62,527 nt of DNA from Chloroflexota bacterium (GCA_020850535.1 JADZEM010000028.1:1-62527), one strand, 5' to 3'; shown: positions 1 to 62,527, counted from the first letter of the stretch. The notes: generated from the letters alone by a model not told the origin. Numbers and translations are program-made.

Positions 1-910
1 GAATCGCGAACAGCGACAGCAGCAGCGTCGGCCAGGCGTCGGCGAACAGCGGCTGCACGTCGCGCAGCGCGAAGTCGAAGCCGTTCTTGGGCGTGTTCAG
101 GTGAGCGTAGACGGTGTTCAGCAGGTATGCGCCGCCGCTCGCCACCTCCAGCACGCCCACGACCACGCCGACGAGCACGGCCCAGATCGCCCCGAACCGC
201 AGCGCCGACCGCCAGCGGCCGGTCAACGCCAGCCAGATAACGGCGGCGGCCGGCAGCGCGACGGCGGTCTGCTTGGTGAAGAACGCCAGCGCGGCCACGC
301 CCGCCGCCACGCCGACGAGCCTCGGGCTGGTCAGGAGCAGCAGCAGCGCGCCCAGTGACAGGCCGACGGCCGGCAGATCAGGCCGGGCCGAGAAGCCCCA
401 TTCGTCGAGGAACGGAAGGCCGAGGAAGAGCCCCGCGCCGGCCAGCCCGGCCAGCTTGCTGGCCCCTGCACGGCGCGCCGCGAGCCAGATCAGCCCGACA
501 CAGGCCAGGCTCGTCGCCAGCGTCAGGGACCGCGCGACGGCCGTCGTCTCCAGGACCGAGAGGCCGAGCGCCCGCCCGATGGTCCCCGCCACCAGCGGCT
601 GGACCGGCGGATACGGCGTGATGACGTGCGGGAAGACCTGGAAGTTCTGGTAGAGCGGCAGGCCATCCCGCACCCGCACGATGGCGGCGATGGTCGCGCC
701 CTCTGGGTGCGTCACCGGCCACGCCACCCCGACCGTCTCCGCACCGGCCTGCACGAACAACGCCGACAGCACCAGCCCGGTCAGCACCACGCACCACGCC
801 GCCAGCCGTCCGAGCAGCCAGACCGCCCGGCTGCGGCTCGCCGCTCCTGGGCCGGACCGGTTGGCAGGCTGGCGCTCCACGGTGGCGGCGCGGTCAGTCG
901 CGGGTGTCAT
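1..910 (-). CDS. Partial polytopic membrane glycosyltransferase (GT39/PMT-like)
   Basis: This is an open reading frame of 303 codons whose 3' end runs off the window. It starts at an ATG encoding MTPATDRAATVE. The translation has a hydrophilic N-terminus, a first membrane segment (about residues 28-50), a periplasmic-type loop rich in Pro and Tyr (YPPVQPLV), then many further hydrophobic segments. The segment DEWGFSARPDLPAVGLSLGA resembles the loop of bacterial dolichyl-phosphate-mannose-type (ArnT/PMT_2) glycosyltransferases, which use lipid-linked sugar donors. The family is inferred from topology and that loop; the exact substrate cannot be told. It is followed upstream by the oppositely oriented end of the DinB gene region. 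Confidence 0.72.
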   Translation of the reverse strand, partial: MTPATDRAATVERQPANRSGPGAASRSRAVWLLGRLAAWCVVLTGLVLSALFVQAGAETVGVAWPVTHPEGATIAAIVRVRDGLPLYQNFQVFPHVITPYPPVQPLVAGTIGRALGLSVLETTAVARSLTLATSLACVGLIWLAARRAGASKLAGLAGAGLFLGLPFLDEWGFSARPDLPAVGLSLGALLLLLTSPRLVGVAAGVAALAFFTKQTAVALPAAAVIWLALTGRWRSALRFGAIWAVLVGVVVGVLEVASGGAYLLNTVYAHLNTPKNGFDFALRDVQPLFADAWPTLLLSLFAI

Positions 911-974
911 GCAGGCGTTCCAGGGCATCGTCCGTCGAGCATGCCACCCTGCGTTGACGCGGACCGGCCCACAC

Positions 975-1445
975 TCAGGCGAGCAGGGTCTCGAGCTGGA
1001 GGCAGTGTTCGGCCTCGTGCTCGACGAGGTGGCGCAGCGTATCCAGCAGCGTGATCAGGCCACGGGTCTCGTGGATGCCGACACGCCGCCAGTCGCGCGG
1101 GGTGAGCCGGCGGAGCGCGCGCACGACCTCGGCGCGGCGGCCCGTGTACGCTGCCAGCAACGTGGCGAAGTCAGCATCCTCGTAGGCCATGACCGCGCCC
1201 CAGCGCCGCTCGTCAAAGGCCGAGAGGCTCGGCTCCTCCCGAACCACCATGGCGATCAGGCGCGTCGACAAGATGTCGTCGGAAGCGCGGATGTGCGCCA
1301 GCACGCCGAGCGCCGACCAGTCGTCGCCGTCAGGGGGTGCGGTCAGCTCTGCCTCGGTGCGGCCAGCGACCGCGGCGGCGATCCGAGCCGGCGCATCCGC
1401 GAGCCGGGCCAGCAATCCGTCGATCTCGTCGTGTGCCACGTGCAT
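975..1445 (-). CDS. DinB-like four-helix bundle protein
   Basis: The product is 156 residues, a usual length for DinB/YfiT-like proteins. It is largely helical, with the pattern W..LGVLAHI near residue 40 and a C-terminal HLVEHEAEH segment; the spaced histidines are typical of the metal site of this superfamily. The family is linked to thiol- or damage-related functions but most members are uncharacterised. The start was set at the ATG preceded by GGGGAGGG rather than at the far upstream ATG, because the upstream 68 codons have no family similarity and overlap the promoter side of the divergent hydrolase gene. Confidence 0.82.
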   Translation of the reverse strand: MHVAHDEIDGLLARLADAPARIAAAVAGRTEAELTAPPDGDDWSALGVLAHIRASDDILSTRLIAMVVREEPSLSAFDERRWGAVMAYEDADFATLLAAYTGRRAEVVRALRRLTPRDWRRVGIHETRGLITLLDTLRHLVEHEAEHCLQLETLLA

Positions 1446-1587
1446 CCCTCCCCTGCGTCCCTCCCCGATGACGGCACAAGTGTGACGTACCGAGCCGCCT
1501 GCCCGCCGCTCAGGATATGGCCCCACCGTGACCGGACCGTCTACAAGAAGCAGTGTGGAGACCGGAGCACAGTCAGAGTGGAGCAGG

Positions 1588-2358
1588 ATGACATACGAAG
1601 GACTGCTGGCGGAGACGATTCGGCTCGAAGGGCACGGCGGCGACATCATCGACGGGTATCTGGCGCGACCACTGGGCGGCGGCCCCTATCCGAGCGTCAT
1701 CGTGAACCATCATATGCCCGGCTGGGACGAAGCGACCAAGGAGATCGTCCGAAAGCTGGCGCACCACGGGTACGTGGCGATCATGCCGAACCTGCACCAT
1801 CGGGTCGGCCCGGGCACGCCATCCGAGCAGTCGGCGCGCGTCCGCGAGGCCGGCGGTAACCCTGACGCCCAGTTCCTGGGCGATGCCCAGGGCGCGATCG
1901 CCTACCTGGACCGGCTGCCATACACCTCGGGCAAGATCGGCATGATCGGGTTCTGCTCGGGCGGACGGCAGGCGTTCCTGGCGGCGGCCAGGCTGCCGCG
2001 TCTGAGCGCGTCGGTTGACTGCTGGGGCGGCCGGGTCATCGCCCGGCCAGAGGAGCTGACGGAGCGCCAGCCGGTCGCTCCCATCGACTACACTCCTGAG
2101 ATGACGGCGCCGCTGCTGGGCATCTTCGGCAACGACGACCAGAGCCCAACGCCCGAGCAAGTCAACCGGACGGAGGAGATCCTCAAGCAGCACGGCAAAG
2201 TCTACGAGTTCCATCGCTACGATGGGGCCGGCCACGGCTTCTTCGCGACGGACCGCCCGAACTACCGCTCCGTGCAGGCGACGGACGCCTGGACGAAGGT
2301 GTTTGCGTGGTTCAATCGGTATCTGCACGACGGTTCGGGGGGAACCACGGCGGGCTGA
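1588..2358 (+). CDS. Dienelactone hydrolase family protein
   Basis: The 256-residue product is an alpha/beta hydrolase of the dienelactone hydrolase (carboxymethylenebutenolidase) family, which opens lactone rings in aromatic degradation or acts on related esters. The Cys-Asp-His triad is visible: the nucleophile elbow GFCSGG, the acid in GNDDQSP and the histidine in GAGHGF. An early loop with NHHMPG is also typical. There is no signal peptide, so a cytoplasmic enzyme is expected. An in-frame start 20 codons upstream exists, but MTYEGLLAETI, just after GGAGCAGG, fits the family N-terminus better. The actual substrate is unknown. Confidence 0.9.
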   Translation: MTYEGLLAETIRLEGHGGDIIDGYLARPLGGGPYPSVIVNHHMPGWDEATKEIVRKLAHHGYVAIMPNLHHRVGPGTPSEQSARVREAGGNPDAQFLGDAQGAIAYLDRLPYTSGKIGMIGFCSGGRQAFLAAARLPRLSASVDCWGGRVIARPEELTERQPVAPIDYTPEMTAPLLGIFGNDDQSPTPEQVNRTEEILKQHGKVYEFHRYDGAGHGFFATDRPNYRSVQATDAWTKVFAWFNRYLHDGSGGTTAG

Positions 2359-2555
2359 GCGGGAACGGTTGCCCGCACGGTGGCTGGATGATCGGGCGGC
2401 CTGCGATCGTGCGCTCCCGGCATCCTGGCCCGATCCCTGCATGGACCGCCGCAACCGGGCGGGCCTCCGGCTGTCCGGCTGAGGACCGGCACACGAGTGA
2501 GCGTGTCACCTGTCGGGCACGTGCACTCGCTGCCGCCAGGGATCGAGGTCGACGC

Positions 2556-2783
2556 ATGCAACGTCAGCAGCCGCAACCAGAGGCCCAGAACCGAATCGTC
2601 AGCCCGCGATTCAGCCAGCAGGTCATACAGCGCATCGATGCCTGGGCCATCCTCCTGACGCTGCTGATGATTGTGCTGCTGGCCGTTCCGGGGCCGGTGC
2701 TGGCGGAGGCTCGGTGGGCGGGCGCTGGTAGCCTGGGTTCGCCCACAGACCATCCCAGGGCGCCACATGATGCGATTCTATGA
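2556..2783 (+). CDS. Possible small single-span membrane protein
   Basis: This is a 75-codon frame with an N-terminal hydrophilic stretch (MQRQQPQPEAQ), then one strong hydrophobic segment of about 24 residues ending PGPVLAEA, which could be a signal peptide with a signal-peptidase site or a membrane anchor. The rest is Gly/Pro-rich. Its stop codon abuts the CAGGG end of a palindromic element, so the 3' end may have been cut or reshaped by the insertion. No family was recognised and there is no strong ribosome binding site. It may be a remnant rather than a gene. Confidence 0.28.
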   Translation: MQRQQPQPEAQNRIVSPRFSQQVIQRIDAWAILLTLLMIVLLAVPGPVLAEARWAGAGSLGSPTDHPRAPHDAIL

Positions 2784-3000
2784 CAGGGCAATTGCATGTT
2801 CGCTGGTGTTCCCGAAGCATCGTGGAACGGGCGGTCGGGGACTGAAGTCCCCGCCTACAGTCATTCAGTCGCTGCGCGACGGCCGTCAGGAACGGCAGGC
2901 ACTGGTGCGACTGGAGCGTCGCGCAGCGACTGCAGGATCGTAGGCGGGGCTTTCAAGCCCCGTCGAGGCGGCACGACGACATCAACATGCAATCACCCTG
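2784..3000 (+). mobile_element. MITE-like palindromic element, copy A (full length)
   Basis: The element is 217 bp with imperfect terminal inverted repeats: the left end reads CAGGGCAATTGCATGTT and the right end is the reverse complement of CAGGGTGATTGCATGTT. Inside are two hairpins, one with GGGGACTGAAGTCCCC and one with GGGGCTTTCAAGCCCC, flanking a longer inverted repeat with TCGCTGCGCGACG arms. It has no coding capacity. Other copies lie near 24.6, 37.6 and 62.5 kb, with shortened copies at 16.2, 39.3 and 58.4 kb. Unlike copies B and C it shows no matching flanking duplication. Orientation is defined here as plus. Confidence 0.85.
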
Positions 3001-3173
3001 CCCCTCACGCGGCGCTGCGTGAGCGGAGGCGGCCGAATCGGGTATCGTGACCGGAGCGGCCTGCTCCGAGCAGTGCGCCCCGAGCATCGCGACCAGTCGC
3101 ATCCCCGACCTGTTCGACCAGACGTGGCCGCGCATCATTGCGCTGGCCTGGTGGCCTCCCTGGGAGTTCGGCA

Positions 3174-4331
3174 ATGAGTGTTGGCGCAGAGGCAGGCGGG
3201 CTCAGTCTCGCGAGCGTGCAGACCGCCGCCCACGGGCGGGCCATCGAGTCCGGCCTGCACGAGCTGTGGCGGCAAGCCGACGCCGGCGAGATCGGCGGGG
3301 CACTCGTGCGGGCGGCCAGCCTGACCCTGATGGTGCCGGTCCTGCCGGGGCAGTCCGCTGACGATCTCGTCCCCGTGGTGGACCGCGTGACGCTCGTCCA
3401 CCCGTGCCGGGTCATCCTGGTGACGTTCAACGACAGCGTGGCCGAGCCGACCGCCGTCCTCAGCAGTCACTACCGCCGCCCCGGCGCCGAGGAGGCGGCC
3501 CGCTACTGGGAAGAGATCCGGATCGTGTCGCCGACGCGCGCCGTCCACCAGGCGATGAGCGCCGCATCCACCGTCGTGCTGCCGGGCCTGCCGGTCCAGA
3601 CGTGGTGGCCGAGCGCCGTCACCTTCGACACCGATCTCTACAACCATGTGGCCGAGGTCAGCGACCGCGTCCTGCTCGACTCACGCCGCTTCCGCGATCC
3701 GCGAACGTCGCTGACGGCGCTCGCGAGCACCATCGACGTGGCCCACGAGTCCATCGCGTTTGGCGATCTGAGCTGGTCACGCATCAACCCGTGGCGGGTG
3801 CTGACCGCCGAGCTGTTCGACGCCCCGGCCGACCAGGGCATGCTCGACTCCATCGAGCGGGTGGTGGTCGAGTACAGCCGCGCCCCGGACGCCAACGAGA
3901 GCGTGCAAGCGTTGCTGTTCGTCGGGTGGCTGGCCAGCAGGCTCGGGTGGGAGCCGCGCGCCGCGCTCGAGGAAGTGCCGGGCGCCTGGCGCTTCTGGCT
4001 GGTGGACGGCGTGCGGCCGGTCGAGGTCCGCATCGCCCGCAACGACAAGCCGCCCGCGCCGAACGGACCGGCCGTACCAGGCTTGCGCTCGGTGACCATC
4101 GAGGCGGCCGAGGGCGACCGCCGGGCGACCTACCTCGTCGAGCGGGCCGGCGCCGGCGACGAGGCCCGGACGGTCAAGAACGACGGCACGATCCTGGAAG
4201 GCCGCGCGCACCTGCCGACCGACGACGAGGTTGACTTGTTGCAGGAAGAGCTGGGCGGCTTCACCACCGACCGGATCTTTGTCGATTCGCTGCACGTGGT
4301 GGTAGGACTCTTCGCAGAGGGGCGGCGCTAG
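3174..4331 (+). CDS. opcA: Glucose-6-phosphate dehydrogenase assembly protein OpcA
   Basis: The 385-residue protein matches OpcA in length and layout: an N-terminal region, a middle segment with FDTDLYNHVAEVSDRVLLDSRRF and FGDLSWSRINPWR, and a C-terminal beta-rich part. OpcA promotes assembly and activity of glucose-6-phosphate dehydrogenase in cyanobacteria and actinobacteria. The conserved DLSWSR stretch is the clearest signature. The ATG encoding MSVGAEAGG is used because GGGAG lies about ten bases upstream. Three bases separate it from rpiA, so the two are almost surely one transcript. The zwf gene it would serve is not in the window. Confidence 0.9.
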   Translation: MSVGAEAGGLSLASVQTAAHGRAIESGLHELWRQADAGEIGGALVRAASLTLMVPVLPGQSADDLVPVVDRVTLVHPCRVILVTFNDSVAEPTAVLSSHYRRPGAEEAARYWEEIRIVSPTRAVHQAMSAASTVVLPGLPVQTWWPSAVTFDTDLYNHVAEVSDRVLLDSRRFRDPRTSLTALASTIDVAHESIAFGDLSWSRINPWRVLTAELFDAPADQGMLDSIERVVVEYSRAPDANESVQALLFVGWLASRLGWEPRAALEEVPGAWRFWLVDGVRPVEVRIARNDKPPAPNGPAVPGLRSVTIEAAEGDRRATYLVERAGAGDEARTVKNDGTILEGRAHLPTDDEVDLLQEELGGFTTDRIFVDSLHVVVGLFAEGRR

Positions 4332-4334
4332 ACG

Positions 4335-5036
4335 ATGGTGCAGGATGCAGAGGCGCTGAAGCGCGTCGCGGCCAACGAGGCCGTGCAGCTCGTGCGGGAC
4401 GGTATGGTGGTGGGCCTGGGCAGCGGCTCGACGGCTGAGCTGTTCCTGGCGGCCCTGGCCGAGCGGGTGAAGGCCGGCCTCAACGTGACCGGCGTGCCGA
4501 CCTCGGTGCGGGTGGCGTCGCTGGCGGAGGCGGCCGGCATCCCGATCCGGCCGCTGGAGGAGATCGGCCGGATCGACCTGACGGTGGACGGCGCAGACGA
4601 GATCCTTCTGCCCGATCTGGCCCTGATCAAGGGGCGTGGCGCGGCCCTCCTGCGCGAGAAGCTGGTGGCCGCGTCCACCGAGCGACTGTGCATCGTGGCG
4701 GACGACTCGAAGCTGGTCGGCAAGCTGGGCGAGCTGCAGCCGGTGCCGGTCGCCGTGATCCCGTTCGGCTGGTCGCAGACCGCCGAGCGCATCCGGGCGC
4801 TCGGCTGCGAGCCGGTCCCGCGGATCGCGAACGGCCGGCCGGTCGTCTCGGATGACGGGCTGTTCCTGCTCGACTGTCGCTTTCCGCCGATGGAGCGCCC
4901 GGCCGACGTGGCGGCGGCGCTCAAGGGCGTGACCGGCGTGGCGGAGCACGGCATCTTCCTGGGACTGACGGCGCAGGCCATCGTGGCGGGCGCGGACGGC
5001 ATCACGGTGCTGACGCCATCGTCGGCCACGGCGTGA
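4335..5036 (+). CDS. rpiA: Ribose-5-phosphate isomerase A
   Basis: The 233-residue enzyme interconverts ribose 5-phosphate and ribulose 5-phosphate in the non-oxidative pentose phosphate pathway. The family motifs are present: VGLGSGSTAE (phosphate-binding loop), DLTVDGADEI (with catalytic Asp residues), KGRGAALLREK (catalytic Glu and Lys) and GVAEHGIFLGL near the C-terminus. Its length is standard. It lies three bases after opcA and its stop overlaps or nearly touches the next kinase gene, making a sugar-phosphate operon. Confidence 0.96.
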   Translation: MVQDAEALKRVAANEAVQLVRDGMVVGLGSGSTAELFLAALAERVKAGLNVTGVPTSVRVASLAEAAGIPIRPLEEIGRIDLTVDGADEILLPDLALIKGRGAALLREKLVAASTERLCIVADDSKLVGKLGELQPVPVAVIPFGWSQTAERIRALGCEPVPRIANGRPVVSDDGLFLLDCRFPPMERPADVAAALKGVTGVAEHGIFLGLTAQAIVAGADGITVLTPSSATA

Positions 5037-5047
5037 GCGGAGTGGCC

Positions 5048-6025
5048 ATGACGGCGAACACGTCGGACCACCGCCCGGTCATCGGGATCGATCTCGGCGG
5101 CACCAAGATCCGCTCGGTGGTGACGCGCCACGACGGCGAGATCCTGGGCGAGGACGTCCGCATGACGGACGCCGAGGCTGGGCAGGAGGTCGTGGTCGGG
5201 CGGCTGGTGGCTTCGGCACGGGCGGCAGCGGCGGCCAGCGGCCTCCGGCCCACGGACATCGTGGCGGCCGGCGTGACGGCCCCGGGCACGGTGGACTTCG
5301 ACGCCGGCGTGCTGCACCAGCCGCCGAACCTGCCGGGCTGGGACGCCGTGCCGCTGGCGCAGTTGCTGACCGGGCCGCTCGGGTGTCCCGTGTTCCTGGA
5401 GAACGACGCCAACGCGGCAGCCTACGGCGAGTGGCGGCATGGGGCCGGCACGGGCCTGCGCCACATGATCTACCTGACCGTCAGCACCGGCATCGGCGCG
5501 GGGCTGATCCTGAACGGCGGCCTGTACCGGGGCGCGGACGGCGCGGCCGGCGAGCTTGGGCACATCACCGTGGACGTAACCGGCCCGGAGCACAACTGTG
5601 GGATGGTCGGGTGCGTCGAGGTGATGGCCTCGGGCACGGCCATTGCACGGATGGCCCACGAGGCGTACACGGCCGGGCGCTCGCCGGAGCTTGCGCGGCT
5701 GGCCGCCGAGCGCGGCGAGCTGACGGCAGCCGAGGTTGACGAGGCGGCCGAGCTTGGCGATCCGGTGGCCGACGAGATCCTGGGCCGAGCGGCGACCTAC
5801 CTGGGGATCGGGCTGGCGAGCTACATCAACATCTTCAATCCAGAGGCCATCGTCATCGGCGGAGGCGTCTCGAAGATCGGGGCGCGCCTGCTGGAGCCGG
5901 CCTTTGCGCTGGCGAAGCGGCGGGCGTTCCGGCTGCCGTCGCAGCGGGTCTCGCTGCGGCTGGCCGCGCTCGAAGGGCGGGCCGAAGTGCTCGGTGTGGC
6001 AGCCCTGGCGCGCGACAGCGTGTAG
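5048..6025 (+). CDS. ROK-family sugar kinase (glucokinase-like)
   Basis: The 325-residue product starts with the ATP phosphate-1 motif IGIDLGGTKIRSVV and carries the ROK sugar-binding and catalytic segment FLENDANAAAYGEW, in which Asp is the base. The second signature GELGHITVD and the zinc segment NCGMVGCVEVMASG follow; one of the usual zinc Cys residues appears replaced. ROK kinases phosphorylate glucose, N-acetylmannosamine or related sugars. Glucose is the natural guess beside opcA and rpiA but is not proven. An in-frame GTG 15 bases upstream overlaps the rpiA stop; the ATG was chosen because GGAG precedes it at good spacing. Confidence 0.92.
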   Translation: MTANTSDHRPVIGIDLGGTKIRSVVTRHDGEILGEDVRMTDAEAGQEVVVGRLVASARAAAAASGLRPTDIVAAGVTAPGTVDFDAGVLHQPPNLPGWDAVPLAQLLTGPLGCPVFLENDANAAAYGEWRHGAGTGLRHMIYLTVSTGIGAGLILNGGLYRGADGAAGELGHITVDVTGPEHNCGMVGCVEVMASGTAIARMAHEAYTAGRSPELARLAAERGELTAAEVDEAAELGDPVADEILGRAATYLGIGLASYINIFNPEAIVIGGGVSKIGARLLEPAFALAKRRAFRLPSQRVSLRLAALEGRAEVLGVAALARDSV

Positions 6026-6105
6026 CGGCGGACGCCAGCAGAGCCTCAGGAAGCGCGATACCCGACCGAACGACTGGCGACTCCCCGGGAAAGCGAGGGC
6101 GCACC

Positions 6106-7359
6106 ATGGCACGACCGGGAAAGCACCGGCCAAAGCACGCACCAGTCAAGCGGGTGGCCGCACGCCGGCCGCCGCTCGCGCCGATCTCACCCGACGATGT
6201 GGCGGCGGCCATCAACGAGCTGGAGGTCGCGACGCCAGGGGGCGGCGAGGGCCTTGCCGACGAGATCCTGGCTGTCTTCGACGACCTCACCGAGGGAGAT
6301 CAGGGACGCGCGCTGGCCCTGATCGATGCGATGGGGAACATCCGTGAGGAGTCCGCCGGGTTGGTGCTCGCCGCGCTGGCGGAGATCCTCCCCGACAAGG
6401 AACAGCGCAAGGCCGCCCGGCGGGCGCTCCACAAACTGAAGAGCGCTGGCATCGAGGTGGCCCTGCCGATGCCCATCGCCGAGCCGCGTCCGGCCGTCGA
6501 GAGCGAGCCGCACCACATGGTCGAGGCGCGCGTGTCGGCCATCGACGGCGTAGGATCGCGGGTGCTCTGGCTGCTGCTGGAGCGGCCTGTCGCGCACCTG
6601 GGCATGGTGCTCTACAGCATCGCCATCAACGACACGGTGGGCGTCAAGGACATGTTCGCCGAGCCAGCCTCGCGGCGCAGCTTCGGGACAACCACGCGCC
6701 GGTTCTCCGAGTTGTCGGAGCAGACCGTCGTCGGTGTGCCGACAGAGTACGGGCTGGCCCTCCTTTCGGAGGCCCTCGCGCTGAACAAGGAGTCCAGGTT
6801 CCCGGTCCCGCTCGAGCTGCAGGTGCGGATGGGGACGCTGCCGCCACTGCCGCCGCCACCGGCGCAGGCGCTCATTCACCAGTGGATCACGCGCGGGCAG
6901 AGTCTGCTGATGCCGACGCTGCTGGAAGAGTCTGAGTACCTCCTGGAGAGCGAGCCAGAAACGGACGGCTGGTTCTTCGGCTACGACGAGTCGGAGCCGT
7001 TCGCTCTCCAGCTTGAACGGGCCAGAACCAGCTCGCTCATCACGACGCTGAACCCCAACGAGGATCCCCGCGAGCGTGTGGTGAACAATGCCATCGATAC
7101 GCTGTTCACGCCGTCAATCCGCCGTGCTTACCGCCGGCGGCTGGAGGAGACAGCCTACATCTTCTGGAAGACCGACCGCGAACGCCAGGCGCGGCAGGCG
7201 GTAGCAGCGGCGTTCGCCATTCCGGACACCGGCTCACTCCACAGCCATCCGCTCATCCGCGCCATCATCCGCAAGAGCATTGTGATGGCCGTGCAGGCAG
7301 ACGCAAGTGGATATGGCCCACCGCCAGACGCCAGCCGGACGGCCTACACGCCGATCTAG
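6106..7359 (+). CDS. Large protein of unknown function, helical-repeat-like
   Basis: The 417-residue protein has a very basic N-terminus (RPGKHRPKHAPVKRVAARR), then helices with regular hydrophobic spacing and an ALIDAMGNIREESAGLVLAA stretch like HEAT-type repeats. A middle region (about residues 140-200) resembles nothing I recognise, and the C-terminus has FWKTDRERQARQAVAAAFAI followed by a short Pro-rich tail. No catalytic motif, membrane segment or signal peptide was seen. Length and codon bias are those of a real gene. It sits 12 bases before the next gene, so the two may be cotranscribed. The basic start could bind nucleic acid, but this is a guess. Confidence 0.8.
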   Translation: MARPGKHRPKHAPVKRVAARRPPLAPISPDDVAAAINELEVATPGGGEGLADEILAVFDDLTEGDQGRALALIDAMGNIREESAGLVLAALAEILPDKEQRKAARRALHKLKSAGIEVALPMPIAEPRPAVESEPHHMVEARVSAIDGVGSRVLWLLLERPVAHLGMVLYSIAINDTVGVKDMFAEPASRRSFGTTTRRFSELSEQTVVGVPTEYGLALLSEALALNKESRFPVPLELQVRMGTLPPLPPPPAQALIHQWITRGQSLLMPTLLEESEYLLESEPETDGWFFGYDESEPFALQLERARTSSLITTLNPNEDPRERVVNNAIDTLFTPSIRRAYRRRLEETAYIFWKTDRERQARQAVAAAFAIPDTGSLHSHPLIRAIIRKSIVMAVQADASGYGPPPDASRTAYTPI

Positions 7360-7371
7360 GAGCAGAGCGAC

Positions 7372-7872
7372 GTGGCGTCTGAGCATCTCTTGCCGCCCGA
7401 CCCCATTGCCGATCTGCTCGGGCTGCGGCTGATCGCGACGCTCGGCACCAGCAACGCCGATGGCTCGCCGCACCTGACGCCGATCTGGTTTCTGTACGAG
7501 GATGGACGCATCTACCTGCCGACTGGATCCGCCAGCCGCAAGGTCCGCAACGTCCGGGCGAGGCCGGCCGTCTCGGTGCTGATCGATCAGCGGCAGCCGG
7601 CCTGCCACCGCTGGGCGTCCGCGGCCGGGACGGCGGAGATCCTCGACGGCGAGGCTGCCGCCGCCGTCAACGCCCGCGTCCGTGAACGGTACGTCAGCGC
7701 GGCCGGCGAGGCGACCTACGGCGCGCTGGTCTCCGGCTACGACGACGTGACCATCGTGGTGACGCCGACGCGCTGGCGATCCTGGACGCCGACCGCGCTC
7801 GAACGGCTGGCCCGCGAGCATGGTGTCGATGGGGACGCGCTCGCGGGCTGGTTCACGGACTGGGACGCCTGA
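7372..7872 (+). CDS. PPOX-class flavin/F420-dependent oxidoreductase
   Basis: The 166-residue product has the split beta-barrel fold pattern of the pyridoxamine-phosphate-oxidase-like family: LGTSNADGSPHLTPIWFLYEDG followed by KVRNVRARPAVSVLID. Small members of this group bind FMN or coenzyme F420 and reduce varied substrates. The start codon is GTG, after GGAGCAGAG, twelve bases behind the preceding gene. Cofactor type cannot be decided by eye. Substrate is unknown. Confidence 0.87.
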   Translation: MASEHLLPPDPIADLLGLRLIATLGTSNADGSPHLTPIWFLYEDGRIYLPTGSASRKVRNVRARPAVSVLIDQRQPACHRWASAAGTAEILDGEAAAAVNARVRERYVSAAGEATYGALVSGYDDVTIVVTPTRWRSWTPTALERLAREHGVDGDALAGWFTDWDA

Positions 7873-7935
7873 GCGGCGGCGCTGGTCTCTGGCTCAGGAA
7901 ACGTGGGGGCACACCACGGGACGGGCGGGCTGGCC

Positions 7936-7980
7936 GCTGCTCGACGCGCCCCACCCGACTGCTACTCGACGCGCCCCACC
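7936..7980. repeat. Short direct repeat covering the 3' end of the PP2C gene
   Basis: Two 20-bp units with one mismatch (GCTGCTCGACGCGCCCCACC and the same with A at position 4) are separated by five bases. The second unit contains the stop codon and last codons of the PP2C phosphatase gene. It looks like a small local duplication of that gene end. Confidence 0.7.
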
Positions 7981-8702
7981 ACCACGGTGATATTGTCGTG
8001 GCCCCCACGCTCGTTCGCGAGGTGGATCAGCGTCCGTGCGATGTCCTCGGGCGAGATGCCATGATCCTGCCCGGCCAGCTCGCCCACCTCGCTGCGCTTG
8101 ACGTGCTCGGTCAGGCCATCCGAGCAGAGCAGCAGCACGTCGCCGGGCTCTAACGCGCGCGGCCCGTAGGTCTGCACCTCAACATGCTCGTCCACGCCCA
8201 GGCAGCGTGTCAGCATGTGCCGGAACGGATGATGCTCGGCGTCCTCCTCGGTGATGAGTCCCGCCCTGACCTGCTCGGCGACGAGGCCGTGATCGTCGGT
8301 CACCTGCTCGGCGGCGCGCGCACGCACCAGATAGGCCGGGCTGTCGCCTGCGTTCGCCAGGTACGCCGTCCCGTTGAGGATGACCGCCGCGACGATGGTG
8401 GTGCCCATCCCCTGCTTCTGTGGGTCGGCCTCGGCGGCCCGCCAGATCTCGTAGTTGGCCCGCTCGATGGCCGCCTTGAGCGCCCCCGTCGGATCGTCGC
8501 CGAGGCTGGCCAGCTCGCGCGTCAACGTCTCGACAGCCATCTCGCTGGCGACCTCGCCCGCCAGGTGGCCGCCCATGCCATCCGCGACCACGAGCACGAG
8601 GCCGCCATCGTCCGGCGAGATGATGGTCCACTGGTCTTCATTGTGATCGCGCCGCCGGCCAACGTCGGTGACGCCGGCGGTCTGGACCGTGATCTGGGAC
8701 AT
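7962..8702 (-). CDS. PP2C-type serine/threonine protein phosphatase
   Basis: The 246-residue protein carries the metal-binding motifs of bacterial PP2C (PrpC/Stp1): RRDHNEDQW, VVADGMGGHLAGEVAS, ANAGDSPAYLVR, LLLCSDGLTEHV and GGHDNITVVV. These enzymes reverse Hanks-type kinase phosphorylation; no partner kinase is in the window. The start MSQITVQTAG was chosen over an upstream ATG because PP2C proteins normally begin shortly before the GxxRxxNED motif and a GAGGGAG lies upstream. It is cytoplasmic, and lies in the same orientation as the following YceI gene on the upstream side. Confidence 0.93.
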   Translation of the reverse strand: MSQITVQTAGVTDVGRRRDHNEDQWTIISPDDGGLVLVVADGMGGHLAGEVASEMAVETLTRELASLGDDPTGALKAAIERANYEIWRAAEADPQKQGMGTTIVAAVILNGTAYLANAGDSPAYLVRARAAEQVTDDHGLVAEQVRAGLITEEDAEHHPFRHMLTRCLGVDEHVEVQTYGPRALEPGDVLLLCSDGLTEHVKRSEVGELAGQDHGISPEDIARTLIHLANERGGHDNITVVVGRVE

Positions 8703-8786
8703 GGTCGATGACGCTCCCTCGCAGCCGGGATTATCCCGTCCGGCCTCGCAGCCGTCAACGGCATCCACGTACGGCCCCGGCGAGGA

Positions 8787-9512
8787 TCAGGTCGCCTCGT
8801 CGAGCAGGTCCGCGATCGACGGAGCGATGACCGCCCGCACGTCAAGCTCCAGGCGCACGGCGTCTTCGATGCTCAGGACCGGGCCGGCGCGCGGCGGCTC
8901 CATGCCGAAATCGGTCAACAGGACCGTCGTCGTGGCCGTGCCGGTCACGTCGGCCTCGCCGAAGGTGGCCGTCGCCTGCCAGGTCGCCGGCCGCGTGATG
9001 CCGTGCAGCGTCAGGTCGCCCACCAGCTCGAACGCCGCCGTGCCGCTGGCCGGCAGCGGCAGCGGCAGGCCCGGCGCGGCGGTCAGCACGAACTCGGCGG
9101 TCGGGTACTGCATCGTCTGGAGGGTCGTGCGCTGGATGTAGCGGTCGCGCATGGCGCTGTCGCTCTGGAGGTTTCGCAGATCGACGGTCACGCGGGACTG
9201 CTCCGGGACAACGCTGCCTGCCACGTCGAACAGCAGCGAGCCAGTCATCTCATTGGTCCGGCCGATGGCCTCGTTGACGCCGCGCCCACTGAGGACTTCC
9301 ATCGCGCGGTAGCGGGCCTCGCCGCCGGGCGCCAGATCGACCCGCGTCACCTCTGCGCGCGCGGGCGCGGCAACCACACCGGCTGACGGCGCGGCCACGG
9401 CCGGCGTCGACAGGTGGAGAATCGAGGCGACCAGCAGGCCAGCCCCCGTTACCAACAGTCCTGCGCCGAAGCCCACCCGCACGCGTCCGCCCCAGCCGAG
9501 GCGTGATGGCAT
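8787..9512 (-). CDS. YceI-family protein with N-terminal membrane anchor
   Basis: The 241-residue product has a hydrophobic N-terminal segment (about residues 14-42), acting as signal peptide or anchor, followed by a YceI lipocalin-like domain. Visible YceI patterns are SRVTVDLRNLQSDSAMRDRYI, then TMQYPTAEFVLT and GDLTLHGITRPATWQATATF. YceI proteins bind isoprenoid-type ligands in the cell envelope, but ligand and role here are unknown. It lies upstream of the PP2C gene on the same strand with an 84-base gap. A distant paralog is at 42.5 kb. Confidence 0.9.
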   Translation of the reverse strand: MPSRLGWGGRVRVGFGAGLLVTGAGLLVASILHLSTPAVAAPSAGVVAAPARAEVTRVDLAPGGEARYRAMEVLSGRGVNEAIGRTNEMTGSLLFDVAGSVVPEQSRVTVDLRNLQSDSAMRDRYIQRTTLQTMQYPTAEFVLTAAPGLPLPLPASGTAAFELVGDLTLHGITRPATWQATATFGEADVTGTATTTVLLTDFGMEPPRAGPVLSIEDAVRLELDVRAVIAPSIADLLDEAT

Positions 9513-9756
9513 CGCTGTCTCTCCTCACTCTGCGCGGGCAATCGGTGCGGCGCCGTCGGGTGGACAACCGCCCAGCCCGCCCGTTGCAGCCCAACCGTGC
9601 GACTATTGTGCATACGAAGTGGTCACGCAGCGTGGATCTTTGCCGTTGTAGATACCGTGCGGAGCATCCTCGTCGCAAGAAGTGCGCGCGTCCGGTGCAG
9701 GCGGGACACTGCCCTGCTGGACTCATGGCCGTGTCAGGGCTGACAATCATGCTGTC

Positions 9757-10833
9757 ATGAGTCTCTCGCCGTCTGCCCACGCCATGATCGCCGTGGCGCT
9801 CAACGAGCCAACCACCGCCCACGCGCGTGCGGCGCTGCTGGCGGCCTCGGCCCTTGCCGACATCGTCGAGCTGCGCCTCGACCTGATGGACGAGCTGGAT
9901 CTGCCGCGCCTGCTGGCCGAGCGTCCCTGCCCCGTCGTCGTCACGAACCGGGCCGCCCGCGAAGGCGGACGCTGGCAGGGCAGCGAAGCGGCCCGGCTCG
10001 ACCTGCTGCGGCAGGCCATCGATCTCGGCGCGGAGTACGTGGACGTGGAGGCCGACGCCATCCACCAGATCCGCGAGCGCGGCCAGAGCCGGCTGATCGC
10101 GTCGAGCCACGATTTCGGCCGCATGCCAGCCGATCTGCCGGCGCTGTGGGGGCGGCTGGCCGAGACCGGCGCGGACGTGGTCAAGCTGGTCGGCATGGCC
10201 CGGGACGCCCGCGATGTCGTCTCGGTGATGCAGACGCTCGCGGCGGCCGACCGCCCGACCATCGCCATCGCCATGGGGCCATGCGGCGCGGCCTCGCGCG
10301 TGCTGGCCCTGCGCGAGCCGCACTGCCTGCTGACCTTCTGCGCGCTGGAGAGCGGCGGCGGGACAGCCCCCGGGCAGTTGGGCGTGCGCGACCTGTTGGA
10401 GACGTACCGCGCGCGAACGCTCAGCCGGCGGACGGCCGTGCTGGGGGTGCTCTCGCCCGTCCCCGACGATGCCGCGATGGCGCGCTGGAATGCTGCCCTG
10501 CACGACAGTGGACAGGACCGGGTGGCCGTGCCGCTGATCGTGCCGGACGGCGTGGAGGTAGCCGACGTGCTGACCGCCCTGCGCGGCACCGACATCCGCC
10601 TGCTGGCCATCTCGGAGCCGCTCCAGGAGGTGGTGGGACAGGCGCTGGACGCCCTGGAGCCGGCCGCTTGCAGGGCCGGCCGCGTGAACCTCATCGCGAA
10701 CAGTCTGGACGGCCTCGTGGGTGGATGGATCGACGGGCCCGCCGAGGCCGGCCCACGCCTGGACGCCGCCCACGCTGCCGCAGCAACCCGCTCCGGGGCG
10801 ACCGCCGGGGCAACCGCCGGGGCAACCGGATGA
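9757..10833 (+). CDS. aroD: Type I 3-dehydroquinate dehydratase with degenerate AroE-like C-terminal domain
   Basis: The 358-residue protein has a complete type I 3-dehydroquinase domain (residues 1-220): VELRLDLM, the catalytic His118 in ASSHDF, the Schiff-base Lys143 in VVKLVGMA and Arg181 in MGPCGAASR. Residues 226-328 align by pattern with the shikimate-binding half of shikimate dehydrogenase: VLGVLSPVPDDAAMARWNAA, AISEPLQ in place of NVTxPxK, RVNLIA in place of AVNTxx and GGWID in place of GxNTD. The catalytic Lys and serines are lost and no NADP-binding domain follows, so the tail should be inactive. The C-terminus is a short GAT repeat. It overlaps the next gene by four bases (ATGA). 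Confidence 0.88.
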   Translation: MSLSPSAHAMIAVALNEPTTAHARAALLAASALADIVELRLDLMDELDLPRLLAERPCPVVVTNRAAREGGRWQGSEAARLDLLRQAIDLGAEYVDVEADAIHQIRERGQSRLIASSHDFGRMPADLPALWGRLAETGADVVKLVGMARDARDVVSVMQTLAAADRPTIAIAMGPCGAASRVLALREPHCLLTFCALESGGGTAPGQLGVRDLLETYRARTLSRRTAVLGVLSPVPDDAAMARWNAALHDSGQDRVAVPLIVPDGVEVADVLTALRGTDIRLLAISEPLQEVVGQALDALEPAACRAGRVNLIANSLDGLVGGWIDGPAEAGPRLDAAHAAAATRSGATAGATAGATG

Positions 10834-12386
10834 CACGCGTGATCGGTCCACGCCTCGGCATCTTGCTCGGGAAGGCGGTCGGCGACGCCCTGGGCGCCGG
10901 CACCGAGTTCCAGACCCCGGACCAGATCACCCGGCGGCACGGCACGGTCACCGGCTACGTCCAGGGGGTCAACCAGGACTTCGCGCCCGGCGAGTTCACC
11001 GACGACACGCACATGGCGCTCTGCATCCTCGGGGCGTACTGGGATCGCGCGGTGCGCGGCGACGATCTGCTCGTGGCGACCCTCAAGCGCTTTCAGGCGT
11101 GGCGGGCGGCCCGGCCGCCGGACATCGGGAACGCCACCCAGGGGGCGCTGCTCTCATCGCGACAGCACGGGCTGAGCGGCGGCTTCTTGCAGTGGGAGCA
11201 GAGCGGCTACGCCTCGGCCGGCAACGGGGGGCTGATGCGGGCGGCGACTTCGGCGGTGGCTGGCAGCCGGGGCGAGGCGCTTCGCACCGAGGCGATCCAG
11301 CTCTCGATGCTGACGCACCCCGATCCGCGCAGCCTGGGGGCGTGCCGGGTGCTGGTGGTGGCGCTCGAAGCGATCCTCGACGGGGCAGACGTGGTCGACG
11401 CCTGGAAGCTCGGCGTGGACGAGCTGGCAAAGGCGAAGCTCGACGTGCCGATTCAGGAGCAGTTTGGCGGGCACCGGGCCGCGCTGATCCGCGAGCGGCT
11501 GCCCGAAGCCCGCAAGGCGGTGCGGGCCGCCGTCGAGCACGGGCTGACCGGCGCATGGCGCAGCCAGAGCGGCTTCGTGATCCACACGCTGGAAGCAGCC
11601 GTCGCGGCGAGCCTCGCGCCGAGCTACCTCGAAGGCATCCTGCCCATCGTGGCGCGCGGCGACGACAGCGACAGCGTGGCCGCCGTAGCCGGGGCGGTAC
11701 TGGGGGCGCGCGGCCTGCTGCCGCCCGATGAGCTGATCGACGGCCTGCGCTGCAACTTCGCGTGGCCGACCTGGCCGCCCGACGAGGTCCGGGGCTGGCC
11801 GGCCCTGGCCGCCTTCGTGCCGCCGCGCCCGGACGCCGCTCCGACCTCGCCAGACGACGAGGACGCCGAGGAGGTCGAGTTTCGGCGGTTTCAGCCCTTG
11901 CTGCCGCCGTTCGAGTTCGACGAGATCGCGCCGAACGTCTACGCGGGCCGCGCGCCGCTGTTCCAGCGCGAGGTCTGGCAGCTACGGGCGGCCGGGATCA
12001 CCCACATCCTCGACCTGCGCGAGGAACGCGAGTGGGCAACCGCTGGCTATCGCGGGCGGTCCGCCATCGCCGAGATCGACGCCCTGGGCCTGACGCGGCT
12101 GCACGTACCGGTCACGGATGTGACTGCCCCGATGCCGCACCACCTGGACGACGCGGTGGCGTTCATCGAGGCGGCGCTCCACGTCGGCGGGACGGTCTAC
12201 CTGCACTGTCGGGCCGGCATGCAGCGGACGGCGTCCGTCGCCGGCGCGTGGTACGCCCGGCAGCAGCGCTGCTCGGTGATGGACGCCATGCGCCAGCTGC
12301 GGCAGCGCCGGCCAGCCTTCGAGCCGCTCCCGGATCAGATGCAGGCGGCCCAGCGGTGGGTGTCAGCGCACCCGTACCGGAGCTGA
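10830..12386 (+). CDS. ADP-ribosylglycohydrolase fused to dual-specificity protein phosphatase
   Basis: The 518-residue protein has two enzymatic domains. Residues 1-325 form an ADP-ribosylglycohydrolase (DraG/ARH) domain with AVGDALGAGTEF, FTDDTHMAL (metal ligands at 57-60), SAGNGGLMR and RGDDSDSVAAVAGA (metal ligands near 278-281). An acidic linker follows (about 336-350). Residues 360-518 form a dual-specificity phosphatase domain with VPVTD holding the likely general acid Asp430 and the signature HCRAGMQRT with Cys460 and Arg466. ARH enzymes remove ADP-ribose; the phosphatase could act on protein or small-molecule phosphates. The ATG overlaps the aroD-like stop, implying translational coupling. 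Confidence 0.92.
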   Translation: MTRVIGPRLGILLGKAVGDALGAGTEFQTPDQITRRHGTVTGYVQGVNQDFAPGEFTDDTHMALCILGAYWDRAVRGDDLLVATLKRFQAWRAARPPDIGNATQGALLSSRQHGLSGGFLQWEQSGYASAGNGGLMRAATSAVAGSRGEALRTEAIQLSMLTHPDPRSLGACRVLVVALEAILDGADVVDAWKLGVDELAKAKLDVPIQEQFGGHRAALIRERLPEARKAVRAAVEHGLTGAWRSQSGFVIHTLEAAVAASLAPSYLEGILPIVARGDDSDSVAAVAGAVLGARGLLPPDELIDGLRCNFAWPTWPPDEVRGWPALAAFVPPRPDAAPTSPDDEDAEEVEFRRFQPLLPPFEFDEIAPNVYAGRAPLFQREVWQLRAAGITHILDLREEREWATAGYRGRSAIAEIDALGLTRLHVPVTDVTAPMPHHLDDAVAFIEAALHVGGTVYLHCRAGMQRTASVAGAWYARQQRCSVMDAMRQLRQRRPAFEPLPDQMQAAQRWVSAHPYRS

Positions 12387-12467
12387 CCCCCCACCCTCCG
12401 ACTCACGCATCACCACGTTCTGACCAGGCTGACAAGCGCTGTGGCGCGGGGGCTCTCGATACACCCC

Positions 12468-13757
12468 CTACCGCGCGACCATCTGCTCGGACACCGACTC
12501 CAGCACCGTGTGGAAGTCCGCTTCGTCCGTGGTGGTGACCGCCGAGCGCACCCGGTAGAGGTCGCCGTGATGGGCGGGATACGGCTCGATGCCCTGCTCA
12601 AGCTCGCGGGACATCCGCAGCAGCCGACGCCGCGCCGTGATCACGGCGATATCGGTGGTGCCCAGGTGCTCGTCGGTCCGATCCACGATCCGGCCCATCC
12701 CCTCGACCATCGCGCGGTCCTGGTCGGCCACGGCGCGGATGCCGGTGAAGTTCCGCGTCTTCTGGATCACCCGGTCGATGTCGTAGTCGCGGCCCCGGTG
12801 GTGCTTCGGCCGCCAGACATCCACGACCGGGCCGTCCGGTAGCTGGAAGGCGCACGGCTCGAGGACCGGCGCATTCACCAGGCCGTTGCGGAAGTTCTGG
12901 CGCTCCTGGTCCGTCAAGGGGCGGTCGCGGTGGTAGTAGACGGAGAACGCCGACGAGTGCTCGTCGTCAATCGGCGTCCAGATTTTGTCGCCGCGCGGCC
13001 AGGACGGGTACGGCACCACGGCGTAGGTCGGCACCAGCCAGTGGGTCATCCGCCAGAGGTAGCGGCCATCTGGGCTGTCGCGCCGCCCGCCGTACACGAA
13101 GCCGTAGTCGGTCTCCTGGACGGTCAGCTTCGGGGCCGGGTCGAACTGGGTGCTGGCCGTCACCGCGCCCTTGTACGAGTACTCGTCGTCGAACCACTTG
13201 TGCAGGAACGAGATGTGGGCGGTGTCGATCTCGCCCTCCAGCCCCTGCATGTAGTTGCACTCGTGGAAGGTCCGCGCGATGATCCGGTGGCTGTCCGGCA
13301 CCAGAGACCAGCCCATCTTCGGCAACTCGGGCCTGCGGTCCGGTGGCCCCATGTAGACCCAGATCATCCCGGCATGCTCCTCGACCGGGTAGCTCTCGAT
13401 CGAGACGCGCTGGCGGAAGGTGCTCTCGGGCGGCTCGGTCGGCATCTCGGTGCACTGGCCGCTGGTGTCGAACTTCCAGCCGTGGTAGACACAGCGCAGG
13501 CCGCAGCCCTCGTTCCGCCCGAAGAAGAGATGCGCCCGTCGATGCGCGCAGTAGGCCCCGACAACCCCGACCGTCCCCTCGGTATCGCGGAAGGCGATCA
13601 ACTCCTCGCCCATGACGCGGAGTCGGCGGGGCGGGCCGTCCGGCTCGGACAACTCGTCAAAGGTGAGCACGGGCAGCCAGAACCGCCGGAACAGCTCGCC
13701 CATCGGCGTGCCGGCGTTGGTGCTGGTCAGGCGGCGGTTCTCTTCAGCGCTCAGCAT
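12468..13757 (-). CDS. Rieske non-heme iron oxygenase, large subunit (phthalate dioxygenase-like)
   Basis: The 429-residue protein has an N-terminal Rieske domain with YCAHRRAH and CGLRCVYHGWKF (Cys and His ligands of a 2Fe-2S cluster) and a catalytic domain with EGEIDTAHISFLHKW, giving the mononuclear iron 2-His-carboxylate site. The overall pattern resembles single-component-alpha oxygenases of the phthalate 4,5-dioxygenase and carnitine-type groups, which hydroxylate or demethylate aromatics. No ferredoxin reductase gene lies nearby, so its electron donor is elsewhere. Its ATG lies within the last seven bases of the upstream HicB-like gene. The substrate is unknown. Confidence 0.93.
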   Translation of the reverse strand: MLSAEENRRLTSTNAGTPMGELFRRFWLPVLTFDELSEPDGPPRRLRVMGEELIAFRDTEGTVGVVGAYCAHRRAHLFFGRNEGCGLRCVYHGWKFDTSGQCTEMPTEPPESTFRQRVSIESYPVEEHAGMIWVYMGPPDRRPELPKMGWSLVPDSHRIIARTFHECNYMQGLEGEIDTAHISFLHKWFDDEYSYKGAVTASTQFDPAPKLTVQETDYGFVYGGRRDSPDGRYLWRMTHWLVPTYAVVPYPSWPRGDKIWTPIDDEHSSAFSVYYHRDRPLTDQERQNFRNGLVNAPVLEPCAFQLPDGPVVDVWRPKHHRGRDYDIDRVIQKTRNFTGIRAVADQDRAMVEGMGRIVDRTDEHLGTTDIAVITARRRLLRMSRELEQGIEPYPAHHGDLYRVRSAVTTTDEADFHTVLESVSEQMVAR

Positions 13758-14005
13758 CGGTCACCTCGTAGCATGCCCAGCGGCGGGCGCGGCACGGGGA
13801 CTGTCTCGCCGCGCGCCAGCCGCCCGAGGATCGCCGCTTCGCGGAGCCGGTCCAGCTCGTCGATGGCGTCCAGCGGCGAGTCGGCCTCCGCGACGCAGCC
13901 CGGCAGCTCCGGGTACTCGGCGCGCCGCACCCACGCGCCGTCCGGCCGCCGCACGGACGCGATGATCATGGTGTACGGGACACGCAGATGCTCCTCTGGG
14001 GTCAC
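13751..14005 (-). CDS. HicB-like (UPF0150-type) small protein
   Basis: The 84-residue product starts at GTG after GGAG and has the HicB-type fold pattern: an early beta strand (YTMIIASV), the segment YPELPGCVAEADSPLDAIDELDRL and a short Pro-rich tail with GETVPVP. HicB proteins are usually antitoxins of HicA, but no hicA-like frame with its catalytic His was found next to it and no DNA-binding C-terminal domain is present. It overlaps the start of the Rieske oxygenase by seven bases. It may be a stand-alone HicB-fold protein rather than an antitoxin. Confidence 0.82.
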   Translation of the reverse strand: MTPEEHLRVPYTMIIASVRRPDGAWVRRAEYPELPGCVAEADSPLDAIDELDRLREAAILGRLARGETVPVPRPPLGMLRGDRC

Positions 14006-14095
14006 GCGGCGGCTCCACGTCTGGAAATAGGTTGCCAGAGCGTACCGCGCGCGGCGGATCTCCAGCCATCCCGACCGTTTGCTGTCGTCCCCAGC

Positions 14096-14240
14096 ATGAG
14101 CAATCCGATTGCCCCCGTGTCTGTCTCCAGTGTGGCAGCTTTGGAGCCGCGGCCGCTGGAGTGGTTGAACATCTACGGCCGCGCCTACGTCGAGCGCATC
14201 GGCCTTGAGCGCTTGCTCTCGGTTCCCCCGACCGCCTCAC
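14096..14240 (+). pseudogene. Possible remnant of a small protein gene
   Basis: A frame starting MSNPIAPVSVSS reads PLEWLNIYGRAYVERIGLER and then loses all protein-like character (long Ser/Arg/Pro run) after about 48 codons. The WLNIYGRAYVERIG segment looks like a conserved protein piece, so this may be the 5' part of a broken gene. Beyond it, up to the repeat near 14.4 kb, no gene was seen. The family was not identified. Confidence 0.25.
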
Positions 14241-14404
14241 CCCGGTCCGCGTCCGCCGCGCCTGCTCACCGCTCTTTCGTTACGTTGAAACGCCGGCGCG
14301 CCCTCCCCGAACGCGCGGAATCTCCCCGGGACGTCGCCACGGCCAGACCCAGACCCCCCGCATCCGCTTCCCGACTGCCCGCAGACGCCAAAACGCGCGT
14401 CCGA

Positions 14405-14540
14405 ATGCAAGACTCAAACGCTAGGATTGTCCAATCCCCAAATCCTGAGCGCAGCGAAGGATCTCACCCGCTGACCGCCAACAGTCGCGCCAGCGGGTGA
14501 GGTCCTTCGCTGCGCTCAGGATGACAATTGGTTCTTGCAT
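14405..14540. repeat. Inverted-repeat element, GTCATCC/GAGCG type
   Basis: Two 30-base arms starting CCTGAGCGCAGCGAAGGA (14444-14473) and their complement (14491-14520) match at 29 of 30 positions around a 17-base centre. The outer ends read ATGCAAGA and TCTTGCAT-like (ATGCAAGAMY inverted), so a 136-bp element is plausible. It has no coding capacity and no clear target duplication. Similar arms occur at 50.5 kb. It lies in the 690-base gap before the lipoprotein gene. Confidence 0.75.
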
Positions 14541-14691
14541 CATTTACACATGATGACGGCCTGCCACTGCCGAGAGCTGCCCGCCCGCGAACGCTCGCGT
14601 GCGAAATGGGGCGAGCGGTGAGGGGCTACTGTGACCCACGCGCGAGCAGTTTCGTGCCGCAGCCTGCCCCGAGCGGGCATCATGGCGGGCG

Positions 14692-16182
14692 ATGGACGGG
14701 GACACGGGGCGGATCAGCCGGCGGCGCGCGCTCGTCGGGCTGCTGGCGGCAACAACTGCGACATTCGGCGCGGCCTGCGACCTGCTCTCCTCGTCGCCCG
14801 CGCCGCCGACAGCCAGTCCGTCCGCCAGCCCGTCGCCGTCCCCGAGTGGGCCAGGGGCCGGCCAGCCCGTCGCCACCAGCGTGCAGATCGTGGCCGGAGC
14901 CTCGCCGGCTGGACCGTCGGCACTCGCAGCAGCCTTCCCAGCAGCAGCCTCACCAGCAGGTGCCGCCCAGCCGGGGCTGCCGCCGATCGTGCCCGGGCGT
15001 CTGCCGTCCCCCGTGGCCTCGCCGGGTACGGTCGGCAGCCCCAGCGTCGTCGGCAGTCCTGGCCCCCCGCCCGGCTCCAGCCCCGTCCCCGGCCAGATCG
15101 TCAGCGCGGTCGCTTCGCCGCAGCCGCTCCCGATCGCACTCGGACGGCCGGGCCTGCTGGCCGTCGAGGCCGGCGGCCGCATCCTGCTGGTCGATCCTGA
15201 GAAGCAGCAGCCGACCCGTGCCCTGGTCGCCTCGCCGGACAGCAGCGAGCCCCTCTGGATGCCTGACGGCCGCTCACTGGTCTACGTCGGCGGCCTCGGC
15301 CCGGCTGCCGAGCTTCGACTGATCGGGGCAGCCGGTGGCTCACTCAGACGCCTCACCGCCAACGCCCGACCGGAGCACGGCGCGGCATGGTCGCCACGCG
15401 GTGCGCTGCTGGCCTACGCCCTCCCGTCAGCCCTCGGCGCGGATAGCCAGCCCGATCCGTCAGCCCCCGAAGAGGTCTGGCTGCTCGACGTGTCCACCGG
15501 GCAGGACCGCAAGCTGGCGGACGGCTTCGATCCGTGCTGGTCGCCCGACGGACAGTGGATCGCCTACGCCACGAACGGCCAGCGCGACGGGCGCGGCCCC
15601 CGCGACAACGCCATCCGCGTCGTCTCGGTGGACGCCACGGACGACCGGCCGCTGCTGGCCGTCTCGGATCTCCCGCCGGACCTGCTGCCAGCCTTCACGA
15701 TCCCGTTCCGGCCCCAGACGCTCAGACTGCGCGCGCCGGCGTGGTCGCCGACCGGCCTGCAGCTTGTCGCCAGCGCGGACGGCCACACCAGCCTCGTCTG
15801 GACGTTCGACGTGCGCGGCCAGAACCTCCGCCCCTGGGCCGTCGCCTACGAGGGCGGCGTCGGGCGCGCCCGCTGGTCGCCGGACGGTGCCCGGCTGGCC
15901 ATCGAGTCCCAACCAGCCACCGGGGTGGCGGTCGTCACGGTGGCCGAGATCGCCAGTCGCCGCGAGGCGACGATTGGCGGCCCCGAGCAGGGATTCCAGG
16001 CGCTGGGGCCAGCCTGGGCGCCTGATGCAGCCCGGCTGGCCGTCGTCGCCACGATCCTCCCGTCACGCCGTACGGAGCAGCGCCGCGCGACGCTCCACCT
16101 CTACGCTGCGGATGCCACGCCCCTCGGCGACCTGCTGACCGAGCCGGAGCTGCGCACGCCGGCCTGGGGCGCAGCGCCGTAG
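14692..16182 (+). CDS. TolB-like beta-propeller lipoprotein
   Basis: The 496-residue protein begins with a Tat-like signal (ISRRRALVGLLAATT) ending in a candidate lipobox FGAAC, so it is probably exported folded and lipid-anchored. Residues 30-150 are a Ser/Pro/Ala/Gly linker of low complexity. The remainder has repeated WSPDG/WSPRG/WSPTG units (for example DPCWSPDGQWIAYAT, RARWSPDGARLAIES), which mark WD40/PD40-type beta-propeller blades as in TolB. Such domains bind proteins or peptides. The role is unknown; it is a single-gene unit between the inverted repeat and a repeat remnant. Confidence 0.88.
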   Translation: MDGDTGRISRRRALVGLLAATTATFGAACDLLSSSPAPPTASPSASPSPSPSGPGAGQPVATSVQIVAGASPAGPSALAAAFPAAASPAGAAQPGLPPIVPGRLPSPVASPGTVGSPSVVGSPGPPPGSSPVPGQIVSAVASPQPLPIALGRPGLLAVEAGGRILLVDPEKQQPTRALVASPDSSEPLWMPDGRSLVYVGGLGPAAELRLIGAAGGSLRRLTANARPEHGAAWSPRGALLAYALPSALGADSQPDPSAPEEVWLLDVSTGQDRKLADGFDPCWSPDGQWIAYATNGQRDGRGPRDNAIRVVSVDATDDRPLLAVSDLPPDLLPAFTIPFRPQTLRLRAPAWSPTGLQLVASADGHTSLVWTFDVRGQNLRPWAVAYEGGVGRARWSPDGARLAIESQPATGVAVVTVAEIASRREATIGGPEQGFQALGPAWAPDAARLAVVATILPSRRTEQRRATLHLYAADATPLGDLLTEPELRTPAWGAAP

Positions 16183-16229
16183 GGACAAGTCATCAGCTCT
16201 CAGCGGTCAGGCACCTACGCGAACGTACA

Positions 16230-16307
16230 AGCCCTGTCGGGGACTTCAGTCCCCGACTGCTCGTTTCACGTCGTTTTGGGAACACCAACGTACATCCAAT
16301 CGCCCTG
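16230..16307 (-). mobile_element. MITE-like palindromic element, copy D (half, degenerate)
   Basis: One end of the family is present: GGGGACTTCAGTCCCC, then GGGAACACCAACGTACAT and the terminal CAATCGCCCTG. The other terminal repeat is missing or decayed. It lies between the converging lipoprotein and GreA-like genes, where its hairpin could also help stop transcription. Nothing else was seen in this gap. Confidence 0.7.
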
Positions 16308-16347
16308 CAGGATGGCAATTGAATACTGGTGCCGGTGAACTCGTGCG

Positions 16348-17145
16348 CTAGCCGACCCGCTCGATCTTCTCGATGCGGTACTTGTGGACGCCGGCCGGCA
16401 CCGACACCTGCACCACGTCGCCAACGATGTGATCCAGCAAGGCCCGGCCCACCGGCGACTGCGTCGAGATCTTGCCCGCGCCGCGCTCGCCAGGACCGAC
16501 CAGCGTGTAGGCGAACTCCTCGTCCTCTTCCAGGTCGCGGACCACCACGCGCGTGCCGACGCCGACCCGGTCGTCGTTGGTGTCGTCGACCACGGCCGCC
16601 CGCGCCAGCGTCTCCTTGATCTCGTCGATCCGGCGCTGGATCTCGGCGCGGTGCTGCTTCGCCGCGTCGTACGGGGCGTTCTCGCGGAAGTCCTTGTCAG
16701 CCGCCGCCTTCGTCATCGCGGCGATGGCGAGTGGAAGCTCTTCCATCTCGAGCTTGTGAAGCTCGGCGTTCAGCTGCTCGTAGCCCGCCCGCGTCACGTC
16801 AATGGTCTGCACCGCCACCGGACGGCCCAGCGAGGCCCGCTCAGCAGCGCTCTTGCGCTTGATCTTGACGTAGCTTGCGAGCGCGACAGGGATCAGCTTC
16901 TTGGTGCGGGCGTCCGAGAGGAAGGTCCGCAGCGGCTCGAGCCGGCTGGTCGGATCGATGCCCGACGCGGCCATCTGCTCCTGGTACCGTTCCAGTTGCA
17001 CCGCGTCGATCTCGGCGAGGCCTCGCTCGGCGCCGAACCACCGACCGAAGCCGTTCAATATCGGAACCACCGTCGGGCGCTCGGCCGGCGCGAGCCCGGT
17101 GATGTAGTTCCTGATCGCGTCGCCGACAGTTAGCTCACCAACCAC
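16348..17145 (-). CDS. greA: GreA-type transcription elongation factor with N-terminal SAM-like domain
   Basis: The 265-residue protein ends in a full GreA/GreB module: a helical coiled-coil domain (about residues 115-190) with DFRENAPYDAAKQH, like the GreA tip motif, and a C-terminal FKBP-like domain with GVGTRVVVRD and SPVGRALLDH. Gre factors rescue backtracked RNA polymerase by stimulating transcript cleavage. Residues 5-105 (TVGDAIRNYITGLAP..LEPLRTFLSDARTK) are extra and look like the helical N-terminal SAM-like domain of tyrosine recombinases. GTG is chosen as start because AGGAG lies seven bases upstream; the longer ORF upstream lacks such a site. Confidence 0.9.
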   Translation of the reverse strand: MVGELTVGDAIRNYITGLAPAERPTVVPILNGFGRWFGAERGLAEIDAVQLERYQEQMAASGIDPTSRLEPLRTFLSDARTKKLIPVALASYVKIKRKSAAERASLGRPVAVQTIDVTRAGYEQLNAELHKLEMEELPLAIAAMTKAAADKDFRENAPYDAAKQHRAEIQRRIDEIKETLARAAVVDDTNDDRVGVGTRVVVRDLEEDEEFAYTLVGPGERGAGKISTQSPVGRALLDHIVGDVVQVSVPAGVHKYRIEKIERVG

Positions 17146-17152
17146 CTGGAGA

Positions 17153-17157
17153 CTCCT
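17153..17157 (-). promoter_or_regulatory. Ribosome binding site deciding the greA-like start
   Basis: On the minus strand AGGAG stands seven bases before the GTG of the GreA-like gene. It supports that GTG over an ATG 35 codons further upstream. Confidence 0.65.
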
Positions 17158-17370
17158 GGGATCGAGTTGGGGATCGCGAACGGCTGCTTGAAAATCCGCG
17201 ACACCGCTCCACGAGCCGGATGTGCAGAGCGGCTCCGCCGGGACTGACAACCGAGATGCAGATGCAACTGGTCAAACCGTACCACGAAGTATACTCGCGT
17301 GACCCCGTATCCCGACTACGCGCGGGTGGTAAGGCGGTTGAATCGTTGTTCGGGCGGAGGCCTTGCGCGC

Positions 17371-18105
17371 ATGCCACTGGAGATCGTCGCGGCCGGAGCC
17401 GCGCGGCTCGGGATTCCGCTCCCCCCCGAGCGGCTGGCCCTGCTGGCCCGCTACGTCGCGCTGCTGCTGGCACGCAACCAGCAGGTGAACCTGACCCGGA
17501 TCGTCGAGCCGGACGAGGTCGAGCGCCGACATCTGCTCGACAGCCTGACCTGTGCCCTCCCCGTCCTCGACGCCCTCACTGGCGGCGCCGACTGGCGCTG
17601 CATCGACATCGGCTCGGGCGGCGGGCTGCCGGGCCTGCCGCTCGCCATCGCCTTTCCCGCCCTGCGCGTCACCCTGTTGGAGTCGGTCGGCAAGAAGGCC
17701 GCCTTCCTGCGCGAGGCCGCCGAGGCGCTCGGTCTGCAGAACGTGACGGTGGTGACGGCTCGCGCTGAGGATGCCGGCCGCGTCCCAGACCTGCGCGACG
17801 GCTTCGCGCTGGGCGTTGCGCGCGCCCTCGCGCCGCTGGACGTGGCGCTGGAGCTGTGCCTGCCGTTCGTGAAGCCCGGCGGCGTGCTGGTGCTGCCGCG
17901 CGGCTCGGACCTGGACGCGCAGCTCGCAGCCGGTCAGGACGCCGCCGAGGAGCTGGCCGCCAGCCCGCGCCCCCCGATCCTGTTGGCGGATCCCGAGCTG
18001 CCGCCCGGCCGCTCGCTGGTCGTCGCGGACAAGCGTGGCCCGACGCCGGCCCGCTTCCCGCGCCGGGCCGGGCTGGCCGCCAAACGCCGAGGACGAGGGA
18101 CATGA
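17371..18105 (+). CDS. rsmG: 16S rRNA (guanine527-N7)-methyltransferase RsmG
   Basis: The 244-residue protein matches RsmG (GidB): QQVNLTRI, RRHLLDSL, the S-adenosylmethionine motif IDIGSGGGLPGLPLAIAFP, ESVGKKAAFLRE and GVARALAPLDVALELCLPFVKPGG. It methylates G527 in the 16S rRNA decoding region using S-adenosylmethionine. The ATG of MPLEIVAAG is used, with GGCGGAGG upstream; an in-frame GTG 24 codons earlier is less likely. In many bacteria it neighbours parAB or mnmG, but here it is followed by an MFS gene. The basic C-terminal tail (RRAGLAAKRRGRGT) is slightly longer than usual. Confidence 0.95.
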   Translation: MPLEIVAAGAARLGIPLPPERLALLARYVALLLARNQQVNLTRIVEPDEVERRHLLDSLTCALPVLDALTGGADWRCIDIGSGGGLPGLPLAIAFPALRVTLLESVGKKAAFLREAAEALGLQNVTVVTARAEDAGRVPDLRDGFALGVARALAPLDVALELCLPFVKPGGVLVLPRGSDLDAQLAAGQDAAEELAASPRPPILLADPELPPGRSLVVADKRGPTPARFPRRAGLAAKRRGRGT

Positions 18106-18139
18106 GGGAAAAGGCCCCTCACCCCGCGCACAGGTTCAG

Positions 18140-19366
18140 GTGACTGCCCAAACCCGCATACGCCGCCGTGCCCCCGCTCGGCCCGGTCTCCAGGCTGGGC
18201 CGCTGGTTGTCATCGCCAGCGCAGGCGGGTCGTTTGCGACCATACTCAGCCAGAGCGCGTTCTCGCCGTTCCTGCCGACTATCGCCGACGCGCTCGGCAC
18301 GACCGTCGCGCTGCTCGGGCAGGCGCCGGCTGCCAGCATGCTGCTGGCCGGCATCCTCGGGCTGGCGGCCGGGCCGCTGGCCGACCGCTACGGGCAACGC
18401 CGCGCGCTCGGCGTCGGCCTGCTGGCGCTCGCGGCCAGCGCCGTTGGCGTCGCACTTTCCCAGGACTACCTGACGTTCATGACCGTGATGCTGGTCAGCG
18501 CGGTTGGCCGTGCAACGGTCCTGCCCGTGGCGATGGCCGTTGGCGGCGGCCGCTTTGTCGGGGATGCCCAGCGGCGCGCGCTCTCGTGGATGTCCACCGG
18601 GGCTGTCGCCGCCACCATCCTCGGCGTCCCATTCCTCGCCAGCATCGGCGAGTACATCGGCTGGCGCGGCGCTTTTCTGACGCTGGCCGCCATCGCCCTC
18701 CTGGCGTTTGGGCTGGCGTGGCGAGGGCTGGGGCCTGACCTCCAGACGGCCACCGCGCCGTTCCGCATCCGCGAGCTGGTCACCCCCTACCGCCCGATCC
18801 TCCGCCATCGCCCCACCATCCTCTTTGTGCTCGCCTCGCTGATCGGGAACATCGGCCAGTGGAACATGGCCACGTACCAGGGCGCGTACTGGGTCGAGCA
18901 GCACGGCCTCAGCCTGCACCAGGTCGGGCTGGCAGCCCTGGCGCAGGGCGTGGCCGGGCTGATCGGCAGCTGGATGATGAGCACCCCGATGGGGCGGATC
19001 CGGCCCCGCCGCATCCTGCTGGTGAACCGGTTCCTGACCGGCCTGCTGATCGCGATCCCGTTCGTCTTTCCGATCCCCACGCTCGCAGCTGGTATCTGCC
19101 TGATGCTGGCAAGCTACGGCAGCGGCATGGGCACCATCGCCAGCACGCTGGCGCTGGCCGACGCCCCCACCTCCCGCGCCACCGTGATGACGCTCAATGG
19201 CGCAGCCTGGAGCGTCGGCATCGCGCTGGGCGCCGCCAGCGGCGGCCTCGCGCTGACGGTCGGCGGCTGGTGGCTGCTCGGGGTGTCTGCCTTCGGCACG
19301 CTGGGCATCGCTGCCGCCCTGCTCCTGATCTCCGACCAGCCATCCAGCAGACCCGCCATCACGTAG
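18140..19366 (+). CDS. MFS transporter
   Basis: The 408-residue protein has twelve predicted membrane segments in two halves. The loop 2-3 signature GPLADRYGQRRALGVGLL is present, and the second-half counterpart reads TPMGRIRPRRILLV. Major facilitator carriers use ion gradients to move small molecules; this one resembles the drug or metabolite efflux type. The GTG start just after CAGGTTCAG is a best guess: earlier in-frame codons overlap rsmG and read as junk. The substrate is unknown. Confidence 0.88.
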   Translation: MTAQTRIRRRAPARPGLQAGPLVVIASAGGSFATILSQSAFSPFLPTIADALGTTVALLGQAPAASMLLAGILGLAAGPLADRYGQRRALGVGLLALAASAVGVALSQDYLTFMTVMLVSAVGRATVLPVAMAVGGGRFVGDAQRRALSWMSTGAVAATILGVPFLASIGEYIGWRGAFLTLAAIALLAFGLAWRGLGPDLQTATAPFRIRELVTPYRPILRHRPTILFVLASLIGNIGQWNMATYQGAYWVEQHGLSLHQVGLAALAQGVAGLIGSWMMSTPMGRIRPRRILLVNRFLTGLLIAIPFVFPIPTLAAGICLMLASYGSGMGTIASTLALADAPTSRATVMTLNGAAWSVGIALGAASGGLALTVGGWWLLGVSAFGTLGIAAALLLISDQPSSRPAIT

Positions 19367-19426
19367 ACCAGCCATCACGTAGACCCGCCATTGTCGCGCC
19401 GCGCTGACGCACGCCCGGGAGGGCAC

Positions 19427-20164
19427 ATGGGACTCGACGGCCCGCGCTTCTACGACGACCACGATGTCTTCACGACCTATCAGCGCCACCGCTCCCGCGA
19501 CGAGTCCCCGAACGACACGCTGGAGAAGCCGGACCTGCTCGACTTGATCGGGGAGGCGGCCGGCCGCCGGGTGATCGACCTTGGCTGCGGCGACGCCCAG
19601 ATCGGGCGGGAGCTGCTGGACGCGGGCGCGGCAGCGTACCTCGGCGTCGAGCCGTCGGAGAACATGCTGCGGCTGGCCCGTGAGGCGCTGGCCGGCACCT
19701 CCGGACGGGTGGTCGCAGCGACCATTGAGGACTGGGTCGCGCCCCCGGCCAGCGCCGATCTGGTCATCTCGCGGCTGGCGCTCCACTACGTCGACGACAT
19801 CGGCGAGACGTTCCGGCGGGTCTTCGCGGGTCTCGCGGCGGGCGGGCGGTTCGTCTTCTCGGTCGAGCACCCGGTGATCACCAGCTGCAACCGGGCCTAC
19901 GAGCACGGCGGTCAACGCCAGGAGTGGATCGTCGACGACTACCACGTCTCCGGCCGCCGGGTGACGCGCTGGCTCGGCGGGGACGTGGTCAAATACCACC
20001 GCGGCATCGCGGAGTACTTCGGGGCGCTCCAGGAAGCCGGCTTCGTGGTGGAGGCGCTGCGCGAGGCCCGCCCACAGCGCGCCAACTTCCTGCGGGAGGA
20101 GACGTATCAGCGCCGCCTGCGGATCCCGCTGATGCTGCTGCTGGCCGGGCGGAAGCCAGGCTGA
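19427..20164 (+). CDS. Class I SAM-dependent methyltransferase
   Basis: The 245-residue protein has motif I VIDLGCGDAQIGRELL, motif II with YLGVEPSENMLRLARE and an SRLALHYVDDIGETFRRV segment, typical of the UbiE/Methyltransf_11 group. Late residues EHPVITS and YHRGIAEYFGALQEAGF are also typical. The ATG follows GGGAGGG at good spacing. It is cytoplasmic, and its substrate cannot be told. It ends 32 bases before the convergent iron permease gene. Confidence 0.9.
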   Translation: MGLDGPRFYDDHDVFTTYQRHRSRDESPNDTLEKPDLLDLIGEAAGRRVIDLGCGDAQIGRELLDAGAAAYLGVEPSENMLRLAREALAGTSGRVVAATIEDWVAPPASADLVISRLALHYVDDIGETFRRVFAGLAAGGRFVFSVEHPVITSCNRAYEHGGQRQEWIVDDYHVSGRRVTRWLGGDVVKYHRGIAEYFGALQEAGFVVEALREARPQRANFLREETYQRRLRIPLMLLLAGRKPG

Positions 20165-20196
20165 CGGCCGGCCAGCAAGCAGTGGCAGCGGGGCGG

Positions 20197-21921
20197 CTAC
20201 CTGGCCGACGTTGGCCGGGACCGGCGGATCGCCAGGCTCAGCACCACGACCGGCACGATTCCCACAGCCACAATCGTCAGCGCGGCCGTCGCCGCCTCGG
20301 AGAGCCGCTCGTCGGATGCCAGCAGGTAGACCCGCACAGCCAGCGTGTCGAAGTTGAACGGGCGAACGATCAGCGTCGCCGGCAGCTCCTTCAGGGTGTC
20401 CACAAAGACCAGCAGCAGGCCCGTCAGCATGCTGCCGCGCAGCAGCGGCAGATGCACCCGCCGCAGCGTGCCGCCCTGCCCCTCGCCGAGTGAGCGCGCC
20501 ACATCGTCCATCCTCGGCGTGATGCGCCCCAACCCCACGTCCACACTGTTGAACGCCAGCGCCAGGAACCGGACGACGTAGGCGAACAGCAGCGCGAAGA
20601 TGGTGCCGCTCAGCAGCAGGCCCGTCGAGACGCCGAACGTCGCGCGCATCCAGGCATCCACGCCGTTGTCGAACGCGCCGAACGGCAGCAGCACCCCGAC
20701 CGCGATGACCGAGCCGGGCGCCGTGTACCCGAGCGTCGAGACCCAGGCCGTCCCCTGCATCAGCGGCGTCGGCGTCAGGCGCAGCCCGTAGCCCACCACC
20801 AGAGCCAGCGTGACCGCGAGCACCCCGGCCAGCGAGGCCAGCACCAGGCTGTTGGCCGCAAGCGTCAGGAACGCGCCACCGAACCGCTGGTCCCCGTACC
20901 AGATCGCCAGCCAGAAGAGCCGCGAGGCCGGAACCAGGAAGCCCACCGCGATAGGAGCCGTACAGGCCAGGATCGCCAGGCCAGCCCGGTGGCCCGTCAG
21001 CCGATACGGCGCGAGCGGACGGACCGGTCCACGCGCCTGGCCGTAGCGCCGCCGTCCGCGCGAGAGCCGCTCCAGCCCGATCACCAGCACCACGAACAGC
21101 AACAGCCCGGCCGCCAGCTTCGCCGCCCCAACCGGCGAGCCCATCCCGAACCAGCTCAGGTAGATGCCGGTGGTGAACGTATCGACCTCGAAGTGCTTGA
21201 CCGTCCCGAAGTCTGCCAGCGCCTCCATCATCACCAGCGCCAGCCCGGCGACCATGGCCGGGCGCGCCAGCGGCAGGGCCACCGTGAAGAACGCCCGCCA
21301 CGGCCCGCGCCCCAGCGAGCGCGCGGCCTCCATCGCGGTGACAGACTGCTCCAGGAACGCGGTCCGGGCCAGCAGGTAGATGTACGGGTAGAGGACCGCC
21401 GTCAACACCGCGATGGCCCCACCCAGGGAACGCACCTCTGGGAACCAGTACTGACCGGCTCGCCACCCGGTCCAGCCCCGCAGCGCCGTCTGGACCGGGC
21501 CAGGGAACTGAAAGAGGTCGCCGTAGGTGTAGGCCAGCAGGTACGCCGGCATGGCCATCGGCAGGATCAGCGCCCACTCACACAGGCGGCTGCCGGGAAA
21601 CCGGCAGACCGTCACCAGCCAGGCCACCCCCACCCCGACCACCAGCGCGCCCGTTCCGACGCCGGCCAGCAGCGCGACGGTGTTGAGCAGGTAGCGGGGC
21701 AGCGTCAGCCAGACGAGGTCGGCCCAGAGCCCCGCCGTGGGCAGCGTCAGGCTCCGGAGCACGGTCAGGACGGGGATGGAGACCAGCAGCGCCAGTGCCA
21801 GCCCGAAGAGTGGCAGCGGGTGGCGCGGGAACAGCCCCCCGGCCCGGCGCAGGGAGGCTGCTGGTCGTGGAGGACATCGGCGCGAGGCGCGCCCGGGAGC
21901 CGGCGCTTCGGCTACCGCCAT
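20197..21921 (-). CDS. Iron(III) ABC transporter permease (FbpB/SfuB-like)
   Basis: The 574-residue protein has about twelve membrane segments in two tandem permease halves, as in FbpB/SfuB/FutB. Each half has an ABC-docking loop: AMEAARSLGRGPWRAFFTVALPLARPA and DDVARSLGEGQGGTLRRVHLPLLRG. It would form the channel for the periplasmic binding protein encoded just upstream. The start ATG overlaps the end of the binding-protein gene by ten bases. No ATPase partner gene was found in the window; it must be elsewhere. Confidence 0.92.
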   Translation of the reverse strand: MAVAEAPAPGRASRRCPPRPAASLRRAGGLFPRHPLPLFGLALALLVSIPVLTVLRSLTLPTAGLWADLVWLTLPRYLLNTVALLAGVGTGALVVGVGVAWLVTVCRFPGSRLCEWALILPMAMPAYLLAYTYGDLFQFPGPVQTALRGWTGWRAGQYWFPEVRSLGGAIAVLTAVLYPYIYLLARTAFLEQSVTAMEAARSLGRGPWRAFFTVALPLARPAMVAGLALVMMEALADFGTVKHFEVDTFTTGIYLSWFGMGSPVGAAKLAAGLLLFVVLVIGLERLSRGRRRYGQARGPVRPLAPYRLTGHRAGLAILACTAPIAVGFLVPASRLFWLAIWYGDQRFGGAFLTLAANSLVLASLAGVLAVTLALVVGYGLRLTPTPLMQGTAWVSTLGYTAPGSVIAVGVLLPFGAFDNGVDAWMRATFGVSTGLLLSGTIFALLFAYVVRFLALAFNSVDVGLGRITPRMDDVARSLGEGQGGTLRRVHLPLLRGSMLTGLLLVFVDTLKELPATLIVRPFNFDTLAVRVYLLASDERLSEAATAALTIVAVGIVPVVVLSLAIRRSRPTSAR

Positions 21922-22988
21922 CCGGCCCGATTCATGATCAGCAACGCAAGCTGGTTGTTGGCCCCGAACGTCTTCGCGTTCAGCGCGTCCCGGCGGAAGG
22001 CGCCCATCTCGGCCAGGACCGGGTGCACCGGCACGCCATCGACAGCCGGGAACTCGAAGCTGGCGTTTGCTAACGCCTGCTGCGCCGTGTCGCTGGTCAG
22101 ATACTCCAGAAACGCGACGGCGTTCGCGCGGTTCGGGGCGTTCCTGGTGACGCCGCCGCCGCTGACGTTGACGTGCGTGCCGCGCTCGTTCGGGCCCTGG
22201 TTCGGGAAGAAGACGCTGAGCGCGTCGCCGGCCGCCTTCTGCTCCGGGTTCGAGGATGTGCGCAGCCGCGCCACGTAGTAGGTGTTCGAGATCGCCAGAT
22301 CGGCCGTGCCGGCCGCAACGGCCAGCAACTGGTCCGTGTCGCCACCCTGCGGGGAGCGCGCCAGGTTCCCGGCCACGCCGCGCGCCCAGGCCTGCGTCGT
22401 GTCCAGGCCGTTCGCCTCGATCAGCGAGCCGACGAGCGACTGGTTGTACGGATGCGTCGAGCTGCGCGCCACGATCTTGCCCTTCCACCGGGGATCGGCC
22501 AGATCCTCATAGGTCGAGAGCTGCGACGGGTCTACCCGGTCCTTCGCATAGGCGATGATCCGCGCCCGCATGGCGAAACCGAACCAGTGGCCCTCCGGCT
22601 CGCGCAGGCTGTCGGGGATGCGTGCACTGAGCGTGTCAGACACCGTTGGCTGGAAGACGCCCGCCTCCTGCGCCTTCCAGAGACGCCCCGCATCCACGGT
22701 AATCAGGACGTCGGCCGGGCTGTTCGCCCCCTCGGCCTTGAGGCGCTCCAGCAGCTCATCCTCAGTTCCCCGGATCACGTTGACGGCCACGCCGGTCTGC
22801 TCCGTGAAGCCGCCGAACAGGGCGTCGTCGGTGTCGTAGTGCCGCGCCGAGTACACATTGACGGCGCCCTGGAGCGCCGGGGCTGCCTTCGTGACGGGCG
22901 AGGCCGACACCCCACCAGTCAGGCCGACGACGACGGCGGTGACGATGGCGACGAGAGACGGACCCAGTCCGCGAAGATGGGACATCAT
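21912..22988 (-). CDS. Iron(III) ABC transporter substrate-binding protein (FbpA/FutA-like)
   Basis: The 358-residue secreted protein has an N-terminal signal peptide (LVAIVTAVVVGLTGGVSAS) and the body of an iron-binding protein: NVYSARHYDTDDALFGGF at the start, ADVLITVDAGRLWKAQEAG, and the tyrosine pair region AISNTYYVARL, which in FbpA-like proteins supplies iron ligands. The family carries ferric iron to the membrane permease encoded next. It is upstream of and overlaps the permease gene. A candidate iron-responsive operator lies about 80 bases upstream. Confidence 0.92.
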   Translation of the reverse strand: MMSHLRGLGPSLVAIVTAVVVGLTGGVSASPVTKAAPALQGAVNVYSARHYDTDDALFGGFTEQTGVAVNVIRGTEDELLERLKAEGANSPADVLITVDAGRLWKAQEAGVFQPTVSDTLSARIPDSLREPEGHWFGFAMRARIIAYAKDRVDPSQLSTYEDLADPRWKGKIVARSSTHPYNQSLVGSLIEANGLDTTQAWARGVAGNLARSPQGGDTDQLLAVAAGTADLAISNTYYVARLRTSSNPEQKAAGDALSVFFPNQGPNERGTHVNVSGGGVTRNAPNRANAVAFLEYLTSDTAQQALANASFEFPAVDGVPVHPVLAEMGAFRRDALNAKTFGANNQLALLIMNRAGWR

Positions 22989-23065
22989 CTGAACCTCGCA
23001 GCGCGAAGTGTGGCGCGCGGTACGACGGAACCGTCTCCGACGCAGCGCTACCAGAGGCTCAGAGT

Positions 23066-23084
23066 ATAGGTTAGCCCATGCTCA
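23066..23084 (-). promoter_or_regulatory. Candidate DtxR/IdeR-type iron box upstream of the iron importer
   Basis: The 19 bases beginning ATAGGTTAGCCC match the DtxR/IdeR consensus (TTAGGTTAGSCTAACCTAA) at 14 of 19 positions by my count. The strand opposite contains TATACT, a possible -10 hexamer, overlapping the site, which fits repression by an iron-loaded regulator. It lies 78 bases upstream of the binding-protein start. This is a hand-made match and could be chance. Confidence 0.4.
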
Positions 23085-23165
23085 ATTCTCGCCTGCGATG
23101 ATGAGAACTTCGTGAAATCTCCGACGCAGGCCGGGCCGAGCCGGACGTCCTGGCGTGCAGACACA

Positions 23166-23212
23166 GCGACGGTGTGGGCGACCCCGTGATCCGGAGCCAC
23201 CCACACCGTCGC
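23166..23212 (-). terminator. Terminator-like hairpin after the LLM oxidoreductase
   Basis: A 13-bp perfect stem (GCGACGGTGTGGG and its complement) with a 21-base loop lies 26 bases beyond the stop of the LLM gene. There is no T-run, as is common in GC-rich genomes. Confidence 0.5.
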
Positions 23213-23237
23213 CCAGGCTGCAACGTGCCACGGCTCG

Positions 23238-24419
23238 TCAGGCGACGGTCGCCGCCCCCGCCGTCGCCTTCTCCAGCGCCGGCCGCACGTCCGTCGCGAA
23301 CGCCTTCATCTGCTCCTCGCAGAGGCTCTTCGACATGCCGGCGAACGGGATCTCGACCACCAGCTGCTCGATGCCGTGCGTCGTCACGACCTCCAGCAGG
23401 CTGTCGCGCACCTGCTCGGCCGTCCCCACGAAGTAGCTGCTCTGCTCGACCGACTCCTCCAGCGTGGGCATCCGGCCGAACGCGAACGGCTTGCCGTCCT
23501 CGTCCAGGTAGCCGCTCAGCGGGCGCTGCGCCCCCAGGAACCGGTTGCGCTCGTCGTGCGCCGGGCGGAACCGCTCGAACGCCTGCTCGCGGGTGTCCCC
23601 GATGTGAACCTGCACCACCACGGCCCGATCCAGCCCGTTGACCGGCCGGCCCCGGTACTGCTCCACCAGATCGCCGTACCTGTTCCACTTCGTCCCGAAC
23701 ACGGAGCGGTTGCCCAGCGGCAGCACCGCGACATCGCCTTCCTTCGCCACGTAGTGGTACGTCGGCTCGCTGACGATGGCCTGCCAGATGGGGATGCGCT
23801 GGGTCGGGCGCGGAACCAGGGTGACCCTGTCCCAGGGGCGGCCCGTGGCCGGGTTGCCGGTGTTCAGGAAGCCGGGCGCTGGGACGGTGAAACGGTCGCT
23901 CTGATGGCTGAACTCGTGGGAGTACCAGGCGGTCTTGATGATCGCCATCTGCTCCTCGAAGAGGCCACGGTTGGCGGCGTCCCCAGAATCCCCGTTCCGG
24001 CCGAAGGTCGCCCCGAAGATCGGCATCTCGCGCTCGACTGAGCCGCGCCCGGTCCCGAAGATGATCCGGTTGCCGGTCATGATGCTGGCGACGGCAAGGT
24101 CTTCGGCGAGGCGGATCGGGTTCCAGATCGGCGTCTGGTGGAAGAACGCCCCGAACTTGATACGCCTGGTGTGCTGCGCCAGGGCGGTGCTGACCAGCAC
24201 GACGTTCGGGATGATCTGGTAGCCCTCACGCTGGAAGTGGTGCTCCGTCACCCAGAAGTTCTCGTACCCGAGGGTGTCGGCCAGCTTCGCCCAGTCGAAC
24301 AGGGCAAGGTACGCCTCGGCGTACTTCTCGGGGGCGTGATGACGGTCGTACGGGTTGGGGCCGGCCATGCCGGCGTCGTCGATGAAGCAACCAGTCCAGC
24401 TATAGAAACCGATCTGCAT
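23238..24419 (-). CDS. LLM-class flavin-dependent oxidoreductase
   Basis: The 393-residue protein belongs to the luciferase-like monooxygenase family. Evidence is NFWVTEHHFQREGYQIIPN near the start, the TIM-barrel segment RIKFGAFFHQTPIWNPIRLAEDLAV, MTGNRIIFGTGRGSV, the middle QAIVSEPTYHYVAKEGD and a C-terminal FVGTAEQVRDSLLE. Such enzymes use reduced FMN or F420 with oxygen to oxidise aldehydes, alkanes or other substrates. It has a normal length. The SDR upstream is on the same strand but a 218-bp mobile element separates them. Confidence 0.92.
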   Translation of the reverse strand: MQIGFYSWTGCFIDDAGMAGPNPYDRHHAPEKYAEAYLALFDWAKLADTLGYENFWVTEHHFQREGYQIIPNVVLVSTALAQHTRRIKFGAFFHQTPIWNPIRLAEDLAVASIMTGNRIIFGTGRGSVEREMPIFGATFGRNGDSGDAANRGLFEEQMAIIKTAWYSHEFSHQSDRFTVPAPGFLNTGNPATGRPWDRVTLVPRPTQRIPIWQAIVSEPTYHYVAKEGDVAVLPLGNRSVFGTKWNRYGDLVEQYRGRPVNGLDRAVVVQVHIGDTREQAFERFRPAHDERNRFLGAQRPLSGYLDEDGKPFAFGRMPTLEESVEQSSYFVGTAEQVRDSLLEVVTTHGIEQLVVEIPFAGMSKSLCEEQMKAFATDVRPALEKATAGAATVA

Positions 24420-24559
24420 TAGGGAACCCCACGCCTTTCTGCGGCCTGACCGGCGGCAGCGGTGGATAGCGAAACGCGCCGCGAAGATCGCGGCGCGTCA
24501 TTGTCGCACGAGCACCTGGGATTCCTACCACATCTGACCCAGCCCTGTCAGCCCGGCCG

Positions 24560-24797
24560 CCGTGCTGGCCAGGGCGATTGCCTGTTGATGTCGTCGTGCG
24601 GCGGCGTCGGGGCTTGAAAGCCCCGCCTACCATCCTGCAGTCGCTGCGCGACGCTGTAGTCTCACCAGTCCCTGTCCGTGCCCGGTGTCCGTCGCGCAGC
24701 GACGGTGTGACGGTAGGCGGGGACTTCAGTCCCCGACCGCCCGTTCCATGATGCTTCGGGTACACCAATGCACATGCAATCGCCCTGCCGTGCTGGC
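24560..24797. repeat. 10-bp target-site duplication flanking copy B
   Basis: The ten bases CCGTGCTGGC occur immediately left (24560-24569) and right (24788-24797) of the palindromic element. An exact direct repeat of this length at both boundaries is the mark left by transposase-mediated insertion. Confidence 0.8.
24570..24787 (-). mobile_element. MITE-like palindromic element, copy B (full length)
   Basis: The 218-bp element runs from CAGGGCGATTGCCTGTT to ACATGCAATCGCCCTG, inverted relative to copy A. It holds GGGGCTTGAAAGCCCC and GGGGACTTCAGTCCCC hairpins around a central TCGCTGCGCGAC/GTCGCGCAGCGA inverted repeat. A perfect 10-bp direct repeat flanks it. There is no coding capacity, so mobility would need a transposase from elsewhere. 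It lies between the SDR and LLM genes. Confidence 0.9.
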
Positions 24798-24913
24798 CAG
24801 CCCCTGAGCGCGGAAAGTAGGTTGTCGGGCGGCCCGGCCAGCGCCATCGGTCTCGTCACCGCCACCGTCAACGCCCAGGCCTGCAGCGGCCGGCACATCA
24901 TCTCGCCCTGGCC

Positions 24914-25795
24914 TCAGGACACCTGCTTCAGCACGATCCAGTCCCGCAGCGCATCTGGCAGCAGCGACAGCAGCTTGAACTGCCGGGCGACCGGCCCGAC
25001 GACGTAGTGCGCCTTTGGCCGGGACGCCGTCAGCGCCTGCTCGATGGCCGCGACCACCTGCTCCACGGGAATGCCCCGCTGCGACCGCCGCCGGCCGATC
25101 TCCCGCATCCGCTGATACGACTCGTTGTAGAGCTCGCGCCCCTCGGTCGATGCAGACTCCCACCGCGCATCCATCGCCGAGAGGGACTTGTCCCAGATCG
25201 GCGTCTGGACCGGCCCGACCTCGATCAGCGACACCTTCATGCCCCAGGCGTGCAGCTCCAGGCGCAGCGAATCGCTCAGCGCCCGCAGGGCGAACTTTGA
25301 AGCAGCGTACGGCCCCATGAACGGGGCGGCCAGCAGCCCGGAGGACGACCCCACGTTGACGATGCGTCCGCGCGTCCGCCGCAGGAGCGGCAAGAATGCC
25401 TGGGTGACGGCGACCTGCCCGATGACGTTGATCTCCAGCTGCCGTCGAAGCTCGGAGATCGCCACCAGCTCCAGCGGCCCGCTCACCACGATGCCTGCGT
25501 TGTTGACGAGGCCGGCGGGACCCGCCTCGCCCACGGCCTCCGCGATCTGCGCTTGCGCGGCCTCGATCGAGGACGAGTCGGTCACGTCGATGGTGACCGG
25601 CGTGAGCGGCCCCAGCGCTTGCGACACCAGCCGCTCACCGTCTGCCGGCTTGCGGATGCCAGCGAACACCCAGAACCCCAGGCGGTCGAGGTGCAGCGCC
25701 GTCGCCGCGCCGATGCCGGTTGATGCCCCGGTGACGACGATGGCCGGACGACGAGACGTGCTGCTGTTGGCGGAACCGGGCGTCATCTGCTGCAT
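24914..25795 (-). CDS. SDR-family oxidoreductase
   Basis: The 293-residue protein has the classical short-chain dehydrogenase pattern: VVTGASTGIGAATA (cofactor loop), VNNAGIVVSG, the catalytic Ser in NVGSSSG and YAASKFAL with the catalytic Tyr and Lys. The C-terminal extension with FKLLSLLPDALRDWIVLKQV resembles SDRs acting on lipid or retinol-like substrates. The start MQQMTPGS was chosen, with AGAGAGGTAGG upstream, instead of an ATG 32 codons earlier. The substrate is unknown. Confidence 0.92.
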   Translation of the reverse strand: MQQMTPGSANSSTSRRPAIVVTGASTGIGAATALHLDRLGFWVFAGIRKPADGERLVSQALGPLTPVTIDVTDSSSIEAAQAQIAEAVGEAGPAGLVNNAGIVVSGPLELVAISELRRQLEINVIGQVAVTQAFLPLLRRTRGRIVNVGSSSGLLAAPFMGPYAASKFALRALSDSLRLELHAWGMKVSLIEVGPVQTPIWDKSLSAMDARWESASTEGRELYNESYQRMREIGRRRSQRGIPVEQVVAAIEQALTASRPKAHYVVGPVARQFKLLSLLPDALRDWIVLKQVS

Positions 25796-26031
25796 CGTGC
25801 GACCTACCTCTCTGGAGATGGTGTGGTCCCAGCGTACGCGGGCGTCCCTCGAAGAAATGCCACCCAGAGAACGCCTGATCTGTTCGCTCACGAACCTCCA
25901 GCATCCGTTGCCAGAGGCCGCACGCTCGCTGCCGACTCACACCGCGACCGTCCCGAGCGCCACAAGCCGCACGTTGTCTCTCACGAGCGGATACCACCGA
26001 CGCGAGACGCGCTCAGGACGGAGGCGGGAGG

Positions 26032-26541
26032 ATGCCGGCAACCCTTGAGTTCTATATGGTGCACCAGGTCATCCGTGGCAAGCTACGGGACGACTCCGGG
26101 CATCGCACCATCGACGTGCTCAACGCGGCGACCAGCCAGGTGGTCACCCTCACCGACGCCCTCTCCGCCAGCCTGCACGTCCAGGCCCCACCAACCCGGA
26201 TTCAGCAGGTCCGTGTGCGCCGCACCCAGGTCATGCTGATCGTGCCGCAGTCGGTCGAGCCGCTGCCGCCGCGCCAGTTCCGCGTCGGGTTCGTCGAGAA
26301 GAAGCCGATGGCCGTTGGCGTGGGCATCGGCCCGTTCATCGTCACCGGCACGATCCACATCAGCCCGACCGAGCCACAACCGCTCGCCGCCCTCGAACAC
26401 GATCCGAGCGGCCGATTCTTCATCCCGATCACCAAAGCCACCATGACCTCGCAGTACAACCCGAACTGGTCGCTCTCGGCAGACCTGATCTTCATGAACC
26501 GTGCAGCGATCACCTGTACCTATCCGCTCGCGACAGCATAG
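26032..26541 (+). CDS. Protein of unknown function, beta-rich
   Basis: The 169-residue product starts just after GGAGGCGGGAGG. It contains a VIRGKLRDDSGHRTIDVLNA opening, then PTRIQQVRVRRTQVMLIVPQ and FVEKKPMAVGVGIGPFIVTGTIH, and ends with FMNRAAITCTYPL. Regular alternation of hydrophobic residues suggests mostly beta strands, with no signal peptide or membrane segment. No known family was recognised. It is a monocistronic gene upstream of the degenerate GGDEF gene; 250 bases without clear genes separate them. Confidence 0.75.
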   Translation: MPATLEFYMVHQVIRGKLRDDSGHRTIDVLNAATSQVVTLTDALSASLHVQAPPTRIQQVRVRRTQVMLIVPQSVEPLPPRQFRVGFVEKKPMAVGVGIGPFIVTGTIHISPTEPQPLAALEHDPSGRFFIPITKATMTSQYNPNWSLSADLIFMNRAAITCTYPLATA

Positions 26542-26790
26542 ATTGGCGCCTGCAGCATGGGCGGAGCCCCAAACTCGTGCTCATCAGCAAGGCATCCGTC
26601 ACTCGGTTGCGGAAACACACGTTAGCCTCTATGGGGAGCAGCTCATCGTCGGAAGGGATATCGGCAAACAGATGATCGAGAACCCATCCGGCACAGACGG
26701 TCGAGCCGCGTCAGGACACGACGCCGTGCAGGCGTGTGCGTTCCTCGTTGACGGCGACCAACTCAGCAATCTGGCTCAGGTCACACGAGT

Positions 26791-27864
26791 ATGACTGTCG
26801 CATTGAGAGCAGCCCCACGCGCAGAGGATGCCGGCACGCTGGTCCTTCGGTACCAACAGCGCATGCGTGCCGAGCTACTCAGAAAGGCTGAAGACGAACG
26901 AGCGGGCCTGCTGCACCTGCGGCCTGGCTCGGTGACCGGGGCTGGCGCGCCACCCGCGGTCGAAGGGGTAATCGGCATGCTGTACGCGCTCCACGACCCA
27001 CGCCAGTTCATCGCGTCCGGCCTGCTGCTGGCGCTGGTCACGGGCGCCACCAGCGCGATCCTGATCTTCAGCCTGCCCGGCATCCTGCCGTACCTGGGCC
27101 TCGTGGCACTGGCGATCGTGCTGGTACACAGCGTCGCCACGCCGGTGCGAAAGACGGCGCTGATCCTGACAGCAGTCGTCGCCTCAGTGCAGGCAGTCGC
27201 CACGCTGGCGCTCGAGCCGATGTCGGCCGCCGCGGGGCTGGCCGCCGTGGCCGGCCTGATCGGGACCAGCTTCGTCGCGAGCCGCTACGGCTTCGCCTGC
27301 CGCCAGGAGGACGCCGAGCGCCGCCACACCCGGCGCGTCCTCGACGACATGCAGCCCGTCGATCACGATGCCGGCGTCCTCAAGTGGGCGCACGCGAGCC
27401 TCGTCTTCGACCGCGAGCTGTCCCGGGCGCACCGCTACGGGCACCCGCTGACGCTCCTGCGCGTCGTCGTCGAACGCTGGCAGATCGTCCGCGACGAGCT
27501 CGGGCCGGAGAAGGCGGCCGACGTGCTGGCCGAAGTCGGCCAGGTGTTGGTGAAGTCCAGCCGCGTCGTCGATATCGTCGCCTACCAGGGTGATGGCAAG
27601 TTCGACCTGCTCCTGCCAGACACCGCGGACCTCGGGGCGGTCGTCGTGGCTCGCCGCGTGAGCGCGCACGTCTCCCCTTACCCGAACGTGCATCTCCGGG
27701 TCGGCGTGGCCGCCGTGACCAAGTCGGAAGGCACGATTGACGAGCTGCTCCGGCAGGGCGAGGACGCGGCGATCATGGCGCGCAAGCTGAGCCGGCCGTT
27801 CACCGTGTATGGGGTGGACGTGCCGACGAAGGGCGCGAAGCGGCTGATGGCGGGCCGCCGCTAA
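26791..27864 (+). CDS. Membrane protein with degenerate GGDEF domain
   Basis: The 357-residue protein has a cytoplasmic N-terminus, then about four membrane segments (residues 75-170) and a C-terminal diguanylate-cyclase-like domain. In place of the GGDEF active-site motif it reads YQGDGKFDLLLP, so the catalytic acidic residues are changed, although the preceding FDRELSRAHRYGHPLTLLRVVV and the later RQGEDAAIMARKL regions still match the fold. It is therefore probably not a cyclase but could bind GTP, c-di-GMP or a partner. It is one of three c-di-GMP-type genes in the window. Confidence 0.85.
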   Translation: MTVALRAAPRAEDAGTLVLRYQQRMRAELLRKAEDERAGLLHLRPGSVTGAGAPPAVEGVIGMLYALHDPRQFIASGLLLALVTGATSAILIFSLPGILPYLGLVALAIVLVHSVATPVRKTALILTAVVASVQAVATLALEPMSAAAGLAAVAGLIGTSFVASRYGFACRQEDAERRHTRRVLDDMQPVDHDAGVLKWAHASLVFDRELSRAHRYGHPLTLLRVVVERWQIVRDELGPEKAADVLAEVGQVLVKSSRVVDIVAYQGDGKFDLLLPDTADLGAVVVARRVSAHVSPYPNVHLRVGVAAVTKSEGTIDELLRQGEDAAIMARKLSRPFTVYGVDVPTKGAKRLMAGRR

Positions 27865-28067
27865 CCCCTGCACCCGCCATTCTGTCAAAACGGCGATTCT
27901 GTCAGAGGGGGGATCCCGCCCGTGCCCTCGGGCCGCCCGACTCCCCGCCTCCAGCATCCGCTACGATCTCCCTCCGTCAGCCCGCGCGTCGGCCAGCCCC
28001 GCTGCCGACCACGACAACGGGCAGGGCAGCCGCCACCTGATTGCTGGCTGCCCTGGAGGGAGCACGG

Positions 28068-28856
28068 ATGGATCTGAGTCTGGCCGGCCGCGTGGCTGTC
28101 GTCACCGGGGGCGGCTCGGGAATCGGTGAGGCGGCCTGCCTCACCCTGGCCGAGGCCGGGGCAGCGGTCGCCGTCGTGGACGTGCGGCCGGAGCCTGCCC
28201 GCGCCGTGGCCGAAAAGATCACCGCGAGCGGCGGGAAGGCCATCGCGCTGACCGCCGACGTGCGCGACGAAGAGGCCGTCAGCGCGGCCATCACCCAGGC
28301 GGCCAGCACGCTCGGCGGCCTCAACATCGTGTTCGCGAACGCCGGCATCAACGGCATGCAGACGCCCATCGACGAGATGACGCTGGACGAGTGGAACGCC
28401 ACCATCGGCACCAACCTGACGGGCGTCTTCCTGACCGTCAAGCACAGCGTCCCCCACCTGCGAGACGCCGGCGGCGGCTCGATCATCATCACGGCGTCCG
28501 TCAACGGCAACACGCTCTTCTCGCTCCCGGGCTACGCAGCCTACTCGACCTCGAAGGCCGGGGCGGTCGCCTTCACCAAGATGGCGGCCCTGGAGCTGGC
28601 CCGCTGGGAGATCCGCGTCAACGCGATCCTGCCGGGGGCCATCCAGACGAACATCGGGGAGCGGACCTACCGTCGCAACCTGCATCGGGTGGACTACGGC
28701 TTCACGCCGCCGGAGAAGTGGCCGCCCCTGCGCGGCGAGTCTGCCGACGCCCGCGAGGTGGCCGATCTGGTGCACTTTCTGGCCTCGGACGCCAGCCGCT
28801 ACATGACCGGCGCGCAGATGCTGATCGACGCGGCCTACACGCTCTGGCGGGGCTAA
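28068..28856 (+). CDS. SDR-family oxidoreductase, tandem copy 1
   Basis: The 262-residue protein has VVTGGGSGIGEAACL, FANAGINGMQ, ITASVNGN (catalytic Ser region) and YSTSKAGAV (Tyr and Lys). Near the end TGAQMLIDAAYTLWRG closes the domain. It is a classical NAD(P)-dependent dehydrogenase of unknown substrate. A very similar gene follows after eleven bases. The ATG follows GGAGGGAGC. The two genes almost certainly form one operon arising by duplication. Confidence 0.93.
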   Translation: MDLSLAGRVAVVTGGGSGIGEAACLTLAEAGAAVAVVDVRPEPARAVAEKITASGGKAIALTADVRDEEAVSAAITQAASTLGGLNIVFANAGINGMQTPIDEMTLDEWNATIGTNLTGVFLTVKHSVPHLRDAGGGSIIITASVNGNTLFSLPGYAAYSTSKAGAVAFTKMAALELARWEIRVNAILPGAIQTNIGERTYRRNLHRVDYGFTPPEKWPPLRGESADAREVADLVHFLASDASRYMTGAQMLIDAAYTLWRG

Positions 28857-28867
28857 AGGACAGCGCT

Positions 28868-29662
28868 ATGGCTATGGATCTCGATCTCACCGGCCGGGTG
28901 GCCGTCGTCACCGGTGGCGGCTCGGGCATCGGCGCGGCCGCCTGCCTCAAGCTCGCGGAGGCCGGTGCGGCCGTCGCCATCCTCGATCTGCGCCCGGAGC
29001 CGGCCCAGGCCGTGGCGGCGCAGATCGCGGCGGCCGGCGGCAAGGCCCTGGCGCTCGCCGCCGACGTGCGCGACGAAGAGGCCGTCAGCGCGGCCATCAC
29101 CCAGGCGGCCAGCACACTCGGCGGCCTCAACATCGTGTTCGCCAACGCCGGCATCAACGGGATGCAGACGCCCATCGACGAGATGACGCTGGACGAGTGG
29201 AACGCCACCATCGGGCCGAACCTGACCGGCGCCTTCCTGACCGTCAAGCACAGTATCCCGCACCTGCGCGACGCCGGCGGCGGCTCCATCGTCGTGACGG
29301 CGTCCGTCAATGGGAATACGGTCTTTTCGCAGCCGGGTTACGCCGCCTACTCGACCTCGAAGGCTGGGGCGGTCGCCTTCACCAAGATGGCAGCGCTGGA
29401 GCTGGCCCGCTGGGAGATCCGCGTCAACGCGATCCTGCCGGGGGCGGTCCAGACGAACATTGCGGAGCGGACCTACCGCCGCAACCTGCATCGTGTGGAC
29501 TACGGGTTTCACCGGCCCGAGAAGTGGCCGCCATTGCGGGGCGCGCCGGCCGCCGCCAGCGAGATCGCCGACCTGGTCCTCTTCCTGGCCTCGGACGCCA
29601 GCCGCTACATGACCGGCGCCCAGCTCCTCTGCGACGGCGCATCGTCGCTCTGGCGCGGCTGA
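28868..29662 (+). CDS. SDR-family oxidoreductase, tandem copy 2
   Basis: The 264-residue protein repeats nearly the whole of the preceding SDR: VVTGGGSGIGAAACLK, FANAGINGMQ, YSTSKAGAVAF and VQTNIAERTYRRNL. The middle third (from DVRDEEAVSAAIT through DEWNATIG) is almost identical at the DNA level, while N- and C-terminal thirds are more diverged, which points to recent duplication or gene conversion. AAAGGA from the upstream stop region serves as ribosome binding site. Both copies keep the Ser/Tyr/Lys residues, so both could be active. Confidence 0.93.
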   Translation: MAMDLDLTGRVAVVTGGGSGIGAAACLKLAEAGAAVAILDLRPEPAQAVAAQIAAAGGKALALAADVRDEEAVSAAITQAASTLGGLNIVFANAGINGMQTPIDEMTLDEWNATIGPNLTGAFLTVKHSIPHLRDAGGGSIVVTASVNGNTVFSQPGYAAYSTSKAGAVAFTKMAALELARWEIRVNAILPGAVQTNIAERTYRRNLHRVDYGFHRPEKWPPLRGAPAAASEIADLVLFLASDASRYMTGAQLLCDGASSLWRG

Positions 29663-29675
29663 GGTCGAGTTATCC

Positions 29676-29723
29676 GTTCTCAGGTGTCAGAGGGGCGGGC
29701 GCAACCCTCTGACACCTGAGAAC
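29676..29723. terminator. Perfect 19-bp hairpin between converging genes
   Basis: The arms GTTCTCAGGTGTCAGAGGG and its exact complement are separated by 10 bases. It lies just after the second SDR stop and just before the end of the convergent aminotransferase, so it can serve as a bidirectional terminator. No T-run is present. Confidence 0.6.
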
Positions 29724-29736
29724 TGACGACTGACAG

Positions 29737-30903
29737 CTACGCGAGCGTCTTCGCCAGGGCCGCGATCCGGTCCAGCGCCTTCTGGATGTTCGGGATCGAG
29801 TTGGCGTAGGACAAGCGCAGGTAGCCCTCGCCATACTCCCCGAAGGCCGTCCCGCTGAGCACCGCCACGCCGGCCTCGTTCAGGATGCGGTCCGCCAGCT
29901 CCTTGCTCGGCAGGCCCAGCCCGGTGATGTTCGGGAAGACGTAGAACGCCCCGAGCGGCTTCTTGCAGGTGATGCCCGGGATCGCGTTCAGGCCGTCCAC
30001 GATGTAGTCGCGCCGCTGCTCGAACTCCTTGACCATCTGGTCCACGCAGTCCTGCGGGCCAGTCAGCGCCGCGAGGCCCGCCATCTGGGTGGCAGCATTG
30101 GTGCAGGACACCGAGTTGACGGCCAGCCGGTCGATGTGCGGGATCAGCTCCTCGGGGAAGATGCCGTAGCCCAGCCGCCAGCCGGTCATCGCGTAGGTCT
30201 TCGAGAAGCCGTCCAGGATGATGGTGCGGTCCAGCAGGTCCGGCTCCGCCGCCACGCTGTAGTGCTCGCCGCTGTAGAGGATGCGGCTGTAGATCTCGTC
30301 CGACATGATGTAGCAGTCGTGGTTGCGAAGGATGTTTGCGACCGCCTCGATGTCGGTCTTGTCCAGAAAGCCGCCGGTCGGGTTGGCCGGCGAGTTGAGG
30401 ATCACCAGCTTCGTCTTCGGCGTCAGGCGGGAGGCCAGATCCTCGGGCGCGAAGGTGAAGTTGCGCTCCTCGAGCAGCGGCAGCCGCACCACCTTCGCCC
30501 CGACGACCCGCGTCATCGACTCGTAGATCGGGAAGCTCGGGTCCGGGACGATGACCTCGTCACCCTCCTGGCAGAGCGCCATGATCGTCCAGAACATGAT
30601 CGGCTTGCCGCCGGGCGCCACGCAGACGTTCTGACGCGAGACCGAGATGCCGCGCGTCTTCGAGATGTATTCGGCGATGGCGTCTCGGAACTGCGGAATG
30701 CCGAGGGCCGGCACGTAATGGGTGTACCCATCGCGCAGGGCCTGGATGCCAGCCTCCGTAACGTGGGCCGGCGTGTCGAAGTCCGGCTCTCCGATCTGGA
30801 GATGGACGATGTCCCGCCCTTCGGCCTCCAGCGCCCGGGCACGAGCCAGCACGTCAAACGCGCTCTCGGTGCCGATGCGAGACATACGATCTGCGAGCTT
30901 CAT
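29737..30903 (-). CDS. Class I/II pyridoxal-phosphate aminotransferase (aspartate-type)
   Basis: The 388-residue enzyme has the fold-type I aminotransferase motifs: LQIGEPDFDTPAHV, NSPANPTGGF, SDEIYSRILY and the PLP lysine in DGFSKTYAMTGWRLGY, followed by AFYVFPNI and the substrate-carboxylate arginine region LRLSYANS. Such enzymes transfer amino groups to 2-oxo acids, mostly aspartate or aromatic acids. The start MKLADRMSRIG was chosen over a distant ATG because it fits the family and GGAAGGGG is upstream. Convergent with the SDR operon. Confidence 0.95.
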   Translation of the reverse strand: MKLADRMSRIGTESAFDVLARARALEAEGRDIVHLQIGEPDFDTPAHVTEAGIQALRDGYTHYVPALGIPQFRDAIAEYISKTRGISVSRQNVCVAPGGKPIMFWTIMALCQEGDEVIVPDPSFPIYESMTRVVGAKVVRLPLLEERNFTFAPEDLASRLTPKTKLVILNSPANPTGGFLDKTDIEAVANILRNHDCYIMSDEIYSRILYSGEHYSVAAEPDLLDRTIILDGFSKTYAMTGWRLGYGIFPEELIPHIDRLAVNSVSCTNAATQMAGLAALTGPQDCVDQMVKEFEQRRDYIVDGLNAIPGITCKKPLGAFYVFPNITGLGLPSKELADRILNEAGVAVLSGTAFGEYGEGYLRLSYANSIPNIQKALDRIAALAKTLA

Positions 30904-31093
30904 TCCCGAGGTTCCCCTTCCAGGTAGGCCGCGCGCCACACGCAGGCGTGCAGCCGCCGGCCCATCGATCCGGCCTGTCAGATGCGCACTGCTGCCAATT
31001 CTACGACGCGCAGGGAGCCGGCAGGCGACGAGCACGCCCAACGACCGGCACCCAACCGACGCTACAGAGGAATCTCTATGGCAAGGCCGGGGT

Positions 31094-33040
31094 TTACCTC
31101 AACCCCCGCTCCGGGAATCCTTCGCCCGGCGGCGAGCTGGCATCGGCCGGCTCCGGCACGAGCGCGGCGATGGCCGCCCGGAGCCGGCCCAGCGTCGTCG
31201 GCTTGGACAGCACCAGATCGACGCCCTCGGGCTGCTCGCCGGCCGCGCTCATCAGGTCGCCAAAGCCCGTCAGCATCAGCACCGGCGTCGTCGGATGCTG
31301 CCGCTTCACCAACTGCGCCAGCTCGTCGCCGCCCATCTCCGGCATGGCGCGATCCGTCATGATCAGGTCGTAGGCGGTCGTGCCCAGCATCGACGCAGCT
31401 TCGACGCCAGTTGAGGCAACATCGACGCAGTGCTGGTCGATCTCCAGGAAGCGGCGCACGGCATCGCGGACCATCGGCTCGTCGTCCACGACCAGCACCC
31501 GCAGGATGCGCGCCGCCTCCGTGCGGGAAGCCCCCTGGCGGGGGGCGTCCGTGGCCGACGCGGCGGGCACATCCTGGCCACTCGGCAGCCGGAGGCGGAT
31601 CGTCGTGCCCAGGTCCACCGCCGACTCGATCTCGATGCTGCCGCCGAGCCGCTGGATGGTCCCCTGCACCAGCCCCAGCCCGAGACCGGTGCCGCGGTCG
31701 CCTTTGGTGGTGAAGAACGGTTCGAGGCACTGTCGGCGGACGTCGTCGGACATGCCGACGCCCGTGTCGGCCACCTCGACGAGGACGTGAGCATCGTCGA
31801 CCCGGGCGCGGAGGGCGATCTCGCCGTCGCGCTCCAGGGCATCCACCGCGTTGAGTATGAGGTTCACCAGCGCGTCGCGCAGGTCGGCGGGGCTGCCGTT
31901 GAGCGGCGGCACGTCGTGAACCTCCACGAGGATATCGATGGTCAGTCCGCGCGCCTGCGCCTGATCTTTCCAGCGGGGCCGCGTCAGCGAGATCGCCTGC
32001 GCGATGACGTCCGGGACGTGGACCGGACCCACACTGTCGCCGTTCTGGCGTCGGCGGTAGAAGTCGCGCAGGCGTGCGACTACGCCGGCCGCGCCCTGGG
32101 CAGCGGTGTTGATGGCGCGGACGTACTCCAGCGTCACGGCGCGGTCTTCGAGGAGAGCCGGCTCCTCCAGGAGCAAGTCGCTGTAGCCGAGGATCGGGCC
32201 GAGGGCATTGTTGAAGTCGTGCGCGATACCGCTGGCAAGCTGACCCAGCGCACCGATCCGCTCCTGCTCGATGAGCTGCTGCTGGGTCGCGCGGAGCTCG
32301 GAGAGGGTCGATTCGAGGCGGAGGTTGGCATCTCGCAGCTCTTGCTCCGCGAAGACGCGGTCCGTGATGTCGATCACAGTCGCCAGGATGTGCGGCTCCC
32401 CGCCGACCTGGACGATCTGCGTCGAGATCAACCCATGACGCAGCGCCCCGCTGCTCGTCCGAAACCGAAGGTCGGCGTTGACCAACGTACCCGGATGTCT
32501 GGCCTGCTCGCGCATCGCCTCCCGCTCGACGGGGTCGATCAGGCGCAGCTCGTCGGCGGTCCGCCCGATGACCTCAGCCGCCGTGAGGCCCATCGTCGCC
32601 AGCCAGCTCTCGTTGACGGACACAAACGTCTGGTCGGACAGCCGCAGCAGGGCCATGCCGGCCGGGCTGGCTCGGAACGCCACCTGGAACCGCTCCTCAG
32701 AGGCGTGCGCCTCGGCTTCGGCACGGGCGCGCTCGGCCATCTCCTGTTCGAGATGGCGATGCGAGGCCTCCCGATCGTGCAGCGCGGAGCGCGTGGCGCC
32801 TGCGGCGGCCCCGCGCGCATCGTCCACATCGTTCAGCCTCCGCGCGCTGAGCCAGATCATGACGGTGAAGATCACCATAGTCGACGTGGCAAACAGCGCC
32901 AGCCCGACCTCGCTGACGAGCAGCGGCACGCCCAGCGCCCAGCCGGCCAGGACCGCAAGCGCGACGACGACGGTCATCGCGCAGATGGCGCGCACAGCGG
33001 CCGGCGCCCACGGGATCACCGGCCGGCCCCGGCAGCCCAC
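31094..33040 (-). CDS. Hybrid sensor histidine kinase/response regulator
   Basis: The 648-residue protein has two N-terminal membrane segments (about residues 10-65), a coiled region, a PAS domain (about 118-245), a histidine-kinase phosphoacceptor helix with GIAHDFNNALG (His about 277), an ATPase domain with NLILNAVDAL, DTGVGMS and GTGLGLGLV, and a C-terminal receiver domain with VLVVDDEPMV, the phospho-Asp in MTDRAMPEMGG, and LSKP. It is therefore a self-contained sensor and phosphorelay. Its output is unknown since no DNA-binding partner lies alongside. Confidence 0.94.
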   Translation of the reverse strand: MGCRGRPVIPWAPAAVRAICAMTVVVALAVLAGWALGVPLLVSEVGLALFATSTMVIFTVMIWLSARRLNDVDDARGAAAGATRSALHDREASHRHLEQEMAERARAEAEAHASEERFQVAFRASPAGMALLRLSDQTFVSVNESWLATMGLTAAEVIGRTADELRLIDPVEREAMREQARHPGTLVNADLRFRTSSGALRHGLISTQIVQVGGEPHILATVIDITDRVFAEQELRDANLRLESTLSELRATQQQLIEQERIGALGQLASGIAHDFNNALGPILGYSDLLLEEPALLEDRAVTLEYVRAINTAAQGAAGVVARLRDFYRRRQNGDSVGPVHVPDVIAQAISLTRPRWKDQAQARGLTIDILVEVHDVPPLNGSPADLRDALVNLILNAVDALERDGEIALRARVDDAHVLVEVADTGVGMSDDVRRQCLEPFFTTKGDRGTGLGLGLVQGTIQRLGGSIEIESAVDLGTTIRLRLPSGQDVPAASATDAPRQGASRTEAARILRVLVVDDEPMVRDAVRRFLEIDQHCVDVASTGVEAASMLGTTAYDLIMTDRAMPEMGGDELAQLVKRQHPTTPVLMLTGFGDLMSAAGEQPEGVDLVLSKPTTLGRLRAAIAALVPEPADASSPPGEGFPERGLR

Positions 33041-33295
33041 GACTGCCCCATCCGGGGACCGCCGCTAGCGGGCACAGACCAGCTCGTGCCTGGTCGGATC
33101 ACGCCGAGAGCCACTGCCTCCTGCCGTCACGTCAACCTTGGCCGCGCACAACAGGTCGTACGCGCGAGGAACTCGTCCGCCTGAACGTCGTGCCGTCCAG
33201 AGGCCAACACAGATGGTAGCATCCTTGATCGCGTGATTGCCGTCGCCGGTCGAATGCATGCCAACCTCTGCGGGGCAGTTCAGGGCGTCGCGGCG

Positions 33296-36200
33296 TCAGC
33301 GCCCGAACTGGGCGCGGCGCTCCTCGGCGGACTCACGGGCGGCCGCTGCCAGCTCCGGCTGGCCAAGCTCGTCGTACAGGTTCGCCAGCTCCAGCAGCGC
33401 CCACGGCGCGCGCGGGGCCGTCTCGGCCAGCCGTCGCAGCTCGTGGACGGCGGCCTCTGTGCCCCCGCGCGTGCGGCGTATCGCCTGAACCATCTGCTGG
33501 ACCGGCTCCGGGTCGTCCGGACGCAGCTCGGCCAGCGCCACGAGCGCCACGCTGGCCCGGTCCCACTGATCGCGGCCGCGGGCCTCCTGAGACCAGCTCC
33601 GGAGCGCGCTCGCGCCCGTCGTGCCGGCCTCGCGCCAGGCCAGGGCCGCCTCGCGCCACAGCCCAAGATCCTTGCTGACGCGGCCAAGCTGATACAGCGA
33701 GTACCAGTCGCCGCCGGAGGTGCGGATGCGGGCCTCTCCCAGGTACTCCCGGCCGCGCCCGATATCGCCCCGCCCCAGGGAGACCTCTGCCAGATTTCGC
33801 CAGATGGCGGCGTCGCGGTCGTCGGCCGCCAGCGCCCGGCGCAGGAACAGGTCGGCGCGGGCGAGGATCGGCTCACGGTCCTCGCGGCGCAGGTTGTCCG
33901 TGAGGGTGGCGCGCGCCCGTTCGACAGCGCCCAGGTTCAGCAGCAGGATGCTGGAGAGCGGCGTCAGCGTGAACGTCACCAGGGCGACGAGCGCAAGCCC
34001 GGCCGCCAGCGGCGTCGAGAAGACGGGGCGGACCCAGGCCAGCACCCCCCGCTCAGGCAGCTGCTCCAGGGCCGGCCGCATCCGGCCCGGCGGCGTCTGG
34101 CGGCGGTCCACCCGGCTGGCCGCGACCAGCAGCCCCAGCGCGACCATCAGCAGCACGTTGCCGACGCTCGTCAGCAGCACGACTTCCGTCAGCCCTTCGA
34201 ACAACTGCACCAGGGCCGCGCCGCCCGCCGAGAGCGCCACACTCCAGGCCAGCGGCGTCCGGGCGTTGGCGACGGCCCGCCGCGCGATGAACAACAGGGC
34301 CATCGTCAGGCTCACCAGCCCGAGCGCTCCGAGGAGGCCCTGTTCGAGGTACGCCTGGATGTAGGCGTTGTGGGCGTGGCTGAAGTTCGGGCCGATGGTC
34401 AGCATGGACGCTTCGTACACGTCGCGGACGGCCCGCTGCCCCAGCCCGACGCCCGTAAAGGCGAAGTCGTGGAGGATCGCGGCGGCGTTCTGCCAGAAGC
34501 GAATCTTCACGGAAAGCGGCAGGGCGTCCGGCGCGCCCAGGCCACCGAGCTGCCGCTCGACCAGCAGCCACAGCCCGACCAGCACGAACGGCGTCGCCAG
34601 CAGCGGCCAGCCGTAGCGCAGCCCGAGCAGCACGACGATCAGGGCCAGCACGCTCACCAGCGAGCTGCGGCTGCCGCTGACGATCACGACGCCCAGAAAC
34701 AGCAGCACCAGCGCGAAGCAGGCGAGGCGGGTCTTGCGGCGGGCGGCGGCGAGCGCCGGGCCGATGGCCAGCGCCAGCCCGAAGGTCGCCAGCGCGCCCA
34801 CGCCCGAGGCGCGGAACCGGAACCGCTGGAGCGCCTCTGACGCGCCAAGCACCAGTTGACGCAGCCCATCCGTCGCGGCGATCAGCCCATCCAGCGGGCC
34901 GCCCGGCGCGCCCCAGGGCAGATAGGGCGCGGTCACGAACAGCATCAGCACGCTGCCCGCCGCCGCCACACCCAGCGTCAGCGCCAGCGCACCGCGCAGC
35001 CGCCGCTGGGTGGTCGCATGGTGCACGATCAGCCAGTACAGCGCGATGCTCGCCACCAGGCCGTTCAGGCGAATGCTGCCCTGGAGCGGGCTGGAGGTGA
35101 TGAGCATTCCGAGCACGCCGCCGGCCGCGAACAGCCCGATGGGGACGCTGAACGGCGTCGGCGCCAGGAGCTGACCGGTTCGCACCAGCCTGAGCAGCCA
35201 GGGCCCGACCACCAGCAGGGCCGGCCAGGACGTGCCGGCCGGGCTCATCAGCAGGAGCACCACGACCGGCAGGATGTACCACGGCTCCAGCGCCAGCGCG
35301 CGGTCTGCCGCATCTGCCAGCCCGTGGCGGGCACGCTCGACCATGACCTGGATCGGGGCGCGGGCGTCTGGCAGCGCCACCGTGCCCGGCGTCAGCGTCA
35401 TCGTCGCGGCGGTGGGGCCAGCCCGCGGGACGGCGTTCCACCCCAGCGACGCGCCTGTGCCGAGTGCGTGTGCCCCGGCGGCCGGCGCCGGCAGCGTGGG
35501 CAACTGCGGTGGCGCCGCGCCGTCCCGCGCGATCTGCCAGAGCACCCGGCGGACCTCGGTGCGGTCGCCGTTGGCGCCGGCAGCCGCCAGATCGTCCACG
35601 GCCTGGGCCAGCTCGCCCTGGGAGAGCGTCCGCCGGATCCCGAGCACCCGCATCACCTGGGGGTGCGGCGTCGGCTGGGTGTACTCCTCGGCGCTGTGGA
35701 GCACCTCGCGGAGCTTCTCGCCGGGGCGGGGGCCGGTGATGACGATGGGGATGTCGATGTCCGGGCGCAGGCCACGCAGGCGGATCAGCCGACGGGCCAG
35801 GTCGAGGATGTTGATCTCCTCGCCCATGTCCAGCAGGAAGACGTCGTTGCCGGTGGTGAAGTTGGCCGCCTGGACGATCAGGCTGGCCGCCTCCGAGATC
35901 GTCATGAAGTAGCGGGACATGGTCGGATCGGTGATGGTGACCGGGCCGCCAAGGTCGATCTGCTTGGTGAACGTCGGGACCACGCTGCCCCGGCTCCCGA
36001 GGACGTTTCCGAAGCGGACGGCGGTGTAGAGCGTATTCGGCGCGCGCATCGAGGTGCCGATCAGCTCGCAGACCCGCTTGCTGGCCCCCATCACGCTGCT
36101 CGGCTCGACGGCCTTGTCGCTGGAGACCAGCACGAATCGCTCGGCCCCGAACTCGCCGGCCAGCCGCATCATCAGGCGCGTCCCGCCGACGTTCACGCGG

Positions 36201-37555
36201 ACCGCTTCCTCAGGGTACTCCTCCATCAGCGGGACGTGCTTGTAAGCAGCGGTGTGGAAGACGAGGTGCGGGCGCTCGCCGGCGAAGAGGGCGCGCAGCC
36301 GGCGCTCGTGGGTGACGTCTCCGACGACGGGCACCAGCGTGGTGTCGTCGGAGCGGAAGCCCTGCAGCTCGACGGAGAGATCGTGGATGCCGCTCTCGTT
36401 GGCGTCGAGCATCACGAGCCGGGCCGGGCGGAGATCGGCAAGCTGACGGCACAGCTCGCTGCCGATGGAGCCGCTGGCCCCTGTCACCAGGACGGTCTTC
36501 CCGCGCACGAGGTGGCGGCACTGGTCGCGGTCGATCTGGACCGAGTGCCGCCCGAGCAGGTCTTCGAAAGTCAGATCGCCGAACAGCGAGTCGCCAAGCG
36601 GCGCGCCCGTGTTGGCGCGGACGGGCGCGCCTTCGATGGGCGCGAGGGTGCTCGGCAGGGCCTTGATCTGGGCCGAGGTCTCCTGGCAGATCGCCACGAT
36701 GTCGCGCAGCGCGCTGCCGGTGATGGTGTGGATCGCCAGCACGATTAGATCGACGTTCTCGCGCTCGACGACGGCGGGAATCTGCTCCTTGCCGCCGAAC
36801 ACCTTGCGACTGTGGATCAGCATTCCGTGCTTGCGGGCGTCGTCGTCCACGAAGCCGACGACGTGGTAGCGCTCGGCCAGCGCGCCGTTCTGCAACTGCC
36901 AGCCGAGGTGCTGCCCGGCCTCGCCGGCCCCGACGATCAGCACGCGCGTGACGTTCTGGTTTGGCGGGGCCATGATCCGCCGCCAGGTGCGGCGGATGCC
37001 GGCCATCGGCTTGGTGCGGTAGCGCACGGCGGTCATCGCGCAGATGGCGAAGAACGCGCCGAGGAACACGACTGAGAGGGGCATCGGGCGGAAGCCCGGC
37101 CACGCGAGATCCAGCGCCAGCACGGCGACCGTCGCCACGCCGACCGACACGCTGAGCGGCACGAGATCCTGCGAGGTTGCGAAGCGCCACCAGCGCCGGT
37201 AGATGCCGAACGCCTCGTTGCAGGCGACGACGATCAGGCTGGCCAGGGCGGCAAACTCGAGGGCCGGCTCGTACTCGAGGGTCGTCGTGACGCCCCGCAC
37301 GACCAGCGCGATGGCAAACGACAACCAGACCAGCGGGAGGTCGATCACCACCCACGGGAAGAAACGCCGGGCAATCGTCGCGAGTCGCGTCGTCAAAGGC
37401 CCTGGCACGCCGCTCCCTGAGAGACCGTATGAAAACCGCTCGCGGACGGCGTCAGAAGAGGATGGTGCGAGTCCAGGCCGGCCGCCGGGTCCAGCGAGCC
37501 TGGCATGGGGATCCGGTGGAACGTCCGTGTACTCGTCGCTGCGAGCGTGGGCCAT
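33296..37555 (-). CDS. Fusion of membrane nucleotide-sugar dehydratase and O-antigen ligase/TPR protein
   Basis: The 1419-residue protein joins two pathway parts. Residues 65-180 are four membrane segments, 200-340 a Rossmann-like domain (VLIVGAGEAGQHLGW) and 350-650 an SDR domain of the WbpM/FlaA1/PglF type with VLVTGASGSIGSE, VSSDKAVEPSSVMGASKR and TDPTMSRYFMT, normally a UDP-sugar 4,6-dehydratase or epimerase. After a Pro/Ala linker (660-750), residues 755-1200 are a polytopic O-antigen-ligase domain with NFSHAHNAYIQAYLEQ, then TPR helices to the end. An alternative GTG start at residue 50 has AGGGAG upstream and the ATG has no clear binding site. Confidence 0.9.
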   Translation of the reverse strand: MAHARSDEYTDVPPDPHARLAGPGGRPGLAPSSSDAVRERFSYGLSGSGVPGPLTTRLATIARRFFPWVVIDLPLVWLSFAIALVVRGVTTTLEYEPALEFAALASLIVVACNEAFGIYRRWWRFATSQDLVPLSVSVGVATVAVLALDLAWPGFRPMPLSVVFLGAFFAICAMTAVRYRTKPMAGIRRTWRRIMAPPNQNVTRVLIVGAGEAGQHLGWQLQNGALAERYHVVGFVDDDARKHGMLIHSRKVFGGKEQIPAVVERENVDLIVLAIHTITGSALRDIVAICQETSAQIKALPSTLAPIEGAPVRANTGAPLGDSLFGDLTFEDLLGRHSVQIDRDQCRHLVRGKTVLVTGASGSIGSELCRQLADLRPARLVMLDANESGIHDLSVELQGFRSDDTTLVPVVGDVTHERRLRALFAGERPHLVFHTAAYKHVPLMEEYPEEAVRVNVGGTRLMMRLAGEFGAERFVLVSSDKAVEPSSVMGASKRVCELIGTSMRAPNTLYTAVRFGNVLGSRGSVVPTFTKQIDLGGPVTITDPTMSRYFMTISEAASLIVQAANFTTGNDVFLLDMGEEINILDLARRLIRLRGLRPDIDIPIVITGPRPGEKLREVLHSAEEYTQPTPHPQVMRVLGIRRTLSQGELAQAVDDLAAAGANGDRTEVRRVLWQIARDGAAPPQLPTLPAPAAGAHALGTGASLGWNAVPRAGPTAATMTLTPGTVALPDARAPIQVMVERARHGLADAADRALALEPWYILPVVVLLLMSPAGTSWPALLVVGPWLLRLVRTGQLLAPTPFSVPIGLFAAGGVLGMLITSSPLQGSIRLNGLVASIALYWLIVHHATTQRRLRGALALTLGVAAAGSVLMLFVTAPYLPWGAPGGPLDGLIAATDGLRQLVLGASEALQRFRFRASGVGALATFGLALAIGPALAAARRKTRLACFALVLLFLGVVIVSGSRSSLVSVLALIVVLLGLRYGWPLLATPFVLVGLWLLVERQLGGLGAPDALPLSVKIRFWQNAAAILHDFAFTGVGLGQRAVRDVYEASMLTIGPNFSHAHNAYIQAYLEQGLLGALGLVSLTMALLFIARRAVANARTPLAWSVALSAGGAALVQLFEGLTEVVLLTSVGNVLLMVALGLLVAASRVDRRQTPPGRMRPALEQLPERGVLAWVRPVFSTPLAAGLALVALVTFTLTPLSSILLLNLGAVERARATLTDNLRREDREPILARADLFLRRALAADDRDAAIWRNLAEVSLGRGDIGRGREYLGEARIRTSGGDWYSLYQLGRVSKDLGLWREAALAWREAGTTGASALRSWSQEARGRDQWDRASVALVALAELRPDDPEPVQQMVQAIRRTRGGTEAAVHELRRLAETAPRAPWALLELANLYDELGQPELAAAARESAEERRAQFGR

Positions 37556-37593
37556 ATTTTATGACCACACCTCTCAACGGAACAACGAGCGGA

Positions 37594-37830
37594 GGGGTCG
37601 AGGCAGGGCGATTGCATGTTGATGTCGTCGTGCGGCGGCGTCGGGGCTTGAAAGCCCCGCCTACGATCCTGCAGTCGCTGCGCGACGCGCCAGTCTCGCC
37701 TGTTGCTGCTGTTCCCTGCGTCCGTCGCGCAGCGACGGAATGACTGTAGGCGGGGACTTCAGTCCCCGACCGCCCGTTCCATGATCCTTCGGGTACACCA
37801 ATGAACATGCAATCGCCCTGGGGGTCGAGG
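37594..37830. repeat. 10-bp target-site duplication flanking copy C
   Basis: GGGGTCGAGG stands immediately left (37594-37603) and right (37821-37830) of the palindromic element. The exact direct repeat supports insertion by a transposase leaving 10-bp duplications. Confidence 0.8.
37604..37820 (-). mobile_element. MITE-like palindromic element, copy C (full length)
   Basis: The 217-bp element is in the same orientation as copy B, from CAGGGCGATTGCATGTTGATG to AACATGCAATCGCCCTG. Both hairpin cores and the central TCGCTGCGCGACG/CGTCGCGCAGCGA pair are present. A perfect 10-bp direct repeat flanks it. It lies upstream of the fusion gene start and downstream of the amidohydrolase, within about 50 bases of the fusion gene's start codon. 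Confidence 0.9.
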
Positions 37831-37839
37831 GTCGTAGAT

Positions 37840-37925
37840 CGTGGGTGGTAGATCGCGGGTCGTGGGGAAGGGAAAGCCCCCCACGCCCCACGATCCATGA
37901 TCCTCGACCCACGATCTACCACCCT
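37840..37925. repeat. Imperfect palindrome next to copy C
   Basis: GGGTGGTAGATC-like sequence and its complement GATCTACCACCC stand apart by about 60 bases, with further matching bases inside (ATCGTGGG/CCCACGAT). It ends two bases before the stop of the amidohydrolase gene and could act as its terminator. Origin is unclear. Confidence 0.45.
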
Positions 37926-37927
37926 CG

Positions 37928-39193
37928 CTACGAGAGCAGCCGTCCGTTCTCGGCCACCAGCCGGCCGGCCCGGTAGACGGCACGCGCCCGACCGAGCGTG
38001 TGGATGTCGGTGCTCGGGTCGCCGTCCACGACCAGCAGATCGGCCTCGCGGCCGGCCTGAACCGAGCCGGTGTCCGCGTCGATGCCGAGCACCTGGGCCG
38101 AGCGGCCCGTGGCCGAGTGGATGGCGGCGACCGGGCTCAGGCCCAGTTGATCCACGTACAACGAGATCTCGTGCGGCAGCTCGTCAAGCTGATTGTTACG
38201 GGTGCCAGCGTCCGTGCCGGCCACCAGCGTGACGCCCAGCGCCAGCATCCGGCGGAAGACCTCGACCAGCTCCAGGCGGATCTTGACCGCCGCTCGCTGG
38301 ACCGGGGTCAGCCGCTCGGCCGGCACGTCCATGATGCTCTGGATCGGCGTCATGGTCGGATCAAAGGCCACGTTGTTCTGGGCCATCAGCACGGCAGTGG
38401 ACTCGTCGAACGCCACCCCCTCGCCGCGGGCCAGCCAGTTGCAGTGCTCGACGGTATCGACCTTCGCCTCGGCGGCCACGCGGATGCCGTCGGCGCTCAG
38501 CGCGTGCGCGGCAAGCGTCTTGTCGGCGCGGCGGGCCTCCTCGACGGCCGCCGCCACGTGGGCCACGGTGTACTGCGCCAGCTTGGGGTTGGTGCCGGGC
38601 GTCATCCGGCCGCCGGTCGCCATGATCTTGAGGCAGTCCACGCCGGCCTTGAGCTGCTTGCGCGCGACCCGCCGCACGTCGTCCTCGGAGTCGGCCTCCA
38701 TGCCCAGGAAGTGGCAGTGGCCGCCGGTGATGGTGATCGGGGCGCCGGCCGTCATGATGCGCGGGCCAACGGCGATGCCCCGGTTGATGCCGTCGCGCAG
38801 CTTCCGCACGACGCCGTTGCGGTCGCCCAGGTCGCGGACGGTGGTGACGCCGGCCGCCAGCGCCACCCGGGCGTTGCGGACGGCGTGCAGCATCAGCGTC
38901 ACGTCGTCCTCGACGTAGAGATCGGCCAGCGGATCCGGCCCGGCGCTGAACACGAGATGCACGTGGCCGTCGATCAGCCCCGGCACGACCGCCTGCCCCG
39001 AGTGGTCGACGACCGTGGCGTCGGACGGCGTGTCGCCGCCTGGCAACACGTCGAGGATCCGCCCCTCGCGAATGACGATCTGGACCCCGCGCCGGGCCGG
39101 CCCGCCCGTCCCATCGACGAGCGTGCCGGCCTTGATGATTGTCAGGTCGGACGTGCCGGCCCCAGCCTGAGCCGACGACGACGCATCAGCCAT
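37928..39193 (-). CDS. Amidohydrolase (imidazolonepropionase/prolidase-like)
   Basis: The 421-residue metal-dependent hydrolase has VVPGLIDGHVHLV (two metal-binding His), CLKIMATGGR (with the carbamylated or bridging Lys region), AHALSADGIRVAAEAKVDTVEH with further metal His, and VAGTDAGTRNN with the catalytic Asp. The end VQAGREADLLVVDGDPSTDI is the usual beta-sandwich tail. No signal peptide is seen. The start MADASSSAQ has GGAGGGG upstream. Related enzymes act on dipeptides or organic amides; the substrate is unknown. Confidence 0.94.
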   Translation of the reverse strand: MADASSSAQAGAGTSDLTIIKAGTLVDGTGGPARRGVQIVIREGRILDVLPGGDTPSDATVVDHSGQAVVPGLIDGHVHLVFSAGPDPLADLYVEDDVTLMLHAVRNARVALAAGVTTVRDLGDRNGVVRKLRDGINRGIAVGPRIMTAGAPITITGGHCHFLGMEADSEDDVRRVARKQLKAGVDCLKIMATGGRMTPGTNPKLAQYTVAHVAAAVEEARRADKTLAAHALSADGIRVAAEAKVDTVEHCNWLARGEGVAFDESTAVLMAQNNVAFDPTMTPIQSIMDVPAERLTPVQRAAVKIRLELVEVFRRMLALGVTLVAGTDAGTRNNQLDELPHEISLYVDQLGLSPVAAIHSATGRSAQVLGIDADTGSVQAGREADLLVVDGDPSTDIHTLGRARAVYRAGRLVAENGRLLS

Positions 39194-39301
39194 CGCGTTC
39201 CCCTCCGAGCGACGCGCGCTGCGCGGTGTGCGGCCACAGCGCACGGATCGGCACAGGGTACACCGGACGGCTGCGGATGCGCCGGGACGGGCCCCTCACC
39301 T

Positions 39302-39360
39302 CAGGGCGATTGCCTGTTCGTTGGTGTTCCCAGAACATCGTAAGATGCGCAGTCGCCCTG
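39302..39360 (+). mobile_element. MITE-like palindromic element, copy E (59-bp remnant)
   Basis: The family's left arm CAGGGCGATTGCCTGTT and a short GGTGTTCCC segment join directly to the right terminus AGTCGCCCTG. All internal hairpins are deleted. It lies in the 412-base gap upstream of the amidohydrolase; the rest of that gap holds no recognised gene apart from the small frame below. Confidence 0.75.
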
Positions 39361-39605
39361 CGTCGCGGCCTCCTGGCGGCCGGCGTGTCTCGGCCCGGCC
39401 GCGTCATCTGAGGATGGCTGACGCCGCCAATGGGGCGCAATTTCGAGCGCAACGCAGGAACGATCGCTCCCTGCCTGGGGGGGCGCAACGCCTGCATGGT
39501 GACGAGATGGGCCGGATTCCGAGACATTTCTGCAAGACCCATCCTCCTTGCGCGCCGCATCTCCGTTTAGTACCGTAGCCACGAGATCGGTACAGCAGGT
39601 GGGAC

Positions 39606-39785
39606 ATGCAGGCGATGCTCTCCGAGCAGACCTCACTCCTGGATCAGATCACCCAGGCGTTCGCCGCCGGCGAAGAGGATCGCGGATACGATCTGATCGC
39701 TGAGGCTATCGAGCGCTTCGAGATGCCGTCAGAGATTGTCGCGGGCGCGCTGTGCGCCGGCTTTGAGGCATGGCGGCCCTCGTAG
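39606..39785 (+). CDS. Small acidic helical protein of unknown function
   Basis: A 59-codon frame starting MQAMLSEQTSLL and ending EAWRPS. It is acidic and helical, with AFAAGEEDRGYDLIAEAIERF and EIVAGALCAGFEAW. GC-third-position bias is normal for the window. It overlaps the 5' part of the TTG-started MFS frame, so either it or the long MFS start is wrong; a later MFS start would remove the conflict. No family was recognised. Confidence 0.4.
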   Translation: MQAMLSEQTSLLDQITQAFAAGEEDRGYDLIAEAIERFEMPSEIVAGALCAGFEAWRPS

Positions 39786-41124
39786 GCGGGCAGCACTGAC
39801 AACCGACGAGGTCACCCAGACGCCCAGAACGTCCCCCGAGCGCGGCGCGCCCGGGGACAACGGCGTTGGCGCTGGCGCCATCCCTGAGCCGGCCAGCGAG
39901 CCCGCCCCGGCCAGCACGCCCGCCGTCAGCCCGGACCGTGCCAACTGGCGCATGCTGGCCCTGGCATGGCTCGTCTACTCCGGCTTCGGCATCGTCTCGT
40001 CCTCGCTGCCGGCGCTGATCACGCCGATCCGCTCCGACCTGCGCCTGAGCTACTCCGAGGTCGGCGTGCTGCTCGGAGCGTGGCAACTGGTATACATCGG
40101 CGTCTCGTATCCCGCTGGCATGTTCGTGGACCGTGTCGGCACCCACCGGGCGCTGGCGCTGGGCGCGGCGCTGGTGGCGCTCTCCGGCCTGATGCGGGCG
40201 TTCGCCGCCGACTTCACGACGATGTTCCTCTCGGTGGCGATCTTCGGCGTCGGCGGCCCGATCATCTCTATCGGCGTCCCGAAGGTGATCGCATCGTGGT
40301 TCAGCGGCCGGCCCCGCGTCACGGCGTCCGGCATCTACATCACCGGCTCTACAACGGGCAGCGTGCTGACGCTGGCGTCCACCAACAGCCTGGTGCTGCC
40401 GGCCCTCGGCTCCTGGCAGGTGACGTGCGCCGTCTACGGGAGCATCGTGGCGGGGATCGCGGCGACATGGTGGCTACTGGCGCGCGACCCACCCAGGCCG
40501 GCCGCGCGGTCCGGCGGCGAGCCTGCCGCCAGCTTCCGCGAGGCCTGCATGCGGGTGCTCACGACCCGAGCGGTCTGGCTGGTGGTGATCGTCGGGTTTA
40601 CCGGGTTCATGATCAACCACGGCTTGCGAAGCTGGCTGCCGCAGATCCTGGAGTTCAAGGGCATGAGCCCGGCCGACGCCGGCTACCTCGCGGCGGTGCC
40701 GGGCGTCTCCAGCATCGCCGGCAGCATCACGACCGCCCGGCTGGCCGCGAAGTTCGGGCGGAAGCCGGTGGTGGCGACCTGCCTGATCACGGTCGGCGCG
40801 TCGCTGCTGGCGGTGAACGCGCTCTCCGGCCCGCCGCTGATCGTGGCGCTGGCGGTGCAGGGCTTCTTCGCGGGGGGCGTCGCCCCGATCCTGCTCACCA
40901 TCCTGATGGACATGCGCGAGGTCGGCGCGGGCGCGATGGGCGCGGCGGCCGGCATCTACTTCGCGGTGGGCGAGGTGGGCGGCTTCTCAGGGCCGTCGGT
41001 GATGGGCGTGCTGAAGGACATGACGGGCGGGTTCACGGCCGGGCTGCTGCTGCTGGCGGCGATCACGGTGGTCATGCTGATCCCGACGGCGCTGCTGAAA
41101 GACCCGCGCGCAACGAAGGCGTAG
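39736..41124 (+). CDS. MFS transporter (CynX/nitrate-nitrite-like group)
   Basis: The 462-residue frame has an Ala/Pro/Ser-rich N-terminal 70 residues, probably disordered or outside the gene, then twelve membrane segments. MFS loop signatures are present: YPAGMFVDRVGTHRALALG and AARLAAKFGRKPVVA-like TARLAAKFGRKP. The carrier group is of the organic-anion or cyanate type. The start is uncertain: TTG (as given), a CTG near 39799 or ATG at 39952 (MLALAWLVYSG) are possible. A TTTCGGG tandem array follows the stop by six bases. Confidence 0.83.
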   Translation: MSRARCAPALRHGGPRRRAALTTDEVTQTPRTSPERGAPGDNGVGAGAIPEPASEPAPASTPAVSPDRANWRMLALAWLVYSGFGIVSSSLPALITPIRSDLRLSYSEVGVLLGAWQLVYIGVSYPAGMFVDRVGTHRALALGAALVALSGLMRAFAADFTTMFLSVAIFGVGGPIISIGVPKVIASWFSGRPRVTASGIYITGSTTGSVLTLASTNSLVLPALGSWQVTCAVYGSIVAGIAATWWLLARDPPRPAARSGGEPAASFREACMRVLTTRAVWLVVIVGFTGFMINHGLRSWLPQILEFKGMSPADAGYLAAVPGVSSIAGSITTARLAAKFGRKPVVATCLITVGASLLAVNALSGPPLIVALAVQGFFAGGVAPILLTILMDMREVGAGAMGAAAGIYFAVGEVGGFSGPSVMGVLKDMTGGFTAGLLLLAAITVVMLIPTALLKDPRATKA

Positions 41125-41127
41125 GGC

Positions 41128-41242
41128 GGGTTTCGGGTTTCGGGTTTCGGGTTTCGGGTTTCGGGTTTCGGGTTTCGGGTTTCGGGTTTCGGGTTTCGGG
41201 TTTCGGGTGAGCGTATCGCCCATCCCCTGAAACCCGAAACCG
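41128..41242. repeat. TTTCGGG heptamer array (11 units) with inverted partner
   Basis: From 41131 to 41207 the heptamer TTTCGGG is repeated eleven times without an error, preceded by GGG. Downstream, CTGAAACCCGAAACC is partly complementary and could fold with it, making a hairpin at the end of the MFS transcript. The array resembles telomeric-type repeats but is embedded in a bacterial gene cluster. It is likely a slippage-prone microsatellite. Confidence 0.95.
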
Positions 41243-41262
41243 GACACCCAGCACCCCGCCGC

Positions 41263-42129
41263 TCAGTCCTCGTCTTCGTCGCCGCGCAGCCGCTGGAGGT
41301 ACTGCTCCAGATCGTCCAGGATCTCCTCGGCGTCCGACATCTCGGAGAAGTCGAAGTCGGTGTCGCTGGCCAGCCGCCGCACGAACCGCTGGAGGTCCGG
41401 CCGCCCCTCCAGCTCGCCGTCGATGCGCCGTTCGAGATCGCGCCCGGCCACGTCCAGCTCGGTCAGGTGGAGATCGACGCGCAGCACCTTCTCGACGATC
41501 CCGAGCAGCGCCGCCGAGAGCTTCGGGTTCGAGAGATCCCGCAGGTAGACCGGGCTGGCCGCCCAGACGGACGCCGCCGCGATGTCGCGCTGGACTGCCT
41601 CCTCCTGGAGCACGGTCAGGAAGCCGGTCGGCCCCTCGTACTTGCCGTCGCGCAGGCCGAGCGCCGAGAGCGCCCGGCGCAGCTCCGGGCTGGTGCCGCG
41701 CCCGGTCAGGGTGACGGCGCCAGCGTGCGAGGTCGGGGCGAGGTACGCGCCGAGGGTGACGATCGTCTCGCAGCCAAGCTCCTGGGCGAGGTCGATCAAG
41801 GCGTTCGAGCAGGTGCGCCAGCGCAGGTCTGGCTCGGGGCCGAGCACCAGGACGATGTCACGCGGGGCCTGGGGGACCGGCAGGGCGTAGCAGGCGAACG
41901 TCGGCCAGATCAGCCGCCGCTGACCGCCCCGCGTGATCTTGTTGCGGGGGCGGTTGTTGGTCTGGACGTAGGCGCGGCTGGCGTCGAGCTCGGCGAACCG
42001 GCGCGGCGCCCATTTCATGATCAAGTACTCGAGCGCGCCACTGGCGGCCTGACCGGCGTCCGGCCAGCCGGAGAGGGCGACGAGCAGCACGGGCGACCGC
42101 AATGTCGGTTGCGAAAGCACCTTGAGCAT
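41263..42129 (-). CDS. PAC2-family protein
   Basis: The 288-residue protein has the PAC2 pattern: VLLVALSGWPDAGQAASGAL near the start, DIVLVLGPEPDLRWRTCSNALIDLA, the TLGAYLAPTSHAG segment and VTLTGRGTSPELRRALSALG. PAC2 proteins resemble proteasome-assembly chaperones and occur in archaea and some bacteria; the bacterial function is not known. The end is acidic (EILDDLEQYLQRLRGDEDED). The start MLKVLSQPTL was chosen over an upstream ATG because the longer N-terminus is low-complexity and PAC2 proteins start near the first strand. Confidence 0.88.
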   Translation of the reverse strand: MLKVLSQPTLRSPVLLVALSGWPDAGQAASGALEYLIMKWAPRRFAELDASRAYVQTNNRPRNKITRGGQRRLIWPTFACYALPVPQAPRDIVLVLGPEPDLRWRTCSNALIDLAQELGCETIVTLGAYLAPTSHAGAVTLTGRGTSPELRRALSALGLRDGKYEGPTGFLTVLQEEAVQRDIAAASVWAASPVYLRDLSNPKLSAALLGIVEKVLRVDLHLTELDVAGRDLERRIDGELEGRPDLQRFVRRLASDTDFDFSEMSDAEEILDDLEQYLQRLRGDEDED

Positions 42130-42285
42130 GTCGGATTGTAGCGGTAGGGGCACGTCTCGGGCGTGTTGGGGACGGTCGCCGGTCGGCCAGTGGCGGTGAC
42201 CGTGCCGCGCAACGGCCTCCCACCGGCTCGGCGAGGACGGCGTTCCGGCGGCCGGCCGGCCAACCGCACATGGAGCGTTCGCGAA

Positions 42286-42307
42286 AACTGTTCGCTTGCC
42301 AACAGTT
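42286..42307. promoter_or_regulatory. Short inverted repeat in divergent promoter region
   Basis: AACTGTT and AACAGTT, exact complements, are spaced by eight bases in the 404-base gap between the PAC2 gene and the second YceI gene. It could be an operator. No -10/-35 was assigned. The rest of the gap shows no gene. Confidence 0.25.
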
Positions 42308-42533
42308 GCCCGTGAACGAGCAGCCATGACAGCGCCGACACGTTACGAAAAGTGCTGAGTACGCATCCGAACACCCCTGGTGTCGCCGGCTCGACCGCGC
42401 GGGCGGGGCCGGCGAGCGTACGCTGGGTCAGGACACCGGCTCGACAGGCAGACGACGGTCGCCCCCTCTCTGGATCGCCGGCGCCGCGCCCCCGAGTCGA
42501 AACGGCCACCGATCACCAACCAAGGAGTCGTCA

Positions 42534-43382
42534 ATGCGAGGGTTTCTCTCGTCGTTCGGTCAGGGGCGCGCGCGGACCGCGTCGGCTGGCACTGACCACA
42601 CCGTCCCCAGCCGTGGTCCGGTCAGCGGTCGGGCCGGGCGCGCCGTTCTGGCGACAGCCATTGCCGCCAGCCTGCTGCTGCCGTTCGCCGCCTCCGGCCC
42701 GACCGTGGCCGCCGCCGCGACCGGCCCCGGCCTCGCCGAGAGCACGGCCCGTCCGGCCCAGCTTGCCGAGGGGATGACCCGGCTCGCGCTGATCCCAGGC
42801 GAGAACGAGGCCCGCTACATCATGACCATCACCACCCTCGGCCAGCCGCCGAAGCAGGCTGCCTGCACCACGCGGGCCGTCACTGGCGAGATCGTGCTGG
42901 CAGCGGATGGCTCGGTGGTGCAGGAGCTGTCGAAGATCTCGCTTGACCAGCGCACGCTCAAGTGCGCCGCGCCCCTGCGGGACGCACAGGCCCAGAACCT
43001 GCTGCAGACCAAGGACTTCCCGATGGCCGAGTTCATCATTCAGAGCGCGCCGGGCCTGCCCGCGCCGCTGCCGACCGGCGACACGGCGTTCCAGCTCATC
43101 GGTAACCAGAGCGTGAAGGGGCAGGTCCGCCCGACAGCCTACGACACCGTCGCCAACCTGACGCCCGAGGGGATGATTGGGACGGCCCGCACCACCCTCA
43201 AGATGTCGCAGTTCGGCATCACCCCGCCGAGCATCGGGCCACTCCTCCAGGTCTCGGACGACATGATCGCCGAGGTGGACCTGAAGACGACCATCGCCAG
43301 CGCGGTGGCCGGCGCGCCGGCCGCCGACCCGTCCGCCGCCGATCCGTCCGCCGCCGATCCGTCGGCCGCGCCCGCGCCGTAA
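42534..43382 (+). CDS. YceI-family secreted protein
   Basis: The 282-residue product has a cleavable signal (RAVLATAIAASLLLPFAASG..AAAA) and a YceI domain with ARYIMTITTLG, LRDAQAQNLLQTKDFPMAEF and KGQVRPTAYDTV. It ends with three ADPS/A units (AADPSAADPSAADPSAAP), a low-complexity tail. YceI proteins are envelope lipocalins that carry isoprenoid-like ligands; the ligand is unknown. The ribosome binding site is AAGGAG, eight bases before ATG. A stronger hairpin follows the stop. Confidence 0.88.
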   Translation: MRGFLSSFGQGRARTASAGTDHTVPSRGPVSGRAGRAVLATAIAASLLLPFAASGPTVAAAATGPGLAESTARPAQLAEGMTRLALIPGENEARYIMTITTLGQPPKQAACTTRAVTGEIVLAADGSVVQELSKISLDQRTLKCAAPLRDAQAQNLLQTKDFPMAEFIIQSAPGLPAPLPTGDTAFQLIGNQSVKGQVRPTAYDTVANLTPEGMIGTARTTLKMSQFGITPPSIGPLLQVSDDMIAEVDLKTTIASAVAGAPAADPSAADPSAADPSAAPAP

Positions 43383-43405
43383 GCGACGATCTCCGCCGGG
43401 ACGGC

Positions 43406-43431
43406 CTCACCCCCGGGCCGGGGGGTGAGGT
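43406..43431 (+). terminator. GC-rich hairpin after the second YceI gene
   Basis: CCTCACCCCC and its complement GGGGGTGAGG enclose GGGCCG, 24 bases after the stop. It lacks a T-run but is a good candidate for a GC-rich terminator. Confidence 0.5.
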
Positions 43432-43554
43432 TCCCCGGGCGCACCCCTGTCGTCAACCCGGTTCTCCCACCACCACACCCCGCCACGGATCCCAGGCACG
43501 TCTCTTGTCCCCGCGGCGCTGCATGGAGCACATGCGCGAGAGCGAGGAGCTGAC

Positions 43555-44649
43555 ATGCTTGAGCTGATCTGCCAACACGCCTACACCTGGGACGGCGTTC
43601 CTGCCGACCGATCTCCCTACCGCAACCACGGGACGGCCTTCAACACGGGCGGCGCGTTTGACGGGGCCGAGCCTGGCAGCGGGATCATCACGTTCCCCCA
43701 GGTCACCAGCCGAGTCAGGATCCCGACCGGGCCGACGACCGCGCCTGAGTGGCTGTCGCTGGTGGCGCTGAAGATCGAGGTCGTCGCCCGCATCGATGCG
43801 CTGAGTGCACGACGGGCGGTGCTCGTCGCAGGCGACGGTTCCTTCACATTCGGGTTGCTGGAAGGCGCCCTCTGGGCGGAGTTCGAGAACGGCAGCGGCT
43901 ACAACAACTTCGTCCAGAGCGCGTACGCCTACGCTCCGGACCACCAGTTTCACGCCGTCCCGCTCGGCCGATGGGTCAAGCTCAGCCTGCTGCATGACGG
44001 CTTCGCCCGGATGCGGCTGTTCATCGACGATGTGCTCGTGGGTGACACGGTCATCCAGGGCGGCGTGCCACCCGTCAAGAGTGGTGGCGTCAGCATCGGC
44101 AATGACGTCTACCTGGACCGGTACCCCTTCCCCGGGCAGCTCGACGACCTCACGATCTGGCGCCTCGATCCTCACCAGATGAAGCGTGAGTTTCTCCGTC
44201 GTCCGTACAACCCCAGGACCGCTGAGTGCTGGCGCGAGTTCGCCGAGCGCGTCGCTGCCTGGATGAAGAGCCATCCCGAGCAGGTGACAGCCATCCTCCG
44301 GGCGTACCAGGAAGTGAGCCGTCCGGCGATCCGCACAGCCTACCTCCTGCCGGACCACGAACAGGCGAGACTCCGCGCCATTCTGGCGGAGTTCGGAGCG
44401 CTCTGGTTTGCTGGGCGGATCACCGGCAGCGAGATGCGGGATGTGCTCCAGCGGCTTATCGCGGCGCTGCGGGCGGCCGGCATCGATCCGAGGGGCGGCA
44501 CGAGCGGCCAGCGCATGATCGAGCTTGCGGCGCGATCGGGGTTCACGGGGGACGATCTGCTGCGGTGCGACAGGCAGATCGCGGCATTCCTTCGTCACCT
44601 GAAGCACGCCGTGGAGACAGAGGGCAGGACCCCGGAGGTGGCGTCGTGA
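43555..44649 (+). CDS. LamG/concanavalin-like domain protein
   Basis: The 364-residue protein begins with a jelly-roll-like half (residues 1-215): YTWDGVPADRSPYRNHGT, LDDLTIWRLDPHQMKREFL and GNDVYLDRYPFPGQLDD resemble LamG/laminin-type carbohydrate-binding domains. The second half is helical (ECWREFAERVAAWMKSHP..LLRCDRQIAAFLRHL). No signal peptide was seen. It overlaps the next gene by four bases and probably works with the Vps62-like protein. The ligand is unknown. Confidence 0.8.
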   Translation: MLELICQHAYTWDGVPADRSPYRNHGTAFNTGGAFDGAEPGSGIITFPQVTSRVRIPTGPTTAPEWLSLVALKIEVVARIDALSARRAVLVAGDGSFTFGLLEGALWAEFENGSGYNNFVQSAYAYAPDHQFHAVPLGRWVKLSLLHDGFARMRLFIDDVLVGDTVIQGGVPPVKSGGVSIGNDVYLDRYPFPGQLDDLTIWRLDPHQMKREFLRRPYNPRTAECWREFAERVAAWMKSHPEQVTAILRAYQEVSRPAIRTAYLLPDHEQARLRAILAEFGALWFAGRITGSEMRDVLQRLIAALRAAGIDPRGGTSGQRMIELAARSGFTGDDLLRCDRQIAAFLRHLKHAVETEGRTPEVAS

Positions 44650-46085
44650 GCATCAATCCAGAGGCCGTCACGCTTGCCAAGCGCTTCGAGCCGATTCTCC
44701 TCTTACACGCCGACGAGCGGTACTTCCCGATTGACCCGAAGTTTTACCTCGAACGGTGCGCGCTCTGGCGCAGCGCGCCCGGGTCAGACAAGAAGGCGGA
44801 CTGGGGCGAGGCCCCGCGCACCGTCTTCCCGCGCCGGCCGCAGATCGCCAAAGGCAAGATCGCGGGCCTGAAGGACGAAGCGTCGGGCGGCACGGTATGG
44901 ATCGGCGAGCCGTCGAATCTGGTGATTCGAGAGGCGGAGCAAGACCGCCCGCCGTCAGAGGATCGCTTCATGGAACTGGACGGCTGGGAGCCGTCCGTGC
45001 CGTCGCCGAACGAGGTCACGGCGACCAGCAACAACCGCCACCCGTCGCTCAGCGACCCCGAGCGGTACGCCACCGCGCTTCAGGGCGCGAAGCCGTGGTA
45101 CTACGTCGAGTACTTCAACAATCAGCAGCTGCTGAGAGAGTTTGGGCAGCGTACCCCGAACGGCCTCGACCTCTTCAGGGTCATCACGAACGCGCGGCTG
45201 AGCGCGCCGAAGCTGCTGGTGTTCCACTTCTTCTACGCCCTCCACGAAGAGCCCCTGCGTGGCTGCGAAGAGGCGGGCGAGGGTCAGACCTTTGCGACCT
45301 TCGCCGGCGAGTGGACGTCCGTCGCCGTGCTGCTCAATTCGGCCAATGAGCCACTGTACATCGGCCTGACCTCGCGCAATGTGGGCGACCCGACGAGCGT
45401 CCCGACCGAGGAACACCGCCTGGGAATGATCGTGCGGCCCTGGAAGGACGTGGAGCGCATCGGAGAGCATCCGAAGATCTATGTCTCGCGCGGCACCCAC
45501 GGGAACTATCTGACCACCGGCCTGCACGACGCGCAGCCGTTCACGCCCGGCGACATCGACATCAGCCAGGGCACCTGCGCGCAGATCGAGGCCCTGGACG
45601 ACGTCATCGCCGGTGGAGAGGCGGAGACTATCGAAGGGGAGAGTGGGTCGCCGGGAATCATCGTTCTGAAGATCCTCGGCTCGATGGTCGTGCTCCCGGC
45701 CACGCCCTGGTTGATCGGTGAGGACATGTGGGGCACGTTCGCCACCGAGATCCCGGCCATTGAGCCGAACCGGAAGCCGCGGGATGAGACGGGCGGGCCG
45801 CTCTTCGGCCTGATCCTCAAGCCAGACGGGGTCTTCGTGCCCGAGCAGGCGTCGGCACAGCGGACGGTGGCCTGGCCGACGGCGATGCCGGCCGAGGGGG
45901 TACGTCCACGCTATGACTTCGTGGTGGACCGTGAGACGCAGGCCTGGTGGCCGCCGCTCGGCGCCAACCCTGGCTACGTCGGGCGGTGGGGGCCGCGCGT
46001 CACCAACGACCCGAAGCGACGCCGCTCGGGGATGCGCTGCCCGACGTTCTCGCTGATGTTCCTCCAGGCCCTCGCCACGATCTGA
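44646..46085 (+). CDS. Vps62/DUF946-like protein
   Basis: The 479-residue protein starts at GTG, overlapping the previous stop by four bases (GTGA). The N-terminal LAKRFEPILLLHADERYFPIDPKFYL and the later YVSRGTHGNYL resemble the Vps62-type family found in fungi, plants and scattered bacteria, where sequence starts like RYAPVVHLH.DE.YFPSDP. In bacteria the function is not known to me. No membrane signal was seen, although MVVLPATPWLIG is hydrophobic. The pairing with a LamG-like protein hints at a carbohydrate- or surface-linked role, but this is inference. Confidence 0.75.
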   Translation: MSINPEAVTLAKRFEPILLLHADERYFPIDPKFYLERCALWRSAPGSDKKADWGEAPRTVFPRRPQIAKGKIAGLKDEASGGTVWIGEPSNLVIREAEQDRPPSEDRFMELDGWEPSVPSPNEVTATSNNRHPSLSDPERYATALQGAKPWYYVEYFNNQQLLREFGQRTPNGLDLFRVITNARLSAPKLLVFHFFYALHEEPLRGCEEAGEGQTFATFAGEWTSVAVLLNSANEPLYIGLTSRNVGDPTSVPTEEHRLGMIVRPWKDVERIGEHPKIYVSRGTHGNYLTTGLHDAQPFTPGDIDISQGTCAQIEALDDVIAGGEAETIEGESGSPGIIVLKILGSMVVLPATPWLIGEDMWGTFATEIPAIEPNRKPRDETGGPLFGLILKPDGVFVPEQASAQRTVAWPTAMPAEGVRPRYDFVVDRETQAWWPPLGANPGYVGRWGPRVTNDPKRRRSGMRCPTFSLMFLQALATI

Positions 46086-46188
46086 CGGCGTGCCTGTGCG
46101 GCCGGCGGTAGGCGGGGCATCTGGCCCTGCTATTCGGCCGGGCCGCCTGCTGCCCCGGCTGTACACTCGGCTGTACTGACCCCACCCC

Positions 46189-46276
46189 TTGACACTGGTC
46201 AGAGGCTTGCCTTTCAGTTAACGGTGCGATAACCTCGTATTTACAGACCGAGCGACCGGACGCCTGCTCCGTTAAC
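46189..46276 (+). promoter_or_regulatory. Candidate promoter and operator of the sugar ABC operon
   Basis: TTGACA (46189-46194) stands alone with no convincing -10 at 17 bases. Downstream, GTTAACGG (46217-46224) and its complement CCGTTAAC (46269-46276) are 44 bases apart and could bind a regulator. The 400-base region before the first permease gene otherwise shows no gene. The assignment is a guess. Confidence 0.3.
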
Positions 46277-46493
46277 CCTCGGCCCGTATCATCGCCACTC
46301 GGACGCGGCGTTGCGTTGCAAGTGGCCGAGCCAGGAGCGGCTTCCCGACCTCACCCTTCGAGGCGGCTGCTGCTGTGGCTCAGACACTCGGGGGTCGCGT
46401 GAACTATCACCTGCTGCGTCCAACTTGCTCACGTCTGCGCGGCGAGCGGCGCTGTGCTGGCGTTCGGCGTCTTGTCTACGGGGGGCCGCAAGC

Positions 46494-47429
46494 ATGGCCC
46501 AGGCGCTAGGCCGCTCGTCGGCCGCCGCGACGCCCGGCCCGTCCCGCGTGCAGCGCGAGTGGCGAGACTGGCTGCTGTTCATCCTGCTGGCCGGCCCCAA
46601 CTTGCTGATGTTCGCGATCTTCAACTACCGCCCGCTGATCTACAACGCCTGGCTCAGCTTCCACGAGTGGGACTTCCTCGCGCCCGTCAAGATCTACGTC
46701 GGCTTCGAGAATTACGTGGATGTGCTGACCGATCCGCACTTCCACCGCGTGGTGCGGAACACGCTGGTGCTGATGGGCGGCGGCGTTTGCTTCACGCTGA
46801 TCTTCGGGCTGGCGCTGGCGCTGCTGCTGAACCAGCGGCTGGCCGGGCGAGACGCCGCCCGCAGCGTCCTGTTCGCGCCGTACATGCTCTCGGGCGCGGC
46901 CATCGCCGTGGTCTGGGTCTACATCTTCGACCCGACCTACGGCCTGCTGCGGACGCTCCTCTCGCCGTTCAACCTGGTGCCGCCGAACTGGCTTCGTGAC
47001 TCGGCCTGGGCGATGCCGGCCGTCATCATCGTCTACACCTGGAAGCACCTCGGCTACACCATGGTGATCTTCCTGGCCGGCCTCCAGGCGATCCCCCGCG
47101 AGCTGTACGAGGCGGCCACGACCGATGGCGCGAACGCCTGGGAGCGCTTCCGCCACGTCACCATCCCCGGCCTCGCGCCGATCACCTTCTTCCTGCTGAT
47201 CACCGGCATCCTGGCGAGCTTCCAGACGTTCGACTTGATCCACGTGCTGACGCGCGGCGGACCGGTCGACGCGACCTCCAACCTGCTCTACTACCTGTAC
47301 GAGCAGGGGTTCATCGGGTTCCACGCCGGGCAGGCCGGTGTGGCCGCCGTCTTCCAGTTCCTCTTCCTCTTCGTCGTCACGCTGATTCAGATCCGCTACG
47401 TCGAGCGACGGGTGACCTACTCCGCATGA
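46494..47429 (+). CDS. Sugar ABC transporter permease (UgpA/MalF-like)
   Basis: The 311-residue protein has six membrane segments and the ABC-docking loop EAATTDGANAWERFRHVTIPGLAP. It starts MAQALGRSS; upstream in-frame codons read Cys/Arg-rich junk. Such permeases import carbohydrates with a binding protein. It is the first gene of a three-gene cluster whose last member is a lipoprotein binding protein. No ATPase gene of the MalK/MsmX type is in the window, so an ATPase encoded elsewhere must be shared. Confidence 0.93.
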   Translation: MAQALGRSSAAATPGPSRVQREWRDWLLFILLAGPNLLMFAIFNYRPLIYNAWLSFHEWDFLAPVKIYVGFENYVDVLTDPHFHRVVRNTLVLMGGGVCFTLIFGLALALLLNQRLAGRDAARSVLFAPYMLSGAAIAVVWVYIFDPTYGLLRTLLSPFNLVPPNWLRDSAWAMPAVIIVYTWKHLGYTMVIFLAGLQAIPRELYEAATTDGANAWERFRHVTIPGLAPITFFLLITGILASFQTFDLIHVLTRGGPVDATSNLLYYLYEQGFIGFHAGQAGVAAVFQFLFLFVVTLIQIRYVERRVTYSA

Positions 47430-47523
47430 GCCAGCAAGTCGCATCCGCCCAGGACACCTCTCGCCGGGACGCTTCTCGCACTGGCATGTGGTTTGCCACT
47501 CCTGGCGCGCAGGGGGTGGCCTG

Positions 47524-48405
47524 ATGGCTGCTGCACGCCAGGTCGGTGGGCAGGCGACGTCGGCCGCCAGCCGTGCTCGTCTCGCCAGCACGCCGTTGCG
47601 TCTCGCCGGCTACGCGGCAATGCTCGTCGCGGTGGCGGTGATCGGGCTGCCGCTCGGCTGGCTGCTCTCGGCCACCTTCAAAGAGACCAGCGAGATCTAC
47701 CTGATCCCGGCCACGCTGATCCCGCGTAGCCCCACGCTCGCGAATTATCCGCTGGCCTGGAACGCCGCCCCGTTCGGCCTCTACTACATCAACACCACCT
47801 TCGTGACCGTCGTCAGCGTCTTCGGCAAGCTGACGATGGGCGCCACGACCGCCTACGCCCTGGTGATGCTGCGCTTCCCGGGCAAGAACCTGATCTTCGC
47901 GCTGATCCTTGGCGCGTTGATGATCCCACCGCAGGTGGTAGTGGTCCCCAACTACATCCTGTTCGCGGACTGGGGCTTGATCAACACCTACACGGCCCTG
48001 ATCCTGCCGCACGTCCCCACGGCGGTCGGGGCGTTCCTGCTGCGGCAGGCGTTCCTGGCCCTGCCCCGCGAGATCCTCGATGCCGCGAAGGTGGACGGGG
48101 CCGGGCACCTGCGAACCCTCTGGGCGATCATGCTGCCGCTCTCGATGCCGGTCCTGGTGACGTTCGGGCTGCTGGCCACGCAGGATGTCTGGAACGATTT
48201 CCTCTGGCCGCTCATCATCACCAACACCGACAACATGCGGACGCTGCCCATCGGTATCTCGCGCATGCTCGACCAGGAGGGGAACACGCAGTGGGGCGTC
48301 GTGATGGCCGGCGCGCTCTACGTGATCCTGCCGCTGCTGGTGGTCTTTCTGTGGGCGCAACGCCACATCGTCGAGGGGATCGCAGCCGGAGCCGTCAAGG
48401 GATAG
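47524..48405 (+). CDS. Sugar ABC transporter permease (UgpE/MalG-like)
   Basis: The 293-residue partner permease has six membrane segments and the docking loop EILDAAKVDGAGHLRTLWAIMLPLSMPVLV. It pairs with the preceding permease to form the channel. The ATG was chosen with GGGGGTGG upstream; another start 12 codons earlier lacks support. The gap to the binding-protein gene is 118 bases. Confidence 0.93.
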   Translation: MAAARQVGGQATSAASRARLASTPLRLAGYAAMLVAVAVIGLPLGWLLSATFKETSEIYLIPATLIPRSPTLANYPLAWNAAPFGLYYINTTFVTVVSVFGKLTMGATTAYALVMLRFPGKNLIFALILGALMIPPQVVVVPNYILFADWGLINTYTALILPHVPTAVGAFLLRQAFLALPREILDAAKVDGAGHLRTLWAIMLPLSMPVLVTFGLLATQDVWNDFLWPLIITNTDNMRTLPIGISRMLDQEGNTQWGVVMAGALYVILPLLVVFLWAQRHIVEGIAAGAVKG

Positions 48406-48523
48406 ACCGCGCGGCCCGGTGGCCCGGGCACGGCTCCGGGGCGTCCGCGAGCGCGGCGTGCCCGCGGGAGCCGTCCGCGCCTGGGAGTCTCGTCCGAACC
48501 GCTCTCTGGGAGGAGAACACAGC

Positions 48524-50011
48524 ATGCACAGCCTGACACGTCGAAGGTTGCTCGGTGGTCTGGTGGGTACGGCTGGCCTGGCGCTGTTGAGCGCCTGCTC
48601 GTCGTCGCAGCCGGCGGCCAAGCCGGCCGAGAGCAAGCCGGCCGAGACGAAGCCCGCCGAGTCCAAGCCGGCCGAGAGCAAGCCGGCCGCGCCGGCGGCC
48701 CAGCCCGCCGCGACGGCCGCCCCGGCCAAACCGGCCGAGGCTGCGAAGCCGGCCGAAGCCGCCAAGCCGGCCGCGCAGGCCCCGGCCGCCGGCGCGGCCG
48801 GCGGACTCAAGATCACGCTCTGGTCGTCGTTCACCGCCAATAACGGCGATCAGATGCAGGCGATGGTGGACCGCTTCAACCAGAGCCAGAAGGATATCGT
48901 CGTCGAGAACCAGTTCCAGGGCAGCTACGAGGAGACCGGCCAGAAGCTGACGGCCGCGCTCCAGGCTCGGCAGGCCCCGGACATCTCGATCCTCTCGGAC
49001 GTCTGGTGGTTCAAGTTCTACCTGAACAAGGCGATCATCCCGCTGGATGATCTGATGAAGGCGAACAACGTCGACAAGAACGACTACATCGAGGCGTTCG
49101 CCAACGAAGGCACCCGCAAGGGTCAGCTCTACTGGCTGCCGTACGCCCGCAGCACGCCGCTCTTCTACTACAACAAGGACGCCTGGAAGGAAGCCGGCCT
49201 GCCGGAGCGCGGCCCCGAGAGCTGGATGGAGCTCAAGGAGTGGGCGCCGAAGCTTCTCAAAAAGGACGGCGCGAACGTCTCGCGGTACGCCATCGCGCAC
49301 TCGGGTGCGGGCGGCTACATCGAGTGGTCGTTCCAGAGCAACGTCTGGGGCTGGGGCGGGGCCTACTCCGACCCGGACTTCACCATCAAGATCGCCGAGA
49401 AGCCGGCCATCGACGCCGGCGAGTTCCTGCGCCAGACGGTCGTCGATGGCTGGGCCAGCACGCCGTCCAGCCCTGACAACGACTTCCGGGGCGGCGTCGC
49501 AGCCTCGCTGATCGGCTCGACGGGTGGCCTGGCCGGCCACGAGGCGAACGCGAAGTTCCCCATCGGCACGGCGTTCCTGCCGAAGGGGCCAGTCGGGTTT
49601 GGCTGCCCGACGGGCGGCGCGGGCCTCGGCATCCTGGCGGCCTCCCCGAAGGAGAAGCAGGAAGCGGCCTTCAAGTTCGCCCAGTTCGCCACCTCGCCCG
49701 AGCAGACGGCGATCTGGGCGCAGGCGACGGGCTACATGCCGGTCCGCAAGTCGGCCATCGAGGGCGCGGCGATGAAGGAGTTCTACTCCAAGAAGCCGAA
49801 CTTCGAGACGGCCGGCAAGCAGCTGGCGCTGGTCCGCCCGCAGGACGTGGCGCGCGTCTTCGTGCCCAACGGCCAGCAGATCCTGGTGAAGGGTCTGGAC
49901 CGGATCACCATCAACAAGGAGCCGGCCGAGACGGTGATGAAGGACATCGCGGCGAGCCTCCAGAAGGAAGCGGACGCGGTCGTGCGGCAGGTCAAGGCCA
50001 TCGAAGGCTGA
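48524..50011 (+). CDS. Sugar ABC transporter substrate-binding lipoprotein
   Basis: The 495-residue protein begins with a Tat-like twin-arginine signal (RRRLLGGLVG) and a lipobox LLSAC, so it should be a lipoprotein. Residues 25-90 are a Lys/Pro/Ala/Glu linker of repeated KPAES/KPAEA units. The body (KITLWSSFTANNGDQMQAMVDRFNQ, DISILSDVWWFKFYL, LPYARSTPLFYYNKDAWKEAGL) is the bacterial extracellular solute-binding family 1. It delivers sugar to the two permeases upstream. Its position last in the operon is less common. The start has GGGAGGAG upstream. Confidence 0.94.
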   Translation: MHSLTRRRLLGGLVGTAGLALLSACSSSQPAAKPAESKPAETKPAESKPAESKPAAPAAQPAATAAPAKPAEAAKPAEAAKPAAQAPAAGAAGGLKITLWSSFTANNGDQMQAMVDRFNQSQKDIVVENQFQGSYEETGQKLTAALQARQAPDISILSDVWWFKFYLNKAIIPLDDLMKANNVDKNDYIEAFANEGTRKGQLYWLPYARSTPLFYYNKDAWKEAGLPERGPESWMELKEWAPKLLKKDGANVSRYAIAHSGAGGYIEWSFQSNVWGWGGAYSDPDFTIKIAEKPAIDAGEFLRQTVVDGWASTPSSPDNDFRGGVAASLIGSTGGLAGHEANAKFPIGTAFLPKGPVGFGCPTGGAGLGILAASPKEKQEAAFKFAQFATSPEQTAIWAQATGYMPVRKSAIEGAAMKEFYSKKPNFETAGKQLALVRPQDVARVFVPNGQQILVKGLDRITINKEPAETVMKDIAASLQKEADAVVRQVKAIEG

Positions 50012-50045
50012 CGGCGAGTTATCGGACTTCAGTTCTCAGACAGGA

Positions 50046-50069
50046 GGCCCCGGAGCACGCTCCGGGGCC
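50046..50069 (+). terminator. GC-rich hairpin after the sugar-binding lipoprotein
   Basis: GGCCCCGGAGC and its exact complement lie 35 bases after the stop, with only two bases between the perfect arms. The stem is strong, but there is no T-run. It also lies before the convergent small gene. Confidence 0.6.
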
Positions 50070-50094
50070 GCTTGTGTGTGACCATCTGACGAGC

Positions 50095-50349
50095 CTAGCG
50101 GCCGGCTGCCTGCTTCACGTCGTCGTCGTCGGACACCTCGATGCCGTGCGACGTCGCGGCCTTCAGGATGGCCTGCGCCGCGTGCTTCTTCGCCTGGGCG
50201 TTCTCGAAGTGGGTCTGCCCGAAGCGCTGTAAGGCGTTCCTGACGTGCGACTCGTCGTGAATCGGCAGATGCCGCTCACCGCCCGTGTCGACGTACGCGA
50301 ACTGCGAGTCCTTGAGCTTGTCCCGCTGCGCCATGCTGAGCTCTGCCAT
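50095..50349 (-). CDS. Small DUF6582-like protein
   Basis: The 84-residue protein has FAYVDTGGERHLPIHDESHV and RNALQRFGQTHFENAQAK with ILKAATSHGIEVS, the pattern of a short domain known from phage-related and plasmid-borne proteins and from stand-alone bacterial proteins. It is mostly helical and charged. Function is unknown. AAGGAGG lies before the start. The gap of about 400 bases upstream holds repeats, not another gene. Confidence 0.78.
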   Translation of the reverse strand: MAELSMAQRDKLKDSQFAYVDTGGERHLPIHDESHVRNALQRFGQTHFENAQAKKHAAQAILKAATSHGIEVSDDDDVKQAAGR

Positions 50350-50429
50350 GCAGGCCTCCTTCAGCGTGCTGCCACCAGCAGGCGCAAGCGCCGTGCCCGC
50401 GCGAGCACATCAGCACACTGGACATGACG

Positions 50430-50650
50430 GATTCATCAGCCCGACCACGGCGAGGAACACGCCCCACTCGTCATCCCGACCGCGGCGAGGAACGAGCGGA
50501 GTGGATCTTTCTCGAACAGACCGTATCGAGTGCCGGGGAAGATCCCTCGACTTCGTTCGCAGGCTCACGCCGCTCGGGATGACGGGATGGGAAATCGCAA
50601 GGCTTGCCCTGCGCTCGCCGAATGGATCACTCCGCTCGGGATGACGGGGA
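50430..50650. repeat. Dispersed GTCATCC/GAGCG inverted repeats
   Basis: The block CCGACCGCGGCGAGGAAC occurs with variants (CCGACCACGGCGAGGAAC) at 50436 and 50476. GTCATCCCGA near 50470 and its complement TCGGGATGAC near 50577 and 50636 form an imperfect inverted repeat enclosing GAGCGGAGTGGATC. This is the same type as the element near 14.4 kb. No gene was seen between 50350 and 50751. Confidence 0.6.
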
Positions 50651-50751
50651 ACGGCAGCCCGGAACCCGCTCGGGATGCCCCGTCGACATCGGCGTGGTCG
50701 CGCGCTCGCTCGCGCGGCGGGCGTGCAGCGGGCGCGGCCGCGGCATCCCCC

Positions 50752-51681
50752 TCAGGCCTGTGCGCGGCTGTTCAGCAGCGCCAGCACCCCGTAGGCTGCC
50801 TCGAACGACGGGATGCTGAGGCCGTGCTTCGCGCCGCGACGCACGACCTCGCCCTGCACCGCCTCGACCTCCATCGGGACGCCGCGCTCCAGGTCCGCCG
50901 CCATCGAGGTGCGGTGCGCCGGGCCGAGCCGGTCCGGCTGCCCGAGCATCTGGGTCACCGTCGCGTCGTCGATGTCCAGCCCCTCGGCCCGCCCGACAGC
51001 CGCCGCCTCCGTGACCAGGCTGGCGTACAGGCCGCGCGTGCCAGGATGCTCTCGCCAGTCCGCCGTCCCGACGCGCGTCAGGCAGCCGACGGACGCCAGG
51101 GACGCCATCGCCAGCACCTTGATCCAGAGCGTCCGCTGGATATCCTCCACCAGTCGGACCGTCAGGCCGGTCGGCTGGAGGACGGCCACGGCAGCTTCGG
51201 CGGCCGGCCGCGAGGCCGGGTCCAGCGCGCCTAGCTCCAGCACCTCGGACTCGACGGGCAGCACATGATCGATCTTGCCAGGGGCGACGCGCGTACCGCC
51301 GCCCGTCAACGCCGCACCGAGCACCGCCCGTGCCCCGTACGCTTCGGCTAGCTGCTCGACGTTCCCGACGCCGTTCTGGAGCGTCAGGATGCGCGTCTCG
51401 GGGCCGACCAGCGGACGCATCGAGGGGATCGCCTCGGCGTTGTGGTAGGTCTTGACGCAGTAGAGCACGAGGTCAACCTCGCCGACCGAGGCCGGGTCGC
51501 TGGTGGCCGGCAGCTTCGCACGCAGCTCACCGCGCGCGCGGCTGGTGATGTGCACGCCGTCACGGGCGAGCGCCTTGACGTGCTCGCCACGGTCGATCAG
51601 CGTGATCTGGTGGTTCTGACCGGCGAGCAGGACGCCGAGGTACGCGCCGACGCCCCCCGCGCCAACGATGGCGATACGCAT
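50752..51681 (-). CDS. Ketopantoate reductase-like (PanE/ApbA family)
   Basis: The 309-residue enzyme has the NADP-binding start MRIAIVGAGGVGAYLG, then KTYHNAEAI, LQNGVGNVEQLAEAYG (NG motif) and the C-terminal helical domain with TAWIKVLAMASLASV-like LWIKVLAMASLASVG and EVEAVQGEVVRRGAKHG, typical of 2-dehydropantoate 2-reductase. PanE makes pantoate for coenzyme A; some family members act on other 2-oxo acids, so the role is not certain. The upstream ORF part before MRIAIVG is not used; GGGAGG precedes this ATG. Confidence 0.9.
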   Translation of the reverse strand: MRIAIVGAGGVGAYLGVLLAGQNHQITLIDRGEHVKALARDGVHITSRARGELRAKLPATSDPASVGEVDLVLYCVKTYHNAEAIPSMRPLVGPETRILTLQNGVGNVEQLAEAYGARAVLGAALTGGGTRVAPGKIDHVLPVESEVLELGALDPASRPAAEAAVAVLQPTGLTVRLVEDIQRTLWIKVLAMASLASVGCLTRVGTADWREHPGTRGLYASLVTEAAAVGRAEGLDIDDATVTQMLGQPDRLGPAHRTSMAADLERGVPMEVEAVQGEVVRRGAKHGLSIPSFEAAYGVLALLNSRAQA

Positions 51682-51808
51682 GGAACCTCCCGGAACAGGC
51701 GAGCGCGCAGCGAGCCTGCAGAAGCGTTCCAAGGAGTATGGCGGTCGGCAGGCCTGCCGTGCAGGCGGACACGACACCGCGCGCGTCAGCCGTGGCTCGG
51801 TTCGCGCC

Positions 51809-52639
51809 TCAGCCGTGGGTCCGCAGCGCGTACAGCTCGTCGGCCAGCTCGTCCATCACGGCGATCACCTCGGGGTCGAACTGCGTCCCGCTGTTCTTGT
51901 GCAGCTCGGCCATCGCCTCGTCGAGCGAGAGCGCCTGGCGGTAGTGGCGGTCGGCGGTCATCGCGTCGAAGGCGTCGGCGGCCGAGAAGATGCGCGCCCC
52001 GAGCGGGATCGCCGCGCCGCGCAGCCCGTGCGGGTAGCCCTGGCCGTCGAACCGCTCGTGATGGTGCAGCACGATGGGCAGGGAGTTGGTCAGAAACCCG
52101 ATCCCGTACAGGATCTCGTGGCCGAGGCACGGATGCTCGCGCATGATGGCCCACTCCTCGTCGGTGAGGGGGCCGTTCTTGCGAAGGATCGCGTCGGGGA
52201 CGGCGATCTTGCCGACGTCGTGGAGGAGCGCGCCGTACTCCAGCACCTGGAGATCCTGCGGCTTCGGCCCGATGATCCGCTGGCCCAGGAGGCGGCTGTA
52301 CTCGGCCACACGGACACAGTGACCGCCGGTCATGCCGTCGCGCCGGTCGACGGCCCGCCCGAGCGCTTCGAGGGTCTGGCGATAGGTGGCGCGGAGCAGG
52401 CTGTTGAGCGCGCCAAGGTCGGTCGCGTAGGCGAGCAGCTGCTCGTGGGAGCGCTCCAGCTCCTCGACCTTTCGGGCCAGCTCGGCCTCGGCGGCGTTGC
52501 GCTGGGCATACAACTGCTGCAGCTCGTCGGCGTACGCCTGGGCCTGGGCGTAGACGCGCTCCAGCTCGTTAGGATGCTGCCGGCGCTCCTGCGCGAGAGC
52601 ACCATCCTGGAGAACGTCCTCAGTCATCGCGGCCCTCAT
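51809..52639 (-). CDS. HD-GYP domain protein (c-di-GMP phosphodiesterase-like)
   Basis: The 276-residue protein has an N-terminal coiled coil (residues 25-75) followed by an HD-GYP domain: GGHCVRVAEYSRLL, ALLHDVGKIAVPD (HD pair), HPCLGHEIL, VLHHHERFDGQGYPHGL (the GYP motif) and AADAFDAMTADRHYR. HD-GYP enzymes degrade cyclic di-GMP. No receiver or sensor domain is attached. The start MRAAMTED is used because AGGAG lies seven bases upstream. The same protein could also carry a different signalling role. Confidence 0.93.
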   Translation of the reverse strand: MRAAMTEDVLQDGALAQERRQHPNELERVYAQAQAYADELQQLYAQRNAAEAELARKVEELERSHEQLLAYATDLGALNSLLRATYRQTLEALGRAVDRRDGMTGGHCVRVAEYSRLLGQRIIGPKPQDLQVLEYGALLHDVGKIAVPDAILRKNGPLTDEEWAIMREHPCLGHEILYGIGFLTNSLPIVLHHHERFDGQGYPHGLRGAAIPLGARIFSAADAFDAMTADRHYRQALSLDEAMAELHKNSGTQFDPEVIAVMDELADELYALRTHG

Positions 52640-52922
52640 CGTAGCGCTCCTGAGTTTTGCAAACAACCTCGCCGGCATCCTGCCCGCGCGTACGGTGCGG
52701 TTGCTGCGCTGTCAGAGACCGACCCGTGCACGGTTGTCATCCCTGCCGCGTATGAGCAACGTAAGCGCGCGCCAACGCGGGACGGGTCCGGGCGTCATCT
52801 TCCGCACATCGCGGAGAAAACGGGCGGGCAGGGTACGCCCGCCGCGGAGATCGCCCTTGCAGCGCGGAGGCTTGTCCCCCCCCCCACGCGCTGCAACGCG
52901 TCCGTCAACCTGAGCGAGGCGT

Positions 52923-54593
52923 CTAGAACGCTACGCTGACGCCATCCCGGCGCGGGTCCGCGCCGCCGGTCAGCACGCCGGAGTCTGGGTCGATGGCGAC
53001 GCCGTGGCCGCCGCCGACCTTCCAGGTCCAGCCTTCCAGCTCGTTGATGTCGTGGCCGCGAGATCGCAGCCCGGCCAGCGTGTCCGCCGAGATCCGCGAT
53101 TCGGCATCCACCAGGGTGCGCTCGAAGGCCCGCACGCGCGGCGCCTCAATGCTGGCCTGGATGTTCATCCCGAAGTCCAGCTTGTTGATCAGCATCTGGA
53201 GCGTCGTCTGCAGGATGCCGTAGGAGCCGGGCGTCCCGATTCCCAGGATGGGCCGCCCGTTCTCCGAGACGATGCATGGAGACATCGCGCTCTCACGCGG
53301 CTTGCCGGGCGCCATGTAGTTCGGGCTGGCCGGGTCCAGGTCCGTCCAGTAGAGGAAGTTGTTGAGCACCAGCCCGGTGTCGCCGGCCACGAAGCCGCTC
53401 CCGAAGGCGGCCCCGAGACTCTGGGTAATCGCCACAATGTTGCCCCAGCGGTCGGCGACCTCGAAGTGGGTGGTGTGATCGCGGGCGTAGCGGGCAGGGT
53501 CGCCCGGCGCGACCTCACCCTGCTTGACGGGCAGGTAGCGCTCGCCCTCGCTGGGCTGGGCCTGCTCGCGGTCGATCAACGCGCGGCGCGCGGCGCTGTA
53601 CTCGGGCGAGATCAACGCCTGGATGACCGGGTTCGGCTCGCGGCTCCAGCGGGTGCGGTCGGCGCTGGCGAGTTTGATCGTCTCCAGCAGGAGATGCAGG
53701 TACTCCGTGGAGTTGTGACCGATCTCCGGCAGGTCGAACGCCTCCAGAATCTTGAGGCACTCCAGGTACTGCAGCCCGAGCGACGGTGGCGGCAACGTCT
53801 GGATCGTCCGGCCCCGGTAGGTGATCGAGAGCGGCTCCACCCACTTGGGCGCGAAGGCGGCGAAGTCGGCCTCGGTCAGCCAGCCACCGGCCGCCTGGGT
53901 GGCCGTCGCGATCCGCTTCGCCAGCGCGCCCCGGTAGAACGTCTCCGCGCCGCCCTCGACCACCTCGCGGTAGGTTCGCGCCAGGTTCGGGCGCGGGACC
54001 ACCTCGCCGTTGACGGGCGGGCGGCCCTGCGGCAGATACTCCCCGCGTGACGACTCGAACCGGCCCAGCGCCTTCTCGCACTCGGACAGTTGCTTCGCGG
54101 CGAACGGGGTGATCGGCCAGCCGCCCTCGGCCAACCCGATGGCCGGCTTGAAGACGGCGGCGCGGTCCATCGTGCCGAAGCGCTCCAGCGCCGCCAGCCA
54201 CCCGCCGAGCGTCCCCGGGACCGTCGAGGAGCGGACGTCGCGGCTGATCGCCTCGATGCTGCTGAAGACGGTCGGATCGGACGCGGCCGGCGGCAGCCCG
54301 ATGTAGTCGAGCCCGTAGACCTGGCCGGTCGTGCCCTCGTGGAACAGCATGAAGCCGCCGCCACCGCCCAGGCCGGACATGAACGGCTCGACGACCCCGA
54401 GCGCCGCCCCGACGGCCACGGCGGCGTCGATGGCGTTGCCGCCCTCCATCAGGATGCGGAGGCCGGCCGTGGCGGCCAGCCCGTGCGCCGTGCTGACGAC
54501 GCCGTTCATCCCCACCGACGGCGGACGATACGCGCCGTTCTGCGGTCCGCCGAGCGCCTCCGCTGCCGTGCTGCGCTGTGCCGATACGACCAT
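52923..54593 (-). CDS. Gamma-glutamyltranspeptidase-family protein
   Basis: The 556-residue protein matches the GGT/cephalosporin-acylase-like family. It has GMVSTAHGLAATAGLRIL-type start (GVVSTAHGLA), EGGNAIDAAVAVGAALGVVEP, GLGGGGGFML, the auto-processing region with the nucleophilic Thr in RDHTTHFEVADRWGNIVA, and SAMSPCIV..LGIGTPGS. The proenzyme normally splits before that Thr. No signal peptide was seen, so a cytoplasmic form is likely. It acts on gamma-glutamyl compounds such as glutathione. The start with GAGGAGCAGGCAGG upstream is preferred. Confidence 0.93.
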   Translation of the reverse strand: MVVSAQRSTAAEALGGPQNGAYRPPSVGMNGVVSTAHGLAATAGLRILMEGGNAIDAAVAVGAALGVVEPFMSGLGGGGGFMLFHEGTTGQVYGLDYIGLPPAASDPTVFSSIEAISRDVRSSTVPGTLGGWLAALERFGTMDRAAVFKPAIGLAEGGWPITPFAAKQLSECEKALGRFESSRGEYLPQGRPPVNGEVVPRPNLARTYREVVEGGAETFYRGALAKRIATATQAAGGWLTEADFAAFAPKWVEPLSITYRGRTIQTLPPPSLGLQYLECLKILEAFDLPEIGHNSTEYLHLLLETIKLASADRTRWSREPNPVIQALISPEYSAARRALIDREQAQPSEGERYLPVKQGEVAPGDPARYARDHTTHFEVADRWGNIVAITQSLGAAFGSGFVAGDTGLVLNNFLYWTDLDPASPNYMAPGKPRESAMSPCIVSENGRPILGIGTPGSYGILQTTLQMLINKLDFGMNIQASIEAPRVRAFERTLVDAESRISADTLAGLRSRGHDINELEGWTWKVGGGHGVAIDPDSGVLTGGADPRRDGVSVAF

Positions 54594-54916
54594 CCTGCCT
54601 GCTCCTCGTGCCGGTCTTCGTGCTGCGCACACGGTAAGCACGCAGCGGCATCCACGGCAAGCCGTCTGCTACAGTCTGGAGCTGTCAGATCTGACTCCCG
54701 ACCCCCCGTGATGCTGGGGGATCGGGTTCTTTGGCGTGCTCTGCGAGCGCGAGGGCGTACTCTCCGAGCATCCTGGCGTGCCCTGGCCCCGTTTTTCGGC
54801 GCAGGGCTGTTTTCGCGTCCCCGCAAATCGACGCAGTCCAGGTCCACGACGACGGTGCTGAGCAAGACCGGCCACGTGACAAGCAGACCGGCCTCCGGCC
54901 GGCGGAAGGAGCACAC

Positions 54917-55708
54917 GTGCGGCTCTACTGGGAGTTGGCGCGCTGCGGCTATCGGCGAACGGCGATCTACCGCACGGCGGCGATCTCGGGTGCGATCACC
55001 AACACGTTCTTCGGGTTCCTGCGGGCCTACATGTTCATCGCGCTGTACGAGGCGCGCGGGGAGGTTGGCGGCTACACCCTGGCAGACACCCTCGCGTTCA
55101 CCTTCATCACCCAGGGGATGGCCGCGCTGATCGGGCTGTGGGGCTGGTGGCCCATCGCGGAGTCGGTCCAGGACGGGAGCGTCGCCAGCGATCTCTCACG
55201 CCCCTACGACTATCAATTTGCCTGGATGGCCCAGGACTACGGCCGGGCGCTCTACCAGTTCGTGGCGCGGTCGGCGCCGCCGTTCGTGGTCGGCATGGTC
55301 GCGTTCGGGATCACGCTGCCGGGCGATCCGCTGATCTGGCTGGCGCTGGTCCCGACGGTCATCCTCTCGGTCGGGGTCTCGTATGGCTGGCGCTTCTGCC
55401 TGAATCTCTCGACGTTCTGGTGGACGGACCATCGGGGGACGGCTGGCATCGCGATGATGATCGGGATGCTGTTCTCGGGCTTCCTGGTGCCCATCGCAAT
55501 GTGGCCGGATGGCTTGCGGGAGATCGGCTACCTCTCGCCGTTCGCGGCGATGGTGGCCATCCCCATCGACGTGTTCCTGGGCAAGCTGTCCGGGACGGAC
55601 GTGCTGGCGGCGCTGGCGCTGCAAGCATTTTGGCTGGTGGCGCTGCTGGCACTCGGGCGGCTGGTGCTGTCGGCGGCGCTGCACAAGCTCGTGGTGCAGG
55701 GGGGCTGA
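54917..55708 (+). CDS. ABC-2 family exporter permease 1
   Basis: The 263-residue protein has six membrane segments and begins VRLYWELARCGYRRTAIYRT at a GTG after AAGGAGC. It belongs to the ABC2_membrane_6-type permeases that pair with a second permease and a DrrA-like ATPase, as in some exporters of drugs or viologens. The upstream part of the long frame (before this GTG) reads as junk and is excluded. The three genes follow at short distances, giving one operon. The substrate is unknown. Confidence 0.88.
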   Translation: MRLYWELARCGYRRTAIYRTAAISGAITNTFFGFLRAYMFIALYEARGEVGGYTLADTLAFTFITQGMAALIGLWGWWPIAESVQDGSVASDLSRPYDYQFAWMAQDYGRALYQFVARSAPPFVVGMVAFGITLPGDPLIWLALVPTVILSVGVSYGWRFCLNLSTFWWTDHRGTAGIAMMIGMLFSGFLVPIAMWPDGLREIGYLSPFAAMVAIPIDVFLGKLSGTDVLAALALQAFWLVALLALGRLVLSAALHKLVVQGG

Positions 55709-55711
55709 GGG

Positions 55712-56515
55712 ATGCGCGCCAACCTCGACCTTTACCTCGCGTTGGTCCGCGCCCAGGTCAATGCTCAGCTCCAGTACCGCACCTCGTTCCTGCTGATGGC
55801 CGCCAGCCAATTCGTCGTGACCTTCACCGACTTCCTGATGGTGCTGCTGCTCTTCACGCAGTTCCCGAGCATCGCCGGCTGGACGCTCCCCGAGGTGGCG
55901 TTTCTGTACGGGCTGGGCGGGATCGCCTTCGGGGTGTCCGACCTGGTGTGCGGCGGCTTCGACGGCCTCAGCAAGATGATCCGCCTCGGCACGTTCGACC
56001 GTGTGCTGACCCGCCCGGTCGGGACGTTCGCACAGGTGCTGGCGAGCGACGTGCAGATCCGCCGCCTCGGGCGGATCGCTCAGGGCGTGACGGTGTTCGC
56101 GCTGGCCGTGAGCTGGCTCGACGTGACCTGGAGCCTCGACAAGCTGGCCGTGCTGGCCCTCTCGCTGGCCGGCGGCGCGGTCATCTTTACATCGATCTGG
56201 GTCATCGGCGCGGCCATCACCTTCTGGACCGTCCAGACCTCCGAGGTGACCAACGTCTTCACCTACGGCGGCGAGGCGCTCGTGTCGTACCCGATGCCGA
56301 TCTACGCCGAGGGCATCCGCTGGTTCTTCACCTACGTCGTGCCGCTGATCTTCGTGAGCTACCTGCCAGCACTCTACATTCTCGAACGCCCGGACCCGCT
56401 GGGCCTGCCGCCGTTCCTCCAGCTCTGCTCGCCGGTCGTCGCCGTGCTCTTCCTGCTGGTGGCGCGCCTGTGCTGGGCGTTCGGCGTGCGCCACTACCAG
56501 GGCACAGGATCGTGA
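55712..56515 (+). CDS. ABC-2 family exporter permease 2
   Basis: The 267-residue partner permease has six membrane segments and the FLYGLGGIAFGVSDLVCGGFDGLSK and RLGTFDRVLTRPVG segments typical of this group. GAGGG stands directly before the ATG, three bases after the previous stop. It should form a heterodimer with permease 1 and use the ATPase encoded next. Confidence 0.88.
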   Translation: MRANLDLYLALVRAQVNAQLQYRTSFLLMAASQFVVTFTDFLMVLLLFTQFPSIAGWTLPEVAFLYGLGGIAFGVSDLVCGGFDGLSKMIRLGTFDRVLTRPVGTFAQVLASDVQIRRLGRIAQGVTVFALAVSWLDVTWSLDKLAVLALSLAGGAVIFTSIWVIGAAITFWTVQTSEVTNVFTYGGEALVSYPMPIYAEGIRWFFTYVVPLIFVSYLPALYILERPDPLGLPPFLQLCSPVVAVLFLLVARLCWAFGVRHYQGTGS

Positions 56516-56591
56516 GCGATGGGTTTCGGGTTCTGGGTCTTCGGTTTCACGGCGCGCGGATGCTTGCATTCGCCCCGGGAAGGGACATCGC

Positions 56592-57569
56592 ATGATCGAG
56601 GCTGATGATCTTCGCAAGACGTTCCGGGTCCACCGGCGGCGGCAGGACGGCCTGCTGCGGATGATCCGCCGCGAAGCTGTGGACGTGGCCGCCGTGGCCG
56701 GCGTCTCGTTCACCGTGGCGCCCGGGGAGATGGTCGGGTACGTCGGGCCGAACGGCGCCGGCAAGTCCACCACCATCAAGATGCTGACCGGCATTCTTCA
56801 GCCCAGCGGCGGGCATGTCCGCGTGGCCGGCCTCGATCCGGCCAGCCAGCGGCTGGAGGTCGCGAAGCGCATCGGCGTGGTGTTCGGGCAGCGCTCGCAG
56901 CTCTGGTGGGATCTGCCGCTGGTCGAGTCGTTCGAGCTGCTGCGCCACATCTACCGGGTGCCAGCCGAGGCGTACCGCCAGCGGCTCGGCTACCTGGCCG
57001 AGCTGCTGGAGCTGGGCAGCTTCATGCAGACGCCAGTCCGCCAGCTCTCGCTGGGCCAGCGGATGCGCGGCGACCTCACGGCGGCCCTGCTGCACGCCCC
57101 GCCCGTCCTCTTCCTGGACGAGCCGTCCATCGGGCTGGACGTGGTGGCGAAGGCGCGTATCCGCGAGCTGCTGGCGCAGATCAACCGCGACCAGGGTGTG
57201 ACGATGCTGCTGACCACCCACGACATGGCCGACATCGAGCGGCTGTGCAGCCGCATGCTGATCATCGATCGCGGGCGGGTGATCTACGACGGCAGCCTGG
57301 ACACGATCCGCGCGCAGTACGGCGACGAGCGGACCGTGGTGGTCGATCTGGAGGAAGCCGCCCCGCCCCTGACCATCCCCGGGGCCACGGTCAGCCGCAC
57401 GGACGGACCGCGCCAGTGGCTCCGCTTCCGCCGCAGCGAGACGACGGCCGCCCAGATCATCGCGGAGGTGGCGGCTGCCGCCCGGCTCCGCGACCTGACC
57501 ATTGAGGAGCCGGCCATCGAGGACATCGTGCGCGAGGTCTACGAGCACGGCATCGGCGCTTCAGCCTGA
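56592..57569 (+). CDS. ABC exporter ATP-binding protein
   Basis: The 325-residue ATPase has Walker A (GPNGAGKSTTIK), the signature LSLGQRMRGDL, Walker B (VLFLDEPSIGLDV) and the H-loop TTHDMAD. After residue 225 there is a C-terminal domain (RVIYDGSLDTIRAQYGDERTVVV) common in drug-export ATPases. GGGAAGGG precedes the ATG. It supplies energy to the two permeases of the same operon. The 76-base gap after permease 2 contains a short TTTCGG-rich stretch. Confidence 0.95.
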   Translation: MIEADDLRKTFRVHRRRQDGLLRMIRREAVDVAAVAGVSFTVAPGEMVGYVGPNGAGKSTTIKMLTGILQPSGGHVRVAGLDPASQRLEVAKRIGVVFGQRSQLWWDLPLVESFELLRHIYRVPAEAYRQRLGYLAELLELGSFMQTPVRQLSLGQRMRGDLTAALLHAPPVLFLDEPSIGLDVVAKARIRELLAQINRDQGVTMLLTTHDMADIERLCSRMLIIDRGRVIYDGSLDTIRAQYGDERTVVVDLEEAAPPLTIPGATVSRTDGPRQWLRFRRSETTAAQIIAEVAAAARLRDLTIEEPAIEDIVREVYEHGIGASA

Positions 57570-57623
57570 CGGCCCTGCGTGATACCCCCCGAGCGATGTA
57601 CCTGAGCGACTGGAGGAGGCGAG

Positions 57624-58427
57624 ATGACCACCCCCACGCCGGACCACCGTCGCCTGTTCGGCGGCGATCCCGCTGGCTACGATCGCGCCCGGCCAGACTA
57701 TCCGTCCCGCGTCTACGAGATCCTGACCGCACGGTGTGGCCTCCGGCCCGGCGCAGCGACGTTGGAGATCGGCCCCGGCAGCGGCCTTGCCACGCGCCGG
57801 CTGCTCGCGCTCGGCGCTGACCCGCTTGTCGCTGTCGAGCCGGACGAACGGCTGGCTGGGTACCTGTCCGAGCAGCTTCGGTCGGAGGGGCGCTCGATCG
57901 TGTTGCACGTCGCGGCGTTCGAGGAGGCCGCGCTTGACGAGTCGTCGTTCGACCTCATCGTGTCGGCGACGGCGTTCCACTGGCTCAACCAGCCGGTCGC
58001 GTTGGCGAAGGCCGGCCGCCTGCTGAGGTCCGGCGGCTGGCTGGCGAACTGGTGGAACGTGTTCGGCGATTCGTTCGGCGTGGACGCGTTCCACGAGGCG
58101 ACGAAGCACGTCATGGAGCCGCTCGGCCGGCCGGCTGCCAATGCAGACGGACGGCTGCCGTTTCCGCTCGACGCCGAGGCCCGGCTGGCCGACCTGCGGG
58201 CGGCCGGCCTGTTCGACGAGATCGACCACGAGATCATGCCGTGGCCGGCCCGCTTCACCCCGAGCCAGATCCGCGCGCTGTACAGCACCTTCCCGAACGT
58301 CAGCGGCCTGCCTGAGCCCCGCCGGTCGGAGGTGCTCGCCGCATTGGGGGCCATCGCCGAGCGCGAGTTCGGCGGCCTCGTCGAGCGGACCTTCTACACC
58401 TCGATCTACACCGCACGGCGAGTGTAG
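57624..58427 (+). CDS. Class I SAM-dependent methyltransferase
   Basis: The 267-residue protein has motif I ATLEIGPGSGLATRRLLA, then LVAVEPDERLAGYL, the SATAFHWLNQPVALAKAG segment and LLRSGGWLANWWNVFGD, typical of small-molecule methyltransferases. The initial RRLFGGDPAGYDRARPDYP is also frequent in this group. Ribosome binding site GGAGG at good spacing. The substrate is unknown. It may be transcribed with the exporter. Confidence 0.9.
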   Translation: MTTPTPDHRRLFGGDPAGYDRARPDYPSRVYEILTARCGLRPGAATLEIGPGSGLATRRLLALGADPLVAVEPDERLAGYLSEQLRSEGRSIVLHVAAFEEAALDESSFDLIVSATAFHWLNQPVALAKAGRLLRSGGWLANWWNVFGDSFGVDAFHEATKHVMEPLGRPAANADGRLPFPLDAEARLADLRAAGLFDEIDHEIMPWPARFTPSQIRALYSTFPNVSGLPEPRRSEVLAALGAIAEREFGGLVERTFYTSIYTARRV

Positions 58428-58431
58428 GCCG

Positions 58432-58558
58432 GGGCGGCGAGCAGGGCAATTGCATGGTGGTCTCGTCGTGTAGCCTCGTCGGGGCTTTCAAGCCCCGACT
58501 GCTCGTTTGCCGCCTTTCGGGACTGCCAACGAACAGGCAATCGCCCTGGGGCGGCGGG
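58432..58558. repeat. Imperfect 10-bp duplication flanking copy F
   Basis: GGGCGGCGAG (58432-58441) on the left and GGGCGGCGGG (58549-58558) on the right differ at one of ten positions. This fits an older insertion with a decayed duplication. Confidence 0.6.
58442..58548 (-). mobile_element. MITE-like palindromic element, copy F (107 bp, internal deletion)
   Basis: The ends CAGGGCAATTGCATGG and AACAGGCAATCGCCCTG belong to the family. Only the GGGGCTTTCAAGCCCC hairpin remains; the region between the two hairpin cores is deleted. The flanks carry a 9/10-base match on both sides. It lies between the methyltransferase and GGDEF genes, in a 279-base gap with no other gene. Confidence 0.82.
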
Positions 58559-58706
58559 CGGGTCTGTTGCGTCGATGTCCATGCTCCGTTCAGTCTGTGG
58601 CGGCCCTTTGCGGGGCGAACTCCCGTTCAACTTCTCAGCAGGCCGCATGCATCATGGGAGCGGGGGACTCCTTCGACGGTGCACACGGCGGCGGTAGGGC
58701 GGGGAT

Positions 58707-59837
58707 ATGCTCTGGCGGAAGCGCTCATCCCAGGTAGCTGTTCGTGACGCGCCTGCGCCGATGCGTGAAGCGTCGGGCGTTGACGACGCCCCGGCGGCGC
58801 ATTCTGGCCTTGACGAGGCCCTTGACACCGCAGTTCAGTTCTTGCGCTCATTCGGGCAGCACGCCTTCGAGATCGGCGGCGTTGACATCACCACCTTCGC
58901 CCGCCAGTGCGACGCCTGGGCCAAGCACCTGGCGATTGGCGCGCCGCATCCTGACGCTGACCCCAACGATCCTGCTGCCGCGCGCCAGCCACGTGACTGG
59001 GTCGGCGCGCGTCACTTCTTCGCCCGGCGGCGCGAGCAGGAGACCACCGCCATCACCACCAGCCTCGGCAACCTGCGGGAGGTGATCGCCGACCTGACCG
59101 AGCGGCTGGCCACCAATCTTGTGGAGGATCAGGCCGGCGACAGCCGCCTCGCCGAGCACGTCGAGCGGTTGCGCGCCGCGTCCAGCCTGGAGTCCGTCCA
59201 GGCGTTGCAGCAGGAGGTCTCGACCGTCGCGGGTCTGCTGACCTGCCTGCTGGAGGACCGCAACCGCGTGGTCCGGGCGCAGCTAGTGGAGCTGGACACC
59301 CGCATCGCCGCCCTCTCCGAGGAGCTGCAGGAGGTCCGCCGCGAGAGCAGCCTGGACGGGCTCACCCGCGTCTTCAACCGGGGCGCGTTCGACCGGGCGT
59401 TCGGGCGCATGTTCCGGCTGGCGTCGGTCTCAGCCGACGCCGCCTGCCTCGTGCTGGTCGACCTGGATCACCTCAAGACGATCAACGACCGGTACGGCCA
59501 CCGCGCCGGCGACGAGGCCCTGCGCATCTTCGCAGACCATCTCGTGCGGAGCTTCCCGCGCCGCTCGGACTTCGTGGCCCGCTACGGCGGCGATGAGCTG
59601 GTGGCGATCCTGCCGCGCACCAGCGCCGCCGACAGCACCCGCCTGGCGACGCGCTTCCTGGAGAGCATCCGCCAGGTCACTGTCAACAGCGACAGCCAGC
59701 CGTTCCGCATCACGTCCTCGATGGGGCTGGCCGAGCTGAAGCGCGGCGAGAGTCAGGCAGTGTGGCTCGACCGCGCCGACCGCGCCCTCTACGAGGCCAA
59801 GGCGGCCGGGCGCGACCGGCTCGTCATCGCCCCCTGA
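58707..59837 (+). CDS. Diguanylate cyclase (GGDEF domain protein)
   Basis: The 376-residue protein has an N-terminal helical region (residues 30-210, with coiled-coil stretches) and a GGDEF domain (about 210-376). The active-site motif is ARYGGDELVAIL, with LVLVDLDHLKTINDRYGHRAGDEALR before it, so it should make cyclic di-GMP. An I-site RxxD four residues before is not obvious by eye. There are no membrane segments. The start follows GCGGGGAT; other starts are possible. Confidence 0.92.
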   Translation: MLWRKRSSQVAVRDAPAPMREASGVDDAPAAHSGLDEALDTAVQFLRSFGQHAFEIGGVDITTFARQCDAWAKHLAIGAPHPDADPNDPAAARQPRDWVGARHFFARRREQETTAITTSLGNLREVIADLTERLATNLVEDQAGDSRLAEHVERLRAASSLESVQALQQEVSTVAGLLTCLLEDRNRVVRAQLVELDTRIAALSEELQEVRRESSLDGLTRVFNRGAFDRAFGRMFRLASVSADAACLVLVDLDHLKTINDRYGHRAGDEALRIFADHLVRSFPRRSDFVARYGGDELVAILPRTSAADSTRLATRFLESIRQVTVNSDSQPFRITSSMGLAELKRGESQAVWLDRADRALYEAKAAGRDRLVIAP

Positions 59838-59920
59838 CGCCTCGACTGCTGGCCCGGCGCCACCGGGCGCTACGACGGTCGGCGGGAGCAACAGCACGGC
59901 TGGCACCTGCCGGCCCGGCG

Positions 59921-61165
59921 CTACCGGGCGACGACCGGCGCCTTGCCGTCGGGGGTCTCGGAGAGGACGACTCGGCTGCCGAGCAGCCGCCCGACCACCA
60001 GCACCGCCGTGCCCAGGAACGCGGAGGCGGCGCAGAACACCCCCAGGCTGGCGAACCCGTAGTCCGTCCCCGTCACCAGCCAGCCGCCGATGGTGGTGGA
60101 CGTGAGCCAGCCGACGCTCGCGAACGTCACGTTCAGGCCGAGGACCGTCCCGCGCACCGACTCCGGCACCGAGCTGAGCGCCGCCATGAAGGCCGGCCGC
60201 CCGACTGCGTTGGCGAACGAGTAGGCGAAGCCGAGCGCGATCGAGACGTCCAGGTGCGGCGTCCAGAAGAACAACGGCAGCACGATCAGTCCGGTCAGCA
60301 CCAGCGACAGCCCGTACATCCCCTCGCGTGAGGCCACACGATCCGCAAGCTGCCCGCCAGCCATGTTCCCGAACAGGTTGCCGAGCGCCACCAACAGCAG
60401 CGCGCCCGCCAGCACGTCGAGCGAGACGTGGTAGGTCGAGATCAGGAACGTCGCCTGATACACCGACATCGCGGCGAAGCAGACGCGCTCGGTGGTGCCC
60501 GAGATCAGCAAAGAGAGGATGCGCGGGCGCAGGATCGTCTGGAGGGGCGCGCCTGCCGCCGCTTCGCGGGCCGTCGCCTGGAACTGTCCGCGCCGGGGCA
60601 CCACCAGCAGGATGCTGAGGCCAACCAGGATCGTGGCCGCCGCGAACGTCAGGTGCGCGCCGCGCCAGCCGATCTGCGCGCCGATCAGCGTCGCCACGGG
60701 GACGCCCAGCACCAGTGAGAGCGACTGGCCGGTCATCACCCAGCCGAGCGAGCGCCCGCGCGTGGCCGGCCCGACGTGATCGGAGACGGTGGCGAAGACG
60801 GTCCCCATGAAGCTGCCGCCGCCGATGCCGCCCGCCAGCGCCCAGAACACGGCGACCGGGTACGTCTGGGCCGTCCCGATGCCGACCATCGCCGCGCCAA
60901 CGCCGATGACCGCGCCCACCAGGATGTTCTTGCGGCCAACCCGATCCGAGAGCGTCCCGGCGACCAGCGACATGATGCCCCAGCTCACGGACATGATCGC
61001 CACGAGGTTGGCGACAGCTGGCAGGTCCGTCCCCAGATCCTGGGCCATGTCGAGCAGGAACGGCGAGCGCGTCGTGCCGCTGCTGGTCGCCAGGAACGTG
61101 CCGCACGTCAGCACGACGATCATCAGCCAGACGCCCCGGCTGGCCGCGGCTGCGCCCGTGCTCAC
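59921..61165 (-). CDS. MFS transporter
   Basis: The 414-residue protein has twelve membrane segments. The loop signatures are GTLSDRVGRKNILVGAV and, in the second half, GGQLADRVASREGMYGL. The first segment VWLMIVVLTCGTFLATSSGTT is a typical carrier start. It starts at GTG with a GAGGCGGGC upstream; a much longer upstream frame is not supported. The carrier type is like drug or metabolite efflux proteins. The divergent dehydrogenase gene lies 276 bases away. Confidence 0.9.
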   Translation of the reverse strand: MSTGAAAASRGVWLMIVVLTCGTFLATSSGTTRSPFLLDMAQDLGTDLPAVANLVAIMSVSWGIMSLVAGTLSDRVGRKNILVGAVIGVGAAMVGIGTAQTYPVAVFWALAGGIGGGSFMGTVFATVSDHVGPATRGRSLGWVMTGQSLSLVLGVPVATLIGAQIGWRGAHLTFAAATILVGLSILLVVPRRGQFQATAREAAAGAPLQTILRPRILSLLISGTTERVCFAAMSVYQATFLISTYHVSLDVLAGALLLVALGNLFGNMAGGQLADRVASREGMYGLSLVLTGLIVLPLFFWTPHLDVSIALGFAYSFANAVGRPAFMAALSSVPESVRGTVLGLNVTFASVGWLTSTTIGGWLVTGTDYGFASLGVFCAASAFLGTAVLVVGRLLGSRVVLSETPDGKAPVVAR

Positions 61166-61340
61166 GACGCCCGCCTCACCGTCCACTCGGCGTGGCAGCT
61201 CTGGGGCACGCTCGCGCTTCTGGCCTCCACCTGCATTCCGTCCCACTCCCAAGGTGCCTGCCGCTGATGCCGGTGGCCGCCGTCTGCGGAACGGTACCCG
61301 ACCGGCCCCCTCCGCTGCTGTCTGATGAGCCGCCCTGCGC

Positions 61341-61394
61341 GTGCGCCTTGACACCCCCGTGCGCCTTGACACCCCCGTGCGCCCGGGCCATCCT
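61341..61394 (+). promoter_or_regulatory. Tandem 18-bp repeats with -35-like TTGACA, before the dehydrogenase gene
   Basis: GTGCGCCTTGACACCCCC is repeated twice (61341-61358, 61359-61376) and a third partial unit follows. Each unit has TTGACA. The second TTGACA (61366-61371) is followed after 17 bases by CATCCT (61389-61394), a weak -10. The ATG of the dehydrogenase is 47 bases on. The repeats could give two -35 boxes or a regulator site. Confidence 0.4.
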
Positions 61395-61441
61395 TCCGCC
61401 GGGGCGGCCACGCAGCGCCGCCTGAGCCGAAGGGGAGCACC

Positions 61442-62434
61442 ATGACCTTCAAGGTAGTCGTGACCAATCCGCGCGGAACGACGCTCGAACACGAGCGAGT
61501 CGCCCTGGACCCCATTGACGCCGAGCTGGTGCCCGTCTTCGCCGAGGACGAGGCGAGCTACATCACGCAGGTCGCGGATGCCGATGCGATCATCGCCGGC
61601 CTCAAGGTCCGCGTCTCTGCCAACGTCATCGCCAGCCTCAAGCAGTGCAAGATCATCCAGGCCACGGGCATCGGGGTGGACCGCATCGACGTGGAAGCCG
61701 CGACAGCCGCCGGCATCCCGGTCGTCAACGTACCGGATGTGTTCACGGAGGAGGTCGCGGACCAGGCGTTCGCGCTGCTGCTGGCCGTCAACCGGAAGGT
61801 CGTCTTCTGCGCCGACATGACCCGGGCCGGCAAGTGGGCGCAGGCGATGTCCGGCATGGGCGGCACGCCGAAGATCTCCGGCAAGACGCTCGGGCTGGTG
61901 GCGTTCGGCAACATCGCCAGGGCCGTGGCGCGGCGGGCGAAGGGGTTCAACCTGCGCGTGCTGGCCTACGATCCGTTCGTCACCCCCGAGGCGATGCGGG
62001 AGCTTGGCGTCGAGCCGGCCACCCTGGAGCAGGTGTTCCAGGAGGCCGACTTCATCTCGGCGCACGCGCCGCACTCCAAGGCGACCCACCACATCATCAA
62101 CAAGCAGTTGTTCGACCAGATGAAGCCGTCGGCCATCTTCATCAACACCGGCCGTGGCCCGGTCGTGGACGAGGAAGCCTTGATCGCGGCGCTGCGCGAT
62201 GGCAAGCTGGCCGGGGCCGGCCTCGACGTGCTGGAGCAGGAGCCGCCCGATCCGAGCAACCCGCTGCTCTCGATGCCGAACGTGACGGTCACACCGCACG
62301 TCGCCGCGCAGTCCAACGAGTCGAACGTGGCGCGCCGGCTGCGGCACGGCGAGGAGATCGCGGCGGTGCTGACGGGCAAGCGTCCGCGCAACTGCGTGAA
62401 CCGCGAGGTGCTGGAAAAGCTGCCGCTGGCGTAG
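61442..62434 (+). CDS. 2-hydroxyacid dehydrogenase (CtBP/phosphoglycerate-dehydrogenase-like)
   Basis: The 330-residue enzyme has the NAD-dependent 2-hydroxyacid dehydrogenase pattern: IQATGIGVDRIDVEAA, VNVPDVFTEEVADQAFALLLA, the cofactor loop GLVAFGNIARAVARRAKGF (Ala where the last Gly is usual), FINTGRGPVVDEEAL with the catalytic Arg, and the Glu and His in LDVLEQEP and VTPHVAA. It resembles C-terminal-binding-protein-like dehydrogenases. The substrate is unknown. Its ATG has AAGGGGAG upstream. Confidence 0.94.
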   Translation: MTFKVVVTNPRGTTLEHERVALDPIDAELVPVFAEDEASYITQVADADAIIAGLKVRVSANVIASLKQCKIIQATGIGVDRIDVEAATAAGIPVVNVPDVFTEEVADQAFALLLAVNRKVVFCADMTRAGKWAQAMSGMGGTPKISGKTLGLVAFGNIARAVARRAKGFNLRVLAYDPFVTPEAMRELGVEPATLEQVFQEADFISAHAPHSKATHHIINKQLFDQMKPSAIFINTGRGPVVDEEALIAALRDGKLAGAGLDVLEQEPPDPSNPLLSMPNVTVTPHVAAQSNESNVARRLRHGEEIAAVLTGKRPRNCVNREVLEKLPLA

Positions 62435-62452
62435 CGGTCGGCGGGCACCTGA

Positions 62453-62527
62453 CAGGGCGATTGCATGTTCATTGGTGTACCCGAAGCATCATGGAACGGG
62501 CGGTCGGGGACTGAAGTCCCCGCCTAC
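62453..62527 (+). mobile_element. MITE-like palindromic element, copy G (cut by window end)
   Basis: The left half of the family is present, from CAGGGCGATTGCATGTTC through GGTGTACCCGAAGCATCATG to GGGGACTGAAGTCCCC and GCCTAC. Orientation is as copy A. The window ends inside it, so no right flank can be checked. It follows the 2-hydroxyacid dehydrogenase gene by 18 bases. Confidence 0.85.

Follow-up and report, generated by a model that had tools for sequence, protein, structure and literature searches.

A PglF/WbpM-type dehydratase and a Wzy/WaaL-type module joined in a single chain in one Chloroflexota family

Analysis of a 62,527-nucleotide stretch of a Chloroflexota genome (the window; contig C28 of a 7.65 Mb genome in 227 contigs) revealed a gene in which a membrane dehydratase region is followed by a Wzy_C region and tetratricopeptide (TPR) repeats. 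Comparison with related genomes confirmed that this dehydratase-Wzy fusion is a real single-chain architecture in one Chloroflexota family. The domain families are known and their combination is apparently undescribed, as searches of the open-licence literature returned no description of it. The protein is likely to be bifunctional, with the dehydratase on the inner side of the membrane and the Wzy/WaaL-type transferase on its outer side, so that steps of what is probably one pathway would be tethered.

Gene, reading frame and start codon

The fusion gene occupies 33296-37555 on the minus strand, on which all features given below also lie, and stands alone in the window, outside any polysaccharide cluster. 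It is a single intact frame of 1419 codons from the ATG at 37555, supported by third-position composition and by full-length orthologues; the plus strand over the same positions carries several stops. Beyond codon 60, GC at codon position 3 (GC3) remains at 0.87-0.98 throughout the rest of the gene. This value stays uniform across the linker between the two halves (0.92) and thus gives no indication of a broken frame. The initial annotation had described dehydratase and Wzy_C modules with C-terminal TPRs in one 1419-residue chain, with no frame break across the linker, and the Pfam matches, the intact frame and the continuous GC3 agree with this description.

GC3 is lower (0.67) in codons 1-60, and residues 1 to about 57 are gappy and poorly conserved in the comparison of orthologues and are predicted to be disordered. 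Because the first 50-60 or so codons share these three properties, the true start may be the GTG at 37408 (residue 50; 37406-37408), which has AGGGAG 4 nt upstream and would give a protein of about 1370 amino acids.

Orthologues and distribution

The orthologous fusions that the initial annotation had proposed looking for were found as single-frame, colinear, full-length proteins in G001 (1422 amino acids) and G002 (1350 amino acids), with 60% and 59% identity to the fusion protein. These are both of the other family genomes examined, each from another genus, and the architecture is thus present in three of three genera examined. Full-length pairwise identity among the three proteins is 58-61%. 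By region, it is 75-81% for the short-chain dehydrogenase/reductase (SDR) domain, 63-75% for the PF13727 region, 65-66% for the four transmembrane (TM) helices, 56-63% for the Wzy region and 49-59% for the last TM helix with the TPRs. Identity is 42-52% over residues 641-690, 31-40% with gaps over residues 691-750 and 24-35% in the loop 1151-1185. Codon position 3 differs most in nearly all segments compared; only over residues 641-690 do two of the three pairs depart from this.

Across 29 genomes of the class and 400 sampled from the phylum, no full-length fusion beyond these three was seen, as judged by E-values. Two patterns derived from the Wzy-TPR half were also run against 84,980 species genomes and matched four loci, all in the metagenome-assembled genomes (MAGs) MGR_bin229 and YX3bin7; two are the fusion and two are stand-alone Wzy-TPR proteins. 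Plasmid records were searched as well, and none matches the fusion protein over 80% of its length. Outside Chloroflexota, where the C-terminal-half patterns and the plasmid records define the search, a different Wzy protein may have entered such a fusion independently. Long frames in G093, G207, G276 and G379 were considered as fusions and rejected; they are ordinary dehydratases of about 630-640 amino acids in spuriously long high-GC frames.

Dehydratase half and linker

By its domains, membrane anchor and active-site motif, the N-terminal half is a predicted PglF/WbpM-type UDP-GlcNAc 4,6-dehydratase. Hydropathy places a membrane module of four TM helices at residues 58-200 (36956-37384), modelled mostly at pLDDT 70-90, and the PF13727 CoA_binding_3 match (residues 114-300; 36656-37216; E 8.2e-11) overlaps the last two of these helices. 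Such a front part of four TM helices and PF13727 is common to large phosphoglycosyltransferases (PMC10942596). The PglF/WbpM-type dehydratase domain (PF02719, Polysacc_synt_2) follows at residues 355-637 (35645-36493), with E 1.7e-99 and full-length coverage of the profile (1-291 of 293 positions). The nearest solved relative is PglF (WlaL) of C. jejuni (5bjw, E 4.9e-66).

In the class of WbpM and PglF, methionine replaces the catalytic tyrosine, Thr/Asp accept the C4-OH proton and lysine handles C6 (review PMC8987622). The alignment shows the corresponding motif at S479-D480-K481 ... M489-x3-K493 (36077-36121), with methionine in place of tyrosine; its first residue differs, as the fusion has SDK and the review gives TDK. 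All five residues are kept in the three orthologues, and TGASGSIG is also present in this half.

The two halves are connected by a Pro/Ala-rich linker (residues 684-733; 35357-35506) that is variable across the three orthologues. Its pLDDT is below 50 in both structure models (residues 1-1200 and the Wzy-TPR part), and the Wzy-TPR model shows disorder at residues 681-730.

Wzy/WaaL-type half and TPR solenoid

On the evidence of PF04932 and a histidine motif, the C-terminal half is assigned to the Wzy_C/WaaL superfamily. The Wzy region at residues 751-1150 (34106-35305), with about 12 TM helices, was delimited by Pfam, hydropathy, structure model and profile search; hydropathy of the three orthologues suggests about 13 TM helices in the Wzy half, a count that shifts with the threshold in a single sequence. 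PF04932 Wzy_C matches residues 949-1080 (34316-34711) at 43.5 bits against a curated cut-off of 31.7. WaaL proteins carry a conserved histidine motif, H[NSQ]x9Gxx[GTY]. In the fusion this motif appears in the form H-N-x9-GxxG as H1062-N-x9-G1073-LL-G1076, within the longer H1060-A-H1062-N1063-x9-G-LL-G1076 (34328-34378). H1060, H1062, N1063, E1071, G1073, G1076, R829 and R911 are invariant in 8 homologues, a shallow alignment of 8 rows. The arginine of SxR (R963 in P0001) is proline in the G002 orthologue, which speaks against the bifunctional reading favoured below.

A profile built from the Wzy half retrieves WaaL (7tpg) at E 1.1e-10, and the HAHN residues are aligned. The AlphaFold model of the Wzy-TPR part (8 rows) has pLDDT 79.6 and pTM 0.74 and consists of a helix bundle and a helical solenoid; in the model of residues 1-1200 the N-terminal half is good and the Wzy half, with 3 rows there, is poor. 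Foldseek against the PDB gave 21 hits at E <= 0.001, mostly TPR proteins, among which WaaL is the sole match of O-antigen-ligase type, a weak one (E 5.1e-4; TM-score by target length 0.43).

Hydropathy places a last TM helix at residues 1187-1205 (33941-33997), after an Arg-rich loop (residues 1146-1185). The C-terminal TPR solenoid (about residues 1222-1419; 33299-33892) was identified by Pfam, profile search, the Wzy-TPR model and Foldseek, with TPR_17 (PF13431) at residues 1375-1403 and TPR chains at E 2e-25 with the profile, and is predicted to lie outside the membrane. The hydropathy pattern and the Arg-rich loop suggest a topology in which the SDR domain and the linker face the inside, and the HAHN loop and TPRs the outside.

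LpxC and Omp85 gave no match in G000-G003 (the host and its three nearest relatives examined; incomplete drafts, two markers), while the controls were positive in the expected genomes. A role as lipopolysaccharide (LPS) ligase, that is WaaL sensu stricto, is therefore unlikely and was rejected, and the "O-antigen ligase" of the initial annotation is not supported in its LPS sense. As a predicted role, polymerase or non-LPS glycan transferase is more fitting; sequence does not distinguish a polymerase from a ligase or from an enzyme that transfers glycan to protein or some other acceptor.

Gene complement of the three genomes

None of the three genomes encodes a membrane-type PF02719 protein besides the fusion; G000 and G002 each add one form of 365-370 amino acids. 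Each genome has one small phosphoglycosyltransferase (PGT) frame of about 200-260 amino acids (G000:C3, G001:C1029 and G002:C74), and G001 has one further match that ends at a contig edge. In all three genomes the small PGT adjoins a DegT-type aminotransferase and a Wzy-TPR protein, with a methyltransferase as well in G000 and G002; these neighbours were assigned by Pfam for G000 and partly for G002, and the remainder by sequence likeness. The family thus has a separate operon of methyltransferase-aminotransferase-PGT-Wzy/TPR without a dehydratase. There are several Wzy_C proteins per genome, with 6-10 matches in each.

Dehydratase, aminotransferase and PGT form the trio PglF-E-C or EpsC-N-L (PMC10653937). 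As judged from sequence assignments, this trio is present in the family, split over two loci, and the gene complement suggests that the fusion feeds the aminotransferase/PGT operon.

Proposed role and origin of the fusion

In the bifunctional reading that we favour, the N-terminal half, anchored by its four TM helices, would dehydrate cytosolic UDP-GlcNAc to a 4-keto-6-deoxy sugar, as PglF, WbpM and EpsC do. The DegT aminotransferase and the small PglC-like PGT of the other locus would make the amino sugar and load it onto the lipid carrier, and the glycan would then be extended and flipped across the membrane. The C-terminal half, whose active site would lie at the external membrane surface, would transfer the lipid-linked glycan to another glycan or to a non-LPS acceptor, and the external TPRs may hold the acceptor or a partner. 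In this way the fusion would hold together, within a single membrane patch, an early and a late reaction of what is probably the same pathway. Retention in all three genera argues mildly for a use of the tether; the chain could also yield two proteins, through cleavage or internal initiation of translation. The stronger claim, that sugar supply (cytosolic, early) and glycan consumption (external, late) are coupled by this single chain in a bacterium without LPS, is put forward as a doubtful one.

The fusion most likely arose when a dehydratase gene and a neighbouring Wzy gene in the same operon became joined. In G021, a member of another family of the same class, genes for a methyltransferase, an aminotransferase, a PGT, a dehydratase and two Wzy proteins stand in a row. 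The dehydratase and the first Wzy gene are in the same frame, with one TGA and 9 nt between them if Wzy starts at TTG; the "1288 aa" frame there, considered as a further fusion, is really these two genes with the TGA between. The G021 operon therefore suggests a route to such a fusion, the loss of one stop codon. The methyltransferase, aminotransferase and PGT encoded there share 39%, 49% and 53% identity with those of the dehydratase-less operon of the fusion's family; between the Wzy of G021 and the fused Wzy, identity is just 28%. The dehydratase tree unites the three fused rows in one clade (100/100), and the G021 dehydratase is the nearest row outside the family by path, in a placement without support. 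The Wzy tree places the fused halves as sister to the remaining Wzy-TPR proteins of the family (97/95) and leaves both G021 Wzy proteins outside. PGT-dehydratase fusions with an N-terminal PGT domain in two other Chloroflexota genomes (L042, L043), and a Wzy gene that directly abuts a dehydratase in G379, point the same way. The simplest reading is that an ancestral row ended in dehydratase-Wzy, that duplication and stop loss gave the fused gene, and that the rest stayed behind.

The same history might have no functional consequence: a stop would have been lost between the dehydratase and Wzy-TPR genes, both proteins would work as before and the link would be functionless. This neutral fusion is a serious contender, somewhat short of an even call. 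The same-frame G021 genes, separated by 9 nt and one TGA, the disordered and hardly conserved linker, the related dehydratases of the phylum that carry an N-terminal PGT domain instead and the abutting pair of G379 all suit it. However, the fusion is kept in three of three genera examined, down to 58% identity and away from the operon, and a link without function would be expected to break sometimes.

A further alternative concerns the Wzy half, which might belong to the protein oligosaccharyltransferases of the Wzy_C superfamily and glycosylate surface proteins recognised by the TPRs. TPR domains commonly bind proteins, and both the lack of LpxC and Omp85 matches in G000-G003 and the 6-10 Wzy_C matches per genome speak for such an enzyme; yet the half has no match to an oligosaccharyltransferase-specific family model in Pfam and no candidate acceptor is known, and we regard this assignment as unlikely.

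The initial annotation had proposed that the chain may channel a modified sugar lipid to polymerisation or transfer, which would mean a direct hand-over of the modified sugar between the two halves. Apart from the physical fusion itself nothing favours this, and it is very improbable. The dehydratase substrate is a soluble cytosolic UDP-sugar, the SDR domain is predicted inside and the Wzy_C site with its HAHN loop on the outer face, and aminotransferase, PGT, extension and flippase steps intervene (PglF-E-C/EpsC-N-L pathway, PMC10653937); a direct hand-over is implausible because of these intervening steps and the sites on opposite sides of the membrane. Tethering or an operon-fusion history is likelier than literal channelling. 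An assembly join or frameshift merging two genes, which the initial annotation had proposed checking, is ruled out for practical purposes by the same architecture in two independently assembled MAGs (G001, G002) and by the continuous GC3 and frame.

Fusions reveal enzymes that act together. The present fusion leads to the prediction that, in this little-studied Chloroflexota family, a PglF-type dehydratase and one particular enzyme of the Wzy family contribute to the same glycan, a pairing otherwise hard to make from sequence, and it would constitute a natural tether linking the inner-face and outer-face steps of the pathway.

Comparison with known systems

PglF of C. jejuni, WbpM of P. aeruginosa and EpsC of B. 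subtilis have the same order of four TM helices, PF13727 and PF02719, and the fusion shows SDK-x7-Mx3K in place of tyrosine. Their chains end without a further domain, whereas the fusion continues into Wzy-TPR; its genome likewise encodes an aminotransferase and a small PGT. With the O-antigen ligase WaaL (7tpg) and the Wzy polymerases of PF04932, the fusion shares a Wzy_C match above cut-off, the aligned HAHN motif and many TM helices; unlike them, it adds an N-terminal dehydratase, an extra last TM helix and external TPRs, and the LPS markers were not found in its host.

Within Chloroflexota, the Wzy-TPR proteins of the family's own operon (L051, L052, L059) are the sister group of the fused Wzy-TPR half, but they are stand-alone proteins beside the aminotransferase and PGT, with no attached dehydratase. 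The PGT-dehydratase fusions (L042, L043) also join a PglF-type dehydratase to a partner from the same kind of pathway, although the partner is a phosphoglycosyltransferase and lies on the N-terminal side. The unfused dehydratase-Wzy pair of G021 (L030) has the order, strand and frame of the fusion, from which it differs in the TGA and 9 nt between the genes and in a Wzy protein without TPRs.

Other domain fusions and neighbouring genes

The N-terminal membrane module of the fusion protein, comprising four transmembrane segments, was also found with another partner. In G002, one of the two other family genomes with a full-length fusion orthologue, a protein of 958 residues (L031:4772-7648, contig C54) carries a module of this type, 50% identical to residues 53-199 of the fusion protein, ahead of a domain of the GT2 glycosyltransferase family. 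A second fusion, joining a YfhO-like membrane protein (PF09586) and a Wzx/MOP-type flippase (PF01943) in a single frame, is common to all three family genomes: G000, which contains the window (L066:2181-6236, contig C159; 1351 codons), G002 (L067:3737-8041, contig C84; 1434 codons) and G001 (L068:379-3411, contig C370; at least 1010 codons).

Domain joins were also observed around PglF-type dehydratases. An N-terminal phosphoglycosyltransferase domain (PF02397) is fused to the dehydratase in two other Chloroflexota, G169 (L042:5786-8293) and G309 (L043:6464-9169), and one frame of genome G006 directly after such a dehydratase combines PAP2 phosphatase and GT2 glycosyltransferase domains (L053:9424-11466).

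An MFS transporter gene, convergent with the fusion gene, ends just past the end of that gene in both G001 (L028:759-2096) and G002 (L029:6387-7685); its place in the window is occupied instead by a histidine kinase with a receiver domain. Elsewhere in the window, positions 28041-29662 hold a tandem pair of closely alike short-chain dehydrogenase genes, one being ORF 28041-28856 and the other the second half of ORF 28391-29662.
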